DNA of 64,000 nucleotides, from assembly GCF_005080865.1 (NCBI RefSeq), contig NZ_CP034861.1:1-64000 (forward strand). The letters are read 5' to 3'. The notes under the pieces were generated by a model that saw only the letters and a list, made by a program, of their open reading frames with translations, was not told the origin of the DNA and did not search any database. Positions 1-64,000 of the stretch are shown here, one piece after another. The position numbers and the translations under genes were made by a program. How positions within the stretch are numbered: position 1 is the stretch's first letter; every line of letters begins with the position of its first letter. Source of the DNA: Buchnera aphidicola (Muscaphis stroyani). Lineage in GTDB: Bacteria > Pseudomonadota > Gammaproteobacteria > Enterobacterales > Enterobacteriaceae.

Positions 1-28
1 TTCTTTTGTTATCAATGCTGAAAGGGAC

Positions 29-37
29 TTATCCACA
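29..37 (+). promoter_or_regulatory. oriC: DnaA box, possible oriC remnant
   Basis: The 9-mer TTATCCACA is a perfect match to the high-affinity DnaA box. It is followed by a very A/T-rich stretch (about 50-135) upstream of mnmG. In E. coli oriC lies beside mnmG (gidA), and Buchnera genomes are conventionally numbered from this point. I see only one perfect box and no GATC cluster, so this would be a much reduced origin, or only its right-hand edge if the rest lies before position 1. Confidence 0.6.
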
Positions 38-149
38 GATTTTCGTCTTACTAATAATAATAATTATTATCATTTCTTTTTTTCTTTTTTTTAAAAGATA
101 TAAAAACATGTTTTTTGATGTTTTCTTTTTAAATTTAACATGTGTTATC

Positions 150-178
150 TTGAATAAAATATTAATACTGTATAGAAT
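150..178 (+). promoter_or_regulatory. putative sigma-70 promoter of mnmG
   Basis: TTGAAT at 150-155 and TAGAAT at 173-178 are separated by 17 bp, each a good match to the -35 and -10 hexamers. Transcription would start near 185, about 20 bases before the mnmG start codon, with AAGG at 191-194 as the ribosome binding site. Hexamer matches are common by chance in such A/T-rich DNA, so the exact spacing and position carry the case. Confidence 0.5.
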
Positions 179-204
179 GAAATATTTGAAAAGGCTATTT
201 ATAA

Positions 205-2094
205 ATGTTAAACACAAAAAACTTTGATGTGATTGTCATTGGAGGAGGGCATGCTGGAACTGAAGCAGCTATGGCATCATCAAGAATGGGTTGTAAGACA
301 TTGTTATTGACTAAAAAAAATACAGACTTAGGGGTTTTGTCATGTAATCCTGCTATTGGAGGGATAGGAAAAAGTCATTTAGTTAAAGAAATAGATGCAT
401 TAGGCGGAGTGATGGCTCAAGTAGTTGATTATTCAGGCATTCAGTTTAGAATATTAAATTCTAAAAAAGGTCCTGCTGTTAGATCTACTCGAGCTCAAGC
501 TGACAGATCTCTTTATCGAAGAACACTCGTTAGGATGTTAAAGAATCAAGTTAATTTATTAATTTTAGAGGGAGAGGTAAAAGACTTAATTATTAAAAAT
601 TATCGAGTTATAGGCGTGTTATTAAATGATGATCATAATTTTTATGCGAAATCTGTTATACTAGCCACTGGTACTTTTTTAGGAGCCAAAATACACATAG
701 GTTTAGAAAGTTATTCTTCTGGAAGGATAGGTGAAAAAGCTTCTGTAGATTTAGCTGATAGATTAAGAGATTTACCTTTACGAATAGATAGACTAAAAAC
801 AGGGACTCCACCTCGAATTGATATTAATACTGTTAATTTTGATAATTTGTTTGTTCAACATGGGGACTGTCCTGTTCCAGTTTTTTCATTTATGGGTCAT
901 CCTTCTCAACATCCAATTCAAAAACCATGTTATCTTACAAAAACTAACGAAAAAACTCATGAAATAATACGTAAAAATTTAGATAAAAGTCCGGTTCACA
1001 AAAAAATTATAACAGGATTGGGCCCTCGATACTGTCCATCTATAGAAGACAAAATACTTCGATTTCCTGACAAAAAATCTCATCAAATTTTTTTAGAGCC
1101 AGAAGGTTTATCTAGTGTAAAAATTTATCCTAATGGAATTTCAACAAGTTTACCATTAAATGTTCAAGAAAAAATTCTATGGTCAATAAAAGGATTAGAA
1201 AAATCTAAAATAATTACTCCTGGATATGCTGTTGAATATGATTTTTTAAATCCTAAAGATTTAAATCCAACCTTGGAAAGTAAGTTAATCCAAGGGTTAT
1301 TTTTAGCCGGTCAAATTAATGGTACAACTGGATATGAAGAAGCAGCTGCTCAAGGATTGCTTGCTGGTTTAAATGCTGGTTTAAATGCAATGAATGCTGA
1401 ATCTTGGTTTCCTAGACGTGACCAAGCATACTTAGGGGTTCTTATTGATGATCTTTCTTCTCGAGGAACTCAAGAGCCTTACCGAATGTTTACTTCTCGA
1501 GCAGAGTATAGATTAACTTTAAGAGAAGATAATGCTGATTTACGATTAACAGAAATTGGTCGAAAATTTGGATTAGTAGACGATCTTAGATGGTCTCGAT
1601 ATAATAAAAAGTTAATTAATATTAAAAATGAAACTAATCGTTTAAAAGAAATAAATATTCATCCTTTTTCTGATGATGCGGTAACTTTAAATACATTTTT
1701 TGGGGTGACTTTAAGCAAAGAAATTAATGCTGTAGATTTATTAAAACGTCCAGAAATTACTTATAAAAATTTAAAGTTGTTAAAAAGTTTTAATTCAGGT
1801 ATTTCTGATATACAAGTTATAGAACAGATAGAAAATACAATTAAATATGAAGGTTATATTAAAAGACAATTAGAAGAAATTCACCGACATTTAAGAAATG
1901 AAAATACTCTTTTGTCTTCTGATTTTAATTACTTTGAAATTAAAGGACTATCTAACGAAGTAGTTAAAAAGTTAAATGACCACAAACCTGTTTCTATTGG
2001 ACAAGCATCAAGAATTTCCGGTATTACACCTGCTGCAATATCCATTTTATTAATTCATTTAAAAAAAATTCATGATAGAAGTCGCTTTTCTTAA
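205..2094 (+). CDS. mnmG: tRNA uridine-5-carboxymethylaminomethyl modification enzyme MnmG (GidA)
   Basis: FAD-dependent partner of MnmE in making the cmnm5 group on the wobble uridine (U34) of certain tRNAs. The 629-residue product has the same length as the E. coli protein. The dinucleotide-binding GGGHAG motif is at residues 13-18, the conserved Cys is at residue 277 in the [11 protein letters not shown] block, and the [13 protein letters not shown] and SRAEYRL blocks are intact. The ATG at 205 gives the family N-terminus directly before the FAD-binding strand. Its partner mnmE is also in this window (16685). It is the first gene after the putative origin, as in relatives. Confidence 0.97.
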
Positions 2095-2269
2095 AAAAAA
2101 TTTTATGGTTCATCTTTTTAAAATTTGCATTTAATAATCAAAAAATTGTTAGTATAAATAAAATTTAAAGTGCAATTTTATAAAAGACGTGATTTTAAAA
2201 TCTAGATCAATAATTGTTTTTTAAAAAATCTTAGTATTTTAGACATTTTTAAAATACATTCAGAATTTT

Positions 2270-2278
2270 TGTTATAAT
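2270..2278 (+). promoter_or_regulatory. extended -10 promoter element of the atp operon
   Basis: TGT-TATAAT at 2270-2278 is an extended -10 element with a consensus hexamer. No good -35 is visible at 16-18 bp. Transcription would begin near 2285, leaving a leader of about 27 bases before the preferred atpB start at 2312. This argues against using the in-frame ATG at 2291, which would lie almost on the transcription start. Confidence 0.5.
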
Positions 2279-2287
2279 GTGTTTTAA

Positions 2288-3410
<1,123 letters not shown>

Positions 3411-3468
3411 TTATGTAGTTTTAGATTTTTAAAATGAGCAGATTAAATTTTAGAAATTAAAAAAATGC

Positions 3469-3503
3469 AATCTTTACGTTTTTAAAATGATAACGTAAAG
3501 ATT
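3469..3503 (+). promoter_or_regulatory. 12-bp perfect stem-loop in the atpE-atpF spacer
   Basis: AATCTTTACGTT (3469-3480) and AACGTAAAGATT (3492-3503) are exact reverse complements around an 11-base loop. No T run follows, so it does not look like a simple terminator. Its place directly after atpE, the subunit needed in greatest excess, suggests mRNA stabilisation or partial transcription stop; that role is inferred. Confidence 0.6.
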
Positions 3504-3536
3504 AATTTTGATTCTCAATTTAGAAGGTAAATAAAA

Positions 3537-4022
3537 GTGAACCTTAATGCAACAATTTTAGGACAATCTATTTCTTTTATATTATTTGTTTGGTTTTGTG
3601 TAAAATATATATGGCCTCCGATTATTTTAGTAATAGAAAATAGGCAAAAAAAAATAAAAGATTCTTTAATTCTTTCAAAAAATGCAAGAAAAGAATTTCA
3701 TATTACTCAAAAAAAAATGCATGAAATTATTCAAGAAGCTAATTTCAAAGCTGCTTGTATTTTAAAAAGGGCAAATGAAAAAAAAATATTAATTTTAGAA
3801 CAAGCTAAAAAGAAAGCCTTACAAGAGTCCAAACAAATTACCATAAATGCTAAATCAGAGCTTCAAATAGAAATTGAACGTGCTCGTAAAGATTTACATT
3901 CAGAGATAGTAAATTTATCAATTTCTATAGCTGAGAAAATTATTAAAAAAAATATTAAAAAAAATGAGAACCAAACTTTAATAGATCAATTAGTTATGTT
4001 TTTACCCCAGGTTAAATTTTAA
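3537..4022 (+). CDS. atpF: F1Fo ATP synthase subunit b
   Basis: Peripheral stalk subunit linking the membrane sector to F1. The product is 161 residues (E. coli 156): an N-terminal membrane helix (about residues 5-27, ISFILFVWFCVKYIWPP) followed by a long charged coiled coil. The start is GTG at 3537, with AAGG about 10 bases upstream; E. coli atpF also starts with GTG and the first ten residues are the same. The stop overlaps the atpH start by one base (TAATG). The stalk is much richer in lysine than in E. coli, as expected from A/T bias. Confidence 0.95.
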   Translation: MNLNATILGQSISFILFVWFCVKYIWPPIILVIENRQKKIKDSLILSKNARKEFHITQKKMHEIIQEANFKAACILKRANEKKILILEQAKKKALQESKQITINAKSELQIEIERARKDLHSEIVNLSISIAEKIIKKNIKKNENQTLIDQLVMFLPQVKF

Positions 4023-4555
4023 TGATGGAATTAAAAACCATTGCTAGACCTTATGCTGAAGCAATTTTTTATATTGCTATTCAAAAAAACACTATAGAAG
4101 AATGGAAAAAAATATTAATTTTAATAAATGAAATTTCTTCTAATGAAAAAATTAAACATTTTTTATCAGGTGCTTTATCACCTAAATATTTAGCATCGGT
4201 ATTTATTTCAATTAGCAAAGATTTAATTAATAAAGAAGCTGAGAATTTTATAAGATTATTAGCTCAAAATCAGCGCCTTAACATATTAAAGAATATATTA
4301 AATGAATTTTTAAACTTAGAAGCATTGCACAAAAACATTATTTATGTTGAATTAACATCATCTTTTCATCTAGAAAATACTCAAATAATTCAAATAAAAA
4401 ACACTTTAGAAAAAATTTTATTAAAAAAAATTAAATTTATATATAAAATTGATCAATATATACTCAGTGGTATTATTTTAAAAATAAATGATACTGTATT
4501 GGATTTTTCCATGAGAAATGATCTTGAAAAAATGTCTCATATTTTAAAATATTAA
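4022..4555 (+). CDS. atpH: F1Fo ATP synthase subunit delta
   Basis: Stator subunit that joins F1 to the b dimer. The product is 177 residues, the E. coli length, with the family N-terminus [11 protein letters not shown] and C-terminal [20 protein letters not shown]. Two consecutive ATG codons (4022 and 4025) could start it; the first overlaps the atpF stop by one base and suggests translational coupling. Sequence similarity to E. coli is lower than for the catalytic subunits, as is usual for delta. Confidence 0.94.
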
Positions 4556-4571
4556 GAGAACAATAAAGTAT

Positions 4572-6110
4572 ATGAAATTAAATCCAATAGAAATTAGTCA
4601 ATTAATTAAAGAAAGAATTGATCAATTTGAAGTATTTCATCAATCTAAAAACGAAGGTTTTATTATTTCTGTTGCTGATGGAATTATAAGAATTCATGGT
4701 TTATCTGATGTTATGTTAGGGGAGATGATTTTATTACCTCACAATGAATATGCTATTGCTTTAAATTTGGAAAGAGATACAGTTAGCGCGGTGGTCATGG
4801 GGCCTTATCTTCACATTACTGAAGGGGCAAAAGTAAGGTGTACAGGAAAAATCTTAGAAGTTCCTGTTGGTTTTAATTTTTTAGGTCGTATTGTTAATGC
4901 GCTTGGTTTTCCTATAGATGGGAAAGAGTCAATAAAAAATGATGGTTATTTACCAGTAGAAAATAACGCTCCTGGAGTAATTGATCGTCAGTCGATTGAT
5001 CAACCAGTTCAAACTGGTTATAAATCTATTGATGCCATGATTCCTATTGGTCGTGGGCAGAGAGAGCTAATTATCGGCGATCGACAAACAGGAAAAACTG
5101 CTTTAGCGATAGATACTATTATTAATCAAAAAAAATCTGGTATTTACTGCATTTATGTGGCTATAGGTCAAAAATTTTCCACTATTATTAATGTTGTCAA
5201 AAAATTAGAAGAACACAATGCTTTGTCTAACACCATTGTAGTCGTAGCTTCAGCTTCAGAATCCCCATCCTTACAATATTTAGCACCATACTCCGGTTGT
5301 TCCATGGGGGAATATTTTCGAAATAAAGGAAAAGATGCTTTAATTGTGTATGATGATCTTTCAAAACATGCAGTAGCTTATCGTCAAATTTCTTTATTAT
5401 TAAGAAGACCTCCAGGAAGAGAAGCTTTTCCAGGGGATATATTTTATCTTCATTCTCGTTTATTAGAAAGATCGTCCCGAATTACTTCAAAACATGTCGA
5501 GTATTTAACTAGAAAAAAAGTTGTTGGCAAAACAGGTTCACTGACTGCTTTACCTATTATTGAAACACAATCTGGAGATGTTTCAGCATTTGTTCCTACA
5601 AACGTCATTTCTATTACTGATGGTCAAATATTTTTAGAATCTAATTTATTTAACTCTGGAATTCGTCCTGCTGTAAATGCAGGTATATCAGTTTCACGAG
5701 TAGGAAGTTCTGCTCAAAGTAAGATTATAAAACGATTATCATCTGGAATTCGATCAGTTTTAGCTCAGTATCATGAGCTTGCTGCTTTTTCGCAATTTGC
5801 ATCTGATTTAGATGACACTACTCGGAAACAATTAGTTTATGGACAAAAAATTACCGAATTATTAAAACAAAAACAATATTCTCCTCTGTCTATAGCTGAA
5901 CAAGGATTGATGCTATTCATTGCAGAAAATCATTTTTTTGATGATGTTTCTACAAACCAAATAATTCAGTTTGAAAAAGATATATTATTTTACGCTGATT
6001 CTAATTACTCAAATTTAATGAAGAAAATAAATCAAACTGGTGATTTTAATCATTTAATAAAAACAGAATTTATAGAATTAATTAAAAATTTTAAAAGTTC
6101 TTTTTTTTAA
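4572..6110 (+). CDS. atpA: F1Fo ATP synthase subunit alpha
   Basis: Non-catalytic nucleotide-binding subunit of the F1 hexamer. The product is 512 residues (E. coli 513). The Walker A motif GDRQTGKT begins at residue 169, the Walker B strand reads ALIVYDDLS, and the [10 protein letters not shown] block carries the conserved arginine that reaches into the catalytic site of beta. No indels are evident. It lies 16 bases after atpH within the operon. Confidence 0.98.
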
Positions 6111-6131
6111 TAAATTACATGTAAATTTATT
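6109..6131 (+). repeat. inverted repeat in the atpA-atpG spacer
   Basis: AATAAATT (6109-6116) and AATTTATT (6124-6131) pair around the self-complementary ACATGT, with one bulged A. It overlaps the atpA stop and ends ten bases before the atpG ribosome binding site. It could be an intercistronic hairpin or DNA palindrome. All pairs outside the core are A-T, so it is weak. Confidence 0.35.
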
Positions 6132-6153
6132 AAATGTATTGAGGAGATATATA

Positions 6154-7035
6154 TTGTCTAGTACAAAATCAATAAAAGATCAAATAATCAGTGTTTTCAA
6201 TACTCAAAAAATAACTAAAGCTATGGAAATGGTTGCTGTTTCTAAAATGAGAAAAACAGAAGAAAGGATGCGTGCTGGTCGTCCATATGCTAATATAATT
6301 AAAAAAGTTATTAGTCATATCTTACAAGGAAGTTTAGAGTATCGACACAGTTATTTAGAACATAGAAAAGTTAAACGTGTGGCTATAATTATAATTTCAA
6401 CTGATAGAGGTTTATGTGGTAGTTTAAATACCAATCTGTTTAAGCAAGTATTATTTAAAATTCAAAAATTTACGAAAATGAGTGTTGTATGTGATTTAAT
6501 ATTATTTGGTTTAAAAAGTTTATCTGTTTTTAAATCATGTAGCAGTATGATACTTTCTCAAGTTAATAACATAGGTGATAGCCCTAAATTGTCAGACTTT
6601 ATTGGATCTATAAATGAAGTATTAGAAAAGTATAAAAAAAATCAAATTGATCAAATTTTGATTGCTTATAACGTATTTCAAAATAAAATATTACAATGTC
6701 CAACAGTTAGTCAATTGTTGCCTTTATCTATAAAAAATTTTAAAAATTTTAAAAATTCAGACATGAAAAGTAAAAAATGGGATTATCTATATGAACCTGA
6801 ATCTAAAATAATTTTAGATGTATTATTTAACCGATATATTGAATCTCAGGTATATCAGAGTATTTTAGAAAATGTAGCTAGTGAACAAGCTTCTCGAATG
6901 GTCGCAATGAAAACAGCAACAGATAACAGCAAAAATCGTATTACAGAATTAAAGTTGATTTATAATAAAGCTCGTCAATCTAGCATCACTCAAGAGTTAA
7001 CCGAGATTGTATCAGGTGCGGCAGCAGTTAATTAA
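6154..7035 (+). CDS. atpG: F1Fo ATP synthase subunit gamma
   Basis: Central rotor shaft. I place the start at TTG 6154, eight bases after a strong GAGGAG (6141-6146), giving SSTKSIKDQI, which aligns with the E. coli N-terminus and yields 293 residues (E. coli 287). An upstream TTG at 6139 would place the ribosome binding site inside the gene. Conserved N-terminal NTQKITKAMEMVA and C-terminal ARQSSITQELTEIVSGAAA helices, which together form the shaft, are intact, as is STDRGLCG. The TTG start may lower synthesis of this single-copy subunit. Confidence 0.95.
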   Translation: MSSTKSIKDQIISVFNTQKITKAMEMVAVSKMRKTEERMRAGRPYANIIKKVISHILQGSLEYRHSYLEHRKVKRVAIIIISTDRGLCGSLNTNLFKQVLFKIQKFTKMSVVCDLILFGLKSLSVFKSCSSMILSQVNNIGDSPKLSDFIGSINEVLEKYKKNQIDQILIAYNVFQNKILQCPTVSQLLPLSIKNFKNFKNSDMKSKKWDYLYEPESKIILDVLFNRYIESQVYQSILENVASEQASRMVAMKTATDNSKNRITELKLIYNKARQSSITQELTEIVSGAAAVN

Positions 7036-7046
7036 TTTAAAGTTAG

Positions 7047-8459
<1,413 letters not shown>

Positions 8460-8493
8460 TATTTTATATTATATAAATATTTAGGATATATTA

Positions 8494-8910
8494 ATGAATT
8501 TTCATTTAGAAATAGTAAATGCAGAAAAAAATATATTTTCTGGTTTGGTAAAAAAAATACACATATCAGGAAGTGAAGGAGAACTGGGAATTTATCCGGG
8601 ACATACTCAATTATTAAGTATGATCAAACCAGGTATGATATGTATATCTCATATAAATAAAAAAGATGAATATATGTATATATCTGGAGGAATATTAGAA
8701 GTACAACCAAAAAATGTGTCTGTTTTAGCAGATACTGTAATTCGAGCAGCAGATTTAGATCGTCTTCGTATTTTAAAATCTAAAAAACAAGCCGAAAAGC
8801 TCATAACAAATTTAAATGTTATCAAAAATAAAAATGATGTTTTAAGAAAGATTTCAAAAGAAATTGCAAAGCTGAGAGTTTTTGAAATAATAAATAAATT
8901 TAAATCCTAG
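8494..8910 (+). CDS. atpC: F1Fo ATP synthase subunit epsilon
   Basis: Rotor subunit that modulates ATPase activity. The product is 138 residues (E. coli 139): an N-terminal beta sandwich with the [16 protein letters not shown] block (about residues 27-42) and a lysine-rich C-terminal helical hairpin. Last gene of the operon. A G+C-rich hairpin follows at 8928-8947, and the next gene, gyrB, converges on it. Confidence 0.95.
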
Positions 8911-8927
8911 TTTATGAGTAGTTTTTA

Positions 8928-8947
8928 GCGGCTGGTATTCCTGCCGC
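8928..8947. terminator. G+C-rich hairpin between convergent atpC and gyrB
   Basis: GCGGC (8928-8932) pairs with GCCGC (8943-8947); inside, a T/T mismatch is followed by GG/CC and a TATT loop. The five-pair G+C stem stands out in this A/T-rich spacer. The tail on the plus strand (GATTATTT) has only a weak T run, so efficiency is uncertain. Confidence 0.5.
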
Positions 8948-9022
8948 GATTATTTAAAAAAAATTTTGATAGTTTTTATGTTTTTTGTAAATTATTTTTT
9001 AAAAAATTAAAAGTATAATTTT

Positions 9023-11455
<2,433 letters not shown>

Positions 11456-11550
11456 TTATATTTTTTTAATTTTATTTATTTTTTATAAAAAATTTAATAA
11501 GACATATAATAAAATTATTAAATTACGTCAATTTTTAATTTTTTAAAGTA

Positions 11551-12651
11551 TTAGCGCTTCAGTAACATAACAACATATAAAGTTAAGGGATTATTATCTG
11601 ACTCAATTTGAATTGAAGAGCCAGACTGATTTAAAAGTAAAAAAATATTTTCACTTTTGATAGCGTTTATTATGTCTAACATATAGTATACATTAATTGA
11701 AATTTCAATTGCTGGACCAAAATAATGTATTCTAAAAAAATCTTTTGCTGTTTCATCTGCTTGGTTGTCGGATAATACTATAAATTTGCCATTTTTAATG
11801 ATAATTTCAACACCACAAAATTTTTCATGTGATAAAATAGCTGTACGCAATAATGATTTTTTTAACAACTCACGATTAATAAGAATAGGGTTTTCTTTTT
11901 TTTCTATCAAAACATTATTATAATCAGGATATTTTCCTTCAATTAATTGAGCAGTAAAAATTAAATTTCTTAGATATATTCTTATGTTATTGTTACTAAT
12001 CAAAATACGTATTAACTGTTCAGGAATACTCAGTAGTCTATTTAGTTCAATTACTCCTTTTCTAGGGATAATGACGGAAAATTCAGGTATTTTTTTATTT
12101 AAGTTAGTTTTTGATATAGCTAATCGATATCCATCTGTAGCAACACTATGAAGAATTTCTTTTTTATATTCAATTAACATACCATTAAGATAATAACGAA
12201 CATCTTTTTGTCCCATTGAAAATTCTGTTCTTTCTATCATATCTTTAAGAGCATGACAGGGTATATAAAATTCTGAAAAATGAGAAAAATTATGATGATT
12301 TGGAAAGCTATCTGAAGGAAGCGTAGTTAATTCATAATGACTGTTTTCGTAGTTAACATGCATTTTTTCATTATTTAATTCTATTGTGATATCTGATTCT
12401 TCTGATGCATTTCTACAAATATCTAATAATTTTTGACCAGAGACAGTTATTTTTTCAAGTTGGTATCTTTTTTCCATCACAATATTAGAAATTAATTCTA
12501 TTTCTAAGTTTGTTGCAGTTAATGATAGATTTGTTTCTTCAATTTTAATGAGTATATTTTCTAAAATAGGAAAGTTTGTGTTTTTAGTTAACAATTTATT
12601 TATTTTTTTCAAATTTTTGACTAAAATTTTATTTTTTATAGTAAATTTCAT
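11551..12651 (-). CDS. dnaN: DNA polymerase III beta sliding clamp
   Basis: Ring-shaped processivity clamp of the replicative polymerase. The product is 366 residues, the E. coli length, ending in the family C-terminus (YVVMLLKR; E. coli ends in MRL). The three tandem clamp domains cover the whole protein. It starts four bases after the dnaA stop, so dnaA and dnaN are probably co-transcribed. The A/T-rich codon choice gives many lysines and isoleucines, but the core pattern, such as [13 protein letters not shown], is clear. Confidence 0.96.
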
Positions 12652-12655
12652 ATGT

Positions 12656-14020
12656 TTATATTGATAATGTTCTAATTAATTTTAAAAAATCTTCTTTAAT
12701 TTCATGATTTTCTTTTCTAAGTTGTGTAATCTTACGACAAGCATGTAATACAGTAGTATGGTCTCGACCGCTAAACGCATTTCCAATTTCGGGTAAGCTG
12801 TGATTAGTAAGTTCTTTTGCCATTGCCATTGCCATTTGTCTTGGGCGAGCTACTGAGCGAGATCGTTTTCTTGATAACAAGTCTGACACTTTAATTTTAT
12901 AGTACTCTGCTACTTTTTTTTGAATACTATCAATAGTGATTAGTTTTTCTTGAAGAGCTAATATATCTCTAAGAGCTTCCCGAACAAAATCTATGGTAAT
13001 TAAACGATGAGTAAAATGGGCATTGATGATAATTCTATTAAGAGCACCTTCTAATTCACGTACATTAGATCGAAGTCTTTTTGCAATAAAGAAAGCAACT
13101 TCATTTGTTAATTTAATATTGTTTTCATCTGCTTTTTTTATAAGGATGGCAACTCTTGTTTTTAGTTCTGGAGGATCTATAGCAACAGTTAATCCCCATC
13201 CAAATCTTGATTTTAAACGATCTTCAACACCATTGATTTCTTTAGGATATCGATCAGAAGTTAGAATAATTTGTTGATTTCCTTCTAAAAGAGCGTTAAA
13301 TGTATGAAAAAATTCTTCTTGAGAGCGCTCTTTATGAGCAAAAAATTGAATATCATCGATTAATAATGCGTCAACAGAACGATAATATAATTTAAATTTT
13401 TCAATAGCATTATTTTTTAATGCTTTTACCATATCTTGCACGAAACGCTCAGAATGCATATAAATAATTTTAAAATCATATCTAGATGCTAAAATTCCAT
13501 TTCCTATAGCATGAAGCAAGTGTGTTTTTCCTAGACCAGTTCCGCCATATAAAAATAGTGGATTATAAGAATTTCCTGGGTTATTTGCGACTTGAGAAGC
13601 TGCAGAACGTGCAAGTTGATTAGATTTTCCTTCTATAAAGTTTTCAAAATTTCTTTTTTCATTAATATTAGAGCGATAAGACGATTTTTTGAAGACAGGG
13701 ATTTTATTCCAAATTTTTGTTTTGATTTTATTTTGATCATTTTTTAAAATAGTTTTTTTATTTTTTTTTTCTATAGCATTATGATGCACTTTAAATTTTA
13801 TTAATGGATAATTTGAACCGCAAAAATCCTGCAGTATTTTTTGAAAAAGAATTAAGTATTTATCTTTAATCCAATCTAAAATAAATTCATTTGGAGCATA
13901 TATTTCTAATATATTGTTCTTTATTTCAGCTTTTAAAGAGCGTATCCACATACTAAATTCTGTAGAAGGCAGCTCTTCTTGTAGCCGGTCAAGACACTGT
14001 TTCCAAAGAGAAAGTGACAC
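12656..14020 (-). CDS. dnaA: chromosomal replication initiator DnaA
   Basis: AAA+ initiator that binds DnaA boxes at oriC and opens the origin. I use the GTG start at 14020 because GGAG precedes it by six bases and the N-terminus then reads [13 protein letters not shown] as in E. coli, whose dnaA also starts with GTG. The product is 454 residues (E. coli 467). Domain I is at the N-terminus, the linker is short and lysine-rich, the Walker [10 protein letters not shown] is near residue 160, and the DNA-binding signature [13 protein letters not shown] is near the C-terminus. It heads dnaA-dnaN-gyrB. Confidence 0.97.
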
Positions 14021-14434
14021 ATTAAACTCCAAGAGAACCAAAAAATTAATAAAAACTAAAACTTAAAAAAATTGTTATTTTGTTCTTAATGTAATATACG
14101 TAATTGATGCAAACATATCTTGTATAGATTATATTTTACATTAAAAGTTATACAATCTAAGATTAGTAACTGTTTTAAAAAGGATTTAAAATATTTTTTA
14201 AATATTTTTTGAAATAAAACATAGGTTTTCTCATCAGATCATAATATTAAAAATATTTTTCTTAGCATCTTAATTTGTATTGCATTACTATTGAAAAAGT
14301 TAAATTAAGAAGTTTAAATAAAAATTATGGTTTTAATTTAGTGAATTTGCTGTTTATATAAGTTAGAATAACTCTAATTTATTAAAAATTTTATATATAT
14401 TATTTTATAACATATAGCTGGGTAAATATTAAAA
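14021..14434. other. divergent intergenic region dnaA/rpmH
   Basis: About 414 bases separate the divergent dnaA and rpmH genes. The region must hold promoters for both, but I cannot single out convincing hexamer pairs. I see no perfect DnaA box here (the nearest string, TTATACAAT near 14149, has two mismatches), so the autoregulatory boxes known upstream of E. coli dnaA are not obvious. No small gene or RNA is recognisable. Confidence 0.5.
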
Positions 14435-14578
14435 ATGAAACGTACTTTTCAACCTTCAATCTTAAAACGAAATCGTTCTCATGGGTTTAGAATTCGAATG
14501 GCAACAAAAAGCGGTCGTTACATTCTATCACGAAGACGTTCAAAATTAAGAACACGTTTAACTGTATCTAGTAAATGA
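14435..14578 (+). CDS. rpmH: 50S ribosomal protein L34
   Basis: Small basic protein of the large ribosomal subunit. The product is 47 residues (E. coli 46) and nearly identical to E. coli: [18 protein letters not shown] at the N-terminus and a run of arginines before TRLTVSSK. It lies 12 bases before rnpA, the pairing conserved in most bacteria, and diverges from dnaA. Confidence 0.97.
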
Positions 14579-14590
14579 TGGGTTATATAA

Positions 14591-14947
14591 GTGTTAAACT
14601 ATTTTTTTAAAAAGAAATTAAGATTGTCAAATTCCACAAACTTTAAATATGTTTTTAATAAGCCTTGTATAAATTATACTTGTGAAATTAGTATTTTCGG
14701 ACGTTTTAATTTATTAGGACACCCTAGATTAGGTTTAAGTGTACCTCGAAAATATATTAAATTTGCTAATAAAAGAAATAAGATAAAAAGGTTAATTCGA
14801 GAGAGTTTTCGGTTACTACAACATAAATTAATTTCAATGGATTTTGTAGTAATAGTAAAAAAAAATATTGCTTTATTAAAAAATAAAAAAATAATGAATA
14901 TATTGGAGAATTTATGGATAAATTATTACAAACAATTGTACATTTAA
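14591..14947 (+). CDS. rnpA: ribonuclease P protein component
   Basis: Basic protein cofactor of RNase P, which removes the 5' leader of precursor tRNAs. The product is 118 residues (E. coli 119). The RNA-binding signature, equivalent to the RNR motif, reads KRNKIKRLIRESFR (about residues 60-75), and LGHPRLGLSVP precedes it. The start is GTG at 14591; E. coli rnpA also starts with GTG. yidD, which follows in E. coli, is absent: yidC comes next after 62 bases. Confidence 0.95.
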   Translation: MLNYFFKKKLRLSNSTNFKYVFNKPCINYTCEISIFGRFNLLGHPRLGLSVPRKYIKFANKRNKIKRLIRESFRLLQHKLISMDFVVIVKKNIALLKNKKIMNILENLWINYYKQLYI

Positions 14948-15009
14948 ATTTTTAAGTTTTATTGTTATTAATCTACCTAAATTATTTAAGACACAAGCGA
15001 ATATTAATT

Positions 15010-16605
15010 ATGGATGTTCAGCGCAATTTTTTTATCTTTTCTTTTTTGTTTATTTCTTTTTTACTTTGGCAAGCATGGCAAAATCAATTAATTGATAATA
15101 AAATAAATAAAACGAATTTCACATTTGATTTTATTAATGAAAAAAAAGAAAAAAATCAAATTTTTGTTAAAACTGATGTATTAAATTTAGTAATCAATAT
15201 GAATGGAGGTGATATAGAAGAAGCCAGTTTACTTGCTTACAAAAATAAACTTAAATCTTCTAAACCTTTTAAATTGCTTGAAACTGGATCTAATTTTGTT
15301 TATCAAGCGCAAAGTGGATTAATTGGAAAAGATGGACCAGACAGTACTTCTAATAATGAAAGACCATTATATTTTTGCAAAAAAAGATTTTTTGAATTGA
15401 AAAATAATGAAAAAGAATTACATGTTCCCATTAAATGGATTGGAAAAAATGGTGTTATTTATATAAAAAATTTTATTTTTAAATCTGGACAATACAATAT
15501 TAAAGTAGAATACTCTATTTTTAATAAAACTGATAAAAGTTTACAACTTAATTCATTCGGACAACTTAAGCAAACAATAAATTTACCTAAAAATCGCGAT
15601 TCTGATAGTGAGAATTTTGCTTTTGAAAATTCCCGTGGTACCGCTTATTCGACTATAGATAACAAGTATGAAAAATATAAATTTGATTCCATTGCTGACA
15701 ATAAAAATCTATATATCACAACAAAAAATGGATGGATTGCAATGTTACAAAAATATTTTACTGCAGCTTGGATTCCTAAAAATACTGGTGATAACATTAT
15801 TTATACATCTTATGCAAAAAATAATGTTGCTGTAATTGGATACAAATCGTCTTTAATTACTGTTCCACCTCATTCTAATCGTACAATTAAATCGGTTTTA
15901 TGGATTGGTCCTAACATACAACAAGATATGGCATTAGTTGCTCCAAATTTAGACTTAACAGTAGATTATGGTTGGCTTTGGTTTTTATCTCAACCTTTAT
16001 TTAAATTATTAAAGTTTTTATATAACTGGATAGGAAATTGGGGATATTCTATTATTTTAATCACTTTTATAATGAAAGCTGTAACTTATCCTCTAACAAA
16101 GGCGCAGCATATTTCTATGTTAAGAATGAGAAGTTTACAACCAGAAATTCACAAAATTAAAACACAATTTCAAGATGATAAGAAAAGAACAAGTCAAGAA
16201 ATAATGTTATTGTATAAAAGAGAAAAAATAAATCCAATTAATGGATTTTTACCTATTTTAATTCAAATGCCCATTTTTTTATCTTTATATTACGTATTAA
16301 TCGGTTCAGTAGAGTTGCGTCATGCTCCTTTTTTACTATGGATTAATGATTTATCTAGTCAAGACCCTTATTATGTACTGCCCATTATAATGGGTTTAAC
16401 AATGTTTTTTATTCAAAAAACTTCGTCTACTAGTAGAACAATTGAAGATCCTTTGCAAAGCAAAATTATGAATTTTATACCAGTTATTTTTACTGGATTT
16501 TTTTTATGGCTTCCAGCTGGACTAGTTTTATATTATATTGTAGGTAATTTAGTTACTATTTTTCAACAAAAGTTTATTTTTTCCAAAAAAATAATTATAA
16601 ATTAA
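15010..16605 (+). CDS. yidC: membrane protein insertase YidC
   Basis: Inserts inner-membrane proteins alone or with SecYEG; its substrates include ATP synthase subunit c, encoded here too. The product is 531 residues (E. coli 548). The ATG at 15010 gives the family N-terminus MDVQRNFF followed by the first membrane helix. The large periplasmic domain runs to about residue 330, then the conserved insertase core with YPLTKAQHISMLRM, LPILIQMPIFLSLYY and LPAGLVLYYIVGN. The hydrophilic-groove arginine of E. coli appears as lysine (TFIMKAVTYPL), a conservative change. Confidence 0.95.
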   Translation: MDVQRNFFIFSFLFISFLLWQAWQNQLIDNKINKTNFTFDFINEKKEKNQIFVKTDVLNLVINMNGGDIEEASLLAYKNKLKSSKPFKLLETGSNFVYQAQSGLIGKDGPDSTSNNERPLYFCKKRFFELKNNEKELHVPIKWIGKNGVIYIKNFIFKSGQYNIKVEYSIFNKTDKSLQLNSFGQLKQTINLPKNRDSDSENFAFENSRGTAYSTIDNKYEKYKFDSIADNKNLYITTKNGWIAMLQKYFTAAWIPKNTGDNIIYTSYAKNNVAVIGYKSSLITVPPHSNRTIKSVLWIGPNIQQDMALVAPNLDLTVDYGWLWFLSQPLFKLLKFLYNWIGNWGYSIILITFIMKAVTYPLTKAQHISMLRMRSLQPEIHKIKTQFQDDKKRTSQEIMLLYKREKINPINGFLPILIQMPIFLSLYYVLIGSVELRHAPFLLWINDLSSQDPYYVLPIIMGLTMFFIQKTSSTSRTIEDPLQSKIMNFIPVIFTGFFLWLPAGLVLYYIVGNLVTIFQQKFIFSKKIIIN

Positions 16606-16684
16606 ATAAATAAGATTTTATATTTTTTATAAAAGAATTTATATGTATTTTATAATTAAAAAAACAGAATAAGAAAGTTATTGT

Positions 16685-18049
16685 ATGATTCATATTGATA
16701 CGATTGTCGCTCAAGTTACTGCTCCTGGAAAAAGTGCAGTTGCAATATTAAGAATTTCCGGATCTCAAGCAGGTCAAGTAGCTATAAAAATTTTAGGGCA
16801 AATACCTAAATCAAGATTTGCTAATTATTCGAAATTTTTAGGAAAAAACAAATCTACATTAGATAAAGGTATATCTTTATGGTTTCCTTCTCCTTACTCT
16901 CTAACTGGTGAAGATGTATTAGAATTACAAGGACATGGCAGTCCTCTAATTATAGACTCATTAATGAAACGAATATTATCTATTAAAAATGTAAGAATAG
17001 CAAAACCAGGAGAATTTTCTGAGCGCGCGTTTTTAAATGGTAAAATCGATTTAATTCAAGCAGAATCTATAGATGATTTGATTAACTCTGAAACAACCTC
17101 TTCTATGCGTGCATCTTTAAATTCTTTGCAAGGTGATTTTTCTTTTTATATTAAGGAATTAATTAAAATACTAATTAGTCTTCGGACACATATAGAGGCA
17201 AGTATAGATTTTTCAGAAGAGGGAAATTACGATAATTTAATAGATTTAGTTAATTTGAAAATAAAAGAATTAATCAATAAATTTAAAAAAGTTAAAATAA
17301 TGGCTTTACAAGGAAGTCTTTTAAGAGAAGAAAAAAAAATAGTTATTGCGGGTTTACCTAATGCAGGAAAATCAAGTTTATTAAATGCTTTATCACGATG
17401 TGATCGAGCTATAGTGACTGATGTACCTGGTACAACAAGAGATGTCTTGTATGAACGGATTAATATTAGTGGTCATTTGCTTGAAATTATTGATACTGCT
17501 GGTTTGCGTCATACGGATGATGAAGTAGAAAAAATTGGAATTGAAAAAGCTTGGAAAAAAATTAAAGAATCAGATCATGTACTTTTTGTCATTGATAAAA
17601 CATTAATTTCTAATGAAAAACATCAAAAAATGATATGTCAAGAATTTTTAAAAAATATTTCTAATAATATAGAGGTAACTTTTATTTTAAATAAAAATGA
17701 TTTAGTATCAAGTAGTTTTGATTCTAAAAAAATTGGAAAATTCACGTATATCAGCATTTCTACTCGTACTGGTAAAAACATTGATTTATTACGTCATCAT
17801 TTAATAAAAAAAGAAATTAATGAAAGTAGAGAAAGTACATTTATTGCCAGAAGACGTCATGTTACTCAATTAAATTTAGCTTTTAGTGAAGTTTTGAAAT
17901 CTAACAATATTTGGAAAAAATTTAAAAATATTGAATTGTTAGCAGAATCTTTAAATTTGACTCATAAATTATTAGGAGAGATAACTGGTGAATTTACTTC
18001 TGATGATTTGCTAGATCATATTTTTTCTAACTTTTGTATTGGTAAGTAG
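16685..18049 (+). CDS. mnmE: tRNA modification GTPase MnmE (TrmE)
   Basis: GTPase that acts with MnmG on wobble uridine. The product is 454 residues, the E. coli length. The N-terminal folate-binding domain begins [22 protein letters not shown]. The G domain has [12 protein letters not shown] (P-loop), [14 protein letters not shown] and NKND. The protein ends in the essential CIGK motif (FCIGK). Both halves of the MnmE-MnmG system are thus in this window, 14.5 kb apart. Confidence 0.97.
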
Positions 18050-18083
18050 ATTTGTAAAAATATAGATTAGAGGATAAAAAATG

Positions 18084-18156
18084 TGCCCGGAGGCGGAATT
18101 GAACCGCCGACACGGGGATTTTCAGTCCCCTGCTCTACCGACTGAGCTATCCGGGC
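18084..18156 (-). tRNA. pheT: tRNA-Phe (GAA)
   Basis: Read on the minus strand, the 73-base gene folds as a full cloverleaf: acceptor GCCCGGA/TCCGGGC, D arm AGCTCAGTCGGTAGAGC, anticodon loop CTGAAAA with anticodon GAA (complement of 18121-18123), and T arm GGCGG-TTCAATT-CCGCC. The 3' end reads discriminator A then CAT, so CCA is not encoded and must be added by Cca. The gene symbol is nominal (E. coli has pheU and pheV). Confidence 0.96.
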
Positions 18157-18165
18157 AATTTTTAT

Positions 18166-18195
18166 ATTAGATCACTAAAAGTAAAAGATTGTCAA
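18166..18195 (-). promoter_or_regulatory. putative promoter of tRNA-Phe
   Basis: On the minus strand TTGACA (complement of 18190-18195) and TCTAAT (complement of 18166-18171) are 18 bp apart. The predicted start, near 18159, would be only a few bases before the mature tRNA 5' end, leaving almost no leader for RNase P to remove. Confidence 0.55.
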
Positions 18196-18285
18196 TATTT
18201 TTTTAAAGAACTGTGTACTTCTTTAATTAAGCACTTTAATTTCTTTTTTAAATACGACTAATTTAATAAAAAATGTTTTTTAACC

Positions 18286-18314
18286 CTTGAAAGTTTAAAT
18301 AAAGATCCCTATAT
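18286..18314 (+). promoter_or_regulatory. sigma-32 (heat-shock) type promoter of groESL
   Basis: CTTGAAA at 18286-18292 matches the sigma-32 -35 consensus exactly, and CCCTATAT at 18307-18314 resembles the -10 consensus CCCCATNT with one clear change, at a spacing of 14-15 bp. The E. coli groE promoter has the same architecture. rpoH, which encodes sigma-32, is in the window at 24722. The start would be near 18322, giving a leader of about 70 bases. Confidence 0.7.
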
Positions 18315-18392
18315 TTAAAAGTAAGAGATCATTTTAATAAAAAATTTTTTTAAAAAATATTAAGCAAGATTATTCACAGGAGTGTTATCAAT

Positions 18393-18683
18393 ATGAAAAT
18401 TCGTCCGTTGCATGATCGTGTGCTTGTGAAACGTAAAGAAGTAGAATCAAAATCTTCAGGTGGAATTGTTCTTACTGGTTCTGCTGCAGAAAAATCTACT
18501 CGAGGTACAGTTTTATCAGTAGGTAAAGGTCGCATTTTGGATAATGGAAGTATTAAATCTTTAGATGTTAAAGTTGGTGATGTAGTTATTTTTAATGAAG
18601 GTTATGGTGCAAAAACAGAAAAAATCGATAATGAAGAAGTGTTGATTTTAAGTGAAAACGACATTTTAGCAATTGTTGAATAG
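18393..18683 (+). CDS. groS: co-chaperonin GroES
   Basis: Heptameric lid of the GroEL folding chamber. The product is 96 residues with the family N-terminus [14 protein letters not shown], a mobile loop around SSGGIVLTG (about residues 20-28) that contacts GroEL, and the C-terminal [18 protein letters not shown] lies upstream of the start. The downstream groEL gene follows after 49 bases, and both are read from the heat-shock promoter at 18286. GroE is known to be made in great excess in Buchnera. Confidence 0.98.
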
Positions 18684-18705
18684 TAAACCATGCTGTATTC
18701 ATTGA

Positions 18706-20379
<1,674 letters not shown>

Positions 20380-20423
20380 TTAATGACTCAAATAATTATA
20401 ATTATTTAAATTAATACAATGTC

Positions 20424-20453
20424 TTTTCTTCGGGCTAATTGGCCCGAAGGAGA
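20424..20453 (+). terminator. terminator after groESL
   Basis: CTTCGGGC (20428-20435) and GCCCGAAG (20442-20449) are exact reverse complements around a six-base loop, and four more pairs including G-U extend the base. The tail GGTTCTTATAAC has only a modest T content. It is one of the most G+C-rich non-coding spots in the window. Confidence 0.7.
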
Positions 20454-20714
20454 AGGTTCTTATAACATAAAAATTATAAATTAATTCGTAAAATTTATAT
20501 CTATTCTAATTTTATTGTTATAAATCTAAAAATAATTTTATACAGCGTTTTATTTAGTATTTTTTAATTTTAAATCAAATGTTCAAAATACTCTGTTTAA
20601 AAATACAGATAAATGTAAAAAATATAATTTTTTACTAACATATAACTTATGTTTTAAAATACAAAATGACATATTTTTTATAATCTTTATTTTTTAGTAT
20701 GAAAAGAGGCGAGA
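20454..20714. other. groEL-efp spacer
   Basis: The gap between groEL and efp totals 335 bases including the terminator. The rest is A/T-rich with no recognisable gene. TATAAT at 20679-20684 may be a -10 for efp, but I see no matching -35. Confidence 0.4.
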
Positions 20715-21281
20715 ATGAGAATTTATAATAGTAATAACTTTCGTGTAGGCTATAAAATTATATTTAATAATGAACCTTATTTAATTGAATCTAATGAATT
20801 TGTTAAGCCAGGAAAAGGACAAGCTTTTGTTCGCGTAAAATTAAGAAAATTATTAACAGGACAATTAATAGAAAAAACATTTAAATCTACTGATTCTTTA
20901 AAAGAAGCAGATATTGTAGAGCATACTTTATCCTATTTGTATAATGATAGTAATTTTTGGTATTTTATAAATACTAAAACATTTGAAGAATTGTCAATAG
21001 ATAAAAAAATTGTTGGTTCTCATAAAAAATGGTTATTAGAACAAGATACATGTGTCGTTACTTTTTGGAATAACCAACCAATTTCGATTACACCTAATAT
21101 TTTTGTAAACTTAAAAGTAATATATACAGAAGCTACTTTAAAAGGAGATACAGTTAATACTGGTACTAAACTTGCTAAGTTAAGTACAGGTGCTTTTGTA
21201 AAAGTACCGCTATTTATAAAAGTAGGATCGTTAATAAAAGTAGATACTCGAACTGGTGAATACGTATCAAGAATTAAATAA
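20715..21281 (+). CDS. efp: elongation factor P
   Basis: Binds stalled ribosomes and speeds peptide bond formation at polyproline stretches. The product is 188 residues, the E. coli length. Lys34 in KPGKGQA is the residue that receives beta-lysyl modification in E. coli. The three OB/KOW-like domains end in [22 protein letters not shown] precedes the ATG. Only 12 bases separate its stop from the convergent dnaC stop. The EpmA/EpmB modification genes are not in this window. Confidence 0.97.
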
Positions 21282-21293
21282 AATAGATACATG

Positions 21294-22034
21294 TCAATAT
21301 TCATTTCCTTTTACGTATTGTCGATAACTGTCCCATTCAAAAGTAAGCCATAAACTATTTCCTAAGCGCATTCTATCTATAACTCTTTCTCCTAATAAGT
21401 TTTTCATTCCTTTATGATCCAAATTGGACAACATACCAGTTGATCTTTTTGACGAAGAACGTCTGTCAACTATTTGGTTAATAATGACTTTTTCGTATCT
21501 AGATTCAGTTTGCATTCCTATTTCGTCAATCATAAGCAGATCTACACTGCTAAGATTATGTAATAAATTTTCTTCAGTAACGTTACTAGTTCCACTAAAT
21601 GTTCCTTTCATGTTTGACATTAAGTCAGCCACTGTTACAATTAAAATGCTTTTATCATGTAAAATTAAATAATTTCCTATCGCAGATGCTAAATGATTTT
21701 TTCCTGTCCCCGGTCTTCCAGAAAAAATAAAACTAGCAATATTTTCGTTAAATTCTTCAGCATATCGCTTAGCAGCTTCTAGTACTTTTTTTTGACCTTC
21801 ATGCTCAATTTTATAGTTTTCAAATGAACAATTCATATATAATTCACGAATTCCAGATCTGCCTAAAACACGTTGCATTTTCATAGCTTTATTTTCACGC
21901 AATATAGATTCAGAAGACAATCTACCTTGTTCTTGGTTCCAAGCTAATAAATCTTCATCATTATGAAATTTAGGTTGGATATTATTGGGCATGAGACGTT
22001 GAAGTCGTTTAAAAAAATTTCTATAAAATGTCAT
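21294..22034 (-). CDS. dnaC: helicase loader DnaC
   Basis: AAA+ protein that loads the DnaB helicase at the origin and in primosome restart. The product is 246 residues (E. coli 245). Walker A reads GRPGTGKNH (E. coli GKPGTGKNH) with Asn-His after the Lys, Walker B is LLMIDEIGMQTE, and the RLGNSLWL block is near the C-terminus. The start overlaps the dnaT stop by one base (TAATG), so the pair is translationally coupled as in E. coli. Confidence 0.96.
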   Translation of the reverse strand: MTFYRNFFKRLQRLMPNNIQPKFHNDEDLLAWNQEQGRLSSESILRENKAMKMQRVLGRSGIRELYMNCSFENYKIEHEGQKKVLEAAKRYAEEFNENIASFIFSGRPGTGKNHLASAIGNYLILHDKSILIVTVADLMSNMKGTFSGTSNVTEENLLHNLSSVDLLMIDEIGMQTESRYEKVIINQIVDRRSSSKRSTGMLSNLDHKGMKNLLGERVIDRMRLGNSLWLTFEWDSYRQYVKGNEY

Positions 22035-22531
22035 TATTTACCTCTAAATCCATCAGGAATTGTTTTATCAGGAACTGGTATATGAGTAATATCTCTTTGT
22101 TTTTTGAGTTTATAATTAAGAGATCTACTATTTTGTAAACTTCTTGCTAATTTTTGTTGCCATTGTATATGATAAAAAAAACAACCTTCTGCTTGCCAGT
22201 AAGCAATGAAAGATGCAAGTTCATAACTTTGAACTTCTTCTTTTAATATAATCCCCCAAAGTGCAGATTGTTGTATAAAATCAGAATCTGGAATCCATTT
22301 CTTGTGCATTGCAAATTTTTTTATTTTATTATTCTTTTTTTCTATTTTTTGGTCTTTTATATAATGTTCTTGATTGAATAATTTCTCTAAAAAATCCGAA
22401 CTAACGGCGTAAAATATAGGACTATTATTTTCGAAAACTGCTACAGCACCATTTTCTGATTTTTTTAAAATATTAATTGGATTTTTGCAGAAAAATTTAA
22501 AATCTATCCCATCAGAAACTAAAATTTTCAT
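22034..22531 (-). CDS. dnaT: primosomal protein DnaT
   Basis: Primosome component that acts between PriA/PriB and DnaB-DnaC during replication restart. The product is 165 residues (E. coli 179). The C-terminal half is diagnostic (ELASFIAYWQAEG, QWQQKLARSLQ), and PDGFRG stands at the end. The N-terminal half is weakly conserved except for the VAVFENNSPIFYAVS segment. It is upstream of and coupled to dnaC. Confidence 0.92.
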   Translation of the reverse strand: MKILVSDGIDFKFFCKNPINILKKSENGAVAVFENNSPIFYAVSSDFLEKLFNQEHYIKDQKIEKKNNKIKKFAMHKKWIPDSDFIQQSALWGIILKEEVQSYELASFIAYWQAEGCFFYHIQWQQKLARSLQNSRSLNYKLKKQRDITHIPVPDKTIPDGFRGK

Positions 22532-22618
22532 TAATATTATATTTCATCCTATTTGTCTTATAAAATTATGTAAAATAAAAAATATATCAATTGATTTTTA
22601 AATAAAATATAGCGTATA

Positions 22619-23200
22619 TTATATATTTTTTGATTTAAAAATATAAAGATAAAATTCTATTTTACGCGTATTTTTTTTTTTATATAGAATCCAGTTTTTT
22701 GGCATAACTAAAGAGTGTTTTTTTTCTTTTTCTATATACACGAGAGAATCTTCTTTTAACCATTTTCTGTCTTCAAGTAAATTCAAAGTTTTTTTTATCA
22801 GTTGTTTTTTGTAAGGGGGATCTACAAATATTATATCATAAGGTTTTCTTCTTTTTTTTAACCAATGAAAAGTATCAGTATGAATAACATTCATATTAGA
22901 TATATTTAATTTTTTAACATTTTTAGTGAGTTTATATGCCGTTTTTTTATTTATTTCTAATGATGTAACAAATGCAGCATGACGAGATATAGCCTCAATT
23001 CCTAATGCTCCGCTTCCTGAAAAACAATCTAAACAACGAGCATTTTTTATATGTCTTTCAAGCCAGTTAAATAATGTTTCTCGTATACGATTAGTTGTAG
23101 GTTTTATATTTGGAGTATTAATTAAAGAGATCTTTTGTCTTTTTAATTTTCCGGAAATGATGTAGATTTTTCCTTTTTTTTTTGAAAAATAGTTATTCAT
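22619..23200 (-). CDS. rsmD: 16S rRNA m2G966 methyltransferase RsmD
   Basis: SAM-dependent methyltransferase for guanine 966 of 16S rRNA. The product is 193 residues (E. coli 198). The SAM-binding motif CLDCFSGSGALGIEA is near residues 57-71 and the catalytic DPPY motif near residue 127 follows IIFV. It diverges from ftsY as rsmD does in E. coli. The C-terminus is lysine-rich but complete. Confidence 0.93.
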   Translation of the reverse strand: MNNYFSKKKGKIYIISGKLKRQKISLINTPNIKPTTNRIRETLFNWLERHIKNARCLDCFSGSGALGIEAISRHAAFVTSLEINKKTAYKLTKNVKKLNISNMNVIHTDTFHWLKKRRKPYDIIFVDPPYKKQLIKKTLNLLEDRKWLKEDSLVYIEKEKKHSLVMPKNWILYKKKNTRKIEFYLYIFKSKNI

Positions 23201-23355
23201 TTTTTTAGATTATTAATATTAATAGTATTGATTACTTTATTACAAAAATAATTCGATTGTATACTCAATATATTAAAAATTTTTAATGATGTATTTATTT
23301 AAATATCAAAAATAGAAGTCATTTTTTAGTTTCTTGAAAGTATGAGGTTGATAAT

Positions 23356-24552
23356 ATGAAAGATAATCCAAAAAATAGTTTTTTTTCCTGGTTAACTTCC
23401 AAAGTTAAAAGAAAACGTACAAAAAACGATATTAAATCTATCAAGTTTAAAGATAAAGAAAAAGTTGAATCTTTATCAAAAAATAAGTTGCGTGTTAAAG
23501 AAAAAGATTTAGATAAAATTTCAAAAACATTAGATTTTTTTGATGCTGTCAAAGTTCACAAAAACAAAAACAAGTTTGAAAGTATAGAAGAATCTGGTAA
23601 AAATTTAATTAGTATCAAAGATAGTTCTAGTTTAAAAAAAAATTTTTTTATAAATTTAAAGGAAAGTTTAAAAAAAACAAAATTATTTTTTGACAATAAA
23701 ATTAGTTGTTTGTTCTCATCCAAAAAGATAGATGATTCTCTTTTTAAAGAATTAGAAGAAAAACTTTTACTCGCTGATATTGGAATTAATACTACTAATT
23801 TTATTATTGAAAGATTAATTAATGATATTAATGAAGAAAATTTACAAAGTTCTGAAAAAATATATTTTTTGCTAAAAAATAATATGCGCTCTTTATTAAA
23901 AAATGTAGAAATGCCTTTGAAGATATTAAAATATCAACCTTTTATTATTTTAATTACAGGAGTAAATGGTGTAGGGAAAACTACTACAGCCATTAAATTA
24001 GCAAAAAAATATAAGTTAGAAGGAAAATCAGTAATGTTAGCTGCAGCAGATACATTTCGAGCTGCAGGTATAGAACAATTAAAGGTACTAGGAAAAGCAA
24101 ATAATATCCCAGTAATAGCGCAACGTTCTGGATCAGATCCAGCATCAGTAGTATTTGATGCAGTGAAATCTTCTATTTCTAAAAAAATTGATATTTTAAT
24201 TATTGATACAGCAGGAAGATTACATAATAAATTGCATCTTATGGAAGAATTAAAAAAAATAGTTAGAGTCATTAAAAAATTAGATTCATCTGCTCCTCAT
24301 GAAAAAATATTAATTATAGATGCTTGTAATGGTCAAAATACAATTAACCAAACAGAAATTTTTCATAAATCATTAAATTTAACCGGTTTAGTAATTACTA
24401 AATTAGATGGAACTGCAAAAGGAGGAGTTGTTTTTTCATTAGCGAATCAATTTTCCATTCCAATTCGATATATAGGAATTGGAGAAAAAACGTCAGACTT
24501 AGGTATTTTTAACAGTCAAGATTTTATCAATTCTATATTTTATCAAGAATAA
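23356..24552 (+). CDS. ftsY: signal recognition particle receptor FtsY
   Basis: GTPase receptor that docks ribosome-SRP complexes at the inner membrane. The product is 398 residues (E. coli 497). The NG core is complete: GVNGVGKTTTAIK, DTFRAAGIEQL, DTAGRLHNK, TKLDGTAKGG and GIGEKTSDLG. The N-terminal A domain is about 100 residues shorter than in E. coli. It is lysine-rich rather than strongly acidic, though FFSWL at the very start, part of the first membrane-binding helix, is kept. ftsE and ftsX, which follow in E. coli, are missing and rpoH comes next. Confidence 0.95.
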   Translation: MKDNPKNSFFSWLTSKVKRKRTKNDIKSIKFKDKEKVESLSKNKLRVKEKDLDKISKTLDFFDAVKVHKNKNKFESIEESGKNLISIKDSSSLKKNFFINLKESLKKTKLFFDNKISCLFSSKKIDDSLFKELEEKLLLADIGINTTNFIIERLINDINEENLQSSEKIYFLLKNNMRSLLKNVEMPLKILKYQPFIILITGVNGVGKTTTAIKLAKKYKLEGKSVMLAAADTFRAAGIEQLKVLGKANNIPVIAQRSGSDPASVVFDAVKSSISKKIDILIIDTAGRLHNKLHLMEELKKIVRVIKKLDSSAPHEKILIIDACNGQNTINQTEIFHKSLNLTGLVITKLDGTAKGGVVFSLANQFSIPIRYIGIGEKTSDLGIFNSQDFINSIFYQE

Positions 24553-24570
24553 ACATAGTTTTAAATGTCA

Positions 24571-24595
24571 ATCTTAATGTATATTTTATTAAGAT
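24571..24595 (+). terminator. weak hairpin after ftsY
   Basis: ATCTTAAT (24571-24578) pairs exactly with ATTAAGAT (24588-24595), followed by AATTGTTTCGTTT. The stem is almost all A-T, so any termination is probably partial. Confidence 0.35.
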
Positions 24596-24634
24596 AATTG
24601 TTTCGTTTACTGTAATTAGCAGTAACATAAATCT

Positions 24635-24663
24635 TTGATTTATTATTTTAATTAAAGTATGAT
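24635..24663 (+). promoter_or_regulatory. putative promoter of rpoH
   Basis: TTGATT (24635-24640) and TATGAT (24658-24663) are 17 bp apart. An overlapping perfect TATAAT sits at 24665-24670 without a good -35. Transcription would begin near 24670-24677, at or inside the leader hairpin described next. Confidence 0.5.
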
Positions 24664-24669
24664 ATATAA

Positions 24670-24716
24670 TTCCCACATGTTCATCATTCAGTGTATATAA
24701 TTTGTTGATGCGGGAA
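24670..24716 (+). promoter_or_regulatory. rpoH leader hairpin covering the ribosome binding site (candidate RNA thermometer)
   Basis: TTCCC-A-CAT (24670-24678) can pair with ATG-C-GGGAA (24708-24716): five pairs, one A/C mismatch, three pairs. The right arm contains GGGA (24712-24715), the only Shine-Dalgarno-like sequence before the rpoH ATG at 24722. A stem of this strength would hide the site at low temperature and open on warming. E. coli rpoH is controlled by an RNA thermometer, but with a different structure reaching into the coding region. Confidence 0.5.
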
Positions 24717-24721
24717 TAACA

Positions 24722-25582
24722 ATGATCAATAAAGTACAGATTTTATCTGTTACGCCATTAGGAAATTTAGACGCTTATATTAGAATAGCTAATTCATTCC
24801 CCATGCTTTCAATTGAAGAAGAAAAATCATTGACGCAAAGATTGCGTTATAATGGAGATTTGGATGCAGCTAAAACTTTAATTCTTTCCCATCTTCGTTT
24901 TGTGATTCATATCTCACGAAATTATTCTGGATACGGTTTACTTCAATCAGATCTTGTGCAAGAAGGTAACATCGGATTAATGAAAGCAGTTCGAAAGTTT
25001 AACCCAGAAATAGGAGTTCGTCTGGTTTCTTTCGCTGTTCATTGGATTAAATCTGAAATACATGAATATGTTTTAAGAAATTGGAGAATTGTTAAAGTTG
25101 CAACTACTAAAGCTCAAAGAAAATTATTTTTTAATTTAAGAAAAAGTAAAAAAAGATTGGGTTGGTTTAATGAAGAAGAAATTAAAATAGTTGCTCGAGA
25201 ATTAGGAGTTAGCAATCAAGATGTAAGAGAAATGGAATCCCGAATGTCAGCTCAAGATGTTACCTTCAATCCAATTCCAGAAGAAGACATGTTAGATAAG
25301 AAAAGTAATGGTTCAGGAATGCCATACCTAAGAGATAAAAATTCTAATTTTGCTGTTGATCTTGAAAAAAAAGACTGGAACGAGCATGCTCAAAATAAGC
25401 TCAGTAGTGCATTAATGGGCCTAGATAAAAGAAGTCGTCACATTATTTATGCTCGTTGGTTAGATAAAAATAAAAAAAATACACTACAGGCTATAGCTAA
25501 TAATTATGGAATTTCTGCGGAGAGAGTTCGACAATTAGAAAAGAATGCAATGAAAAAATTGAAAATAGCTATAGAAGCTTAG
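24722..25582 (+). CDS. rpoH: heat-shock sigma factor sigma-32
   Basis: Directs RNA polymerase to heat-shock promoters such as that of groESL in this window. The product is 286 residues (E. coli 284). Region 2 ([37 protein letters not shown]) and the RpoH-specific [17 protein letters not shown] segment are conserved, as is the region 4 helix-turn-helix [17 protein letters not shown]. It is one of only two sigma factors in the window. A clear terminator follows at 25651. Confidence 0.98.
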
Positions 25583-25650
25583 TTTAGTATAATTAAAACT
25601 GAAACAGTCAAGAGTCTATATTTTATTTGATCAGATAATTATCTTTAACA

Positions 25651-25697
25651 GAGTATGAGAATAATTTTTTATTATACTTAAAACTCATACTCTTTTT
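25651..25697 (+). terminator. rho-independent terminator after rpoH
   Basis: GAGTATGAG (25651-25659) and CTCATACTC (25684-25692) are exact reverse complements, and TTTTT follows at 25693-25697. The 24-base loop can itself form a small A/T hairpin. Stem plus T run in the sense direction make this a convincing terminator. Confidence 0.75.
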
Positions 25698-26520
25698 AAG
25701 ATAAAAGATATGTCGCACAAATAAAATGTTTTAACGTTTTATGTAAACGTAACAAATTTATAAAAATTTTAAATTTAGTTAATATTTTTTTATTTTTAAA
25801 TCAATATAATACGTAAAAAATTAAAAAATTGTGTGAATAATAAAAAATTAGTGTATTTAAAAAATAAATTTTTGTATTAGATTTTATTTATTTTGTATTT
25901 AATAAAAAATATTTTGATGGCATCATACTTAAAAAATATTTTTCAATTTATTTTTTTGTAAATAATCTGTGAGAAGCTATTGGTATCAATCTTTATTTTT
26001 TAGATCTCTTTATCTTTTTGATTAATAGAATTAAAATAAGAAACGCATTTTTTAAAAAATATATCTTTTTTGAAAAATTTTTAATAATATTTGAAGAAAA
26101 TCTCTTATTTTTTCAAGTTTTTTAAATTGATAGTTTAATAGAAGTATAGTATATTTTAAATATATTTAACATTTTCTGATAACTACAAAATAATATAATT
26201 TCTTCAGATTTAGTAGATTTATCTTTTTAAATGTTTTCTAAAATATGTTATTGTATAAAATTTTTTATACTTTGAGATAATTAGATTTTATTTTTATATG
26301 CTTTTTAGATAAAAAAATTATTGAGCTAGTTGTTTTTATCATAAATGTTTTATTTTATATAATTTATTTAGAATTTAATTTTTATTTATTTTTGAATATT
26401 TATAAAAATTTAAAAATAACTTTTTAATAAGTTATTTTCAAATGTTTTTATATCTTTTGGAAGTTACATGTAAACTTTTTTATGATAAAATATACGATAT
26501 TTGTTTTCAAGGTTGTTATT
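25698..26520. other. long gene-free spacer rpoH-yigL
   Basis: About 820 bases of extremely A/T-rich sequence without an open frame of note, RNA gene or repeat I can recognise. From memory, the pea-aphid Buchnera carries glmS and glmU between rpoH and the yigL-metE region, so this may be the eroded site of those genes. No fragment of either is recognisable by eye. The right end holds a possible yigL promoter, TTGGAA (26457-26462) and TATGAT (26481-26486), 18 bp apart. Confidence 0.55.
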
Positions 26521-27339
26521 ATGTATCGAATTATTGCATCAGATTTAGATGGAACGCTGCTTTCTCCAGAAAATAAAATAACAAAATATACTCAAAAAAT
26601 TATAAGATTTTTAACAAGAAAAGGTTTTTATTTTATTTTAGCTTCAGGTCGTCATTACATAGATGTAAATGAAATTCGTAATCTTTTAAATATAAAATCT
26701 TTTATGATCACATCTAATGGTGCTCAAGTTTACGATTTAGACAATAAACTAATTTCTTGTAATTATTTAGATATAAATGTTTCACTTGAATTATGTAAAT
26801 TAAAATTTTTAGATCCGGATATCATAACTCAAATATATTCTAATGATCAATGGTATGTTAATAACACTAAAATAGAAAATAATTTTTGTCCTTCTTTATC
26901 GTCTTTAAAGCATCAATGTTTTGATATCAATTCATTAGATTTTAGAAAAATTAGTAAAATATTTTTTACCAGTCATAATTTTCAAAAATTACGCAATCTA
27001 GAGAGTAAAATTATTGCTAATTTACATAGTGTAGTTAATGTTAATTTTTCAATGCCAAGTTGCTTAGAAGTCACATCTAAAAAAGCTTCAAAAGGATGCG
27101 GGTTAAAATTAATATCCAAAATTTTAAAAATATCTTTAAAAAATTTTATTTCTTTTGGAGATGGAATGAATGATCAAGATATGTTAAGTACATGCGGAAA
27201 AGCGTGCATTATGAAAAATGCAGATCCGCGTTTAAAACGTTTGCTTCCACATTTAGAAGTTATTGAAGATAATAAGAATAATGGTGTAGCAATTTTTTTA
27301 TATAATATGTTTATAAAAAAAAATACATGTATTTTTTAA
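26521..27339 (+). CDS. yigL: HAD-family sugar phosphatase YigL (Cof type)
   Basis: Haloacid-dehalogenase hydrolase of the Cof/IIB subfamily; the E. coli protein dephosphorylates sugar phosphates and pyridoxal phosphate. The product is 272 residues (E. coli 266). Motif I is ASDLDGTLLSPEN at residues 6-18, the TSNGA motif lies near residue 65, and motif IV is SFGDGMNDQDML near the C-terminus. The ATG at 26521 gives the E. coli N-terminus. In E. coli yigL lies near metR-metE, so this is residual synteny with the intervening genes lost. Substrate in this organism is unknown. Confidence 0.88.
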   Translation: MYRIIASDLDGTLLSPENKITKYTQKIIRFLTRKGFYFILASGRHYIDVNEIRNLLNIKSFMITSNGAQVYDLDNKLISCNYLDINVSLELCKLKFLDPDIITQIYSNDQWYVNNTKIENNFCPSLSSLKHQCFDINSLDFRKISKIFFTSHNFQKLRNLESKIIANLHSVVNVNFSMPSCLEVTSKKASKGCGLKLISKILKISLKNFISFGDGMNDQDMLSTCGKACIMKNADPRLKRLLPHLEVIEDNKNNGVAIFLYNMFIKKNTCIF

Positions 27340-27935
27340 TTTTTATTGTTATTATTAAAGATAACATTTAAATTTTAAATTTTTTAAAAAATGTTTTTTA
27401 AAGATAAAAAATATTTAAAAAATAAAAAATTTACAGTTTAATTTATTCTTTAAAAATAAATTATTTTTATTAAACACATTTATATTAATATATTTTTAAA
27501 TTTTTGGTTAAAAAAAAAGATAAATACCAAAATTGTTTTTATAGATATTTATTTTTTATTTATTTTTAATTAATTAAAAATTTTTAACATTAGTATAAAA
27601 TTAAAAATTATAACTATAAGTTTAAATAAAAAATAATTATGTGCTAAAATCTATATTATTTTATAATTTTTTTTATTTTTTAGTTGATTTAATTAGTACA
27701 ATTATAAATAATTATATTTAATATAATTAGATTTGAGATCTATTAATAATTCTTAAGTACTTGAAGTATTTTAAAGTTTTTATTTTGATTAAAAAATTAA
27801 ATATTTAGTTTTCTAAATTTTATTAAATACTAGGACGATTATGATAATTTTTATAAATCATCTTTCTTTATAAATGAATCAAAAAAATAATTTATAAAAT
27901 ATCAATAAATTATTAAAAATAAAAAGGAACCTAAA
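27340..27935. other. gene-free spacer yigL-metE
   Basis: Roughly 600 bases of almost pure A/T with no coding or RNA gene visible. In E. coli the stretch between yigL and metE holds yigM and the divergent activator metR, and I see no trace of either. The right end carries the metE ribosome binding site AAGGAA. No MetJ or MetR site is recognisable. Confidence 0.5.
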
Positions 27936-30209
27936 ATGGTGATTTTAAATCATACTCTTGGATTTCCTAGAATAGGATTAAATCGTGAATTAAAGAAAGC
28001 TCAAGAAAATTATTGGTCAGGAGATTTAAATACCAAAGATTTGCTTTCAATTGGATATAATTTACGAAAAAAGAACTGGAAATTACAGAAAGAATCTGGA
28101 ATTGACTACATACCAGTCGGTGATTTTGCTTGGTATGATCATGTTTTAACAACTAGTATGATGTTAGGAAATGTTCCAGAAAGGCACAACAATGGTTCTA
28201 TTTTTGATATAGATACTTTATTTCGTATAGCAAGAGGATGTCCTCCGGACGTGCCTGCTTCTGAAATGACTAAATGGTTTAATACAAATTATCACTATAT
28301 CGTTCCTGAATTTGTCGAAAACAAAACTTTAAAATTTTCTTGGAGTCAAATTTTAGATGAAGTTGATGAAGCATTATCTTTAGGTTATAAAGTTAAGCCT
28401 ATACTTTTAGGGCCTATTACATACTTATGGTTAGGGAAAGTAAAAGGAACGAAATTTGATCGCTTAGATATGTTATATAAAATACTTCCAATTTATAAGT
28501 ATGTGTTGAAAGAACTTGCTAAAAAAGGAATAGATTTTGTCCAAATTGATGAACCTGCTTTAGTATTAGAATTGCCACAAAAATGGAAAAATGCATATTC
28601 TTTTGCTTATAGCAGTCTGGACGGAATTACAAATTTATTGCTCACTACATATTTTGAAAGTATTGAGCACAATATAGAATTTATACGAAATTTACCTATT
28701 TATGGTATTCATATTGATTTAGTTTTTGGTAAATATGATTTACCATCTTTTAATACAAATTTACCAGAGCACTGGATGTTATCTTTAGGTGTTATTAATG
28801 GTCGAAACGTTTGGAGATCTGATCTGGTAAAATGGTTTAAAATTATTTCAAATGTGTCAAAAATTCGTAAAAATTTAATAATTGGATCTTCATGTTCTTT
28901 ATTACATGTTCCAATGGATTTAAATACAGAAGAAAACTTAGATAAAGAAGCGAGACAGTGGTTTTCTTTTGCTGTTCAAAAATGTATAGAATTGTCTTTA
29001 CTTTCAAACTCATTAAAGGATAATGAAATTCATTCTATTCAAAAATGGAGCTTGCCTATTTATGAACGTGTTTTTTCTAAAAGAGTACATAAATCTGAAG
29101 TTAAAAATCGATTATCTAAAATTTTAATTAAAGATTATAAACGATTAAATACTTATAATATTCGTGCTAAGCAACAAAAAGAAAGATTGAATCTTCCGAT
29201 TTTGCCAACAACTACTATCGGTTCTTTTCCTCAAACAATTGATATTAGAAAGATGAGACATGATTTTAAAAAAGGGTTAATCAATGAAAAGGAGTACAAA
29301 AAAAATATTAAAAAACATATTCAAAAAGTTATATTAACACAAGAAGAACTAGATATAGATGTTTTAGTTCATGGGGAATTTGAAAGAAATGACATGGTTG
29401 AATACTTTGGAGAACATTTAGATGGATTTATTTTCACTGATAATGGCTGGGTTCAGAGTTATGGTTCACGTTGTGTAAAACCGCCGATAATAATCGGCGA
29501 TATTAGTCGGTTAAAATCAATTACTACTGAATGGTCTAAATATGCTCAATCTTTAACAAAAAGACCAGTAAAAGGAATGTTAACAGGTCCAATTACTATT
29601 TTATGTTGGTCTTTCATAAGAGAAGACATTTCATCTCAAGAAATTGCGAAACAAATTGCATTAGTATTGCGCGATGAAGTTATGGATTTAGAAAAAGAAA
29701 ATATACGAATTATTCAAATTGATGAACCAGCACTACGTGAAGGGCTTCCTTTACGAAAAAGTTGCTGGTCTAAATATTTATCTTGGGCAACGGATGCCTT
29801 TCGGCTAAGTTCTTCAGGTGTAAAAAATAGCACTCAAATTCATACACATATGTGTTATTGCGAATTTAATGATATTATGGATGCTATTGCTTCACTGGAT
29901 GCTGATGTCATTACGATTGAAACTTCTCGTTCAGATATGGAATTATTAGAATCATTTAAAAATTTTCATTATCCAAACGACATCGGTCCTGGAGTATATG
30001 ATATCCATTCTAAAAATATACCTAGTGTAAAATGGATTTATTCACTTCTTATGAAAGCAATAAATTATATTCCTATAGAACAAATTTGGGTAAATCCAGA
30101 TTGTGGATTAAAAACTAGAAATTGGGACGAGACCGTGTTAGCATTAAAAAACATGATTACTGCAACAAAAAAAATAAGAAAAAATATTGAAATTAATAAG
30201 TTAAATTAA
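27936..30209 (+). CDS. metE: cobalamin-independent methionine synthase
   Basis: Transfers the methyl group from methyltetrahydrofolate-triglutamate to homocysteine, the last step to methionine, an amino acid the aphid host needs. The product is 757 residues (E. coli 753). The zinc ligands are present in [12 protein letters not shown] and NPDCGLKTR, and [15 protein letters not shown] and the GSFPQT block of the C-terminal barrel are intact. AAGGAA lies upstream. metF, which supplies the methyl donor, is at 46576. No metR regulator accompanies it. Confidence 0.97.
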
Positions 30210-30243
30210 TTTATATTTTTATTATTTTAAATCAATTGTTTAT

Positions 30244-30299
30244 TAAATCATCGTTTAGATTTTATATAAAATAATCTAAAAGGTGATTTAATATTTTTT
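30244..30299. terminator. bidirectional terminator between metE and purH
   Basis: A long hairpin lies between these convergent genes. TAAATCATC (30244-30252) pairs with GGTGATTTA (30282-30290, one G-U), one mismatch follows, then TTTAGATT (30254-30261) pairs with AATCTAAA (30273-30280). T-rich sequence follows on the plus strand (30291-30299) and A-rich sequence precedes it, so it could act in both directions. Confidence 0.65.
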
Positions 30300-30402
30300 A
30301 TATATAAAAAAATTTTTTTATCAATTAAAGTAATTTTATGAAGATATTTTAAACAATAAATACTATCAGTATATATTTTTTAAAAAACAATTTGATAAAA
30401 AT

Positions 30403-31983
30403 TTAGTGCCTGAAGTGGCGCTTATTAGTAAAAATCATTGCTATGTTATATTCGTTAGCAGCTTGAATAATTTCTTGATCACGTTTAGATCCTCCAGGTT
30501 GAATGATACATTTAATACCTATTGAAGCAGCGCTATCAATTCCATCTCGAAAAGGGAAAAAAGCATCAGAAGCCATAGTAGATCCGGTGATATTTATTTT
30601 TTGATCTTTTGCTTTAATATTAGCAATTTTAGTTGAATAAATTCGACTCATTTGACCTGCTCCAATGCTGATAGTAGTACCGTTAAACCCATAAACTATT
30701 GCATTTGATTTAACAAATTTTGCAACTTTCCAACAAAAAATAGCATCTTTTAGTTCTTGCGTTGTTGGAAACCTTTTAGTGACAAATTTCCATTTTTTAT
30801 AATTCATATCATCATAATCGTATTCTTGCAAAAGTAGTCCATAATTTATTTTTTTAAAATCTAATCCGATTTGACATTTTTTAATTTTTCCAGAAATGAG
30901 CACTCTTATATTGGATTTTTTTTTCAAAATTTTTAAAGCAAGAGAATTTATTTTAGGAGCAATAAGAACTTCAACGAACTGTTTTTCTACAATTTCTTGA
31001 GCTGTTTTTTCATCTAATACTGAATTAAAAGCAACTATTCCCCCAAAGGCTGATACAGGATCTGAACGATATGCAGATAAATATGATTTTAAAAGAGAGT
31101 TGCTTTCTGAAACACCACAAGGATTTCCATGTTTAACAATGACGCATGCTGGATTGATAAATTCTTTAACACATTCTAATGCAACTTCAGCATCAGAAAT
31201 ATTGTTATATGATAAAACTTTTCCTTGCAATTGATTAGAACAACTAATTGTTCCGGTGGATGATGATATATTTTTTTCTATATATAAAGATGATTTTTGA
31301 TGTTGATTTTCGCCGTATCTTAAATTTTGTTTTTTAATAAATTTTAAATTTATTTCATTTGGAAAATTTTTATTTATACATTTTTTATTAAAAACATTTT
31401 TTTTAAAAAAATACTGAGAAATTTTTTTTTCGTATGATAAAGTGTATCTAAAAGCTTTATCTGCTAAATCAAGTCTATTTTCTATTGTGAAAGAATTATT
31501 TTTTACTTTATTTATAACTGACTGAACATCTAATAAATCTACTATAACTATAACGTTTTTATAATTTTTAGCAGCAGCTCTAACAAGTGTTGGTCCACCA
31601 ATGTCAATGTTTTCGATTATGTCATCTATTTTATTTTTTGGATTTTTTTGTACTTTTTCAAATGGGTAAAAATTTACAATAACCATGTTGATTGAGGAAA
31701 TATTATAAAAATTCATGATTAATTGATCTTCGTTTCCTCTGTTTAATATACCCGCTAAAATTTTTGGGTGTAACGTTTTGACACGTCCGTTCATTATTTC
31801 TGGAAAGTTAATATAATCAGATATGCTAGTTACTGGAATATTATGCTTATGTAAAGTTTTTGAAGTGCCTTCTGTGGCAAACAAACTGATTTTGTTTTTT
31901 ACTAGATTTTTTGATATTTTTACAATATTTTGTTTATCATATACACTGATTAAAGCATTTTGAATAATATTAATTGCATTCAT
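30403..31983 (-). CDS. purH: bifunctional AICAR formyltransferase / IMP cyclohydrolase
   Basis: Catalyses the last two steps of purine synthesis, AICAR to IMP. The product is 526 residues (E. coli 529). The N-terminal cyclohydrolase domain has the KTLHPKILAGIL block near residue 70, and the C-terminal formyltransferase domain has VKHGNPCGV and the QPGGSKRDQEII end. purD, its partner in E. coli, is not adjacent. In Buchnera PurH is thought to use AICAR released by histidine synthesis, which fits its presence without the rest of the pathway here. Confidence 0.96.
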   Translation of the reverse strand: MNAINIIQNALISVYDKQNIVKISKNLVKNKISLFATEGTSKTLHKHNIPVTSISDYINFPEIMNGRVKTLHPKILAGILNRGNEDQLIMNFYNISSINMVIVNFYPFEKVQKNPKNKIDDIIENIDIGGPTLVRAAAKNYKNVIVIVDLLDVQSVINKVKNNSFTIENRLDLADKAFRYTLSYEKKISQYFFKKNVFNKKCINKNFPNEINLKFIKKQNLRYGENQHQKSSLYIEKNISSSTGTISCSNQLQGKVLSYNNISDAEVALECVKEFINPACVIVKHGNPCGVSESNSLLKSYLSAYRSDPVSAFGGIVAFNSVLDEKTAQEIVEKQFVEVLIAPKINSLALKILKKKSNIRVLISGKIKKCQIGLDFKKINYGLLLQEYDYDDMNYKKWKFVTKRFPTTQELKDAIFCWKVAKFVKSNAIVYGFNGTTISIGAGQMSRIYSTKIANIKAKDQKINITGSTMASDAFFPFRDGIDSAASIGIKCIIQPGGSKRDQEIIQAANEYNIAMIFTNKRHFRH

Positions 31984-32179
31984 AATATATTATCTTTTTT
32001 TTTGAAAACATGCTCATTAAAACATGTATTACAATGTATTTAAGTGAATTTACATTTTTTAAAGAAAGTTACATTTTAAAAAATAAAATATAATATGCAT
32101 TAACTTTTTAATTTGTATACTATAAATAATATACACAATGTTTATGCATTAAAAAATATATGTAATTCATATTTTTATC

Positions 32180-32196
32180 AGGGGCGTTTTGCCCCT
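32180..32196 (-). terminator. G+C-rich hairpin after hupA
   Basis: AGGGGC (32180-32185) and GCCCCT (32191-32196) are exact reverse complements with a five-base loop, 23 bases past the hupA stop on the minus strand. The tail on that strand (GATAAAAAT) has no T run, so it may serve as an mRNA 3' end or a weak terminator. Confidence 0.5.
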
Positions 32197-32218
32197 CTTA
32201 AAGGATTTTATTATATAA

Positions 32219-32491
32219 CTATTTAATGGCATTTTTTAAATTTTTTCCAGATATAAAACTAGGTACTTTTGTAGCGGGAATAATAATTTCTTTCCCTGTT
32301 TGAGGATTACGACCAGTACGAGATGCTCTTAAATTGACTTTAAAAGTTCCAAATCCAACTATTTGTACTGACTCTCCTTTTTTTAGAGATTCAACAATTG
32401 CAGATAAAGTTGTATCTAAAGTAGATTTTACTTGTATTTTAGGCAAATTAGATTTTTCAGAAATAACATTAATTAATTGCGTTTTATTCAT
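32219..32491 (-). CDS. hupA: DNA-binding protein HU-alpha
   Basis: Histone-like protein that bends and compacts DNA. The product is 90 residues, the E. coli length. The arm motif [18 protein letters not shown] carries the Arg-Asn-Pro tip that intercalates DNA, and GFGTF precedes it. AAGGAA is upstream. E. coli pairs HU-alpha with HU-beta; only this gene is in the window, and Buchnera is thought to use a single HU. Confidence 0.97.
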
Positions 32492-32792
32492 GATTATTCC
32501 TTTTTTTGTTTTCTAAAAATTTTGTTAATTTGTAATGTTTAAATATTTTTATTTTTTGTTTCATAGTAAGCGATTATTTTTTCAAATATTGTCAAATTTA
32601 TTGTGCAGTATATATTTTTTGAACATTAAAATGTAAAACAATATTTTTTTGTTATTTGTTATGGCCTTTAAAAAAAATATATGTTTATTTTAAAAAATTG
32701 TTTTTTAAAATTTAATTTATTATTCTTTAATAAAAATTTTATACTTTTATTTTGTCTGTTATTATAAAAAAGAATCTACAATTAAGATGCAA
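32492..32792. other. rpoC-hupA spacer with possible hupA promoter
   Basis: About 300 A/T-rich bases. On the minus strand a perfect TTGACA (complement of 32590-32595) precedes TACTAT (complement of 32563-32568), but the spacing of 21 bp is longer than usual, so the promoter call is weak. I see no clear terminator for rpoC. Confidence 0.35.
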
Positions 32793-35700
32793 TTAGTTAC
32801 TAGAATTGAAATCATTATTAAGAGTCGAGTTTAAAAGCTCTGACAAACTAGCAGATGCTTCTTCAGCGCTAACTTGGGAATTATTAATAGTAGCTGAATG
32901 ATGATTTTCTATATGACGGCGTTCTAAACGTTCTTTATGATATGCGTATCCAGTACCTGCAGGGATTAAGCGTCCAACAATAACATTTTCTTTTAATCCT
33001 CTCAATTCATCTTTCTTTCCTGCGACCGCAGATTCTGTTAAAACTCTTGTTGTTTCTTGAAACGAAGCGGCTGATATAAACGATTCAGTTGCTAGAGATG
33101 CTTTAGTAATTCCTAATAAATCTCTTGCAAATATAGCAGGAATTTTATTATTTTTTTCTAAAATTTTATTTGATATTTTTATTCTTGAAAATTCTACTTG
33201 TTCTCCTTCTAAAAAATCTGAATCTTTGGATTTAATTATAGTGGCTTTACGAAGCATTTGTCTAATGATAACTTCAATATGCTTATCATTAATTTTTACA
33301 CCTTGTAATCGATATACTTCTTGTACTTCATTGACAATATATTTAGTGACAGATTGAACGCCTCTCAATCGAAGTATGTCATGAGGTGATTCTGGACCAT
33401 CAGAAATTACGTCTCCACGTTCGACTCTTTCTCCTTCAAATACATTTAGCTGTCTCCATTTTGGAATCATTTCTTCATAAGATTCGTTGCCATCAATTGG
33501 TGTAATTATTAATCTTCTTTTTCCTTTTGTTTCTTTTCCAAATGAAATAATTCCGCTAATTTCAGCTAAAATTGCTAATTCTTTAGGGCGTCGAGCTTCA
33601 AATAAATCAGCTACTCTCGGAAGTCCTCCAGTGATATCTTTAGTTCCACCGGATTCTTGTGGAATTCTAGCTAAAGTGTCTCCAGAACTAATTTTTATTC
33701 CATCATTAATCTGAATGATAGTTCTGCCTGGTAAAAAATATTGTGCTGGTACATCAGTTCCTGAAATTAATACATCATGTCCATTTTTATTAATTATTTT
33801 TAAAGCAGGCCTTAAATCTTTTCCAATAGCTGTTCGTTCAGCTGTTTCTAATATAACTATAGATGTCAGACCAGTTAATTCATCTGTTTGTCTAGTAATA
33901 CTTTGTCCATCTATCATATCCATAAATCGAACATAACCATTAACTTCAGTGATTACTGGCATGGTATGTGGATCCCATTTTGCAACAGTTTCTCCTGAAT
34001 TAACTTTTGATCCGTGACCTTTTGCCATAATTGCACCATAAGGTACTTTATAACTTTCTTTGGTTCTTTTGAATTGATCTACAATATTAAGTTCAACATT
34101 TCTAGAAGTAATTACTATTTTTTCTGAAGAATTAGTGACAAATTTAGCGTTTTTAAGATTTATAGTGCCTGAATTTTTGACTTGAATACTAGATTCTGCT
34201 GCTGCTCTTGAAGCGGCTCCTCCTATATGAAAAGTTCTCATAGTCAGCTGTGTTCCAGGTTCTCCTATAGACTGAGCTGCAATAACCCCGATTGCTTCGC
34301 CCTTATTGACTAAGTTTCCACGAGCCAAATCTCTTCCATAACAATTAGCGCATACACCAAAATCTGTATCACAGTTAACAACTGATCGCACTTTAACAGT
34401 ATCTATAGAGTATTTTTCTAATATGTCACACCATTGTTCATTTAGTAATGTGTTACGTTTAATTAAAGTTTCTTCTGTATTTGGAATATGAATGTTTTCT
34501 GCAGTAACACGACCTAATACACGCTCTCTTAATGGCTCTTTTACATCATCACCTTCAATTAAAGAAGTCATTAAAATACCTTCATGAGTTTCACAATCGT
34601 CTTGAGTGACAACTAAATCTTGAGCAACATCTACTAGTCGACGTGTTAGGTAACCAGAATTAGCTGTTTTTAATGCTGTATCTGCTAATCCTTTTCGTGC
34701 CCCATGAGTGGAGATAAAATATTGAAGAACATTTAAACCTTCTCTGAAGTTTGCAGTAATTGGTGTTTCAATAATAGATCCGTCAGGTTTCGCCATTAAA
34801 CCTCTCATTCCTGCTAATTGTCGAATTTGCGCAGCAGAGCCTCTAGCTCCTGAATCGGCCATCATAAATATACTGTTAAAAGATATTTGTTTTTTTTCTT
34901 CTCCCGCTTTATTTATTACTGATTCTGTAGATAGATTTTTCATCATTGCTTTAGCTACTCGTTCATTTGCTGCTGCCCAGATATCAATTACTTTATTATA
35001 CCTTTCACCTGCAGTGACTAATCCAGATTGAAATTGTTCTTGTATTTCAGCGACTTCAATCTCTGTTTCAGTAATAATTTCTGCTTTCTTTTTTGGTATA
35101 ACCATATCATCAATACCAACAGAAGCTCCAGATCTTGCTGCATATGCAAACCCTGTATACATAATTTGATCAGCGAAAAATACTGTAGATTTTAATCCTA
35201 AAATCCGATAGCAAGTATTCAGCATTTTTGAGATATCTTTTTTTCCTAAAGTTTGGTTAACCATACTAAAAGATAATCCTTTAGGAACAATCATCCACAA
35301 AATTGCTCTACCAATTGTAGTATGAATTATTTTTTGATTTGAACTAAAATATTTATCTTTATTTTTTTTATGTTCCGTTATGCGAACCTTTACAAGAGAA
35401 TGAAGTTCAGCAATTCCTAATCGATACACTTTTTCAGCTTCATTAGGTCCATTTAGTATCATGCCTTCTCCTTTTCCATTGATTTTTTCGCGAGTCATAT
35501 AATATAATCCCAAAACCACATCTTGCGAGGGAACAATAATAGGTTCTCCATTAGCGGGGGATAAAATATTATTCGTAGACATCATTAAAGCCCGGGATTC
35601 TAATTGGGCTTCTATGGTCAAAGGTACGTGTACCGCCATTTGATCTCCATCAAAATCAGCATTATAAGCTGCGCAAACTAATGGATGGAGTTGAATTGCT

Positions 35701-37034
35701 TTTCCTTCAATAAGTACTGGTTCAAACGCTTGAATTCCTAATCTATGTAAAGTAGGGGCTCGGTTTAAAAGAACTGGATGTTCTCGAATCACTTCGTCTA
35801 AAATATCCCATACTACAGACTCTTCTCTTTCTACCATTTTTTTTGCTGCTTTAATAGTAGTCGCTAAACCACGAACCTCTAATTTTCCATATATAAATGG
35901 TTTAAAAAGTTCGAGCGCCATTTTTTTAGGCAATCCGCATTGATGCAATCGAAGATAAGGACCTACAGTAATTACAGAACGACCAGAGTAATCTACACGT
36001 TTTCCAAGAAGATTTTGTCGAAATCTTCCTTGTTTTCCTTTAATCATATCAGCTAATGATTTAAGAGGTCTTTTATTTGATCCTGTAATAGCTCGGCCTC
36101 TTCTTCCATTATCAAGCAATGCGTCTACTGATTCTTGTAGCATTCTTTTTTCATTGCGAACAATAATATCCGGAGCAGCTAAATCAAGTAAACGTTTAAG
36201 ACGATTATTTCTATTAATAACGCGACGGTATAAATCATTTAAATCAGATGTTGCAAATCTTCCTCCGTCTAATGGAACTAACGGTCTAAGATCAGGAGGT
36301 AAAACTGGTAGAACTGTTAAAATCATCCATTCTGGTTTATTATGAGATTGTATAAAAGATTCTAATAATTTAATTCTTTTTGTTATCTTTTTTCTTTTAG
36401 TTTCAGAGTTAGTATCGTTTAATTCAGATCTCAACATACTACATTCTTTTGTAAGATTAATATTTTTTAATAAATATTGAATAGCTTCTGCTCCCATTTT
36501 TGCTTGAAATTCATCTCCGAATTCTTCTAATGCATCTAGGTATTGTTCTTCAGTTAAAATTTGACGTTTTTCAAAATTAGTCATTCCAGACTCAATTACA
36601 ACGTATGATTCGAAATAAAGAACTCTTTCAATGTCTCTTAAAGGCATGTCTAATAACAAGCCTATACGTGATGGAAGAGATTTTAAAAACCAGATATGAG
36701 CAGTAGGAGAAGATAATTCTATATGACCCATTCTATCTCTTCTTACTTTGCTTTGTGTGACTTCAACTCCGCACTTTTCACAAATTACACCACGGTGTTT
36801 TAATCTTTTATACTTTCCACATAGACATTCATAGTCTTTAACAGGGCCAAAGATTCGAGCACAAAATAATCCATCTCTCTCCGGTTTAAATGTTCTGTAA
36901 TTAATAGTCTCTGGTTTTTTAACTTCTCCAAACGACCAAGATCGAATCATATCAGGTGAAGCTAATGAAATTTTAATAGCATCAAAATTTTCGTTTTTAG
37001 TTTGGGCTTTTATAAATTTTAATAAATCTTTCAC
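32793..37034 (-). CDS. rpoC: RNA polymerase beta' subunit
   Basis: Large catalytic subunit of RNA polymerase. The product is 1413 residues (E. coli 1407). The N-terminal zinc site reads [20 protein letters not shown], the active-site metal motif is NADFDGDQM, and the second zinc site is [13 protein letters not shown]. The bridge-helix region around [13 protein letters not shown] is also clear. It follows rpoB by 85 bases as in E. coli. No truncation is seen. Confidence 0.98.
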
Positions 37035-37119
37035 TCATAATCTCTCATTAGAAGAAGTTGTTTTTAAACTTAATAATTTTATAAATATATGTTTATTATT
37101 AAAAAATAATTTTAATTTT

Positions 37120-40100
37120 TTATTCATTTTCTAATTCAATGTTAATGCCTAATGATCGAATTTCTTTTAATAAAACATTAAAAGATTCTGGCATGCCGGG
37201 TTCCATTTGATGATTTCCATCTACAATGTTTTTATACATTTTAGTTCTACCGTTTACATCATCAGATTTGACAGTTAGCATCTCTTGTAATGTATACGAA
37301 GCTCCATATGCTTCTAATGCCCAAACTTCCATTTCACCAAAACGTTGCCCACCAAATTGAGCTTTTCCGCCTAATGGCTGCTGAGTAATTAAACTGTAGG
37401 ATCCAGTGGATCGAGCATGCATTTTATCATCAACTAAATGATTAAGTTTTAACATATACATATAACCTACAGTGACTGGTCGTTCAAATTTTTCTCCAGT
37501 TCTGCCATCAAAAAGATTAATTTGACCTGAAGAAGGAAGATCTGCAAATTTTAACATTTGTTTAATTTCATTTTCTTGAGCTCCATCGAATACTGGAGTA
37601 GAAATAGGAATTCCATGTCTTAAGTTTTTTGCTAAGCAAAGTATTTCTTTATCTGAAAATGTATCTAAATTAATTTTTTGTCTTAAATTTTCACCTAAAT
37701 CAAAAGTTTTTTGAATAAACTTTCTTAAATGAGATATTCTTTTTTGATTTTTTAGCATTTGATTGATTTTATCACCAATGCCTTTAGCAGCCATTCCCAA
37801 GTGTGTTTCCAATATTTGTCCGATGTTCATACGAGAAGGAACGCCTAGTGGATTTAAAACAATATCGACTGGTACTCCTTTCTCATCGTAAGGCATGTCT
37901 TCAATAGGATTAATTTTAGAAATTACTCCTTTATTACCATGCCTTCCTGCCATTTTATCACCAGGTTGAATTTGACGTTTAACGGCTAAATAGACTTTTA
38001 CTATTTTTAAAACTCCAGGAGCAAGATCATCTCCTTGTGTTATTTTTCGGCGTTTTAATTCAATTTTTTTTTCAAATTCTAATTTTAACTCACGGTGTTG
38101 TTTTAATAGTTCTTCTATTTCTTTTTTCTTTTCTTTTGGTTTTATTTCTATTGAAAACCATTTTTCATGTGATAACTGATTAAGTTGGTCAGATTTAACA
38201 CCTAGAGATAAAAGTGTTTTTTTTGTGTGATTAAATAAACTTAATTCAAATATTTTAAACTCTTCTGTAAGATCTTTTTTAGCTTGTTTTAATTGCATGT
38301 CTTCAATTTCTAATGTTCTTTTATCCTTTTTTACACCATCTCTTGTAAAAATTTGAACATCAATTACAGTTCCTGACACTCCGTTTGGAACTCTAAGAGA
38401 AGAATCTTTTACATCTGATGCTTTTTCCCCGAAAATGGCTCGGAGAAGCTTTTCTTCTGGTGTTAATTGTGTTTCTCCTTTTGGAGTAACTTTTCCTACA
38501 AGAATATCGCCCCCAGTTACTTCAGCTCCAATATAAACAATTCCAGATTCATCAAGTTTTGAAAGAGCGGCTTCACCTACATTAGGTATATCAGAACTTA
38601 TTTCTTCTGATCCTAGTTTAGTATCTCTGGATATACAAGATAGTTCTTGAATATGAATAGTAGTAAATCTATCTTCCTGAACAATTTTTTCAGATACTAA
38701 TATAGAGTCTTCAAAATTATATCCATTCCATGGCATAAATGCGACTCTCATATTTTGACCTAATGCTAATTCCCCTAAATCAGTAGAAGGTCCATCCGCT
38801 AAAACATCACTTTTTTCAATATTCTCATTAAGTTGGACGCATGGTTTTTGATTAATGCAGGTGTTTTGATTTGACCGAGTGTATTTAGTTAAGTTATAAA
38901 TATCAATTCCAGCTTCTCCAGCATGCATTTCTTGTTCATGTACTTTAATAACTATCCTTGATGCGTCAACATATTGAATTAAACCACCTCTTTTTGCTAC
39001 TACTGTTACTCCTGAATCAACAGCTACAGCTCTTTCCATTCCTGTTCCGACTAGAGGCTTGTCAGTTTTAAGAGTAGGTACAGCTTGACGTTGCATATTA
39101 GCTCCCATTAAAGCTCTATTTGCATCATCGTGTTCTAAAAAAGGAATCAAAGATGCTCCTACTGATACGATTTGTTGAGTGGATACATCCATATACTCGA
39201 CTTGATTGGAATTAAATAAACTAGATTCTCCTTTGTGTCGACAAGTAACTAAATCATCAGTAAAATAACCTTTTTTATCAAGATTAGTATTTGCTTGAGC
39301 AATGATATAATTACCTTCTTCTATGGCAGACAAATAATTAATCTCTTTAGTAACTAGTCTATCTCGTACTTTTCGATAAGGTGTTTCTAAAAAACCATAT
39401 GAATTTGTTCGAGCGTATACTGATAAAGAGTTAATTAATCCAATATTAGGTCCTTCTGGAGTTTCTATGGGACATACTCGTCCATAGTGAGTAGGGTGCA
39501 CATCTCTTACTTCGAATCCTGCTCTTTCTCTTGTTAACCCTCCTAATCCTAATGCTGAAATACGTCTTTTATGCGTGATTTCTGATAAAGGGTTATTTTG
39601 ATCCATAAATTGAGATAATTGACTAGAACCAAAAAATTCTTTAACAGCTGCTGATATTGGTTTTGCGTTAATCATATCTTGAGGCATAAGAGTATCTGCA
39701 TCACCAATAGACAATCTTTCTTTTACGGCTCTCTCTACTCTAACTAATCCTATTCTAAATTGATTTTCTGCCATCTCTCCAACTGATCTAATTCTTCGAT
39801 TACCTAAATGATCAATGTCATCTACTTCACCTTTTCCATTTCTAATCGAAACTAATTTTTTAATTACATCAATGATATCTTCTTTTTCTAATGTATTAGA
39901 TCCTTTAATCTTTGATCGAAGAAGAGATCTATTAAATTTCATTCGACCTACAGACGAAAGATCATATCTGTCTTCAGAGAAAAATAAATTTTCAAATAAA
40001 TTTTCTGCAGCTTCTTTTGTTGGAGGCTCTCCAGGTCTCATCACGCGATAAATTTCTATTAAAGCATTTGTTCGATCACTGATAGAATCAATTCGTAATG

Positions 40101-41148
40101 TTTCAGAAATATATGGTCCATGATCTAAATCGTTTGTAAATAACGTTTCAATAGATAAAAATTTTAACTTTTGAATTTTTTTTAACACTTCTAAAGATAA
40201 TTCTGTATTAGCTAAAATGATTGTTTCATTTGTATTTTTATCTAAGTAGGTTTTAGATACAATTCTACCTAAAATATACTCAACTGGAACATCAATTAGT
40301 GTTATTTTTTGATTTTTGAGATTCTGGATGTGTTTAGCTGTAATACGACGACCTTTTTCTATATAAATTGTTCCGTTTTTTTCAATATTGAATGAAGCAG
40401 TTTCTCCTCTTAATCTTTCAGGAATTAATTGCAGTTGTATCTTGTTGTCTGTCATGATAAAAATATTTTTTTCAAAAAATAAATCTAATATTTCTTCCGT
40501 GTTGTAATTTAAAGCCCTTAAAATAATACTGACTGGAAGTTTTCTTCTTCTATCAATTCTCACAAATAAATTATCTTTAGGATCAAACTCAAAATCTAAC
40601 CAAGAACCTCGGTATGGAATTATTCGTGCGTTGTATAAAACTTTTCCTGAAGAGTGTGTTTTTCCTTTATCGCTATCAAAAAAAACTCCTGGACTTCTAT
40701 GTAGTTGAGAGACAACTACTCTTTCTGTACCATTTATTATAAATGTTCCATTATCGGTCATTAGAGGAATTTCGCCCATATAAACTTCTTGCTCTTTAAT
40801 GTCTTTAACAGTAGATTCTGATATATCTCTTTCATAAATGACAAGTCTTAACTTTACTCTTAATGGAGCAGAGTAAGTTGCTCCTCTTATTTGACATTCT
40901 TTAACATCAAATATTGAGTCTCCTAAACGATAGCTAACATACTGAAGTTCAGAATTTTTATTATAACTTTTTATAGGAAATACAGATCTAAATGCTGCTT
41001 CTAATCCGTTCTGACCTTTTATATCGGGTTTAATAAAGTTTTTGAAAGAATCTAGTTGAATTGAAAGAAGATATGGTATATCTAAAACTTGAGGACGTTT
41101 TCCAAAATCTTTACGAATGCGTTTTTTTTCAGTATAAGAGTAGATCAT
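37120..41148 (-). CDS. rpoB: RNA polymerase beta subunit
   Basis: Catalytic core subunit of RNA polymerase. The product is 1342 residues, exactly the E. coli length. The rifampicin-pocket block [20 protein letters not shown] is wild type as in E. coli, but residue 535, Pro in E. coli and most bacteria, is Leu here (codon 39544-39546). [23 protein letters not shown] and the C-terminal [18 protein letters not shown] are intact. AGGA lies eight bases before the start. The rplL-rpoB attenuator is just upstream at 41318-41348. Confidence 0.98.
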
Positions 41149-41317
41149 GGGGGTTCCTAAGCTCTCTAAAAGATAAGTGTATTCTGAATATATTATTTTT
41201 TTGTCTGAAGGGAGGGAGCATTTATGTCTAATTTATTTTTAAAGATAATTAAATTTTTTAAAAGATTATTTTCTTAAAATTAAAAATTTTTACAGAAAAT
41301 AATATAACTTTTTGATT

Positions 41318-41348
41318 AAAAAGGCTGGCGAGTTACAGTCACCAGCCT
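41318..41348 (-). terminator. rplL-rpoB attenuator
   Basis: On the minus strand AGGCTGGTGA pairs with TCGCCAGCCT (complements of 41339-41348 and 41322-41331) in a ten-pair stem including one G-U, then TTTTT. E. coli has a very similar hairpin (GGCTGGTGACT...) at the same place, where it stops a large part of transcription before rpoBC so that ribosomal protein mRNA exceeds polymerase mRNA. The G-U pair exists only on the minus strand, confirming orientation. Confidence 0.8.
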
Positions 41349-41391
41349 CTCTTAGAAAGTTAATTAAATTGTATTGCGCACAATAATTTGT

Positions 41392-41760
41392 TTATTTAAT
41401 TTCGATTTCAGCACCAACATCTTCTAATTTTTTTTTGAGTGATTCTGCATCTGTTTTACTTAAGTTTTCTTTTAAAACAGTTGGAGCTGATTCTACTAAA
41501 TCTTTAGCTTCTTTTAGTCCTAAACCAGTTGCGCTCCGAACAGTTTTAATTACTGGAACTTTGTTTGGTCCAACAACTTTTAGAAAAACATCAAATTCTG
41601 TTTTTTCTTCAGCTGGTTTTTTTTCGTGGTCATTTCCAGAATGTGAAGATATATTAGCAGAAACTCCAAATTTTTTTTCCATTTCTGAGATAAGTTCTAC
41701 TATATTCATAACAGACATTTCTGATACAGCGTCCAAAATTTGCTCTTTAGTTATAGACAT
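41392..41760 (-). CDS. rplL: 50S ribosomal protein L7/L12
   Basis: Forms the flexible stalk that recruits translation factors to the ribosome. The product is 122 residues (E. coli 121). The N-terminal dimer domain ([23 protein letters not shown]) is followed by a short hinge with lysines replacing part of the usual alanine-rich linker. The C-terminal domain has [12 protein letters not shown] and ends in GAEIEIK. It comes 63 bases after rplJ. Confidence 0.96.
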
Positions 41761-41823
41761 GACAACACTTCCTGATAAATAATAGAATTATTTTAGATAT
41801 TATTAAAGTACAAAATAAATTTT

Positions 41824-42321
41824 TTAAGAGATTTCTTTTTTCTTTTTTATAGCAGATAATATATAAACAAATTTTCCAGCAGCTGACATTTTTAACGTAA
41901 TCAAAAGTTTAGTGATTGCTTCTTTATGAGTAGGCATTTCTGCAAGTTGATTAATTTCTAACATTGAGAGTAATTTACCTTCAAAAGCAGCTCCTGTAAT
42001 TTTGAATTGATCATTTTTCATTGAAAATTTTTTAAATAATCTTGCTCCACTTCCAGGATGGTTCATTGAGTAAGCGATGAAAGTAGATCCTTTTATTTTT
42101 TTTTTTAAACATTCAAAAGCAGTGTTTTGAATTGCTAAAGTTAATAAAGTATTGCGAACAATACTCATATATACTCCGACTTTTCGTCCAGATTTTCGAA
42201 GCTGATTCATTTTGTTTACAGAGATACCTTGAGAATTAGCAGTGATAGCTGATAATGCTACGTTTGATATTTTATTAATTTTGGAGACAATATTTTTTTT
42301 TGTATCAAGACTTAATGCCAT
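41824..42321 (-). CDS. rplJ: 50S ribosomal protein L10
   Basis: Base of the L7/L12 stalk. The product is 165 residues, the E. coli length: ALSLDTKKNIVSKIN at the N-terminus and VYMSIVRNTLL near residue 50. It ends in a short basic tail (AIKKKKEIS) rather than the alanine-rich E. coli end. In E. coli L10 with L12 represses its own mRNA through a leader structure; the 255-base spacer upstream here (42322-42576) is A/T-rich and I cannot recognise that site. Confidence 0.95.
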   Translation of the reverse strand: MALSLDTKKNIVSKINKISNVALSAITANSQGISVNKMNQLRKSGRKVGVYMSIVRNTLLTLAIQNTAFECLKKKIKGSTFIAYSMNHPGSGARLFKKFSMKNDQFKITGAAFEGKLLSMLEINQLAEMPTHKEAITKLLITLKMSAAGKFVYILSAIKKKKEIS

Positions 42322-42576
42322 GTATCGGATTCTCCTATGTTGTTTCGAGAGAAATGATTTTTAATTTTTTAAGATAATAAAAAATATTTTTGACAGTAAT
42401 GAGTTTTTAAAATATGTTTTAGTATTGTATTATCGTTCTTGTAAAAAATTTTTTAATGAAACACTATTATAAATAGATTTTAACAATATTTTTTTGATTC
42501 AAAATTAACTTTGGATTTTTGAAACAATGGGGTTTTTATTATAAACAATTTTTTTATTGTAAAAAAAATAAATTAA

Positions 42577-43272
42577 CTATAAAGTTAAACTAGATTGATC
42601 AATAATTAAACCAAAGCCCATAGTAGTTGATAGTACTATTTTCTTAATGTATATTCCTTTTGATTTTGGTGGTTTTGATTTTTTTATTGAAGATACAAAA
42701 CAGTTAAAGTTTTCTTTTATTTTGTTTTCATCAAAATTAATTCTTCCAATCGTAGAATGAACAATTCCATTTTTGTCGTTACGATAGTGAATCTGCCCAT
42801 TTTTTGCATTTTTAACCGCTTCTGAAATATTATTCGTAACTGTTCCTGATTTTAGGCTTGGCATTAATCCTCTAGGTCCTAGTATATGACCTAATTTCAT
42901 TACTGTTTTCATAGCATCAGAAGAAGCAATAGCTGCTTCAAAATTCACACCTTCTATATTTATTTTTTCACATAATTCTTCCATTCCAACCAGTTCTGCT
43001 CCTGCATTTTTTGCTATTTGAACATTTTCGCCTTGAGTAAATACAGCAACTCGGGTGAATCGGCCAACACCATGAGGCAATATTATAGAATCTCTGATAT
43101 TTTGATCAGATTTTTTAGGATCTATTCCTAAATTAATCGATACATCAATACTTTCTATAAAGCGTACTACAGATGATTTTTTTAATAATTTAATCGACTC
43201 ATCGATGCTGTATAATTTTTTTAAATCAATTAATTTTTTTGTTTTTTTTCTTCTTTTAGTCAGTTTTTTCAT
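42577..43272 (-). CDS. rplA: 50S ribosomal protein L1
   Basis: Protein of the L1 stalk; in E. coli it also represses translation of the L11-L1 mRNA. The ATG at 43272 gives MKKLTKR, matching the family N-terminus after GAGG, and 231 residues (E. coli 234). The central [21 protein letters not shown] block and [15 protein letters not shown] are diagnostic. The start lies inside the 3' end of rplK: the two genes overlap by 17 bases (43256-43272), unlike the spaced genes of E. coli. Confidence 0.96.
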
Positions 43273-43702
43273 TATACGCCTCAATGATCAAACCTATAGA
43301 TTTGGCAGTTCCTTCAATAGAACGCATTATATTTTCAATATTAGAACCAGTCATATCTTTACTTTTTATGACTGCTATTTCCTTTATTTGAGATTGAGTT
43401 ATTTTTCCAATTTGTTCTATTTTAGGCTTTTTAGATCCTAATTTAACTCCCGCTGCTTTTTTTAATAATACAGATGCTGGTGGTGTTTTTGTTATAAATG
43501 TAAATGAACGATCTGAATAAACTGTAATAATGACAGGTATAGGAAGTCCTTTTTCTATAGATTCTGTTTGTAAATTAAAAGATTTGCAAAATTCCATAAT
43601 ATTCACGCCTTTTTGACCTAAAGCAGGGCCAATAGGTGGGCTTGGGTTTGCCATTCCAGCTGCTACTTGAAGCTTAATATAAGACTGTATTTTTTTAGCC
43701 AT
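43256..43702 (-). CDS. rplK: 50S ribosomal protein L11
   Basis: Binds the GTPase-centre rRNA of the large subunit. The ATG at 43702 gives [20 protein letters not shown], aligned with E. coli, and 148 residues (E. coli 142). The upstream in-frame extension is not supported. The C-terminus passes the usual GLVVED-like end and runs on for about six residues (AYNEKTD), overlapping the rplA start by 17 bases, so the ancestral stop seems to have been lost. Confidence 0.95.
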
Positions 43703-43754
43703 TTTTATTATTCTCTTAACTGAAATTATATTTTGCAAAAAAATTTAATTATTT

Positions 43755-44300
43755 TTAACTTTTTTCTACTTGTCGAAAATCAAGTTCGACTGGCGTGGAT
43801 CTTCCGAAGATAGAAACAGATACTTTTAATCTGCTTTTTTCATAATCCACTTCTTCTACTATTCCGTTAAAATCTGAAAAAGGTCCGTCGTTAACACGAA
43901 TCATTTCTCCTGGTTCAAAAAGAGTTTTTGGTCTCGGTTTATCCCCAATTTGACGCATTCTATTAATAATAGTTTGAACTTCTTGATCACTAATAGGAGA
44001 TGGTTTATCTGATTTTCCACCTATAAAACCTAACACTCTAGGAATATTTCTAATTAAATGCCAAGTTGTGTCAGTCATGATCATTTGAATTAAAACGTAT
44101 CCAGGAAAGAATTTATATTCGCTTTTTCGACGTTGACCGCCTCTAATTTCAACGACTTCTTCAGAAGGAACCATCACTTCTCCAAACAAATTTTCTATTT
44201 TATTTAATTTTACATGTTCTCGTATTGATTGTGCTACACGACTTTCGAATCCAGAAAAAGCTTGTAATACATACCATCTTTTTTTTTGACTCTCACGCAT
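43755..44300 (-). CDS. nusG: transcription termination/antitermination factor NusG
   Basis: Elongation factor that couples RNA polymerase to Rho or the ribosome. The product is 181 residues, the E. coli length. The NGN domain contains [17 protein letters not shown] and PGYVLIQM. The KOW domain contains [22 protein letters not shown]. It begins two bases after the secE stop, so the pair forms a tight operon as in E. coli. Confidence 0.98.
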
Positions 44301-44302
44301 CT

Positions 44303-44686
44303 TTAGAACCTTAAACGAATTATAAATGCTATTAAACGAAATATAATGCTATCTAAACTCCATAAAAGTATAGATATTAAAATTGTTACAAAAATAATAG
44401 CGCATGTAGTGTATAAAGTTTCTTTATATTCAGGCCATATTATTTTTTGAATTTCCATTTTAGACGCATTTATATATGAATATATATTTTTTCCTTTTTC
44501 TGTAGAAAATGCAACCCTAACAGCGCAAAGAACTAAAAAAGACATAATAATTAAATGGATAAAAAACTTTAATTTACCGCAGTATTGACTTATAATAAAA
44601 TATAAAAAAATCAGTATAATTAAAGAAATCCATTTCATCTTTTCTAAAATTTTAGATTTTTTTTGATTATTCGTATTAGTATTCAT
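44303..44686 (-). CDS. secE: preprotein translocase subunit SecE
   Basis: Small essential subunit of the SecYEG channel. The product is 127 residues, the E. coli length, with three predicted membrane helices (about residues 17-35, 41-60 and 92-115). The conserved amphipathic stretch ([20 protein letters not shown], residues 71-90) lies before the last helix. In E. coli tufB precedes secE; here the nearest upstream gene is tRNA-Thr. Confidence 0.95.
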
Positions 44687-44970
44687 TTTTTTCTCGAAAT
44701 TATAAAATAATGATAAAAATATATTTTATTTTTTTAATTTTAACCTATTTTATCGCTATAAATTTTCAGGATAAAAAATTAATTTTTTTATAATTTTAAA
44801 AAGAATAAGAATAAAACTATTAATTTAGAATAGAATTTTGCTAATATGAAGTATTAGAATGTAGAAAATCTTAAAACAAAATCAATAGGCGAGGTTTATG
44901 GTGTAATGATCTTACATTTTTTTGATAAAAATTGAACTTTTACTTTTAACATAAAAAATTTATAAAAGCA
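44687..44970. other. spacer where tufB lies in E. coli
   Basis: About 284 bases between tRNA-Thr and secE. In E. coli tufB sits here. I find no elongation factor Tu coding sequence or fragment. The spacer presumably carries a secE promoter, but no hexamer pair is convincing. Confidence 0.5.
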
Positions 44971-45046
44971 TGGTGCTGATACCCAGGTTTGAACTGGGGA
45001 CCTCGCCCTTACCAAGGGCGTGCTCTACCGACTGAGCCATATCAGC
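44971..45046 (-). tRNA. thrT: tRNA-Thr (GGT)
   Basis: A 76-base cloverleaf on the minus strand, closely matching E. coli thrT: acceptor GCTGATA/TATCAGC, anticodon loop CTTGGTA with anticodon GGT, T arm CCCAG-TTCAAAC-CTGGG. The 3' CCA is encoded (complement of 44971-44973), unlike the other tRNA genes in this window. Confidence 0.97.
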
Positions 45047-45057
45047 TTTTATTTTTG

Positions 45058-45129
<72 letters not shown>

Positions 45130-45144
45130 TTTGGATTTTTTGAT

Positions 45145-45226
45145 TGGTGGGAGAAGGATTCGAACCTTCGAAGTCTATGACGGCAGATTTACAGTCTGCT
45201 CCCTTTGTCCGCTCGGGAACCCCACC
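45145..45226 (-). tRNA. tyrU: tRNA-Tyr (GTA)
   Basis: An 82-base gene with the long variable arm typical of tRNA-Tyr (CGTCATAGACTT region) and anticodon loop CTGTAAA with anticodon GTA. Acceptor GGTGGGG pairs with TCCCACC, leaving a G-U as the last pair. The discriminator A is followed by ATC, so CCA is not encoded. Corresponds to E. coli tyrU. Confidence 0.96.
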
Positions 45227-45247
45227 TTTTAAAAAATAATTGTTATA

Positions 45248-45320
<73 letters not shown>

Positions 45321-45360
45321 TATTTTATAATTAATGTATTATTAAGTGTTATTGCTACCT

Positions 45361-45388
45361 ATTATATAATTTTTAATTAGTATTGCAA
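45361..45388 (-). promoter_or_regulatory. putative promoter of the thrU-tyrU-glyT-thrT cluster
   Basis: On the minus strand TTGCAA (complement of 45383-45388) and a perfect TATAAT (complement of 45361-45366) are 16 bp apart, about 40 bases before the first tRNA. No G+C-rich discriminator, typical of stringently controlled E. coli tRNA promoters, is evident. Confidence 0.6.
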
Positions 45389-45480
45389 GTTTTTTATAAA
45401 AAAAATTATATTTAATAATTTTTTCAAAACTGATTTTTTTAAAATGTATGATTTTAAAAAAGTATATAAACTTTTTAAAA

Positions 45481-46494
45481 TTATCTGATAAAATCTATTT
45501 CTGGTTGAAGGAATATGTTAAATTTTTTCAAAATACATATTGTTATTATTTTTGATAATTTTAAAATTTCTAGACCTGTTGCATTTTTTCGGTTAATTAA
45601 TATAAGTTTTTGTTTTTTATAAATTTCTGCATCACCGATATGAATATTTTTAAACCTGTATTTTTCAATTAACCATGCAGCAGAAATTTTTACTAAACCA
45701 TTTTTTTGTAAATGCATTGGAATATTAGTGTATAAAGATGTAAGTTTTTTTAATTTTTTTTTCGAAATAATTGGATTTTTAAAGAAACTTCCAGCGCTTC
45801 CTGTTTTTTTAGGATTAGGAAGCTTATTTCTTCTTAAATAGCATATATAATTAAAAATAGAATATGGAGTAATATTTGTGCACTTTATTTTTTTTTTAAA
45901 TGAATGGAAAATAATTGGATTCCATATTTTTGATAGTTTTATACCAACTGAAATAATTGCGTATCCATATTTGTACTGATGTTTAAAAATACTATTTCGA
46001 TAAGAAAACTTGCATTCATTTTTATATATTCTTTTAATAGAATTATCATTCAAAGATAAAACATCTACGTATTGACATACATTTTTTAGCTCTGCTCCAT
46101 AAGCTCCAATGTTTTGAATTGCAGCAGACCCTACGCATCCTGGAATTAATGCTAAATTTTCTAACCCAAAAAATCCTATTCTTAAAGAATATTTTACTAA
46201 ATCATTCCATTTTTCTCCTGAATAGACATGTAATAGACAAGTCTTTTTTTTTTCTGTTACTATAATTCCTTTGATACGATTAATTACTACTATTCCTTGA
46301 TAGTTTTTCAAAAAGAGAACATTACTTCCTTCACCTAAGATAATAAAAGGAATGGAATAAAATTTACATGTATTCCATACATTAATCAGTGATTGAATTG
46401 TTTTTACAAAAACAATTTTTTTTGCCGTTACATTAATTTTAAATGTATTTAACTTTTTTAAAGATTCGTAAGAGAAATATTTTTTTTTAAACAT
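45481..46494 (-). CDS. murB: UDP-N-acetylenolpyruvoylglucosamine reductase
   Basis: FAD enzyme that makes UDP-N-acetylmuramate for peptidoglycan. The product is 337 residues (E. coli 342). The FAD-binding ILGEGSNVLF and LIPGCVGSAAIQNIGAYG, the SYRNSIFK arginine, the catalytic serine in GSAGSFFKNP, and the glutamate in PEIDFI near the C-terminus are all present, so it should be active. birA, its E. coli neighbour, is absent. Its retention suggests some cell-wall synthesis persists. Confidence 0.95.
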   Translation of the reverse strand: MFKKKYFSYESLKKLNTFKINVTAKKIVFVKTIQSLINVWNTCKFYSIPFIILGEGSNVLFLKNYQGIVVINRIKGIIVTEKKKTCLLHVYSGEKWNDLVKYSLRIGFFGLENLALIPGCVGSAAIQNIGAYGAELKNVCQYVDVLSLNDNSIKRIYKNECKFSYRNSIFKHQYKYGYAIISVGIKLSKIWNPIIFHSFKKKIKCTNITPYSIFNYICYLRRNKLPNPKKTGSAGSFFKNPIISKKKLKKLTSLYTNIPMHLQKNGLVKISAAWLIEKYRFKNIHIGDAEIYKKQKLILINRKNATGLEILKLSKIITICILKKFNIFLQPEIDFIR

Positions 46495-46575
46495 TTAATT
46501 TATATAAAAGTGTTTTAGTTTTTATGTCAATTATAAGAAATTAAATATTAATTAAATATAATTATGGAGTTTTAA

Positions 46576-47457
46576 ATGAAAAATTATCACAAATATCACC
46601 AGGATATTTTAAATCAAAAATTAGAAAATTATCAGAATATTATTCAATGTTCTTTTGAATTTTTTCCTCCTAAAAATTTAATTGCAGAAAAAAGATTATG
46701 GTCTTCAGTAAATGAAATATCTTCTTTAAAACCAAATTTCTTTTCTGTCACTTATGGCGCTAATAGTGGAGAAAGAAACAAAACACATCATTTTGTAAAA
46801 AAAATTAATCAGATCACAGGAGTGATAACAGCGCCACATCTTACTTGTATTGATACTACTTCAAATCAACTAAGAAAAATAGCTAAGAATTATTGGGATG
46901 ATGGTATTAAGCACATAGTGGCATTAAGAGGGGACACTCTAAATAAGAATTATCAACATAAGATGTATGCATTAGATCTAGTAGTTTTATTGAAAAAAAT
47001 TGCTGATTTTGATATATCTGTTGCTGCTTATCCAGAATTACATCCAGAATCGAAAAATATTCAATCTGAAATATTTTATTTGAAGAATAAAATTGATGCG
47101 GGAGCAAGTAGAGCTATCACTCAATTTTTTTTTGAAATTGAGAGTTATTTGCGTTTTCGAGATGCTTGTGTTAAAAATGGAATACAAGTTGATATTATAC
47201 CAGGTATTTTACCAATTTCTAATTTTCAGCAGATAAAGCGTTTTTCTAGTATAACTAACGTTCATATTCCAAAGTGGATATTTAAAATGTTTGATGGATC
47301 AGAAAATAATTTGATGACTCAAAAAATAATAGGTTCTAGTATAGCAATAGATATTGTAAAAAATTTATGTCATGAAGGAGTAAAAAATTTTCATTTTTAT
47401 ACTTTAAATCAATCTGATATGGCATATTCTATTTGTCATATTTTAGGGTTAAAATAA
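46576..47457 (+). CDS. metF: 5,10-methylenetetrahydrofolate reductase
   Basis: Reduces methylene-THF to methyl-THF, the methyl donor used by MetE (27936). The product is 293 residues (E. coli 296). CSFEFFPPKN (E. coli VSFEFFPPRT) near residue 26 carries the catalytic glutamate. VTYGANSGE, APHLTCID, IVALRGD and AITQFFFEIESYLRF follow in family order. ATGGAG precedes the start. It is followed by a gene-free 794-base spacer. Confidence 0.97.
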   Translation: MKNYHKYHQDILNQKLENYQNIIQCSFEFFPPKNLIAEKRLWSSVNEISSLKPNFFSVTYGANSGERNKTHHFVKKINQITGVITAPHLTCIDTTSNQLRKIAKNYWDDGIKHIVALRGDTLNKNYQHKMYALDLVVLLKKIADFDISVAAYPELHPESKNIQSEIFYLKNKIDAGASRAITQFFFEIESYLRFRDACVKNGIQVDIIPGILPISNFQQIKRFSSITNVHIPKWIFKMFDGSENNLMTQKIIGSSIAIDIVKNLCHEGVKNFHFYTLNQSDMAYSICHILGLK

Positions 47458-48251
47458 ATTATTAAACAATAATACAAAAATAAAAGTTCTTAAAAAATTT
47501 TACTTTTAAATAAAAAGTTTAAAGTTTAAAACTTAAATATTTTTTAATAGAAAATGTACACATTTTTTATATTACTCTTAATTTTTATTTTGCTAATATA
47601 TATTAATATTACTGAATTTTTTATTTTAATTAATTTTTTTAAGCGAGTATAAAATTTAAATTAATATCTATCATTAGACATATTTTTTTGATCAATTTAT
47701 GCAACTAATTATTTAATATATTAAAATAAAAAGTTATTAAAATAAAGTATATTAATTTAATAGATTTTATTATTTAAAATCTTTTATTTTTCGAAAAAAC
47801 TAAATGATACTAAATGAATAATTTTGTGAATCATTATATATTTAAAAAAATTATTTTTATATCATTTTTTTAAGTATTGTTACATTTTTAAAAGAATAAA
47901 AATTTTAAAATGACAAGTATTTTATCCCTCTTTTATTCGATTGTTTTCTTGATGTAATTAACAATATCTCATATATCAATATTTATTTATAAAAATTTTT
48001 TATTAAGTAGATTTATTCTGCCGAATCAACATAAATTTTTAATAAGATAATAAAAATATTATGAATAAAATTATGATTAACATCATTTTAAAAATCAATT
48101 TTTTTCCTTATAATTTTCATTTACTTTAAAACTTTGTAAACATTAAAGAAAAAATAATTTTTTTGAAAATTTTTTAATCTTTGCTTAATAATTCGAATAT
48201 TGCTGCTTAAATTTATTTATGATTTAATATAATTTTAATGGGTTATGATGT
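47458..48251. other. long gene-free spacer metF-argG
   Basis: 794 bases with no credible coding frame and no RNA gene. From memory, pea-aphid Buchnera has argE, argC and argB between metF and argG, so this looks like the remains of that block. I recognise no protein fragment. A short tandem repeat, ACTAAATGA twice, lies at 47799-47818. No convincing ArgR box is present. Confidence 0.55.
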
Positions 48252-49466
48252 ATGAAATTAAATAAAAATAGCGATAAAGTAGTTTTAGCTTACTCAGGTG
48301 GTTTAGATACTTCAGCTATTATTCCTTGGTTGAAAGAAAATTATAAAATTGAAGTTATTGCTTTTGTAGCTGATATAGGTCAATCTAAAGAAGATTTAGA
48401 AGGGATTGAACAAAAAGCATTGCAATCTGGAGCCACGAGTTGTTACATTTCTGATTTAAAAGAAGAATTTATAGAGCATTATGTATATCCTGTTTTAAAA
48501 ACTGGAGCGCTGTATGAAAGTAACTATTTATTGGGTACTGCAATGGCTCGACCTATTATTGCAAAAAAACAGATTGAGTTTGCATTAAACATCGGAGCTG
48601 GCTCAGTATGCCACGGAGCAACTGGAAAAGGAAATGATCAAATTCGATTTGAAATGGCTTATGCAGCATTGGCTCCGAATTTGAATGTCATTGCACCGTG
48701 GCGCGAATGGAGCTTAAATTCAAGGGAATCATTATTAAAATATTTAAAAGAAAAAAATATTCCTACTACCGCAACTGTAGAAAAAATATATAGTAAAGAT
48801 GAAAACTGTTGGCATGTTTCGACAGAAGGAGGGTTGTTAGAAAATCCTTGGAACATTGCTAAAGAAGATTGTTGGTCTTGGACGTTAGATCCGAAAGATG
48901 CATCAGAAGATCCTGAATTTGTTAAATTAACGTTAAAAAAAGGTTGTGTAGTATCAATTAATAATGAAATATTAAATCCTTTGCAGTGTGTTTTAAAATT
49001 AAATAAGATTGGATCGAATCATGGAATAGGGCGAATTGATATCGTTGAAAATAGAGTAATTGGGATTAAATCTAGAGGATGCTATGAAACTCCAGGCGGT
49101 ACTATTATTGTTAAAGCTATAAAAGCCATTGAACAATTAGTACTAGATCGTGAAAGTTTTAAATGGAGAGAACAAATGGGATTAGAAATGTCTTCCGTTA
49201 TCTATGATGGACGTTGGTTTTCTCCAATACGAAAATCGATACAAGCGGCTGCTGATTCATTATCTTCAGAAATCAATGGAGAAGTAGTTCTGAAGCTTTA
49301 TAAAGGTAGTGTTACTGCTGTTCAAAAAAAATCTCCTAATTCATTGTATTCTGAAGAATACGCTACTTTTGGGAAAGAAGAAGTTTATAATCAATCTGAT
49401 GCAGCTGGTTTTATTCGTCTTTTTTCATTATCTTCTAAAATGCGAGCACAGAATAGATTAAAATAA
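48252..49466 (+). CDS. argG: argininosuccinate synthase
   Basis: Joins citrulline and aspartate using ATP, the penultimate step of arginine synthesis. The product is 404 residues with the N-type PP-loop [16 protein letters not shown] at residues 12-27, [15 protein letters not shown], and APWREW. The length and sequence fit the short (about 400-residue) class and not the 447-residue E. coli enzyme. argH follows after 84 bases. Confidence 0.96.
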
Positions 49467-49550
49467 TTTTTTAGAAAATTTTTTTTAAATATAACGAAAA
49501 AACAATTTTAAATTTATTTTTATTTAGTATTTATTTTATCGAGAGAATAT

Positions 49551-50930
49551 ATGACTCTTTGGGGTGGACGATTCACAACTGAATCAAATAAATTTTTTAA
49601 AGAATTTAATTCTTCTTTGTCTTTTGACTATGTTTTAGCAAAAGAAGATATTTTTGCTTCTATTGCTTGGTCGAAATCTCTAAAAGAAAATGGGATTTTA
49701 AACCAAAAAGAACAAAATATAATAGAAAATGCGTTAACGTCGTTACTTGAAGATATTCAAAAAAATCTCAAAAGTATTCTTGTAAGTGGTTCAGAAGATA
49801 TACATAGTTGGATAGAAACTAATTTAATTCAAAAAATAGGGATATTAGGTAAAAAGTTACATACTGGTCGAAGCCGAAATGATCAAATTACTACTGATTT
49901 AAAACTATGGTGCAAAAATCAGCTATCTATTTTGTTAAATAGCATTACTAAATTACAAAAAATTTTTGTATCTATCGCAGAATCTAATCATGATGTCATC
50001 ATGCCAGGATACACTCATTTACAACGTGCTCAACCCATTACCTTTTCTTATTGGTGTTTAGCTTATGTTGAGATGTTAAGAAGAGATTCTAGCCGATTAA
50101 AAGATATCTTTAAAAGATTAAATATTAGTCCTTTAGGTTCGGGAGCGGTATCAGGCACTGCTTGGAAAATTGATCGAAAAAAACTTGCTTTATCAATGGG
50201 TTTTGATTCCGCAACTAGAAATAGTCTTGATAGCGTTTCAGATCGAGACTATGTTATTGAATTACTTTCAGCAGCTTCAATTGGAATGATTCATCTATCT
50301 CGTTTTTCTGAAGATTTAATTTTTTTTAATTCTAGAGAAGCTGATTTTATTGAATTATCTGATTCAATTACTTCTGGATCGTCGCTTATGCCTCAAAAAA
50401 AAAATCCAGATGCATTAGAACTAATTCGTGCAAAATGCGGTCGTGTTCATGGTTCCTTAGTTTCAATTTTAATTGTATTAAAAGCTCTTCCTTTATCATA
50501 TAATAAAGACATGCAAGAAGATAAAGAAGGTCTTTTTGATTCTTTAAAAACATGGAACGATTGTTTATCTATGGCTGGATTAGTGATTAATAATTTGACA
50601 GTAAATCGTGTGTCATGTCGAAAAGCTGCTGAAAAAGGTTATCTAAATGCAACAGAAATAGCTGATTATTTAGTTCAAAAAGGAATGCCTTTTCGAGAGG
50701 CTCATAATATTTCTGGTCAAATAGTGCTAAGAGCAATTCAAGAAAAAAAATCGCTTAATGATTTAGAGTTAATGATATTTCAAAAATATAGCCAATTAAT
50801 TAAAAAAGATATATATAAAAATATCACTTTAGAATCCTGTTTAGAAAAAAGATCTTCTCAGGGAGGCGTAGCTCCTAGTCAAGTGTATTTGGAAATTATG
50901 AAAGCAAAGAAAAGATTAAATATTTTATAA
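49551..50930 (+). CDS. argH: argininosuccinate lyase
   Basis: Splits argininosuccinate into arginine and fumarate. The product is 459 residues (E. coli 457). LWGGRF at the N-terminus, HTGRSRNDQ, the [11 protein letters not shown] block, and the fumarase/lyase signature [12 protein letters not shown] with the catalytic serine are intact. With argG it completes arginine synthesis from citrulline; the ornithine-forming genes are not here. A perfect hairpin follows. Confidence 0.97.
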
Positions 50931-50951
50931 ATTAATATTTTTTGTGTTTTA

Positions 50952-50983
50952 ACTTAGCATTTTAAATCTTTAAAATGCTAAGT
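50952..50983 (+). terminator. perfect hairpin after argH
   Basis: ACTTAGCATTTTAA at 50952-50965 and its exact complement ending at 50983 form a stem of 13-14 pairs with a tiny loop. The next bases (CATTAACTATTAA) are not a T run, though TTTTTT occurs about 15 bases on. It could stop argGH transcription or protect its 3' end. Confidence 0.55.
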
Positions 50984-51045
50984 CATTAACTATTAATTTT
51001 TTCAAGAAAATGCTTAATTGGTGATTAACACAGGATTTAAATTCT

Positions 51046-51480
51046 ATGAAAGACATAATATTTTTTGTAAAAAATCACATATTTTTAGTTTTTATATGGT
51101 TTTTTTTCATGTTTTTAACTATTTATTCTATTACTAGAGTTTTTTTTTTAAAATTTAAAATTATTAATAATACAGAAGCAATTGAATTAATAAATAAAAA
51201 AAAAGCTATTATTATTGACACTCGATCTTTAGATTTATTTACACAAGGTCATATTGTTCATTCAATCAATTTTTTATTAGAACATATTTTGCTAAATAAG
51301 ATAGAAACGTTAAAAATATATAAATATTGTCCTATTATTTTAGTTATTAGTGAATCAAATAAGTATGACGAATGTGTCAGTGTTTTTTTAAAAAATGGAT
51401 TTTCACGTATTTATGTTTTAAAAAATGGAATTGATTTTTGGAATTTAGATAATTTACCTCTTGTTACCAAAGATAAATAA
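51046..51480 (+). CDS. yibN: membrane-anchored rhodanese-like protein YibN, catalytic Cys missing
   Basis: One N-terminal membrane helix (about residues 11-35) is followed by a rhodanese-like domain (IIIDTRSLDLFTQGHI, residues 55-70; C-terminal RIYVLKNGIDFW). The product is 144 residues (E. coli 143). In an ungapped alignment with my recollection of E. coli YibN, the active-site Cys corresponds to Tyr107 here; the nearest Cys is 110. Sulfurtransferase activity is therefore unlikely. E. coli order yibN-grxC-secB is kept minus grxC. Function in this organism is unknown. Confidence 0.85.
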   Translation: MKDIIFFVKNHIFLVFIWFFFMFLTIYSITRVFFLKFKIINNTEAIELINKKKAIIIDTRSLDLFTQGHIVHSINFLLEHILLNKIETLKIYKYCPIILVISESNKYDECVSVFLKNGFSRIYVLKNGIDFWNLDNLPLVTKDK

Positions 51481-51537
51481 TTTTTTAAAATTTTTATTTT
51501 TTTACAAAAGATTACTTATTAATATTGTGGATATTTT

Positions 51538-51987
51538 ATGTTGCATAAAAATACATTAAAACAACATTTATTTGAAATTAAACGTGTTTATATAAAAGAC
51601 GTTTCTTTTGAATGTCCTAATGCTCCAAGTATTTTTGATCAAAAATGGAAGCCTACTGTACAATTAAATTTAAATACTTTTTCTAATAAAATTGAATTAA
51701 ATATTTTTGAGATTACTTTGCAGGTTAGAGTAAAAGTAAAAAGTGAAAAAAATTTAGTTTTTTTATGTGATGTACATCAAGCTGGTATTTTTTTTATTTC
51801 TCAATTGAATGAAATTGAATTAAATCAGTGTATAGGATCTTATTGTCCTAACATTTTATTTCCTTATGCTCGAGAATGCATATCAAATTTAGTTTCTCAT
51901 GCTAGCTTTCCTCAACTTAATCTTGCACCTATCAATTTTGATGACATTTATCAAAAACATGTGGAATATAAAAAAATGAATGCATAG
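51538..51987 (+). CDS. secB: export chaperone SecB
   Basis: Tetrameric chaperone that holds precursor proteins unfolded and passes them to SecA. The product is 149 residues (E. coli 155). KRVYIKDVSFECPNAPSIF near the N-terminus and CPNILFPYARECISNLVSHASFPQLNLAP are diagnostic. The acidic C-terminal tail that binds SecA zinc in E. coli is shortened. cysE follows after 18 bases; gpsA, between them in E. coli, is missing. Confidence 0.95.
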   Translation: MLHKNTLKQHLFEIKRVYIKDVSFECPNAPSIFDQKWKPTVQLNLNTFSNKIELNIFEITLQVRVKVKSEKNLVFLCDVHQAGIFFISQLNEIELNQCIGSYCPNILFPYARECISNLVSHASFPQLNLAPINFDDIYQKHVEYKKMNA

Positions 51988-52005
51988 TATATATAAGGAA
52001 AAAAA

Positions 52006-52830
52006 ATGCGCTCTAAACCAGTTTTGGAAATATGGAATAAAATAGTTAAAGAATCTTTTTTTTTAAAAATAAAAGAACCTTTTTTTTCAAATTTTTATAA
52101 TAAAAATATATCAAAACATAATAATTTCAGTAGTTCTTTAAGTTATATATTAGCTGATAAGTTATCTACTTCCAGTATTTCTACAGCAGAATTAAAAAAA
52201 ATTTTTGAAAATATATACTCAAAAAATATGTATTTATTGCATTTTGCAGTGAAAGATATTAGAGCCGTTTTTAAAAGAGATCCTGTAGTTAAAAATTATT
52301 TAACTCCTTTATTATATCTAAAAGGATTTCATGCTTTAGAATCTTATAGAATTAGTCATTATCTTTGGAAAAAAAAGAAATATTCATTTTCTTTATATCT
52401 TCAGAGTAGAATTTCTTCAGTCTTTTCAGTCGATATTCATCCAGCTGCATCTATTGGATCTGGTATAATGATAGATCATGCAAGTGGTGTGGTTATCGGA
52501 GAAAGAGTTAAAATAGAAGATAACGTTTCAATATTACATTCAGTTACTTTAGGGGGAACAGGTAAAATAAAAGGAAAAAATAGACATCCAATAATTAGAA
52601 AAGGAGTTGTTATAGGAGCAGGAGCAAAAATTTTAGGACACATTGAAGTAGGATCGGGATCTAAAATAGGAGCAGGTTCTGTTGTATTAAAAAATGTTCC
52701 TTCACATGTAACAGTGGCTGGAATTCCGGCAAAAATTTTAAGTACAGCAGATGATGTTAATAAATATAATAATCCAAAAAAGTGCAGTTCTAAATGTACA
52801 GAAAAATTTCAATATGGAAGCGGAATATAA
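52006..52830 (+). CDS. cysE: serine O-acetyltransferase
   Basis: Makes O-acetylserine, the first committed step of cysteine synthesis. The product is 274 residues (E. coli 273). An alpha-helical N-terminal half is followed by a left-handed beta helix of hexapeptide repeats (residues about 142-240), with the catalytic pair in IMIDHASGVVIG and SILHSVTLGGTG. The C-terminal tail, which mediates cysteine feedback in E. coli, is present but altered. AAGGA precedes the start. Confidence 0.96.
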   Translation: MRSKPVLEIWNKIVKESFFLKIKEPFFSNFYNKNISKHNNFSSSLSYILADKLSTSSISTAELKKIFENIYSKNMYLLHFAVKDIRAVFKRDPVVKNYLTPLLYLKGFHALESYRISHYLWKKKKYSFSLYLQSRISSVFSVDIHPAASIGSGIMIDHASGVVIGERVKIEDNVSILHSVTLGGTGKIKGKNRHPIIRKGVVIGAGAKILGHIEVGSGSKIGAGSVVLKNVPSHVTVAGIPAKILSTADDVNKYNNPKKCSSKCTEKFQYGSGI

Positions 52831-52845
52831 AGAGAATTATCTATA

Positions 52846-52912
52846 TAAAATAAAATCTTCTGTTTTTGAAAATTTTTTATAGAATAAGATTAAATACAGA
52901 AGTTTTATTTTA
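52846..52912. terminator. bidirectional terminator between cysE and rpoD
   Basis: The arms 52846-52863 and 52896-52912 pair over 17 bp with a single bulged T: a TTCTGT/ACAGAA core (each arm one pair longer) plus ten mostly A-T pairs. It lies between convergent genes and is flanked by A-rich and T-rich tracts, so it could end transcription both ways. The 32-base loop is long. Confidence 0.6.
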
Positions 52913-52930
52913 TAATAAATTAGTTAATTC

Positions 52931-54766
52931 TCAGTCGTCTAAAAAACTGCGCAGTATTTCTGATCTACTTGGATGACGCAATTTTCTAAGTGCTTTGGCT
53001 TCTATTTGACGTATTCTTTCTCTTGTAACATCAAATTGTTTTCCAACTTCTTCTAAAGTATGATCAGTATTCATATCAATTCCAAAACGCATGCGAAGTA
53101 CTTTTGCTTCACGAGCGGTTAGTCCAGACAAAACGTCATGCGTAGCTGATCTTAAACTTTCAGAAGTTGCTGAATCTAATGGCAATTCTAAAGTAGTATC
53201 TTCAATAAAATCACCTAAATGTGAATCATCATCATCTCCAATCGGGGTTTCCATAGATATTGGTTCTTTGGCTATTTTTAAAACTTTTCTAATTTTGTCT
53301 TCAGGAATTAGCATTTTTTCAGAAAGTTCTTCAGGAGTCGGTTCTCGACCTATTTCTTGAAGCATTTGTCTAGAAATTCGATTAAGTTTATTAATAGTTT
53401 CTATCATATGAACAGGAATCCGAATTGTACGAGCTTGATCTGCAATGGATCGCGTAATTGCTTGTCGAATCCACCATGTAGCATAAGTTGAAAATTTATA
53501 TCCTCGACGATATTCAAATTTATCAACTGCTTTCATTAGACCAATGTTACCTTCTTGAATTAAATCTAAAAATTGCAAACCTCTATTAGTATATTTTTTA
53601 GCAATAGAAATTACTAATCTTAAATTAGCCTCTACCATTTCTTTTTTTGCTCTTCTAGCTTTAGCTTCTCCAATAGACATTCTTTTATTAATATCTTTAA
53701 CTTGTTGAATAGTTAAACCTGTTTCTTTTTCTATTTGAATTAATTTTTGTATGCTTCTCGATATAATTGATTTTACTTCTTTTATCTTTTTAGACCATGG
53801 TTGATTTATATTTTGAGCTTGTTCAAGCCAGTTATCGTCAGTTTCTTTTCCTTTAAAAATTTTTATAAAATTTTTTTTTGGCATTTTACACTGATCAATG
53901 CACAATTGCATAATCATTTTTTCTTGTATTCTAACTCTTTCCATCATGCATCTTATGCTATTGACTAAATAATCAAATTGTTTTGGAACTAATCTAAATT
54001 GTTTAAAAACCTCTGAAAGATTATAAATTTCTGTCAGTGAATCTTTATGGTATCTTTTTTTATTTCTAATCGTATTATTTGTATTATTGTATTGTTTTCT
54101 TAATTCAGAAAATTTTTCGTTTGCTAATTCTGGATCGATTTTATGATCATCTTCATCTGTGTTTTGATTATTTTCTTCATCTTCGTTATTTTGTTCTTCT
54201 TCTAATAATTCAGATCCTATGTGCATGGCTGAAGGAGAAAAAATTTCTTCTGCATTAGGATCAACAAATCCTGTAACTATATCAGATAATTTTATTTGAC
54301 CTGTTTTAATTCGATCATGCTGATCAAGAAGATAAGTAATTGCTTCTGGATACTCTGACACAGACGATTGAACTTGGTTAATTCCTTCTTCGATGCGTTT
54401 AGCTATATCAATTTCGCCTTCTCTTGTCAAAAGTTCAACAGTTCCCATCTCTCTCATATACATCCTTACAGGATCAGTAGTTCGTCCTAGCTCTGATTCT
54501 ACACTAGAGAGAACTTGAGTTGCTGCTTCAACAGCATCTTCATCTGTATCTGCATTTATTTCATTTAAAATCAAATCATCAGCATCAGGTGCTTCTTCAA
54601 CGACTTGAATGCCCATGTCGTTAATCATTTGAATGATATCATCGATTTGTTCAGAATCAATAATCTCTTCAGGCAAATGATCATTGACTTCAGCATAGGT
54701 TAAATACCCTTGCTCTTTTCCATGTGTGACAAGAAGTTTAAGTTGAGATTGTGGGTTTTGATCCAT
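52931..54766 (-). CDS. rpoD: primary sigma factor sigma-70
   Basis: Housekeeping sigma factor. The product is 611 residues (E. coli 613). Region 1.1 begins [20 protein letters not shown], region 1.2 has [21 protein letters not shown], and an acidic insert around [19 protein letters not shown] follows. Region 2 ([22 protein letters not shown]) and region 4 helix-turn-helix [30 protein letters not shown] are intact. Last gene of the rpsU-dnaG-rpoD operon. Confidence 0.98.
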
Positions 54767-54881
54767 AAAATGGTATCCAACTTATATTAATTTAATTGAA
54801 AGTAATTGACTGTTTTTGTCAATAATAAATAATAGAGTTATTTTAAATAATTTAAAAGTTTATTAAAATGTTTTTAAGTGT

Positions 54882-56642
54882 CTAACGATTATAAATTTTA
54901 TATAATTTTTTTGATAATTTTTTATTAATTAACCAAATTTCCTGTTTTTCTTTTATATTTAAACCTTTGATGCGTTCTTGAGAAATTAAATATTCTTGTC
55001 TTTCCTCAAGAATTTTTTTTTTCATGTTTGATAATAAATCTATAAACATATTTTGAATTTCTTCTGGAATAATCATATGATCCCATCTAGCTAAAATTTT
55101 TAAAACGTTAAATATTTTTTTGTTTCTGTATAATTCTAATAATTGACCTGTATTTAAATTTGGAAAATTTATGCATGTTTGAAGTAATTCTATAAAAATA
55201 GGCAGTCCTTTTAATTTTAGATTTTTTATTTTTTCCATTGACGGAGTTATTTTAGCTAAATTTGGATTTTGCACAAGAAGTCCAATTAAAATTCGCATTG
55301 GAGTTCTTTTTATTTGAAATGTTTTTATTTTTTTATTTTTTATTTCCATTTCGTACAAAAATTTTTCAAATTGACTATCTTCCAAAATTCCTATTTTTCT
55401 GGCTAATATTTGTCGAAGATAAATTCTTATAGTGGAACTAGAAATTTGATTGATTAAAGGCAAAGCAGTAACGCTTAATCGAAATTTATCATCTTTAGAT
55501 GATAAATTTATATTTTTTAATATGTTTTTAAAAAAAAAATTTGATAAAGTTAAAGCATTTTTAATACGAATTTGGAATTTTTCCTTTCCTTCTTTTCTAA
55601 CAATTGTATCTGGATCTTCGTTGTTAGGAAGTAGTATAAATTTAATTGTTTTTTTATCAGATATATATGGTAAAGCAACTTTTAAAGATCTCCAGGCTGC
55701 ATTTTTTCCTGCGGTATCGCCATCATAACAATATATAATTGTGTCGGTATTTCTAAAAAGAAGTTGAATATGATCTTTTGTAGTAGCCGTTCCTAATGAT
55801 GATACCGCGTAGAGAATATTATATTCTGTTAATGTTATAACATCAATATAACCTTCTACAATTAATAGATATTCTGGTTTTATAAACTTTTTTTTAACTT
55901 GATATAAACCATAAATTTGTCTTCCTTTGTTAAAAATGTCGGTTTCAGGAGAATTAAGATATTTTGGTAAAACTTTTTGTTGTATTGAGCGACCTCCAAA
56001 AGCAATAATTGTACCTTTTCGATCATGTATAGGAAAGATGATTCGCCCTCTAAAAGAATCATATTTAGAACCATTTTGATTCATTGAAATAATATTATAC
56101 TCTAATAATTCGTTTTCAAAATTTTTGCTGATTTTTAGTTTTTTTAAAAAATCAAACCATTTAAAACTTGAGAATCCAATGGAAAAAAAATTTATTATAT
56201 TTTTGCTAATTCCTCTATGAGCTAAATAATTGCAAGCAGCATTTGTGGATAGAAGATTTTTTTGATATAGTTTAGACATTTCATTCATTAAAAAATACAA
56301 TTTTTTTCTTTTTATATAATTTTGATTTTCATATTCATTTTTTTTAGAAGGTATTTCAATTCCATTACTTGCAGCTAGTTCTTCAATGCTTTCTATAAAA
56401 TTTAAGTGTTCGTAATTCATTAAAAAGTCAATGGCATTTCCATGCGCTTTGCATCCAAAGCAATAATAAAATTGTTTTTCATAACTAACTGTAAACGATG
56501 GAGTTTTATCATGATGAAAAGGGCAATTAGTTTGATAGTTTTTGCCTTTTTTTTTCAATATAAGACGAGCGTGAATGAGTTCAACAATATCAGTTCGATA
56601 TAGTAATTCATTGATAAAATGTTTAGGTATTTTAATGGGCAT
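54882..56642 (-). CDS. dnaG: DNA primase
   Basis: Synthesises RNA primers for replication. The product is 586 residues (E. coli 581). The N-terminal zinc-binding domain has [11 protein letters not shown] and CFGCKAHGN (ligands near residues 40-64). The RNA polymerase core has EGYIDV and the TOPRIM metal motif YCYDGDTAG. The C-terminal helicase-binding domain is poorly conserved and lysine-rich. In E. coli the operon rpsU-dnaG-rpoD balances translation, replication and transcription, and the order is kept here. Confidence 0.96.
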
Positions 56643-56667
56643 AAATTTCTATATACAAAATTAGTTG

Positions 56668-56688
56668 CCGTTCTTAATTTAAGAACGG
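56668..56688 (-). terminator. hairpin between rpsU and dnaG
   Basis: CCGTTCTTAA and TTAAGAACGG (56668-56677 and 56679-56688) are exact complements; a realistic fold has eight pairs and a five-base loop. E. coli has terminator T1 at this point, which lets most transcripts stop after rpsU. Here the minus-strand tail (CAACTAATTTTG) lacks a good T run, so termination may be partial. Confidence 0.6.
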
Positions 56689-56731
56689 TTTTTAAAAATT
56701 TTTTTATTTTGATTTTTTACTAAAAAATATG

Positions 56732-56947
56732 TTAATACATTCGAATGCGTCTTGCATTTTCTCTTGTGAGTTTTTTTGACAAACGTTTAATTGCTGAAGC
56801 TTTAGCTCTTTTTCGTTCTGTAGTTGGTTTTTCATAAAATTCTCTTCGACGAATTTCAGCCAAAATACCAGCTTTTTCACAAGATCTTTTAAAGCGTCTA
56901 AGCGCAACATCAAAGGGTTCATTTTCACGTACTTTTATTACTGGCAT
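56732..56947 (-). CDS. rpsU: 30S ribosomal protein S21
   Basis: Small basic protein of the 30S subunit that aids initiation. The product is 71 residues, the E. coli length, with [20 protein letters not shown] at the N-terminus and [13 protein letters not shown] at the end. First gene of the rpsU-dnaG-rpoD operon, divergent from tsaD as in E. coli. The 227-base divergent spacer (56948-57174) shows no recognisable feature apart from A/T-rich tracts. Confidence 0.97.
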
Positions 56948-57174
56948 TTTAATTTTACCTTAATAATTTATTTTGTTTAAAAACTAAAATACTTATTTTA
57001 AAATTTTTTAGAATTAAACCACTAATATCATTTTTAATTAAAAAATTTTTATGAAATTACTCATTAGAGCTTTGTTCTAAAAATCTTTTAGTTTAGAATA
57101 GCATTAATTTAAAATTAGTGTAAAACGTATTTTTTTTATTTTTATTTAATTTATTATAAAGGTATATAAGATCA

Positions 57175-58188
57175 ATGAAAGTATTAGGCATCGAAACTTC
57201 ATGTGATGATACAGGTGTATCCATTTATGATAGCAAAGAAGGATTACTAATTAATGAGTTAAAAAATCAAAATAAATTAAATTTTAATTTTGGAGGTATT
57301 GTTCCTGAGATAGCTTCTAGAGAGCATATGAAAAAAATGGTTGATTTAATTGAAAAAATTTTTATAAAAAAGAAATTTATGAATAAAATAGATTTAATTT
57401 CGTATACCGCGGGACCTGGTTTAGTGAGCTCTTTATTAGTAGGAGCAACTTTTGCTTGTTCATTGGCATTATCTTTGAATCTTCCAATTATTCCTGTTAA
57501 TCACATGGAAGCGCATTTATTATCACCAATGTTAGAAAATAAGTCAATTAAATTTCCATTTATTGGTTTATTAGTTTCTGGAAAACACACTCAACTGATT
57601 GGAGCTCATAAATTAGGAAAATATGAATTACTCGGAAATTCTTTAGATGATGCAGCAGGAGAAGCGTTTGATAAGACCGCAAAATTATTAGGATTAAAAT
57701 ACCCAGGAGGACCTAATCTTTCTCGTTTAGCTTGTAGAGGATTGAGAAACAAATTTCATTTTCCTCGACCTATGATAAACCATGCAAGCTTAAATTTTAG
57801 CTTTTCAGGATTGAAAACTCATGCTGCAAAAATTATTAATAATAATTTTTTAAATATCCAAGATAAAGCAAACATTGCTAGAGCTTTTGAAGATGCAGTG
57901 ATTGATATTTTACTAATTAAAACTAAAAAAGCATTGCAGAAAAAAAAATGGAAACGTTTAGTGATAGCGGGTGGAGTGAGTGCTAACATGGTTTTAAGAA
58001 AAAATGCAGAAATAATGATGAAAAATTTTTTTAATGGAGAAGTATTTTATGCTCATCCAAAATTTTGCACTGATAATGGAGCAATGATTGCATATTTAGG
58101 TTTGTTACGCAATAAAGAATCCAAAATATGTCAATCAGAAATATTAGTTAAACCAAATTGGTCTATTACTAAAGTAAGTCAAATATAA
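57175..58188 (+). CDS. tsaD: tRNA threonylcarbamoyladenosine transferase TsaD
   Basis: Transfers the threonylcarbamoyl group to A37 of ANN-decoding tRNAs (t6A), with TsaB and TsaE. The product is 337 residues, the E. coli length. The metal-binding histidines are in NHMEAHLLSP (near residues 111 and 115). GIETSCDDTGVSIY opens the protein, and GGVSANMVLR and FCTDNGAMIAYLG are conserved. The substrate tRNA-Thr genes are in this window. Confidence 0.97.
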   Translation: MKVLGIETSCDDTGVSIYDSKEGLLINELKNQNKLNFNFGGIVPEIASREHMKKMVDLIEKIFIKKKFMNKIDLISYTAGPGLVSSLLVGATFACSLALSLNLPIIPVNHMEAHLLSPMLENKSIKFPFIGLLVSGKHTQLIGAHKLGKYELLGNSLDDAAGEAFDKTAKLLGLKYPGGPNLSRLACRGLRNKFHFPRPMINHASLNFSFSGLKTHAAKIINNNFLNIQDKANIARAFEDAVIDILLIKTKKALQKKKWKRLVIAGGVSANMVLRKNAEIMMKNFFNGEVFYAHPKFCTDNGAMIAYLGLLRNKESKICQSEILVKPNWSITKVSQI

Positions 58189-58228
58189 TTAATTATTTTT
58201 TTTATTAAACATAGTTTAATTATTTATT

Positions 58229-58864
58229 TTATTGATTTTTAATATATAAGATAAGATCTTTAACAGTCACAACTGTCATTTGATAATGTTTGGAAAATTC
58301 TATGATTTCAGGTGTTCGAGACATAGATCCATCTCTATTAGTTAATTCACAAATTATTCCTAATGGCTTAAATCCAGCAAGGGAAACAATTTCAATAGCA
58401 GCTTCAGTATGTCCTGCTCTAGATAAAATGCCTCCTGTATGAGCTCTTAGAGGAAATACATGTCCTGGTCTGTTTAAATCACTTGGCTTAGCATGATCTG
58501 ATGCTGCTGCTTGGATAGTAGTTAATCTATCTTGAGCTGAAACTCCAGTAGAAATTCCACTAGAAGCCTCTATAGTTACCGTAAATCCTGTTCGATACGC
58601 GCTAGTATTTTTTTTGACCATCATAGGCAAATCTAATTGTTTTCTTTTTGATTCAGTTATACAAAGACAGACAATACCGCTTCCATAACGAATAGTTAAA
58701 GCCATTTGTTTGACTGTCATGTTGCATGAAAAAACAAGATCACCTTCGTTTTCACGTTTTTCGTCATCTAAAATAATAATTCCTTTTCCAGACTGCAAGG
58801 CTGATATTGCTTTTTCAATTCTTTCTCTAGAAGTTCCAAATTGAGATAGTAGTTTTTGATTCAT
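58229..58864 (-). CDS. ribB: 3,4-dihydroxy-2-butanone 4-phosphate synthase
   Basis: Makes the four-carbon precursor of riboflavin from ribulose 5-phosphate. The product is 211 residues (E. coli 217). [15 protein letters not shown] carries the metal-binding acidic residues, [14 protein letters not shown] is intact, and [10 protein letters not shown] with [10 protein letters not shown] complete the active site. In E. coli an FMN riboswitch precedes ribB; none is visible here. Riboflavin supply to the host is a known possible role of Buchnera. Confidence 0.96.
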
Positions 58865-59016
58865 TCTGAAAACCTCAAAAAAAATAAATTAATTAAATCG
58901 AAAATTTATAAGTTTAATATTTTAAAAAATTGTTCAAAATAATATCTGTTTTTAATTACATCTTAAAAAAAATAAAAGACTGAATTTTAGCGTAAAAAGA
59001 TTTTTAGATAAAAAAT

Positions 59017-59056
59017 TTTTATATCTAAATATTAATTTTTATATTTAGATATAAAA
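59017..59056 (-). terminator. 16-bp perfect inverted repeat between hldE and ribB
   Basis: 59017-59032 and 59041-59056 are exact reverse complements with an eight-base loop. On the minus strand the stem, after the hldE stop, is followed by a T tract (complement of the A run at 59011-59015), giving a terminator shape. All but two pairs are A-T. The rest of the 279-base spacer shows no gene and no FMN riboswitch. Confidence 0.6.
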
Positions 59057-59143
59057 CTATTTATCATAAATTTTTTTTAAAAGAAATTAATATTATAAAA
59101 TTATTAAAGTATATTAATTTACATCATGTAAAAAATAAATATT

Positions 59144-60106
59144 TTAAATTTTTTTTCGAGATTGATAATATAAGGCTTCGTTTAGTTCATTTATAGAAAG
59201 CGTTTTAGTCCCTATTTTTTGAACAACTATAGAAGCTCCTACATTTGCATAAAAACACGACTCCTCTAAAGAAAGTCCTTGAGCTAAAGAAGCTGCTATT
59301 ACTGAAATCACAGTGTCTCCTGCGCCAGTAACGTCATGTGCTATATTTGATGTAGCTGGAAAATGTATCGGTTTTTTGTTTGGTTGAAATAAATTCATTC
59401 CGTGTTCTGATCGAGTGACTAATAATGCAGATAAATTCAACTGAAGCATTAACTCTGTTCCTTTTTTTAACAGTTGCTTTTCTTCTTTACACGTTCCTAC
59501 TATTTTTTCAAATTCGGATAAATTAGGGGTAATTAAACTCGCTCCAGAGTATTTTGTAAAATCCATTCCTTTAGGATCTATGAGTATAGGAACTGACATT
59601 TTCTTTGCCAATGAGATAATTTTTTTAATATCAACTAAAGTTCCTTTGTCATAATCAGAAAGTATTAAAACTTTAAAAAATGATAATGAGCGTAATATTT
59701 TTTCATATAATATGTTATTGCATTGAAAAAAGTACTTTTCTTGAAAATCTAAACGCATTAGTGGTTTTTTTTTTGATAAAACTCTAATTTTTGTAATAGT
59801 TTTATTATTTTTAACAATAATTAAGTCAGAAAAAATATTTGAATGATTTAATAGTTTTTTTAACATTAATCCTTCATAATCCATTCCAATACATCCAATA
59901 ATTTTAGAAAAAGCACCTATATCCGCTATATTTTTAGCAACATTTGCAGCTCCTCCGGGTTGTTCTTTTGTTTTTTTAATAGGCATAATAGGTTCAGATT
60001 TTTTAGATAAAATATGATAATTTTTGCCATACCAATAGCAATCTAAAATAACGTCACCAACAACAAGAACTGATGCGTTTTTAAAATTAATTATTTTTTT
60101 TTTCAT
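59144..60106 (-). CDS. hldE: HldE reduced to its heptose-7-phosphate kinase domain
   Basis: E. coli HldE (477 residues) fuses a ribokinase-type heptose-7-phosphate kinase with an adenylyltransferase, both for the LPS inner core. Here only 320 residues remain, matching the kinase: [12 protein letters not shown], the [14 protein letters not shown] substrate motif, and the catalytic DVTGAGDTV with its aspartate. The adenylyltransferase motif (NGVFDILHAGH in E. coli) is absent from the gene and, by eye, from the 279 bases downstream. Without it ADP-heptose could not be made by this protein alone. Confidence 0.9.
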
Positions 60107-60300
60107 AAATCTCTCTATTAAACTTAAATTATTTTGATTATTTTAATAATTATACTATTTATTCGAAAATTAAAAAATGATCTTTTTATATTAAAAATAT
60201 TATAATTTTTATATTATATAAAACATTATTACAGGATTTTACTATTAAACAATATAAATTACTTTTATTTAACAAAATTTATTTTTTATGAGAATATTTA

Positions 60301-61548
60301 ATGAAAATATATCTAGTAGGAGGAGCTGTACGAGATTCTTTGCTTAATTTACCATTTCAAGATAAAGACTGGGTAGTAGTTGGAGGGACAAAAAAAATGT
60401 TATTAGACAAAAATTTTCAACAAGTAGGAAAAGATTTTCCAGTTTTTTTGCATCCAAAAACGCACGAAGAATACGCACTAGCAAGAACGGACAGAAAGAA
60501 TGGAGTAGGTTATTTTGGTTTTAATACGATTTCTAACAAAGATATCACCTTAGAAGAAGATTTAATTAGAAGAGATTTAACAATTAACGCAATTGCTCAA
60601 GACGAAAATGGTAATTATATTGATCCTTTTCAAGGAATAAAAGATATTAAATATCGTTTATTACGACATGTTTCAGAGTCTTTTATAGAGGATCCGCTTC
60701 GTATTTTAAGAACAGCGAGATTTGCTGCTTCTTTAGCTCATTTAGGTTTTTGTGTTGCTAAAGAAACAATAGAGCTGATGAAAATCATGGTAAAAAAAAA
60801 GGAATTATCATATTTAACTTCAAATAGAATATGGAATGAAACAAAGAAAGCTTTAAAAACTTTTCATCCTCATGTTTATTTTCAAATTTTGAATGACTGT
60901 AAAGCTTTAAAGTTTATATTTCCAGAAATACATTATTTTTGTAAAAAAAATTTTTTTTTGAATTTCAACAGTTTACATCGAAAGAATAGAAAAAACCCTA
61001 TAATGGGATTATCTAAAATTTCTTCATTAAATAAAGACGTAAGTATACGTTTTTCTTATTTATGTCAATTTGTGTCTAGCTCTTATATTGACAAAAATTT
61101 TTTTAATTCCATGACAATATTTCATGATTCTCACTCAGCTTATATTGTAAAAAAATTATGTCAACGTCTTAATGTACCTTCTAACATAAGAGATATAGCA
61201 GTTTTGAGCGCTGGATTTTATAATTTTTTAAGTACTATACATTATCAATCTTCTAAAAATATTGTTATTTTATTATTGCGAATCGATGCTTGGAGAAAAC
61301 CAGATCGTGTAAATGTTTTATCGTTTTTAAGTAATTTTAATTCAAAAAGTTTATTTCAATCTCATAAGTTGTATTTAAATTCTCATTCTTTTTTAAAAAT
61401 AGCTTTTTCCATTATTCAAAATATTTCTATTCAATCAATTCTAAATAAAGGATTTAAAGGATATGAAATCAAAAAAGAACTTAATCGTTTAAGAGTTAAA
61501 AAATTAGATTTATGGCGTTCTAAATACACTGTAAAATATAATTTTTAA
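60301..61548 (+). CDS. cca: CCA-adding tRNA nucleotidyltransferase, HD motif lost
   Basis: Adds CCA to tRNA 3' ends. The product is 415 residues (E. coli 412). The nucleotidyltransferase domain is intact: YLVGGAVRDSLL, QDKDWVVVGG with the catalytic acids, and EDLIRRDLTINAIAQD. In E. coli the C-terminal HD domain (LCHDLGKG) gives phosphatase and phosphodiesterase activity. Here those residues read LCQFVSSS (Q256, F257), so that activity is probably gone. CCA addition is essential because four of five tRNA genes in the window lack it. Confidence 0.95.
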   Translation: MKIYLVGGAVRDSLLNLPFQDKDWVVVGGTKKMLLDKNFQQVGKDFPVFLHPKTHEEYALARTDRKNGVGYFGFNTISNKDITLEEDLIRRDLTINAIAQDENGNYIDPFQGIKDIKYRLLRHVSESFIEDPLRILRTARFAASLAHLGFCVAKETIELMKIMVKKKELSYLTSNRIWNETKKALKTFHPHVYFQILNDCKALKFIFPEIHYFCKKNFFLNFNSLHRKNRKNPIMGLSKISSLNKDVSIRFSYLCQFVSSSYIDKNFFNSMTIFHDSHSAYIVKKLCQRLNVPSNIRDIAVLSAGFYNFLSTIHYQSSKNIVILLLRIDAWRKPDRVNVLSFLSNFNSKSLFQSHKLYLNSHSFLKIAFSIIQNISIQSILNKGFKGYEIKKELNRLRVKKLDLWRSKYTVKYNF

Positions 61549-61600
61549 TTAAATTAGACAAATATTTTTTTTAAAAAATAATATTATAAATCATTAAATT

Positions 61601-62376
61601 CTAATTTAACAATTTAAAATAAATTAATCCAGATATAAGAAAACGATAAAATCCAAACCATATTAGTGAAATTTTCTCAGTTACATTTAATATTTTATTT
61701 ATAAAAAAAATAGAAATAAGCAACGACATAAAAAAGCCAATAAACAAAGTTGAAAAATTAAGTATTTCTAAATTTTTAGTGTTATTAAAAATTTCAAAAA
61801 AAGACGCTCCCATTAATAACGGAACGGAACTGATAAATGAAAATTCTATTGCAACTTTGCGTGTAAATCCTAATAGCACTCCAGTAGCAATAGTCACTCC
61901 AGATCTTGAGCAACCAGGGTATAAAGATAAAGCTTGAACACATCCAATAATTATTGATTGAATAAAATTTATATCATATATTTTGAATATTTTATGTTTT
62001 TTTGGTTTAAATATTTCAGCAATAATTAAAAATAAACCGCCTAATATTAATGAGTACATAATGTTGACAGGATGATAAAAAGACTTGATTTTTCTGTAAA
62101 AAAAAAACCTAAAAGTATTGTAGGAAAAATAGTAATTAAAACATATCCATGTTGGATATATGTCATTTTTTTAAATTTTTTATAAAAAAATAGAAATATT
62201 CCTATAGAAGATCCGAGTTGAACAAAAATTTCTATTATATTCGTATATTTATTTTCGATATTTAACCAATTATTAATGATAATCATATGTGCTGTAGATG
62301 AAATTGGAAAAAATTCTATGATTCCTCCCACTAATCCAATAAATGCAATATAAATACTACTAATTGGATAATACAT
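61601..62376 (-). pseudogene. uppP: undecaprenyl-diphosphatase UppP (BacA), frameshifted
   Basis: UppP recycles the lipid carrier for cell-wall synthesis. The N-terminal frame (62376 to 62047) ends in a stop; the C-terminal part continues in another frame to 61601. Joining them at the run of ten A (62098-62107) by one extra base restores LGFFFYRKIKSFYHPVNIMY-like sequence, aligned with E. coli. The R-containing motif PGCSRSGVT is intact, but the first catalytic Glu (E17 in E. coli) is Gly17; E21 remains. It is either a pseudogene or a gene rescued by slippage, with reduced or no activity. Confidence 0.85.
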
Positions 62377-62410
62377 TTTTTCTCCTTTTTTATTAATTTG
62401 TTTTCTTAGA

Positions 62411-62437
62411 AAAACGGTACTAAAATAGCACCGTTTT
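62411..62437 (-). terminator. terminator of the ptsI-crr transcript
   Basis: AAAACGGT (62411-62418) and ACCGTTTT (62430-62437) pair exactly. Inside, one A/C mismatch (G-U on the minus strand) and two more pairs surround a five-base loop. On the minus strand the stem is followed by a T run, a canonical terminator just after crr. Confidence 0.75.
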
Positions 62438-62447
62438 CAATTAACAA

Positions 62448-62951
62448 TTAATTGTACAAAGACATAATAATTGTTTTTCCTTCAGTAATTATGCCCGATG
62501 ATTTTTTAATTTTCTTAAAATTTTCTATATTAGAAATTATTACTGGAGTTAATATAGATGGAGCATTTTTTTTTATAAAATTCAAATCAAAGCTAATAAT
62601 ATCTTCTCCTATTTTAACTTTTTGTTTATTTTTTGCTATTTTTTTAAATCCTTTTCCTTTTAGTTTGACTGTATCAATTCCAAAGTGTACGAATAATTCC
62701 ACTTCATCTTCTGAAATAATTGAAAAAGCATGCATGCTATCTAATATTTTATTAATAGTTCCATTAACTGGTGAAACTATTTTATTTCCTGACGGTTGAA
62801 TAGCTATTCCATCACCTACAATTTTTTGAGAAAAAACAACATCTGGTACATCTTCTAAATTTACTATACAACCTGATATAGGGGCAAATATTTCTATCTT
62901 TTTAGAAAAATTAGATGTTTTTTCCTTAAAAAAATTAGAAAAGATGCTCAT
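62448..62951 (-). CDS. crr: PTS glucose-specific EIIA component
   Basis: Cytoplasmic phosphocarrier that takes phosphate from HPr and passes it to EIIB domains. The product is 167 residues (E. coli 169). The active-site histidines are His74 (SMHAFSI) and the phosphorylated His89 (VHFGIDTV). [21 protein letters not shown] is typical of the family. It follows ptsI by 26 bases as in the E. coli ptsHI-crr operon. Confidence 0.97.
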
Positions 62952-62977
62952 TTTTTTCTCCTAAATGATATTTTTAT

Positions 62978-64000
62978 TTAACTTCTGTTAATTGCCTGAC
63001 TTTTCATGAATTTCTCTATTAAATTTAGTATTTCTTTTTCAGTAGGTAAAGTTAAAGCTTCTTTAGCTAATTCTTGAGCATCTTTGAATGATATGCTTCG
63101 AATAATTTTTTTAATTTTAGGTATACTAATAGAACTCATACTAAACTCGTCTAATCCCATCCCCAGCAATAAAACGGTAGCTCGTTCGTCTGCCGCAAGT
63201 TCTCCGCACATTCCAGTCCATTTTTTATGTACATGGGAAACATTGATAACTTTCTGAATTAGATTTAAAACAGACGGATGCATTGGTTTGTATAATTTTG
63301 AAATTAAATCATTTCCCCTGTCTACAGCTAAAGTATATTGTGTTAAATCATTGGTTCCGATGCTAAAAAAATCAACTTCTTTTATTAAATAGTGAGATAT
63401 AATTGCTGAAGAAGGTGTTTCTATCATTATTCCAATTTTAATTTTTTCATCAAATTTTATATTGTTATGATTTAATTGTGATTTGAGATGTTCAATTTCA
63501 ATTTTTAATAGTCTGATTTCTTCAACTGATATAATCATTGGAAATAAAATACATATTTTACCAAAAGCAGATGCTCTAAGAATCGCTTTTAATTGTGTAT
63601 GCAGCATTTCCTTTCTGTCCATTAAAATTCTTATAGCTCGCCATCCAAGAAAAGGATTTTCTTCTTTTGGCAAATTCATATATGGGAGATCTTTATCTCC
63701 TCCAATATCCATCGTTCTTATAATGACTTTTTTATTTTTCATTAATTCAGCAATTTTTTTATAGGCTTGAAACTGTTCGTTTTCAGTAGGAAAGTTTTTT
63801 CGACCCATAAACAAAAATTCAGTTCTATAAAGACCTATGCATTCGGCGCCATTTTTTTTTGCAGAATAAATATCTTGAACATTACCAATATTGGAACCAA
63901 TTTTAATTTTTTTTCCATCAATTGTTGTAGCTTTTAAATTTTTTAAAATTTTTAATTGATTTATTTTTGATGTATATAATGTTTTTATTTTTTTCTTTTT
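62978..64000 (-). CDS. ptsI: PTS enzyme I (partial, 5' end beyond window)
   Basis: Phosphoenolpyruvate-protein phosphotransferase, the first step of sugar uptake by the PTS. The reading frame stays open to the window edge, so the 340 residues seen correspond to the C-terminal part of the 575-residue E. coli protein. [15 protein letters not shown], the [12 protein letters not shown] block, [16 protein letters not shown], and the catalytic Cys in WTGMCGELA (about 75 residues from the end) are present. The phosphorylated His lies outside the window. An internal Met at 63814 is not the start. Confidence 0.97.

Follow-up and report, generated by a model that had tools for sequence, protein, structure and literature searches.

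The uppP gene of this Buchnera aphidicola genome (from Muscaphis stroyani), as assembled, is divided between two reading frames, and the switch from one to the other falls within a run of ten T. It is one of at least seven genes of the genome that are frame-broken at or beside long homopolymers, and one of the others, hisS, encodes a protein that the cell cannot do without. In kind the lesion is ordinary, one further homopolymeric frameshift of the sort already known in Buchnera. Our first choice among the explanations, to which we give about an even chance, is that the frameshift is real and is tolerated for now via transcriptional slippage.

The uppP Locus and Its Two Frames

The window referred to throughout is the whole stretch of 64,000 nucleotides that was analyzed (NZ_CP034861.1, positions 1 to 64,000). 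The run inside uppP occupies window positions 62098-62107 and reads ten A on the plus strand and ten T on the coding (minus) strand. The N-terminal piece of the gene (62047-62376, minus strand) is an ORF of 109 aa up to an out-of-frame stop and contains the first active-site loop, in which Gly takes the place of E. coli Glu17. The C-terminal piece (61601-62059, minus strand) is an ORF of 152 aa that carries the second active-site loop, PGCSRSGVT, and its frame is open from 62170. Both pieces score above the gathering score of the PF02673 BacA profile (E 3.3e-15 for the N piece and 8.5e-34 for the C piece). The initial annotation had claimed that the two halves align with E. coli UppP, and indeed both match chain 5oon_A in order: N piece residues 8-75 align with 17-84 and C piece residues 1-148 with 132-279, so that the pieces are collinear with the E. 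coli protein. An additional stretch, N piece 78-100 against 103-126, is not significant alone.

The N frame ends in PTILLGFFF..., and the C frame resumes with FFFYRKIKSFYHPVNI ahead of MYSL; across the same segment the UppP of relatives reads, for example, PTIFLGLIFYNKIKLLFHPINVMY. Similarity to the relatives extends through the N piece as far as LGFFF and through the C piece starting at FFFYRKIKSF. Because the relatives read continuously through a segment that the two frames match from either side, we place the frame change inside the ten-base run, exactly where the shift had been put initially. The accompanying statement that there is no other lesion stands only in part. Neither piece has an internal stop, and the offset in the A/T run is the sole interruption of the frame, as is characteristic of Buchnera homopolymeric frameshift genes; the N piece, however, has its catalytic Glu17 replaced. 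The neighbors cca (60301-61548, plus strand) and crr (62448-62951, minus strand) are intact and were used as rate controls.

Catalytic Site and Sequence Constraint

For the E. coli enzyme, Ser27 has been proposed as nucleophile; the base is Glu21, which has Glu17 as its carboxylate partner (PMC5861054). Alignment with E. coli indicates that the enzyme of this genome keeps Glu21 and Ser27 in the N piece and Arg174 in the C piece. The Gly at position 17 departs from all 33 intact relatives, of which 30 carry Glu and three carry Gln there. In a comparison chosen post hoc, Glu17 is lost in two of three broken copies (Gly here, Ser in the more distant genome G084) and in 0 of 33 intact ones (p 0.005), and the broken copy of G018 keeps Glu at this position. 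The N piece also has a short in-frame loop deletion, which is common to an intact relative (L034). Ala at position 29 was considered as damage and dismissed, as the intact copy L008 has Ala too.

Judged from the residues, the Glu17 to Gly replacement weakens the case for uppP function without settling the question, and it suggests that the gene may be weakened, perhaps at an early stage of decay. Published mutants bear on this point. An E21A variant retained 1.4% activity, being nearly inactive and failing to complement (PMC4641660); elsewhere E21A was as active as wild type, and the double E17A/E21A variant is cited there as inactive (PMC10941186). The fully active E21A implies that one glutamate may suffice. 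In the portions of the literature covered, we found no activity measurement for UppP with a single change at Glu17.

The replacement is a reason to ask whether uppP is a recent pseudogene, a gene whose function was lost through the frameshift or already through the earlier replacement of Glu17, and whose remaining sequence has had too little time to decay. We consider this unlikely, and the evolutionary rates of the two pieces speak on both sides. For the comparison of rates the tree was kept fixed; its 31 genomes comprise 29 with intact uppP together with G018 and the present genome, whose placement has 88% bootstrap support. Of the tree length, the terminal branch of the present genome makes up 12.1% for the UppP N piece and 8.7% for the C piece, compared with 7.5% for Cca and 7.2% for Crr. 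Where the 29 intact genomes are invariant, it has changes in 2/17 columns of the N piece, 0/30 of the C piece, 1/129 of Cca, and 1/62 of Crr; the corresponding changes in the G018 pieces are 2/13 and 0/32, and in the intact L031, left out in turn, 2/19 in the N part. The C piece is thus constrained like its neighbors Cca and Crr, which argues against a pseudogene. The N piece is faster and has lost Glu17, which argues for one, though a comparable excess in N-piece branch length is seen in L014 and L031, whose uppP is intact. In simulated neutral decay under an assumed AT-rich model (200 trials), 8% of the trials kept both pieces open when the divergence was 0.05 substitutions per site, a share that fell to 2% when it was 0.1, so that the open pieces are compatible with a young lesion. 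Taken together, the branch rates, the invariant columns, and the neutral model point to ordinary constraint on uppP until recently, or still now.

uppP and the Lipid-Carrier Pathway in Relatives

The relatives were drawn from 36 genomes of the genus, the present one counted in. The C half of uppP is present in 35/36. The gene lies in one frame in 33/36, is split in the present genome and in G018, and is missing from G024, where cca and crr are separated instead by 821 bases (L039:2537-3357) with no ORF of 60 aa. The break in G018 (L033:1044-1840) is independent of ours and lies elsewhere, in a stretch with nine-T and seven-A runs. In the wider family, PF02673 was detected in 135 of 198 genomes, and the copy in the reduced genome G084 (L040) is again in different frames through an independent break. 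The split copies in G018 and G084, the latter with Ser17, and the absence from G024 show uppP broken or lost elsewhere and to that extent favor the pseudogene.

The initial annotation had proposed that the run length be compared in sister strains, and on this comparison the offset is not kept across lineages. With the rows L013 and L025, misread by the search pattern, left out, the corresponding segment of 24 codons was readable in 31 relatives, and its longest T run measures 3-7 in 31/31; only this genome has the run of ten. All relatives with a full-length Cca are at 61.3-68.1% identity to the Cca of this genome, with no close strain among them. G024 was considered as a sister genome on a partial Cca match of 78% over 212 residues and rejected, its best full-protein segment reaching only 62.7%. 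In the text portions of the Buchnera literature covered, no frameshifted uppP was seen; the gene may be listed in the supplementary tables of PMC3164680.

The rest of the pathway favors rescue of uppP. A search for PAP2 phosphatases that succeeded in E. coli and ten further controls detected them in 0/36 genus genomes. UppS and MraY are each found in 35/36, G024 alone being without them, and in the present genome both are matched in open frames. In a search of eight genomes for the Mur-ligase domain, the present genome gave five matches in open frames of 410-502 aa with no stops, and G024 gave none; the five are presumably MurC, D, E, F, or FolC, as assigned by cluster order. ftsW is likewise found in 35/36, G024 lacking it, and is in two pieces only in the present genome. 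With UppS, MraY, and the Mur ligases intact and no PAP2, this genome keeps the lipid-carrier pathway while its only recognizable carrier-lipid phosphatase is offset. A dead uppP would therefore leave the carrier without a known phosphatase, which counts against the pseudogene, as does G024, which is fully without uppP and has also lost UppS, MraY, and the Mur ligases. The locus contributes a stage of peptidoglycan loss in which damage has reached the phosphatase but not UppS, MraY, or the Mur ligases.

Other Genes Broken at Long Runs

Altogether 87 runs of ten or more were examined in the genome, 13 in the window and 74 in 38 further stretches (126,538 bases) around the runs listed. At least seven genes are frame-broken at or beside such runs, namely, uppP, ftsW, nadK, hisS, nadD, rsmE, and cvpA, and in the six besides uppP the flanking pieces match the same family. 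hisS (L063:1134-2437; G000 C1 303433-304736) is in two frames at a poly(A) tract, A10. At or beside runs of 10-12, two frames are likewise found in nadK (L054:2708-3648), nadD (L074:1204-1859), ftsW (L056:433-1640, ten T), rsmE (L071:1628-2367), and cvpA (L052:2554-3059). Shorter runs also lie near the crossing in two of these, an A8 a few bases past the first run in rsmE and an A8 before the T10 in cvpA. All seven offsets have the same sense, the downstream frame being at -1, a shift that insertions made during transcription can compensate.

Within ORFs of at least 120 aa, an offset is found at 6/72 runs of ten or more (uppP counted; cvpA, in shorter ORFs, is extra), against no confirmed break at 103 runs of nine and 223 runs of eight (p 3e-5), a count that leaves aside signatures at L049:472, L057:1857/1905, L065:3297, and L082:262/307; reassigning rsmE to its A8 would give 5/72 against 1/326. 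Several candidates were rejected. The first ORF of rnfB covers positions 4-162 of a 190-position profile and the second matches nothing, and the signatures at runs of eight to nine (FliM/N, FliO/P, GshB and RuvX) lie between neighboring genes. T-type and A-type tracts were also compared (3/9 against 4/65, p 0.035), but the result was set aside, because A on the plus strand is favored among the first 100 places listed.

hisS is present in 36/36 genus genomes and so cannot be dispensable. It forms one main piece in 34/36 and two pieces in the present genome (A10) and in G007 (A13, L087), at the same tract and in the same sense, so that here the offset is kept across lineages in two genomes. Of the 35 genomes with nadK, the present one alone has it in two pieces; as nadK and ftsW are both absent from G024, neither is beyond loss in the genus. 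Among the cell-wall genes, the murF copies of G002, G020, G009, and G018 are split at a common tract, all at -1, and murE is split in G009 (-1) and G018 (+1). Separately, single stops were seen within the one-piece hisS match in G026 (one ORF, 408 aa) and within the one-piece ftsW matches in G009, G028, and G031.

With at least seven run-broken genes, hisS among them, gene death alone cannot account for every case, and some require either tolerance through slippage or systematic miscalling. The initial annotation had left pseudogene, slippage rescue, and sequencing error unranked; all three are retained, and it is this set of genes that changes their weights. A run-broken uppP is more likely slippage-tolerated or an assembly error than simply dead. 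Such an error, in assembling or in calling bases at long homopolymers, would mean that uppP is in one frame in the cell; we hold it to be improbable, to the same degree as the pseudogene. Systematic undercalling would give what is seen, confirmed breaks at or beside runs of ten or more and all seven in one sense, and the breaks include a gene that cannot be missing. Against it, the 12 other runs of ten or more in the window are in open frames (11 well within, one at the rsmD start), and no gene was seen broken at the 29 runs of nine in the window, of which 25 lie within ORFs of at least 100 aa. The hisS split recurs at the same tract in G007, and four other genomes have murF split at a common tract. 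The load of broken genes also resembles published counts of homopolymeric frameshifts in Buchnera, which stand at 8, 10, 11, 13, 12, and 18 for six genomes from Aphidinae; two further genomes have 1 and 3 (PMC3164680).

Relation to Known Frameshifts and Transcriptional Slippage

uppP resembles the published Buchnera cases (murF, murE, mraY; PMC3164680) in its one-frame offset in a long A/T run, in the conservation of most of the gene, and in its setting, with several such genes per genome and cell-wall genes repeatedly affected; repeated loss of murF through homopolymeric frameshifts is described there. It differs from them in that its coding-strand tract is T and its catalytic Glu17 is also replaced, and uppP is unnamed in the main text portions of that paper that were available. 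In Blochmannia vafer, eight homopolymer-frameshift genes are reported, dnaX and dnaG among them (PMC3017870). Corrected transcripts have been measured for some Buchnera and Blochmannia frameshift genes (Tamas 2008, Wernegreen 2010, as cited in PMC3017870, PMC3164680, and PMC5009743), and uppP is like these in its similar run length, essential pathway, and intact neighbors. Unlike these, it is known from DNA alone and has a run not common to its relatives, and the rescues described in the accessible parts of those sources concern poly(A). As a member of the UppP/BacA family (PF02673; E. coli 5oon, 6cb2), it has both pieces matching and Glu21, Ser27, and Arg174 kept; unlike 5oon and 6cb2, it is in two DNA frames with Gly at 17.

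Slippage tolerance of uppP, the reading we prefer, would work as follows. RNA polymerase would slip on the long tract and produce transcripts of mixed run length, of which a minority would encode one continuous UppP. This protein would keep some carrier-lipid phosphatase activity, converting C55-PP to C55-P, and hisS and the remaining run-broken genes of the genome would be tolerated in the same way. This reading is favored by the seven or more run-broken genes, their common -1 sense together with the prevalence of insertions at Buchnera runs (151/157 insertions, 16 deletions; PMC5574713), the hisS split in the separate assembly G007, the murF split in four relatives, the constraint on the C piece, the intact pathway, and the finding of no PAP2. 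Doubt comes mainly from Glu17 to Gly and further from the faster N piece, from the T tract as opposed to the poly(A) of the rescues covered, from the absence of nadK and ftsW in G024, and from Buchnera LSR1. In the available sections of the transcriptome-wide LSR1 study, insertions are concentrated in runs, and no restored frame is reported (PMC5574713).

A more specific version is more doubtful still than either rival. In it, slippage on long T (mRNA U) tracts, in addition to A tracts, would sustain function in this Buchnera, and uppP and ftsW, both with ten T, would be in a leaky stage of the loss of the peptidoglycan lipid cycle, with the only recognizable carrier-lipid phosphatase made from minority transcripts and with an altered active site.

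Whether Buchnera genes that are broken in DNA are corrected in RNA is still debated, some corrected transcripts having been measured whereas the transcriptome-wide study saw no restored frame (PMC5574713). Because hisS cannot be dispensable, its offset together with those of the other genes at long runs makes this debate testable with one RNA sample, and it is the joint set of run-broken genes with hisS that gives such an experiment its informative value.

Other Observations in the Window

Three further intervals of the window deserve mention. Between metF and argG (47458-48251) there is no ORF longer than 32 aa, at a place where we take argECB to be located in other Buchnera. Loss of argECB has been published for the Buchnera of Uroleucon ambrosiae (PMC3164680). 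At 58865-60106, hldE is only 320 aa long, with ∼280 bases of noncoding sequence behind it. The E. coli HldE protein is, we assume, longer than this, and the C-terminal domain of hldE may be lost in this genome. The ∼860 bases after rpoH (25583-26441), which contain no ORF longer than 35 aa, are possibly an eroded gene.
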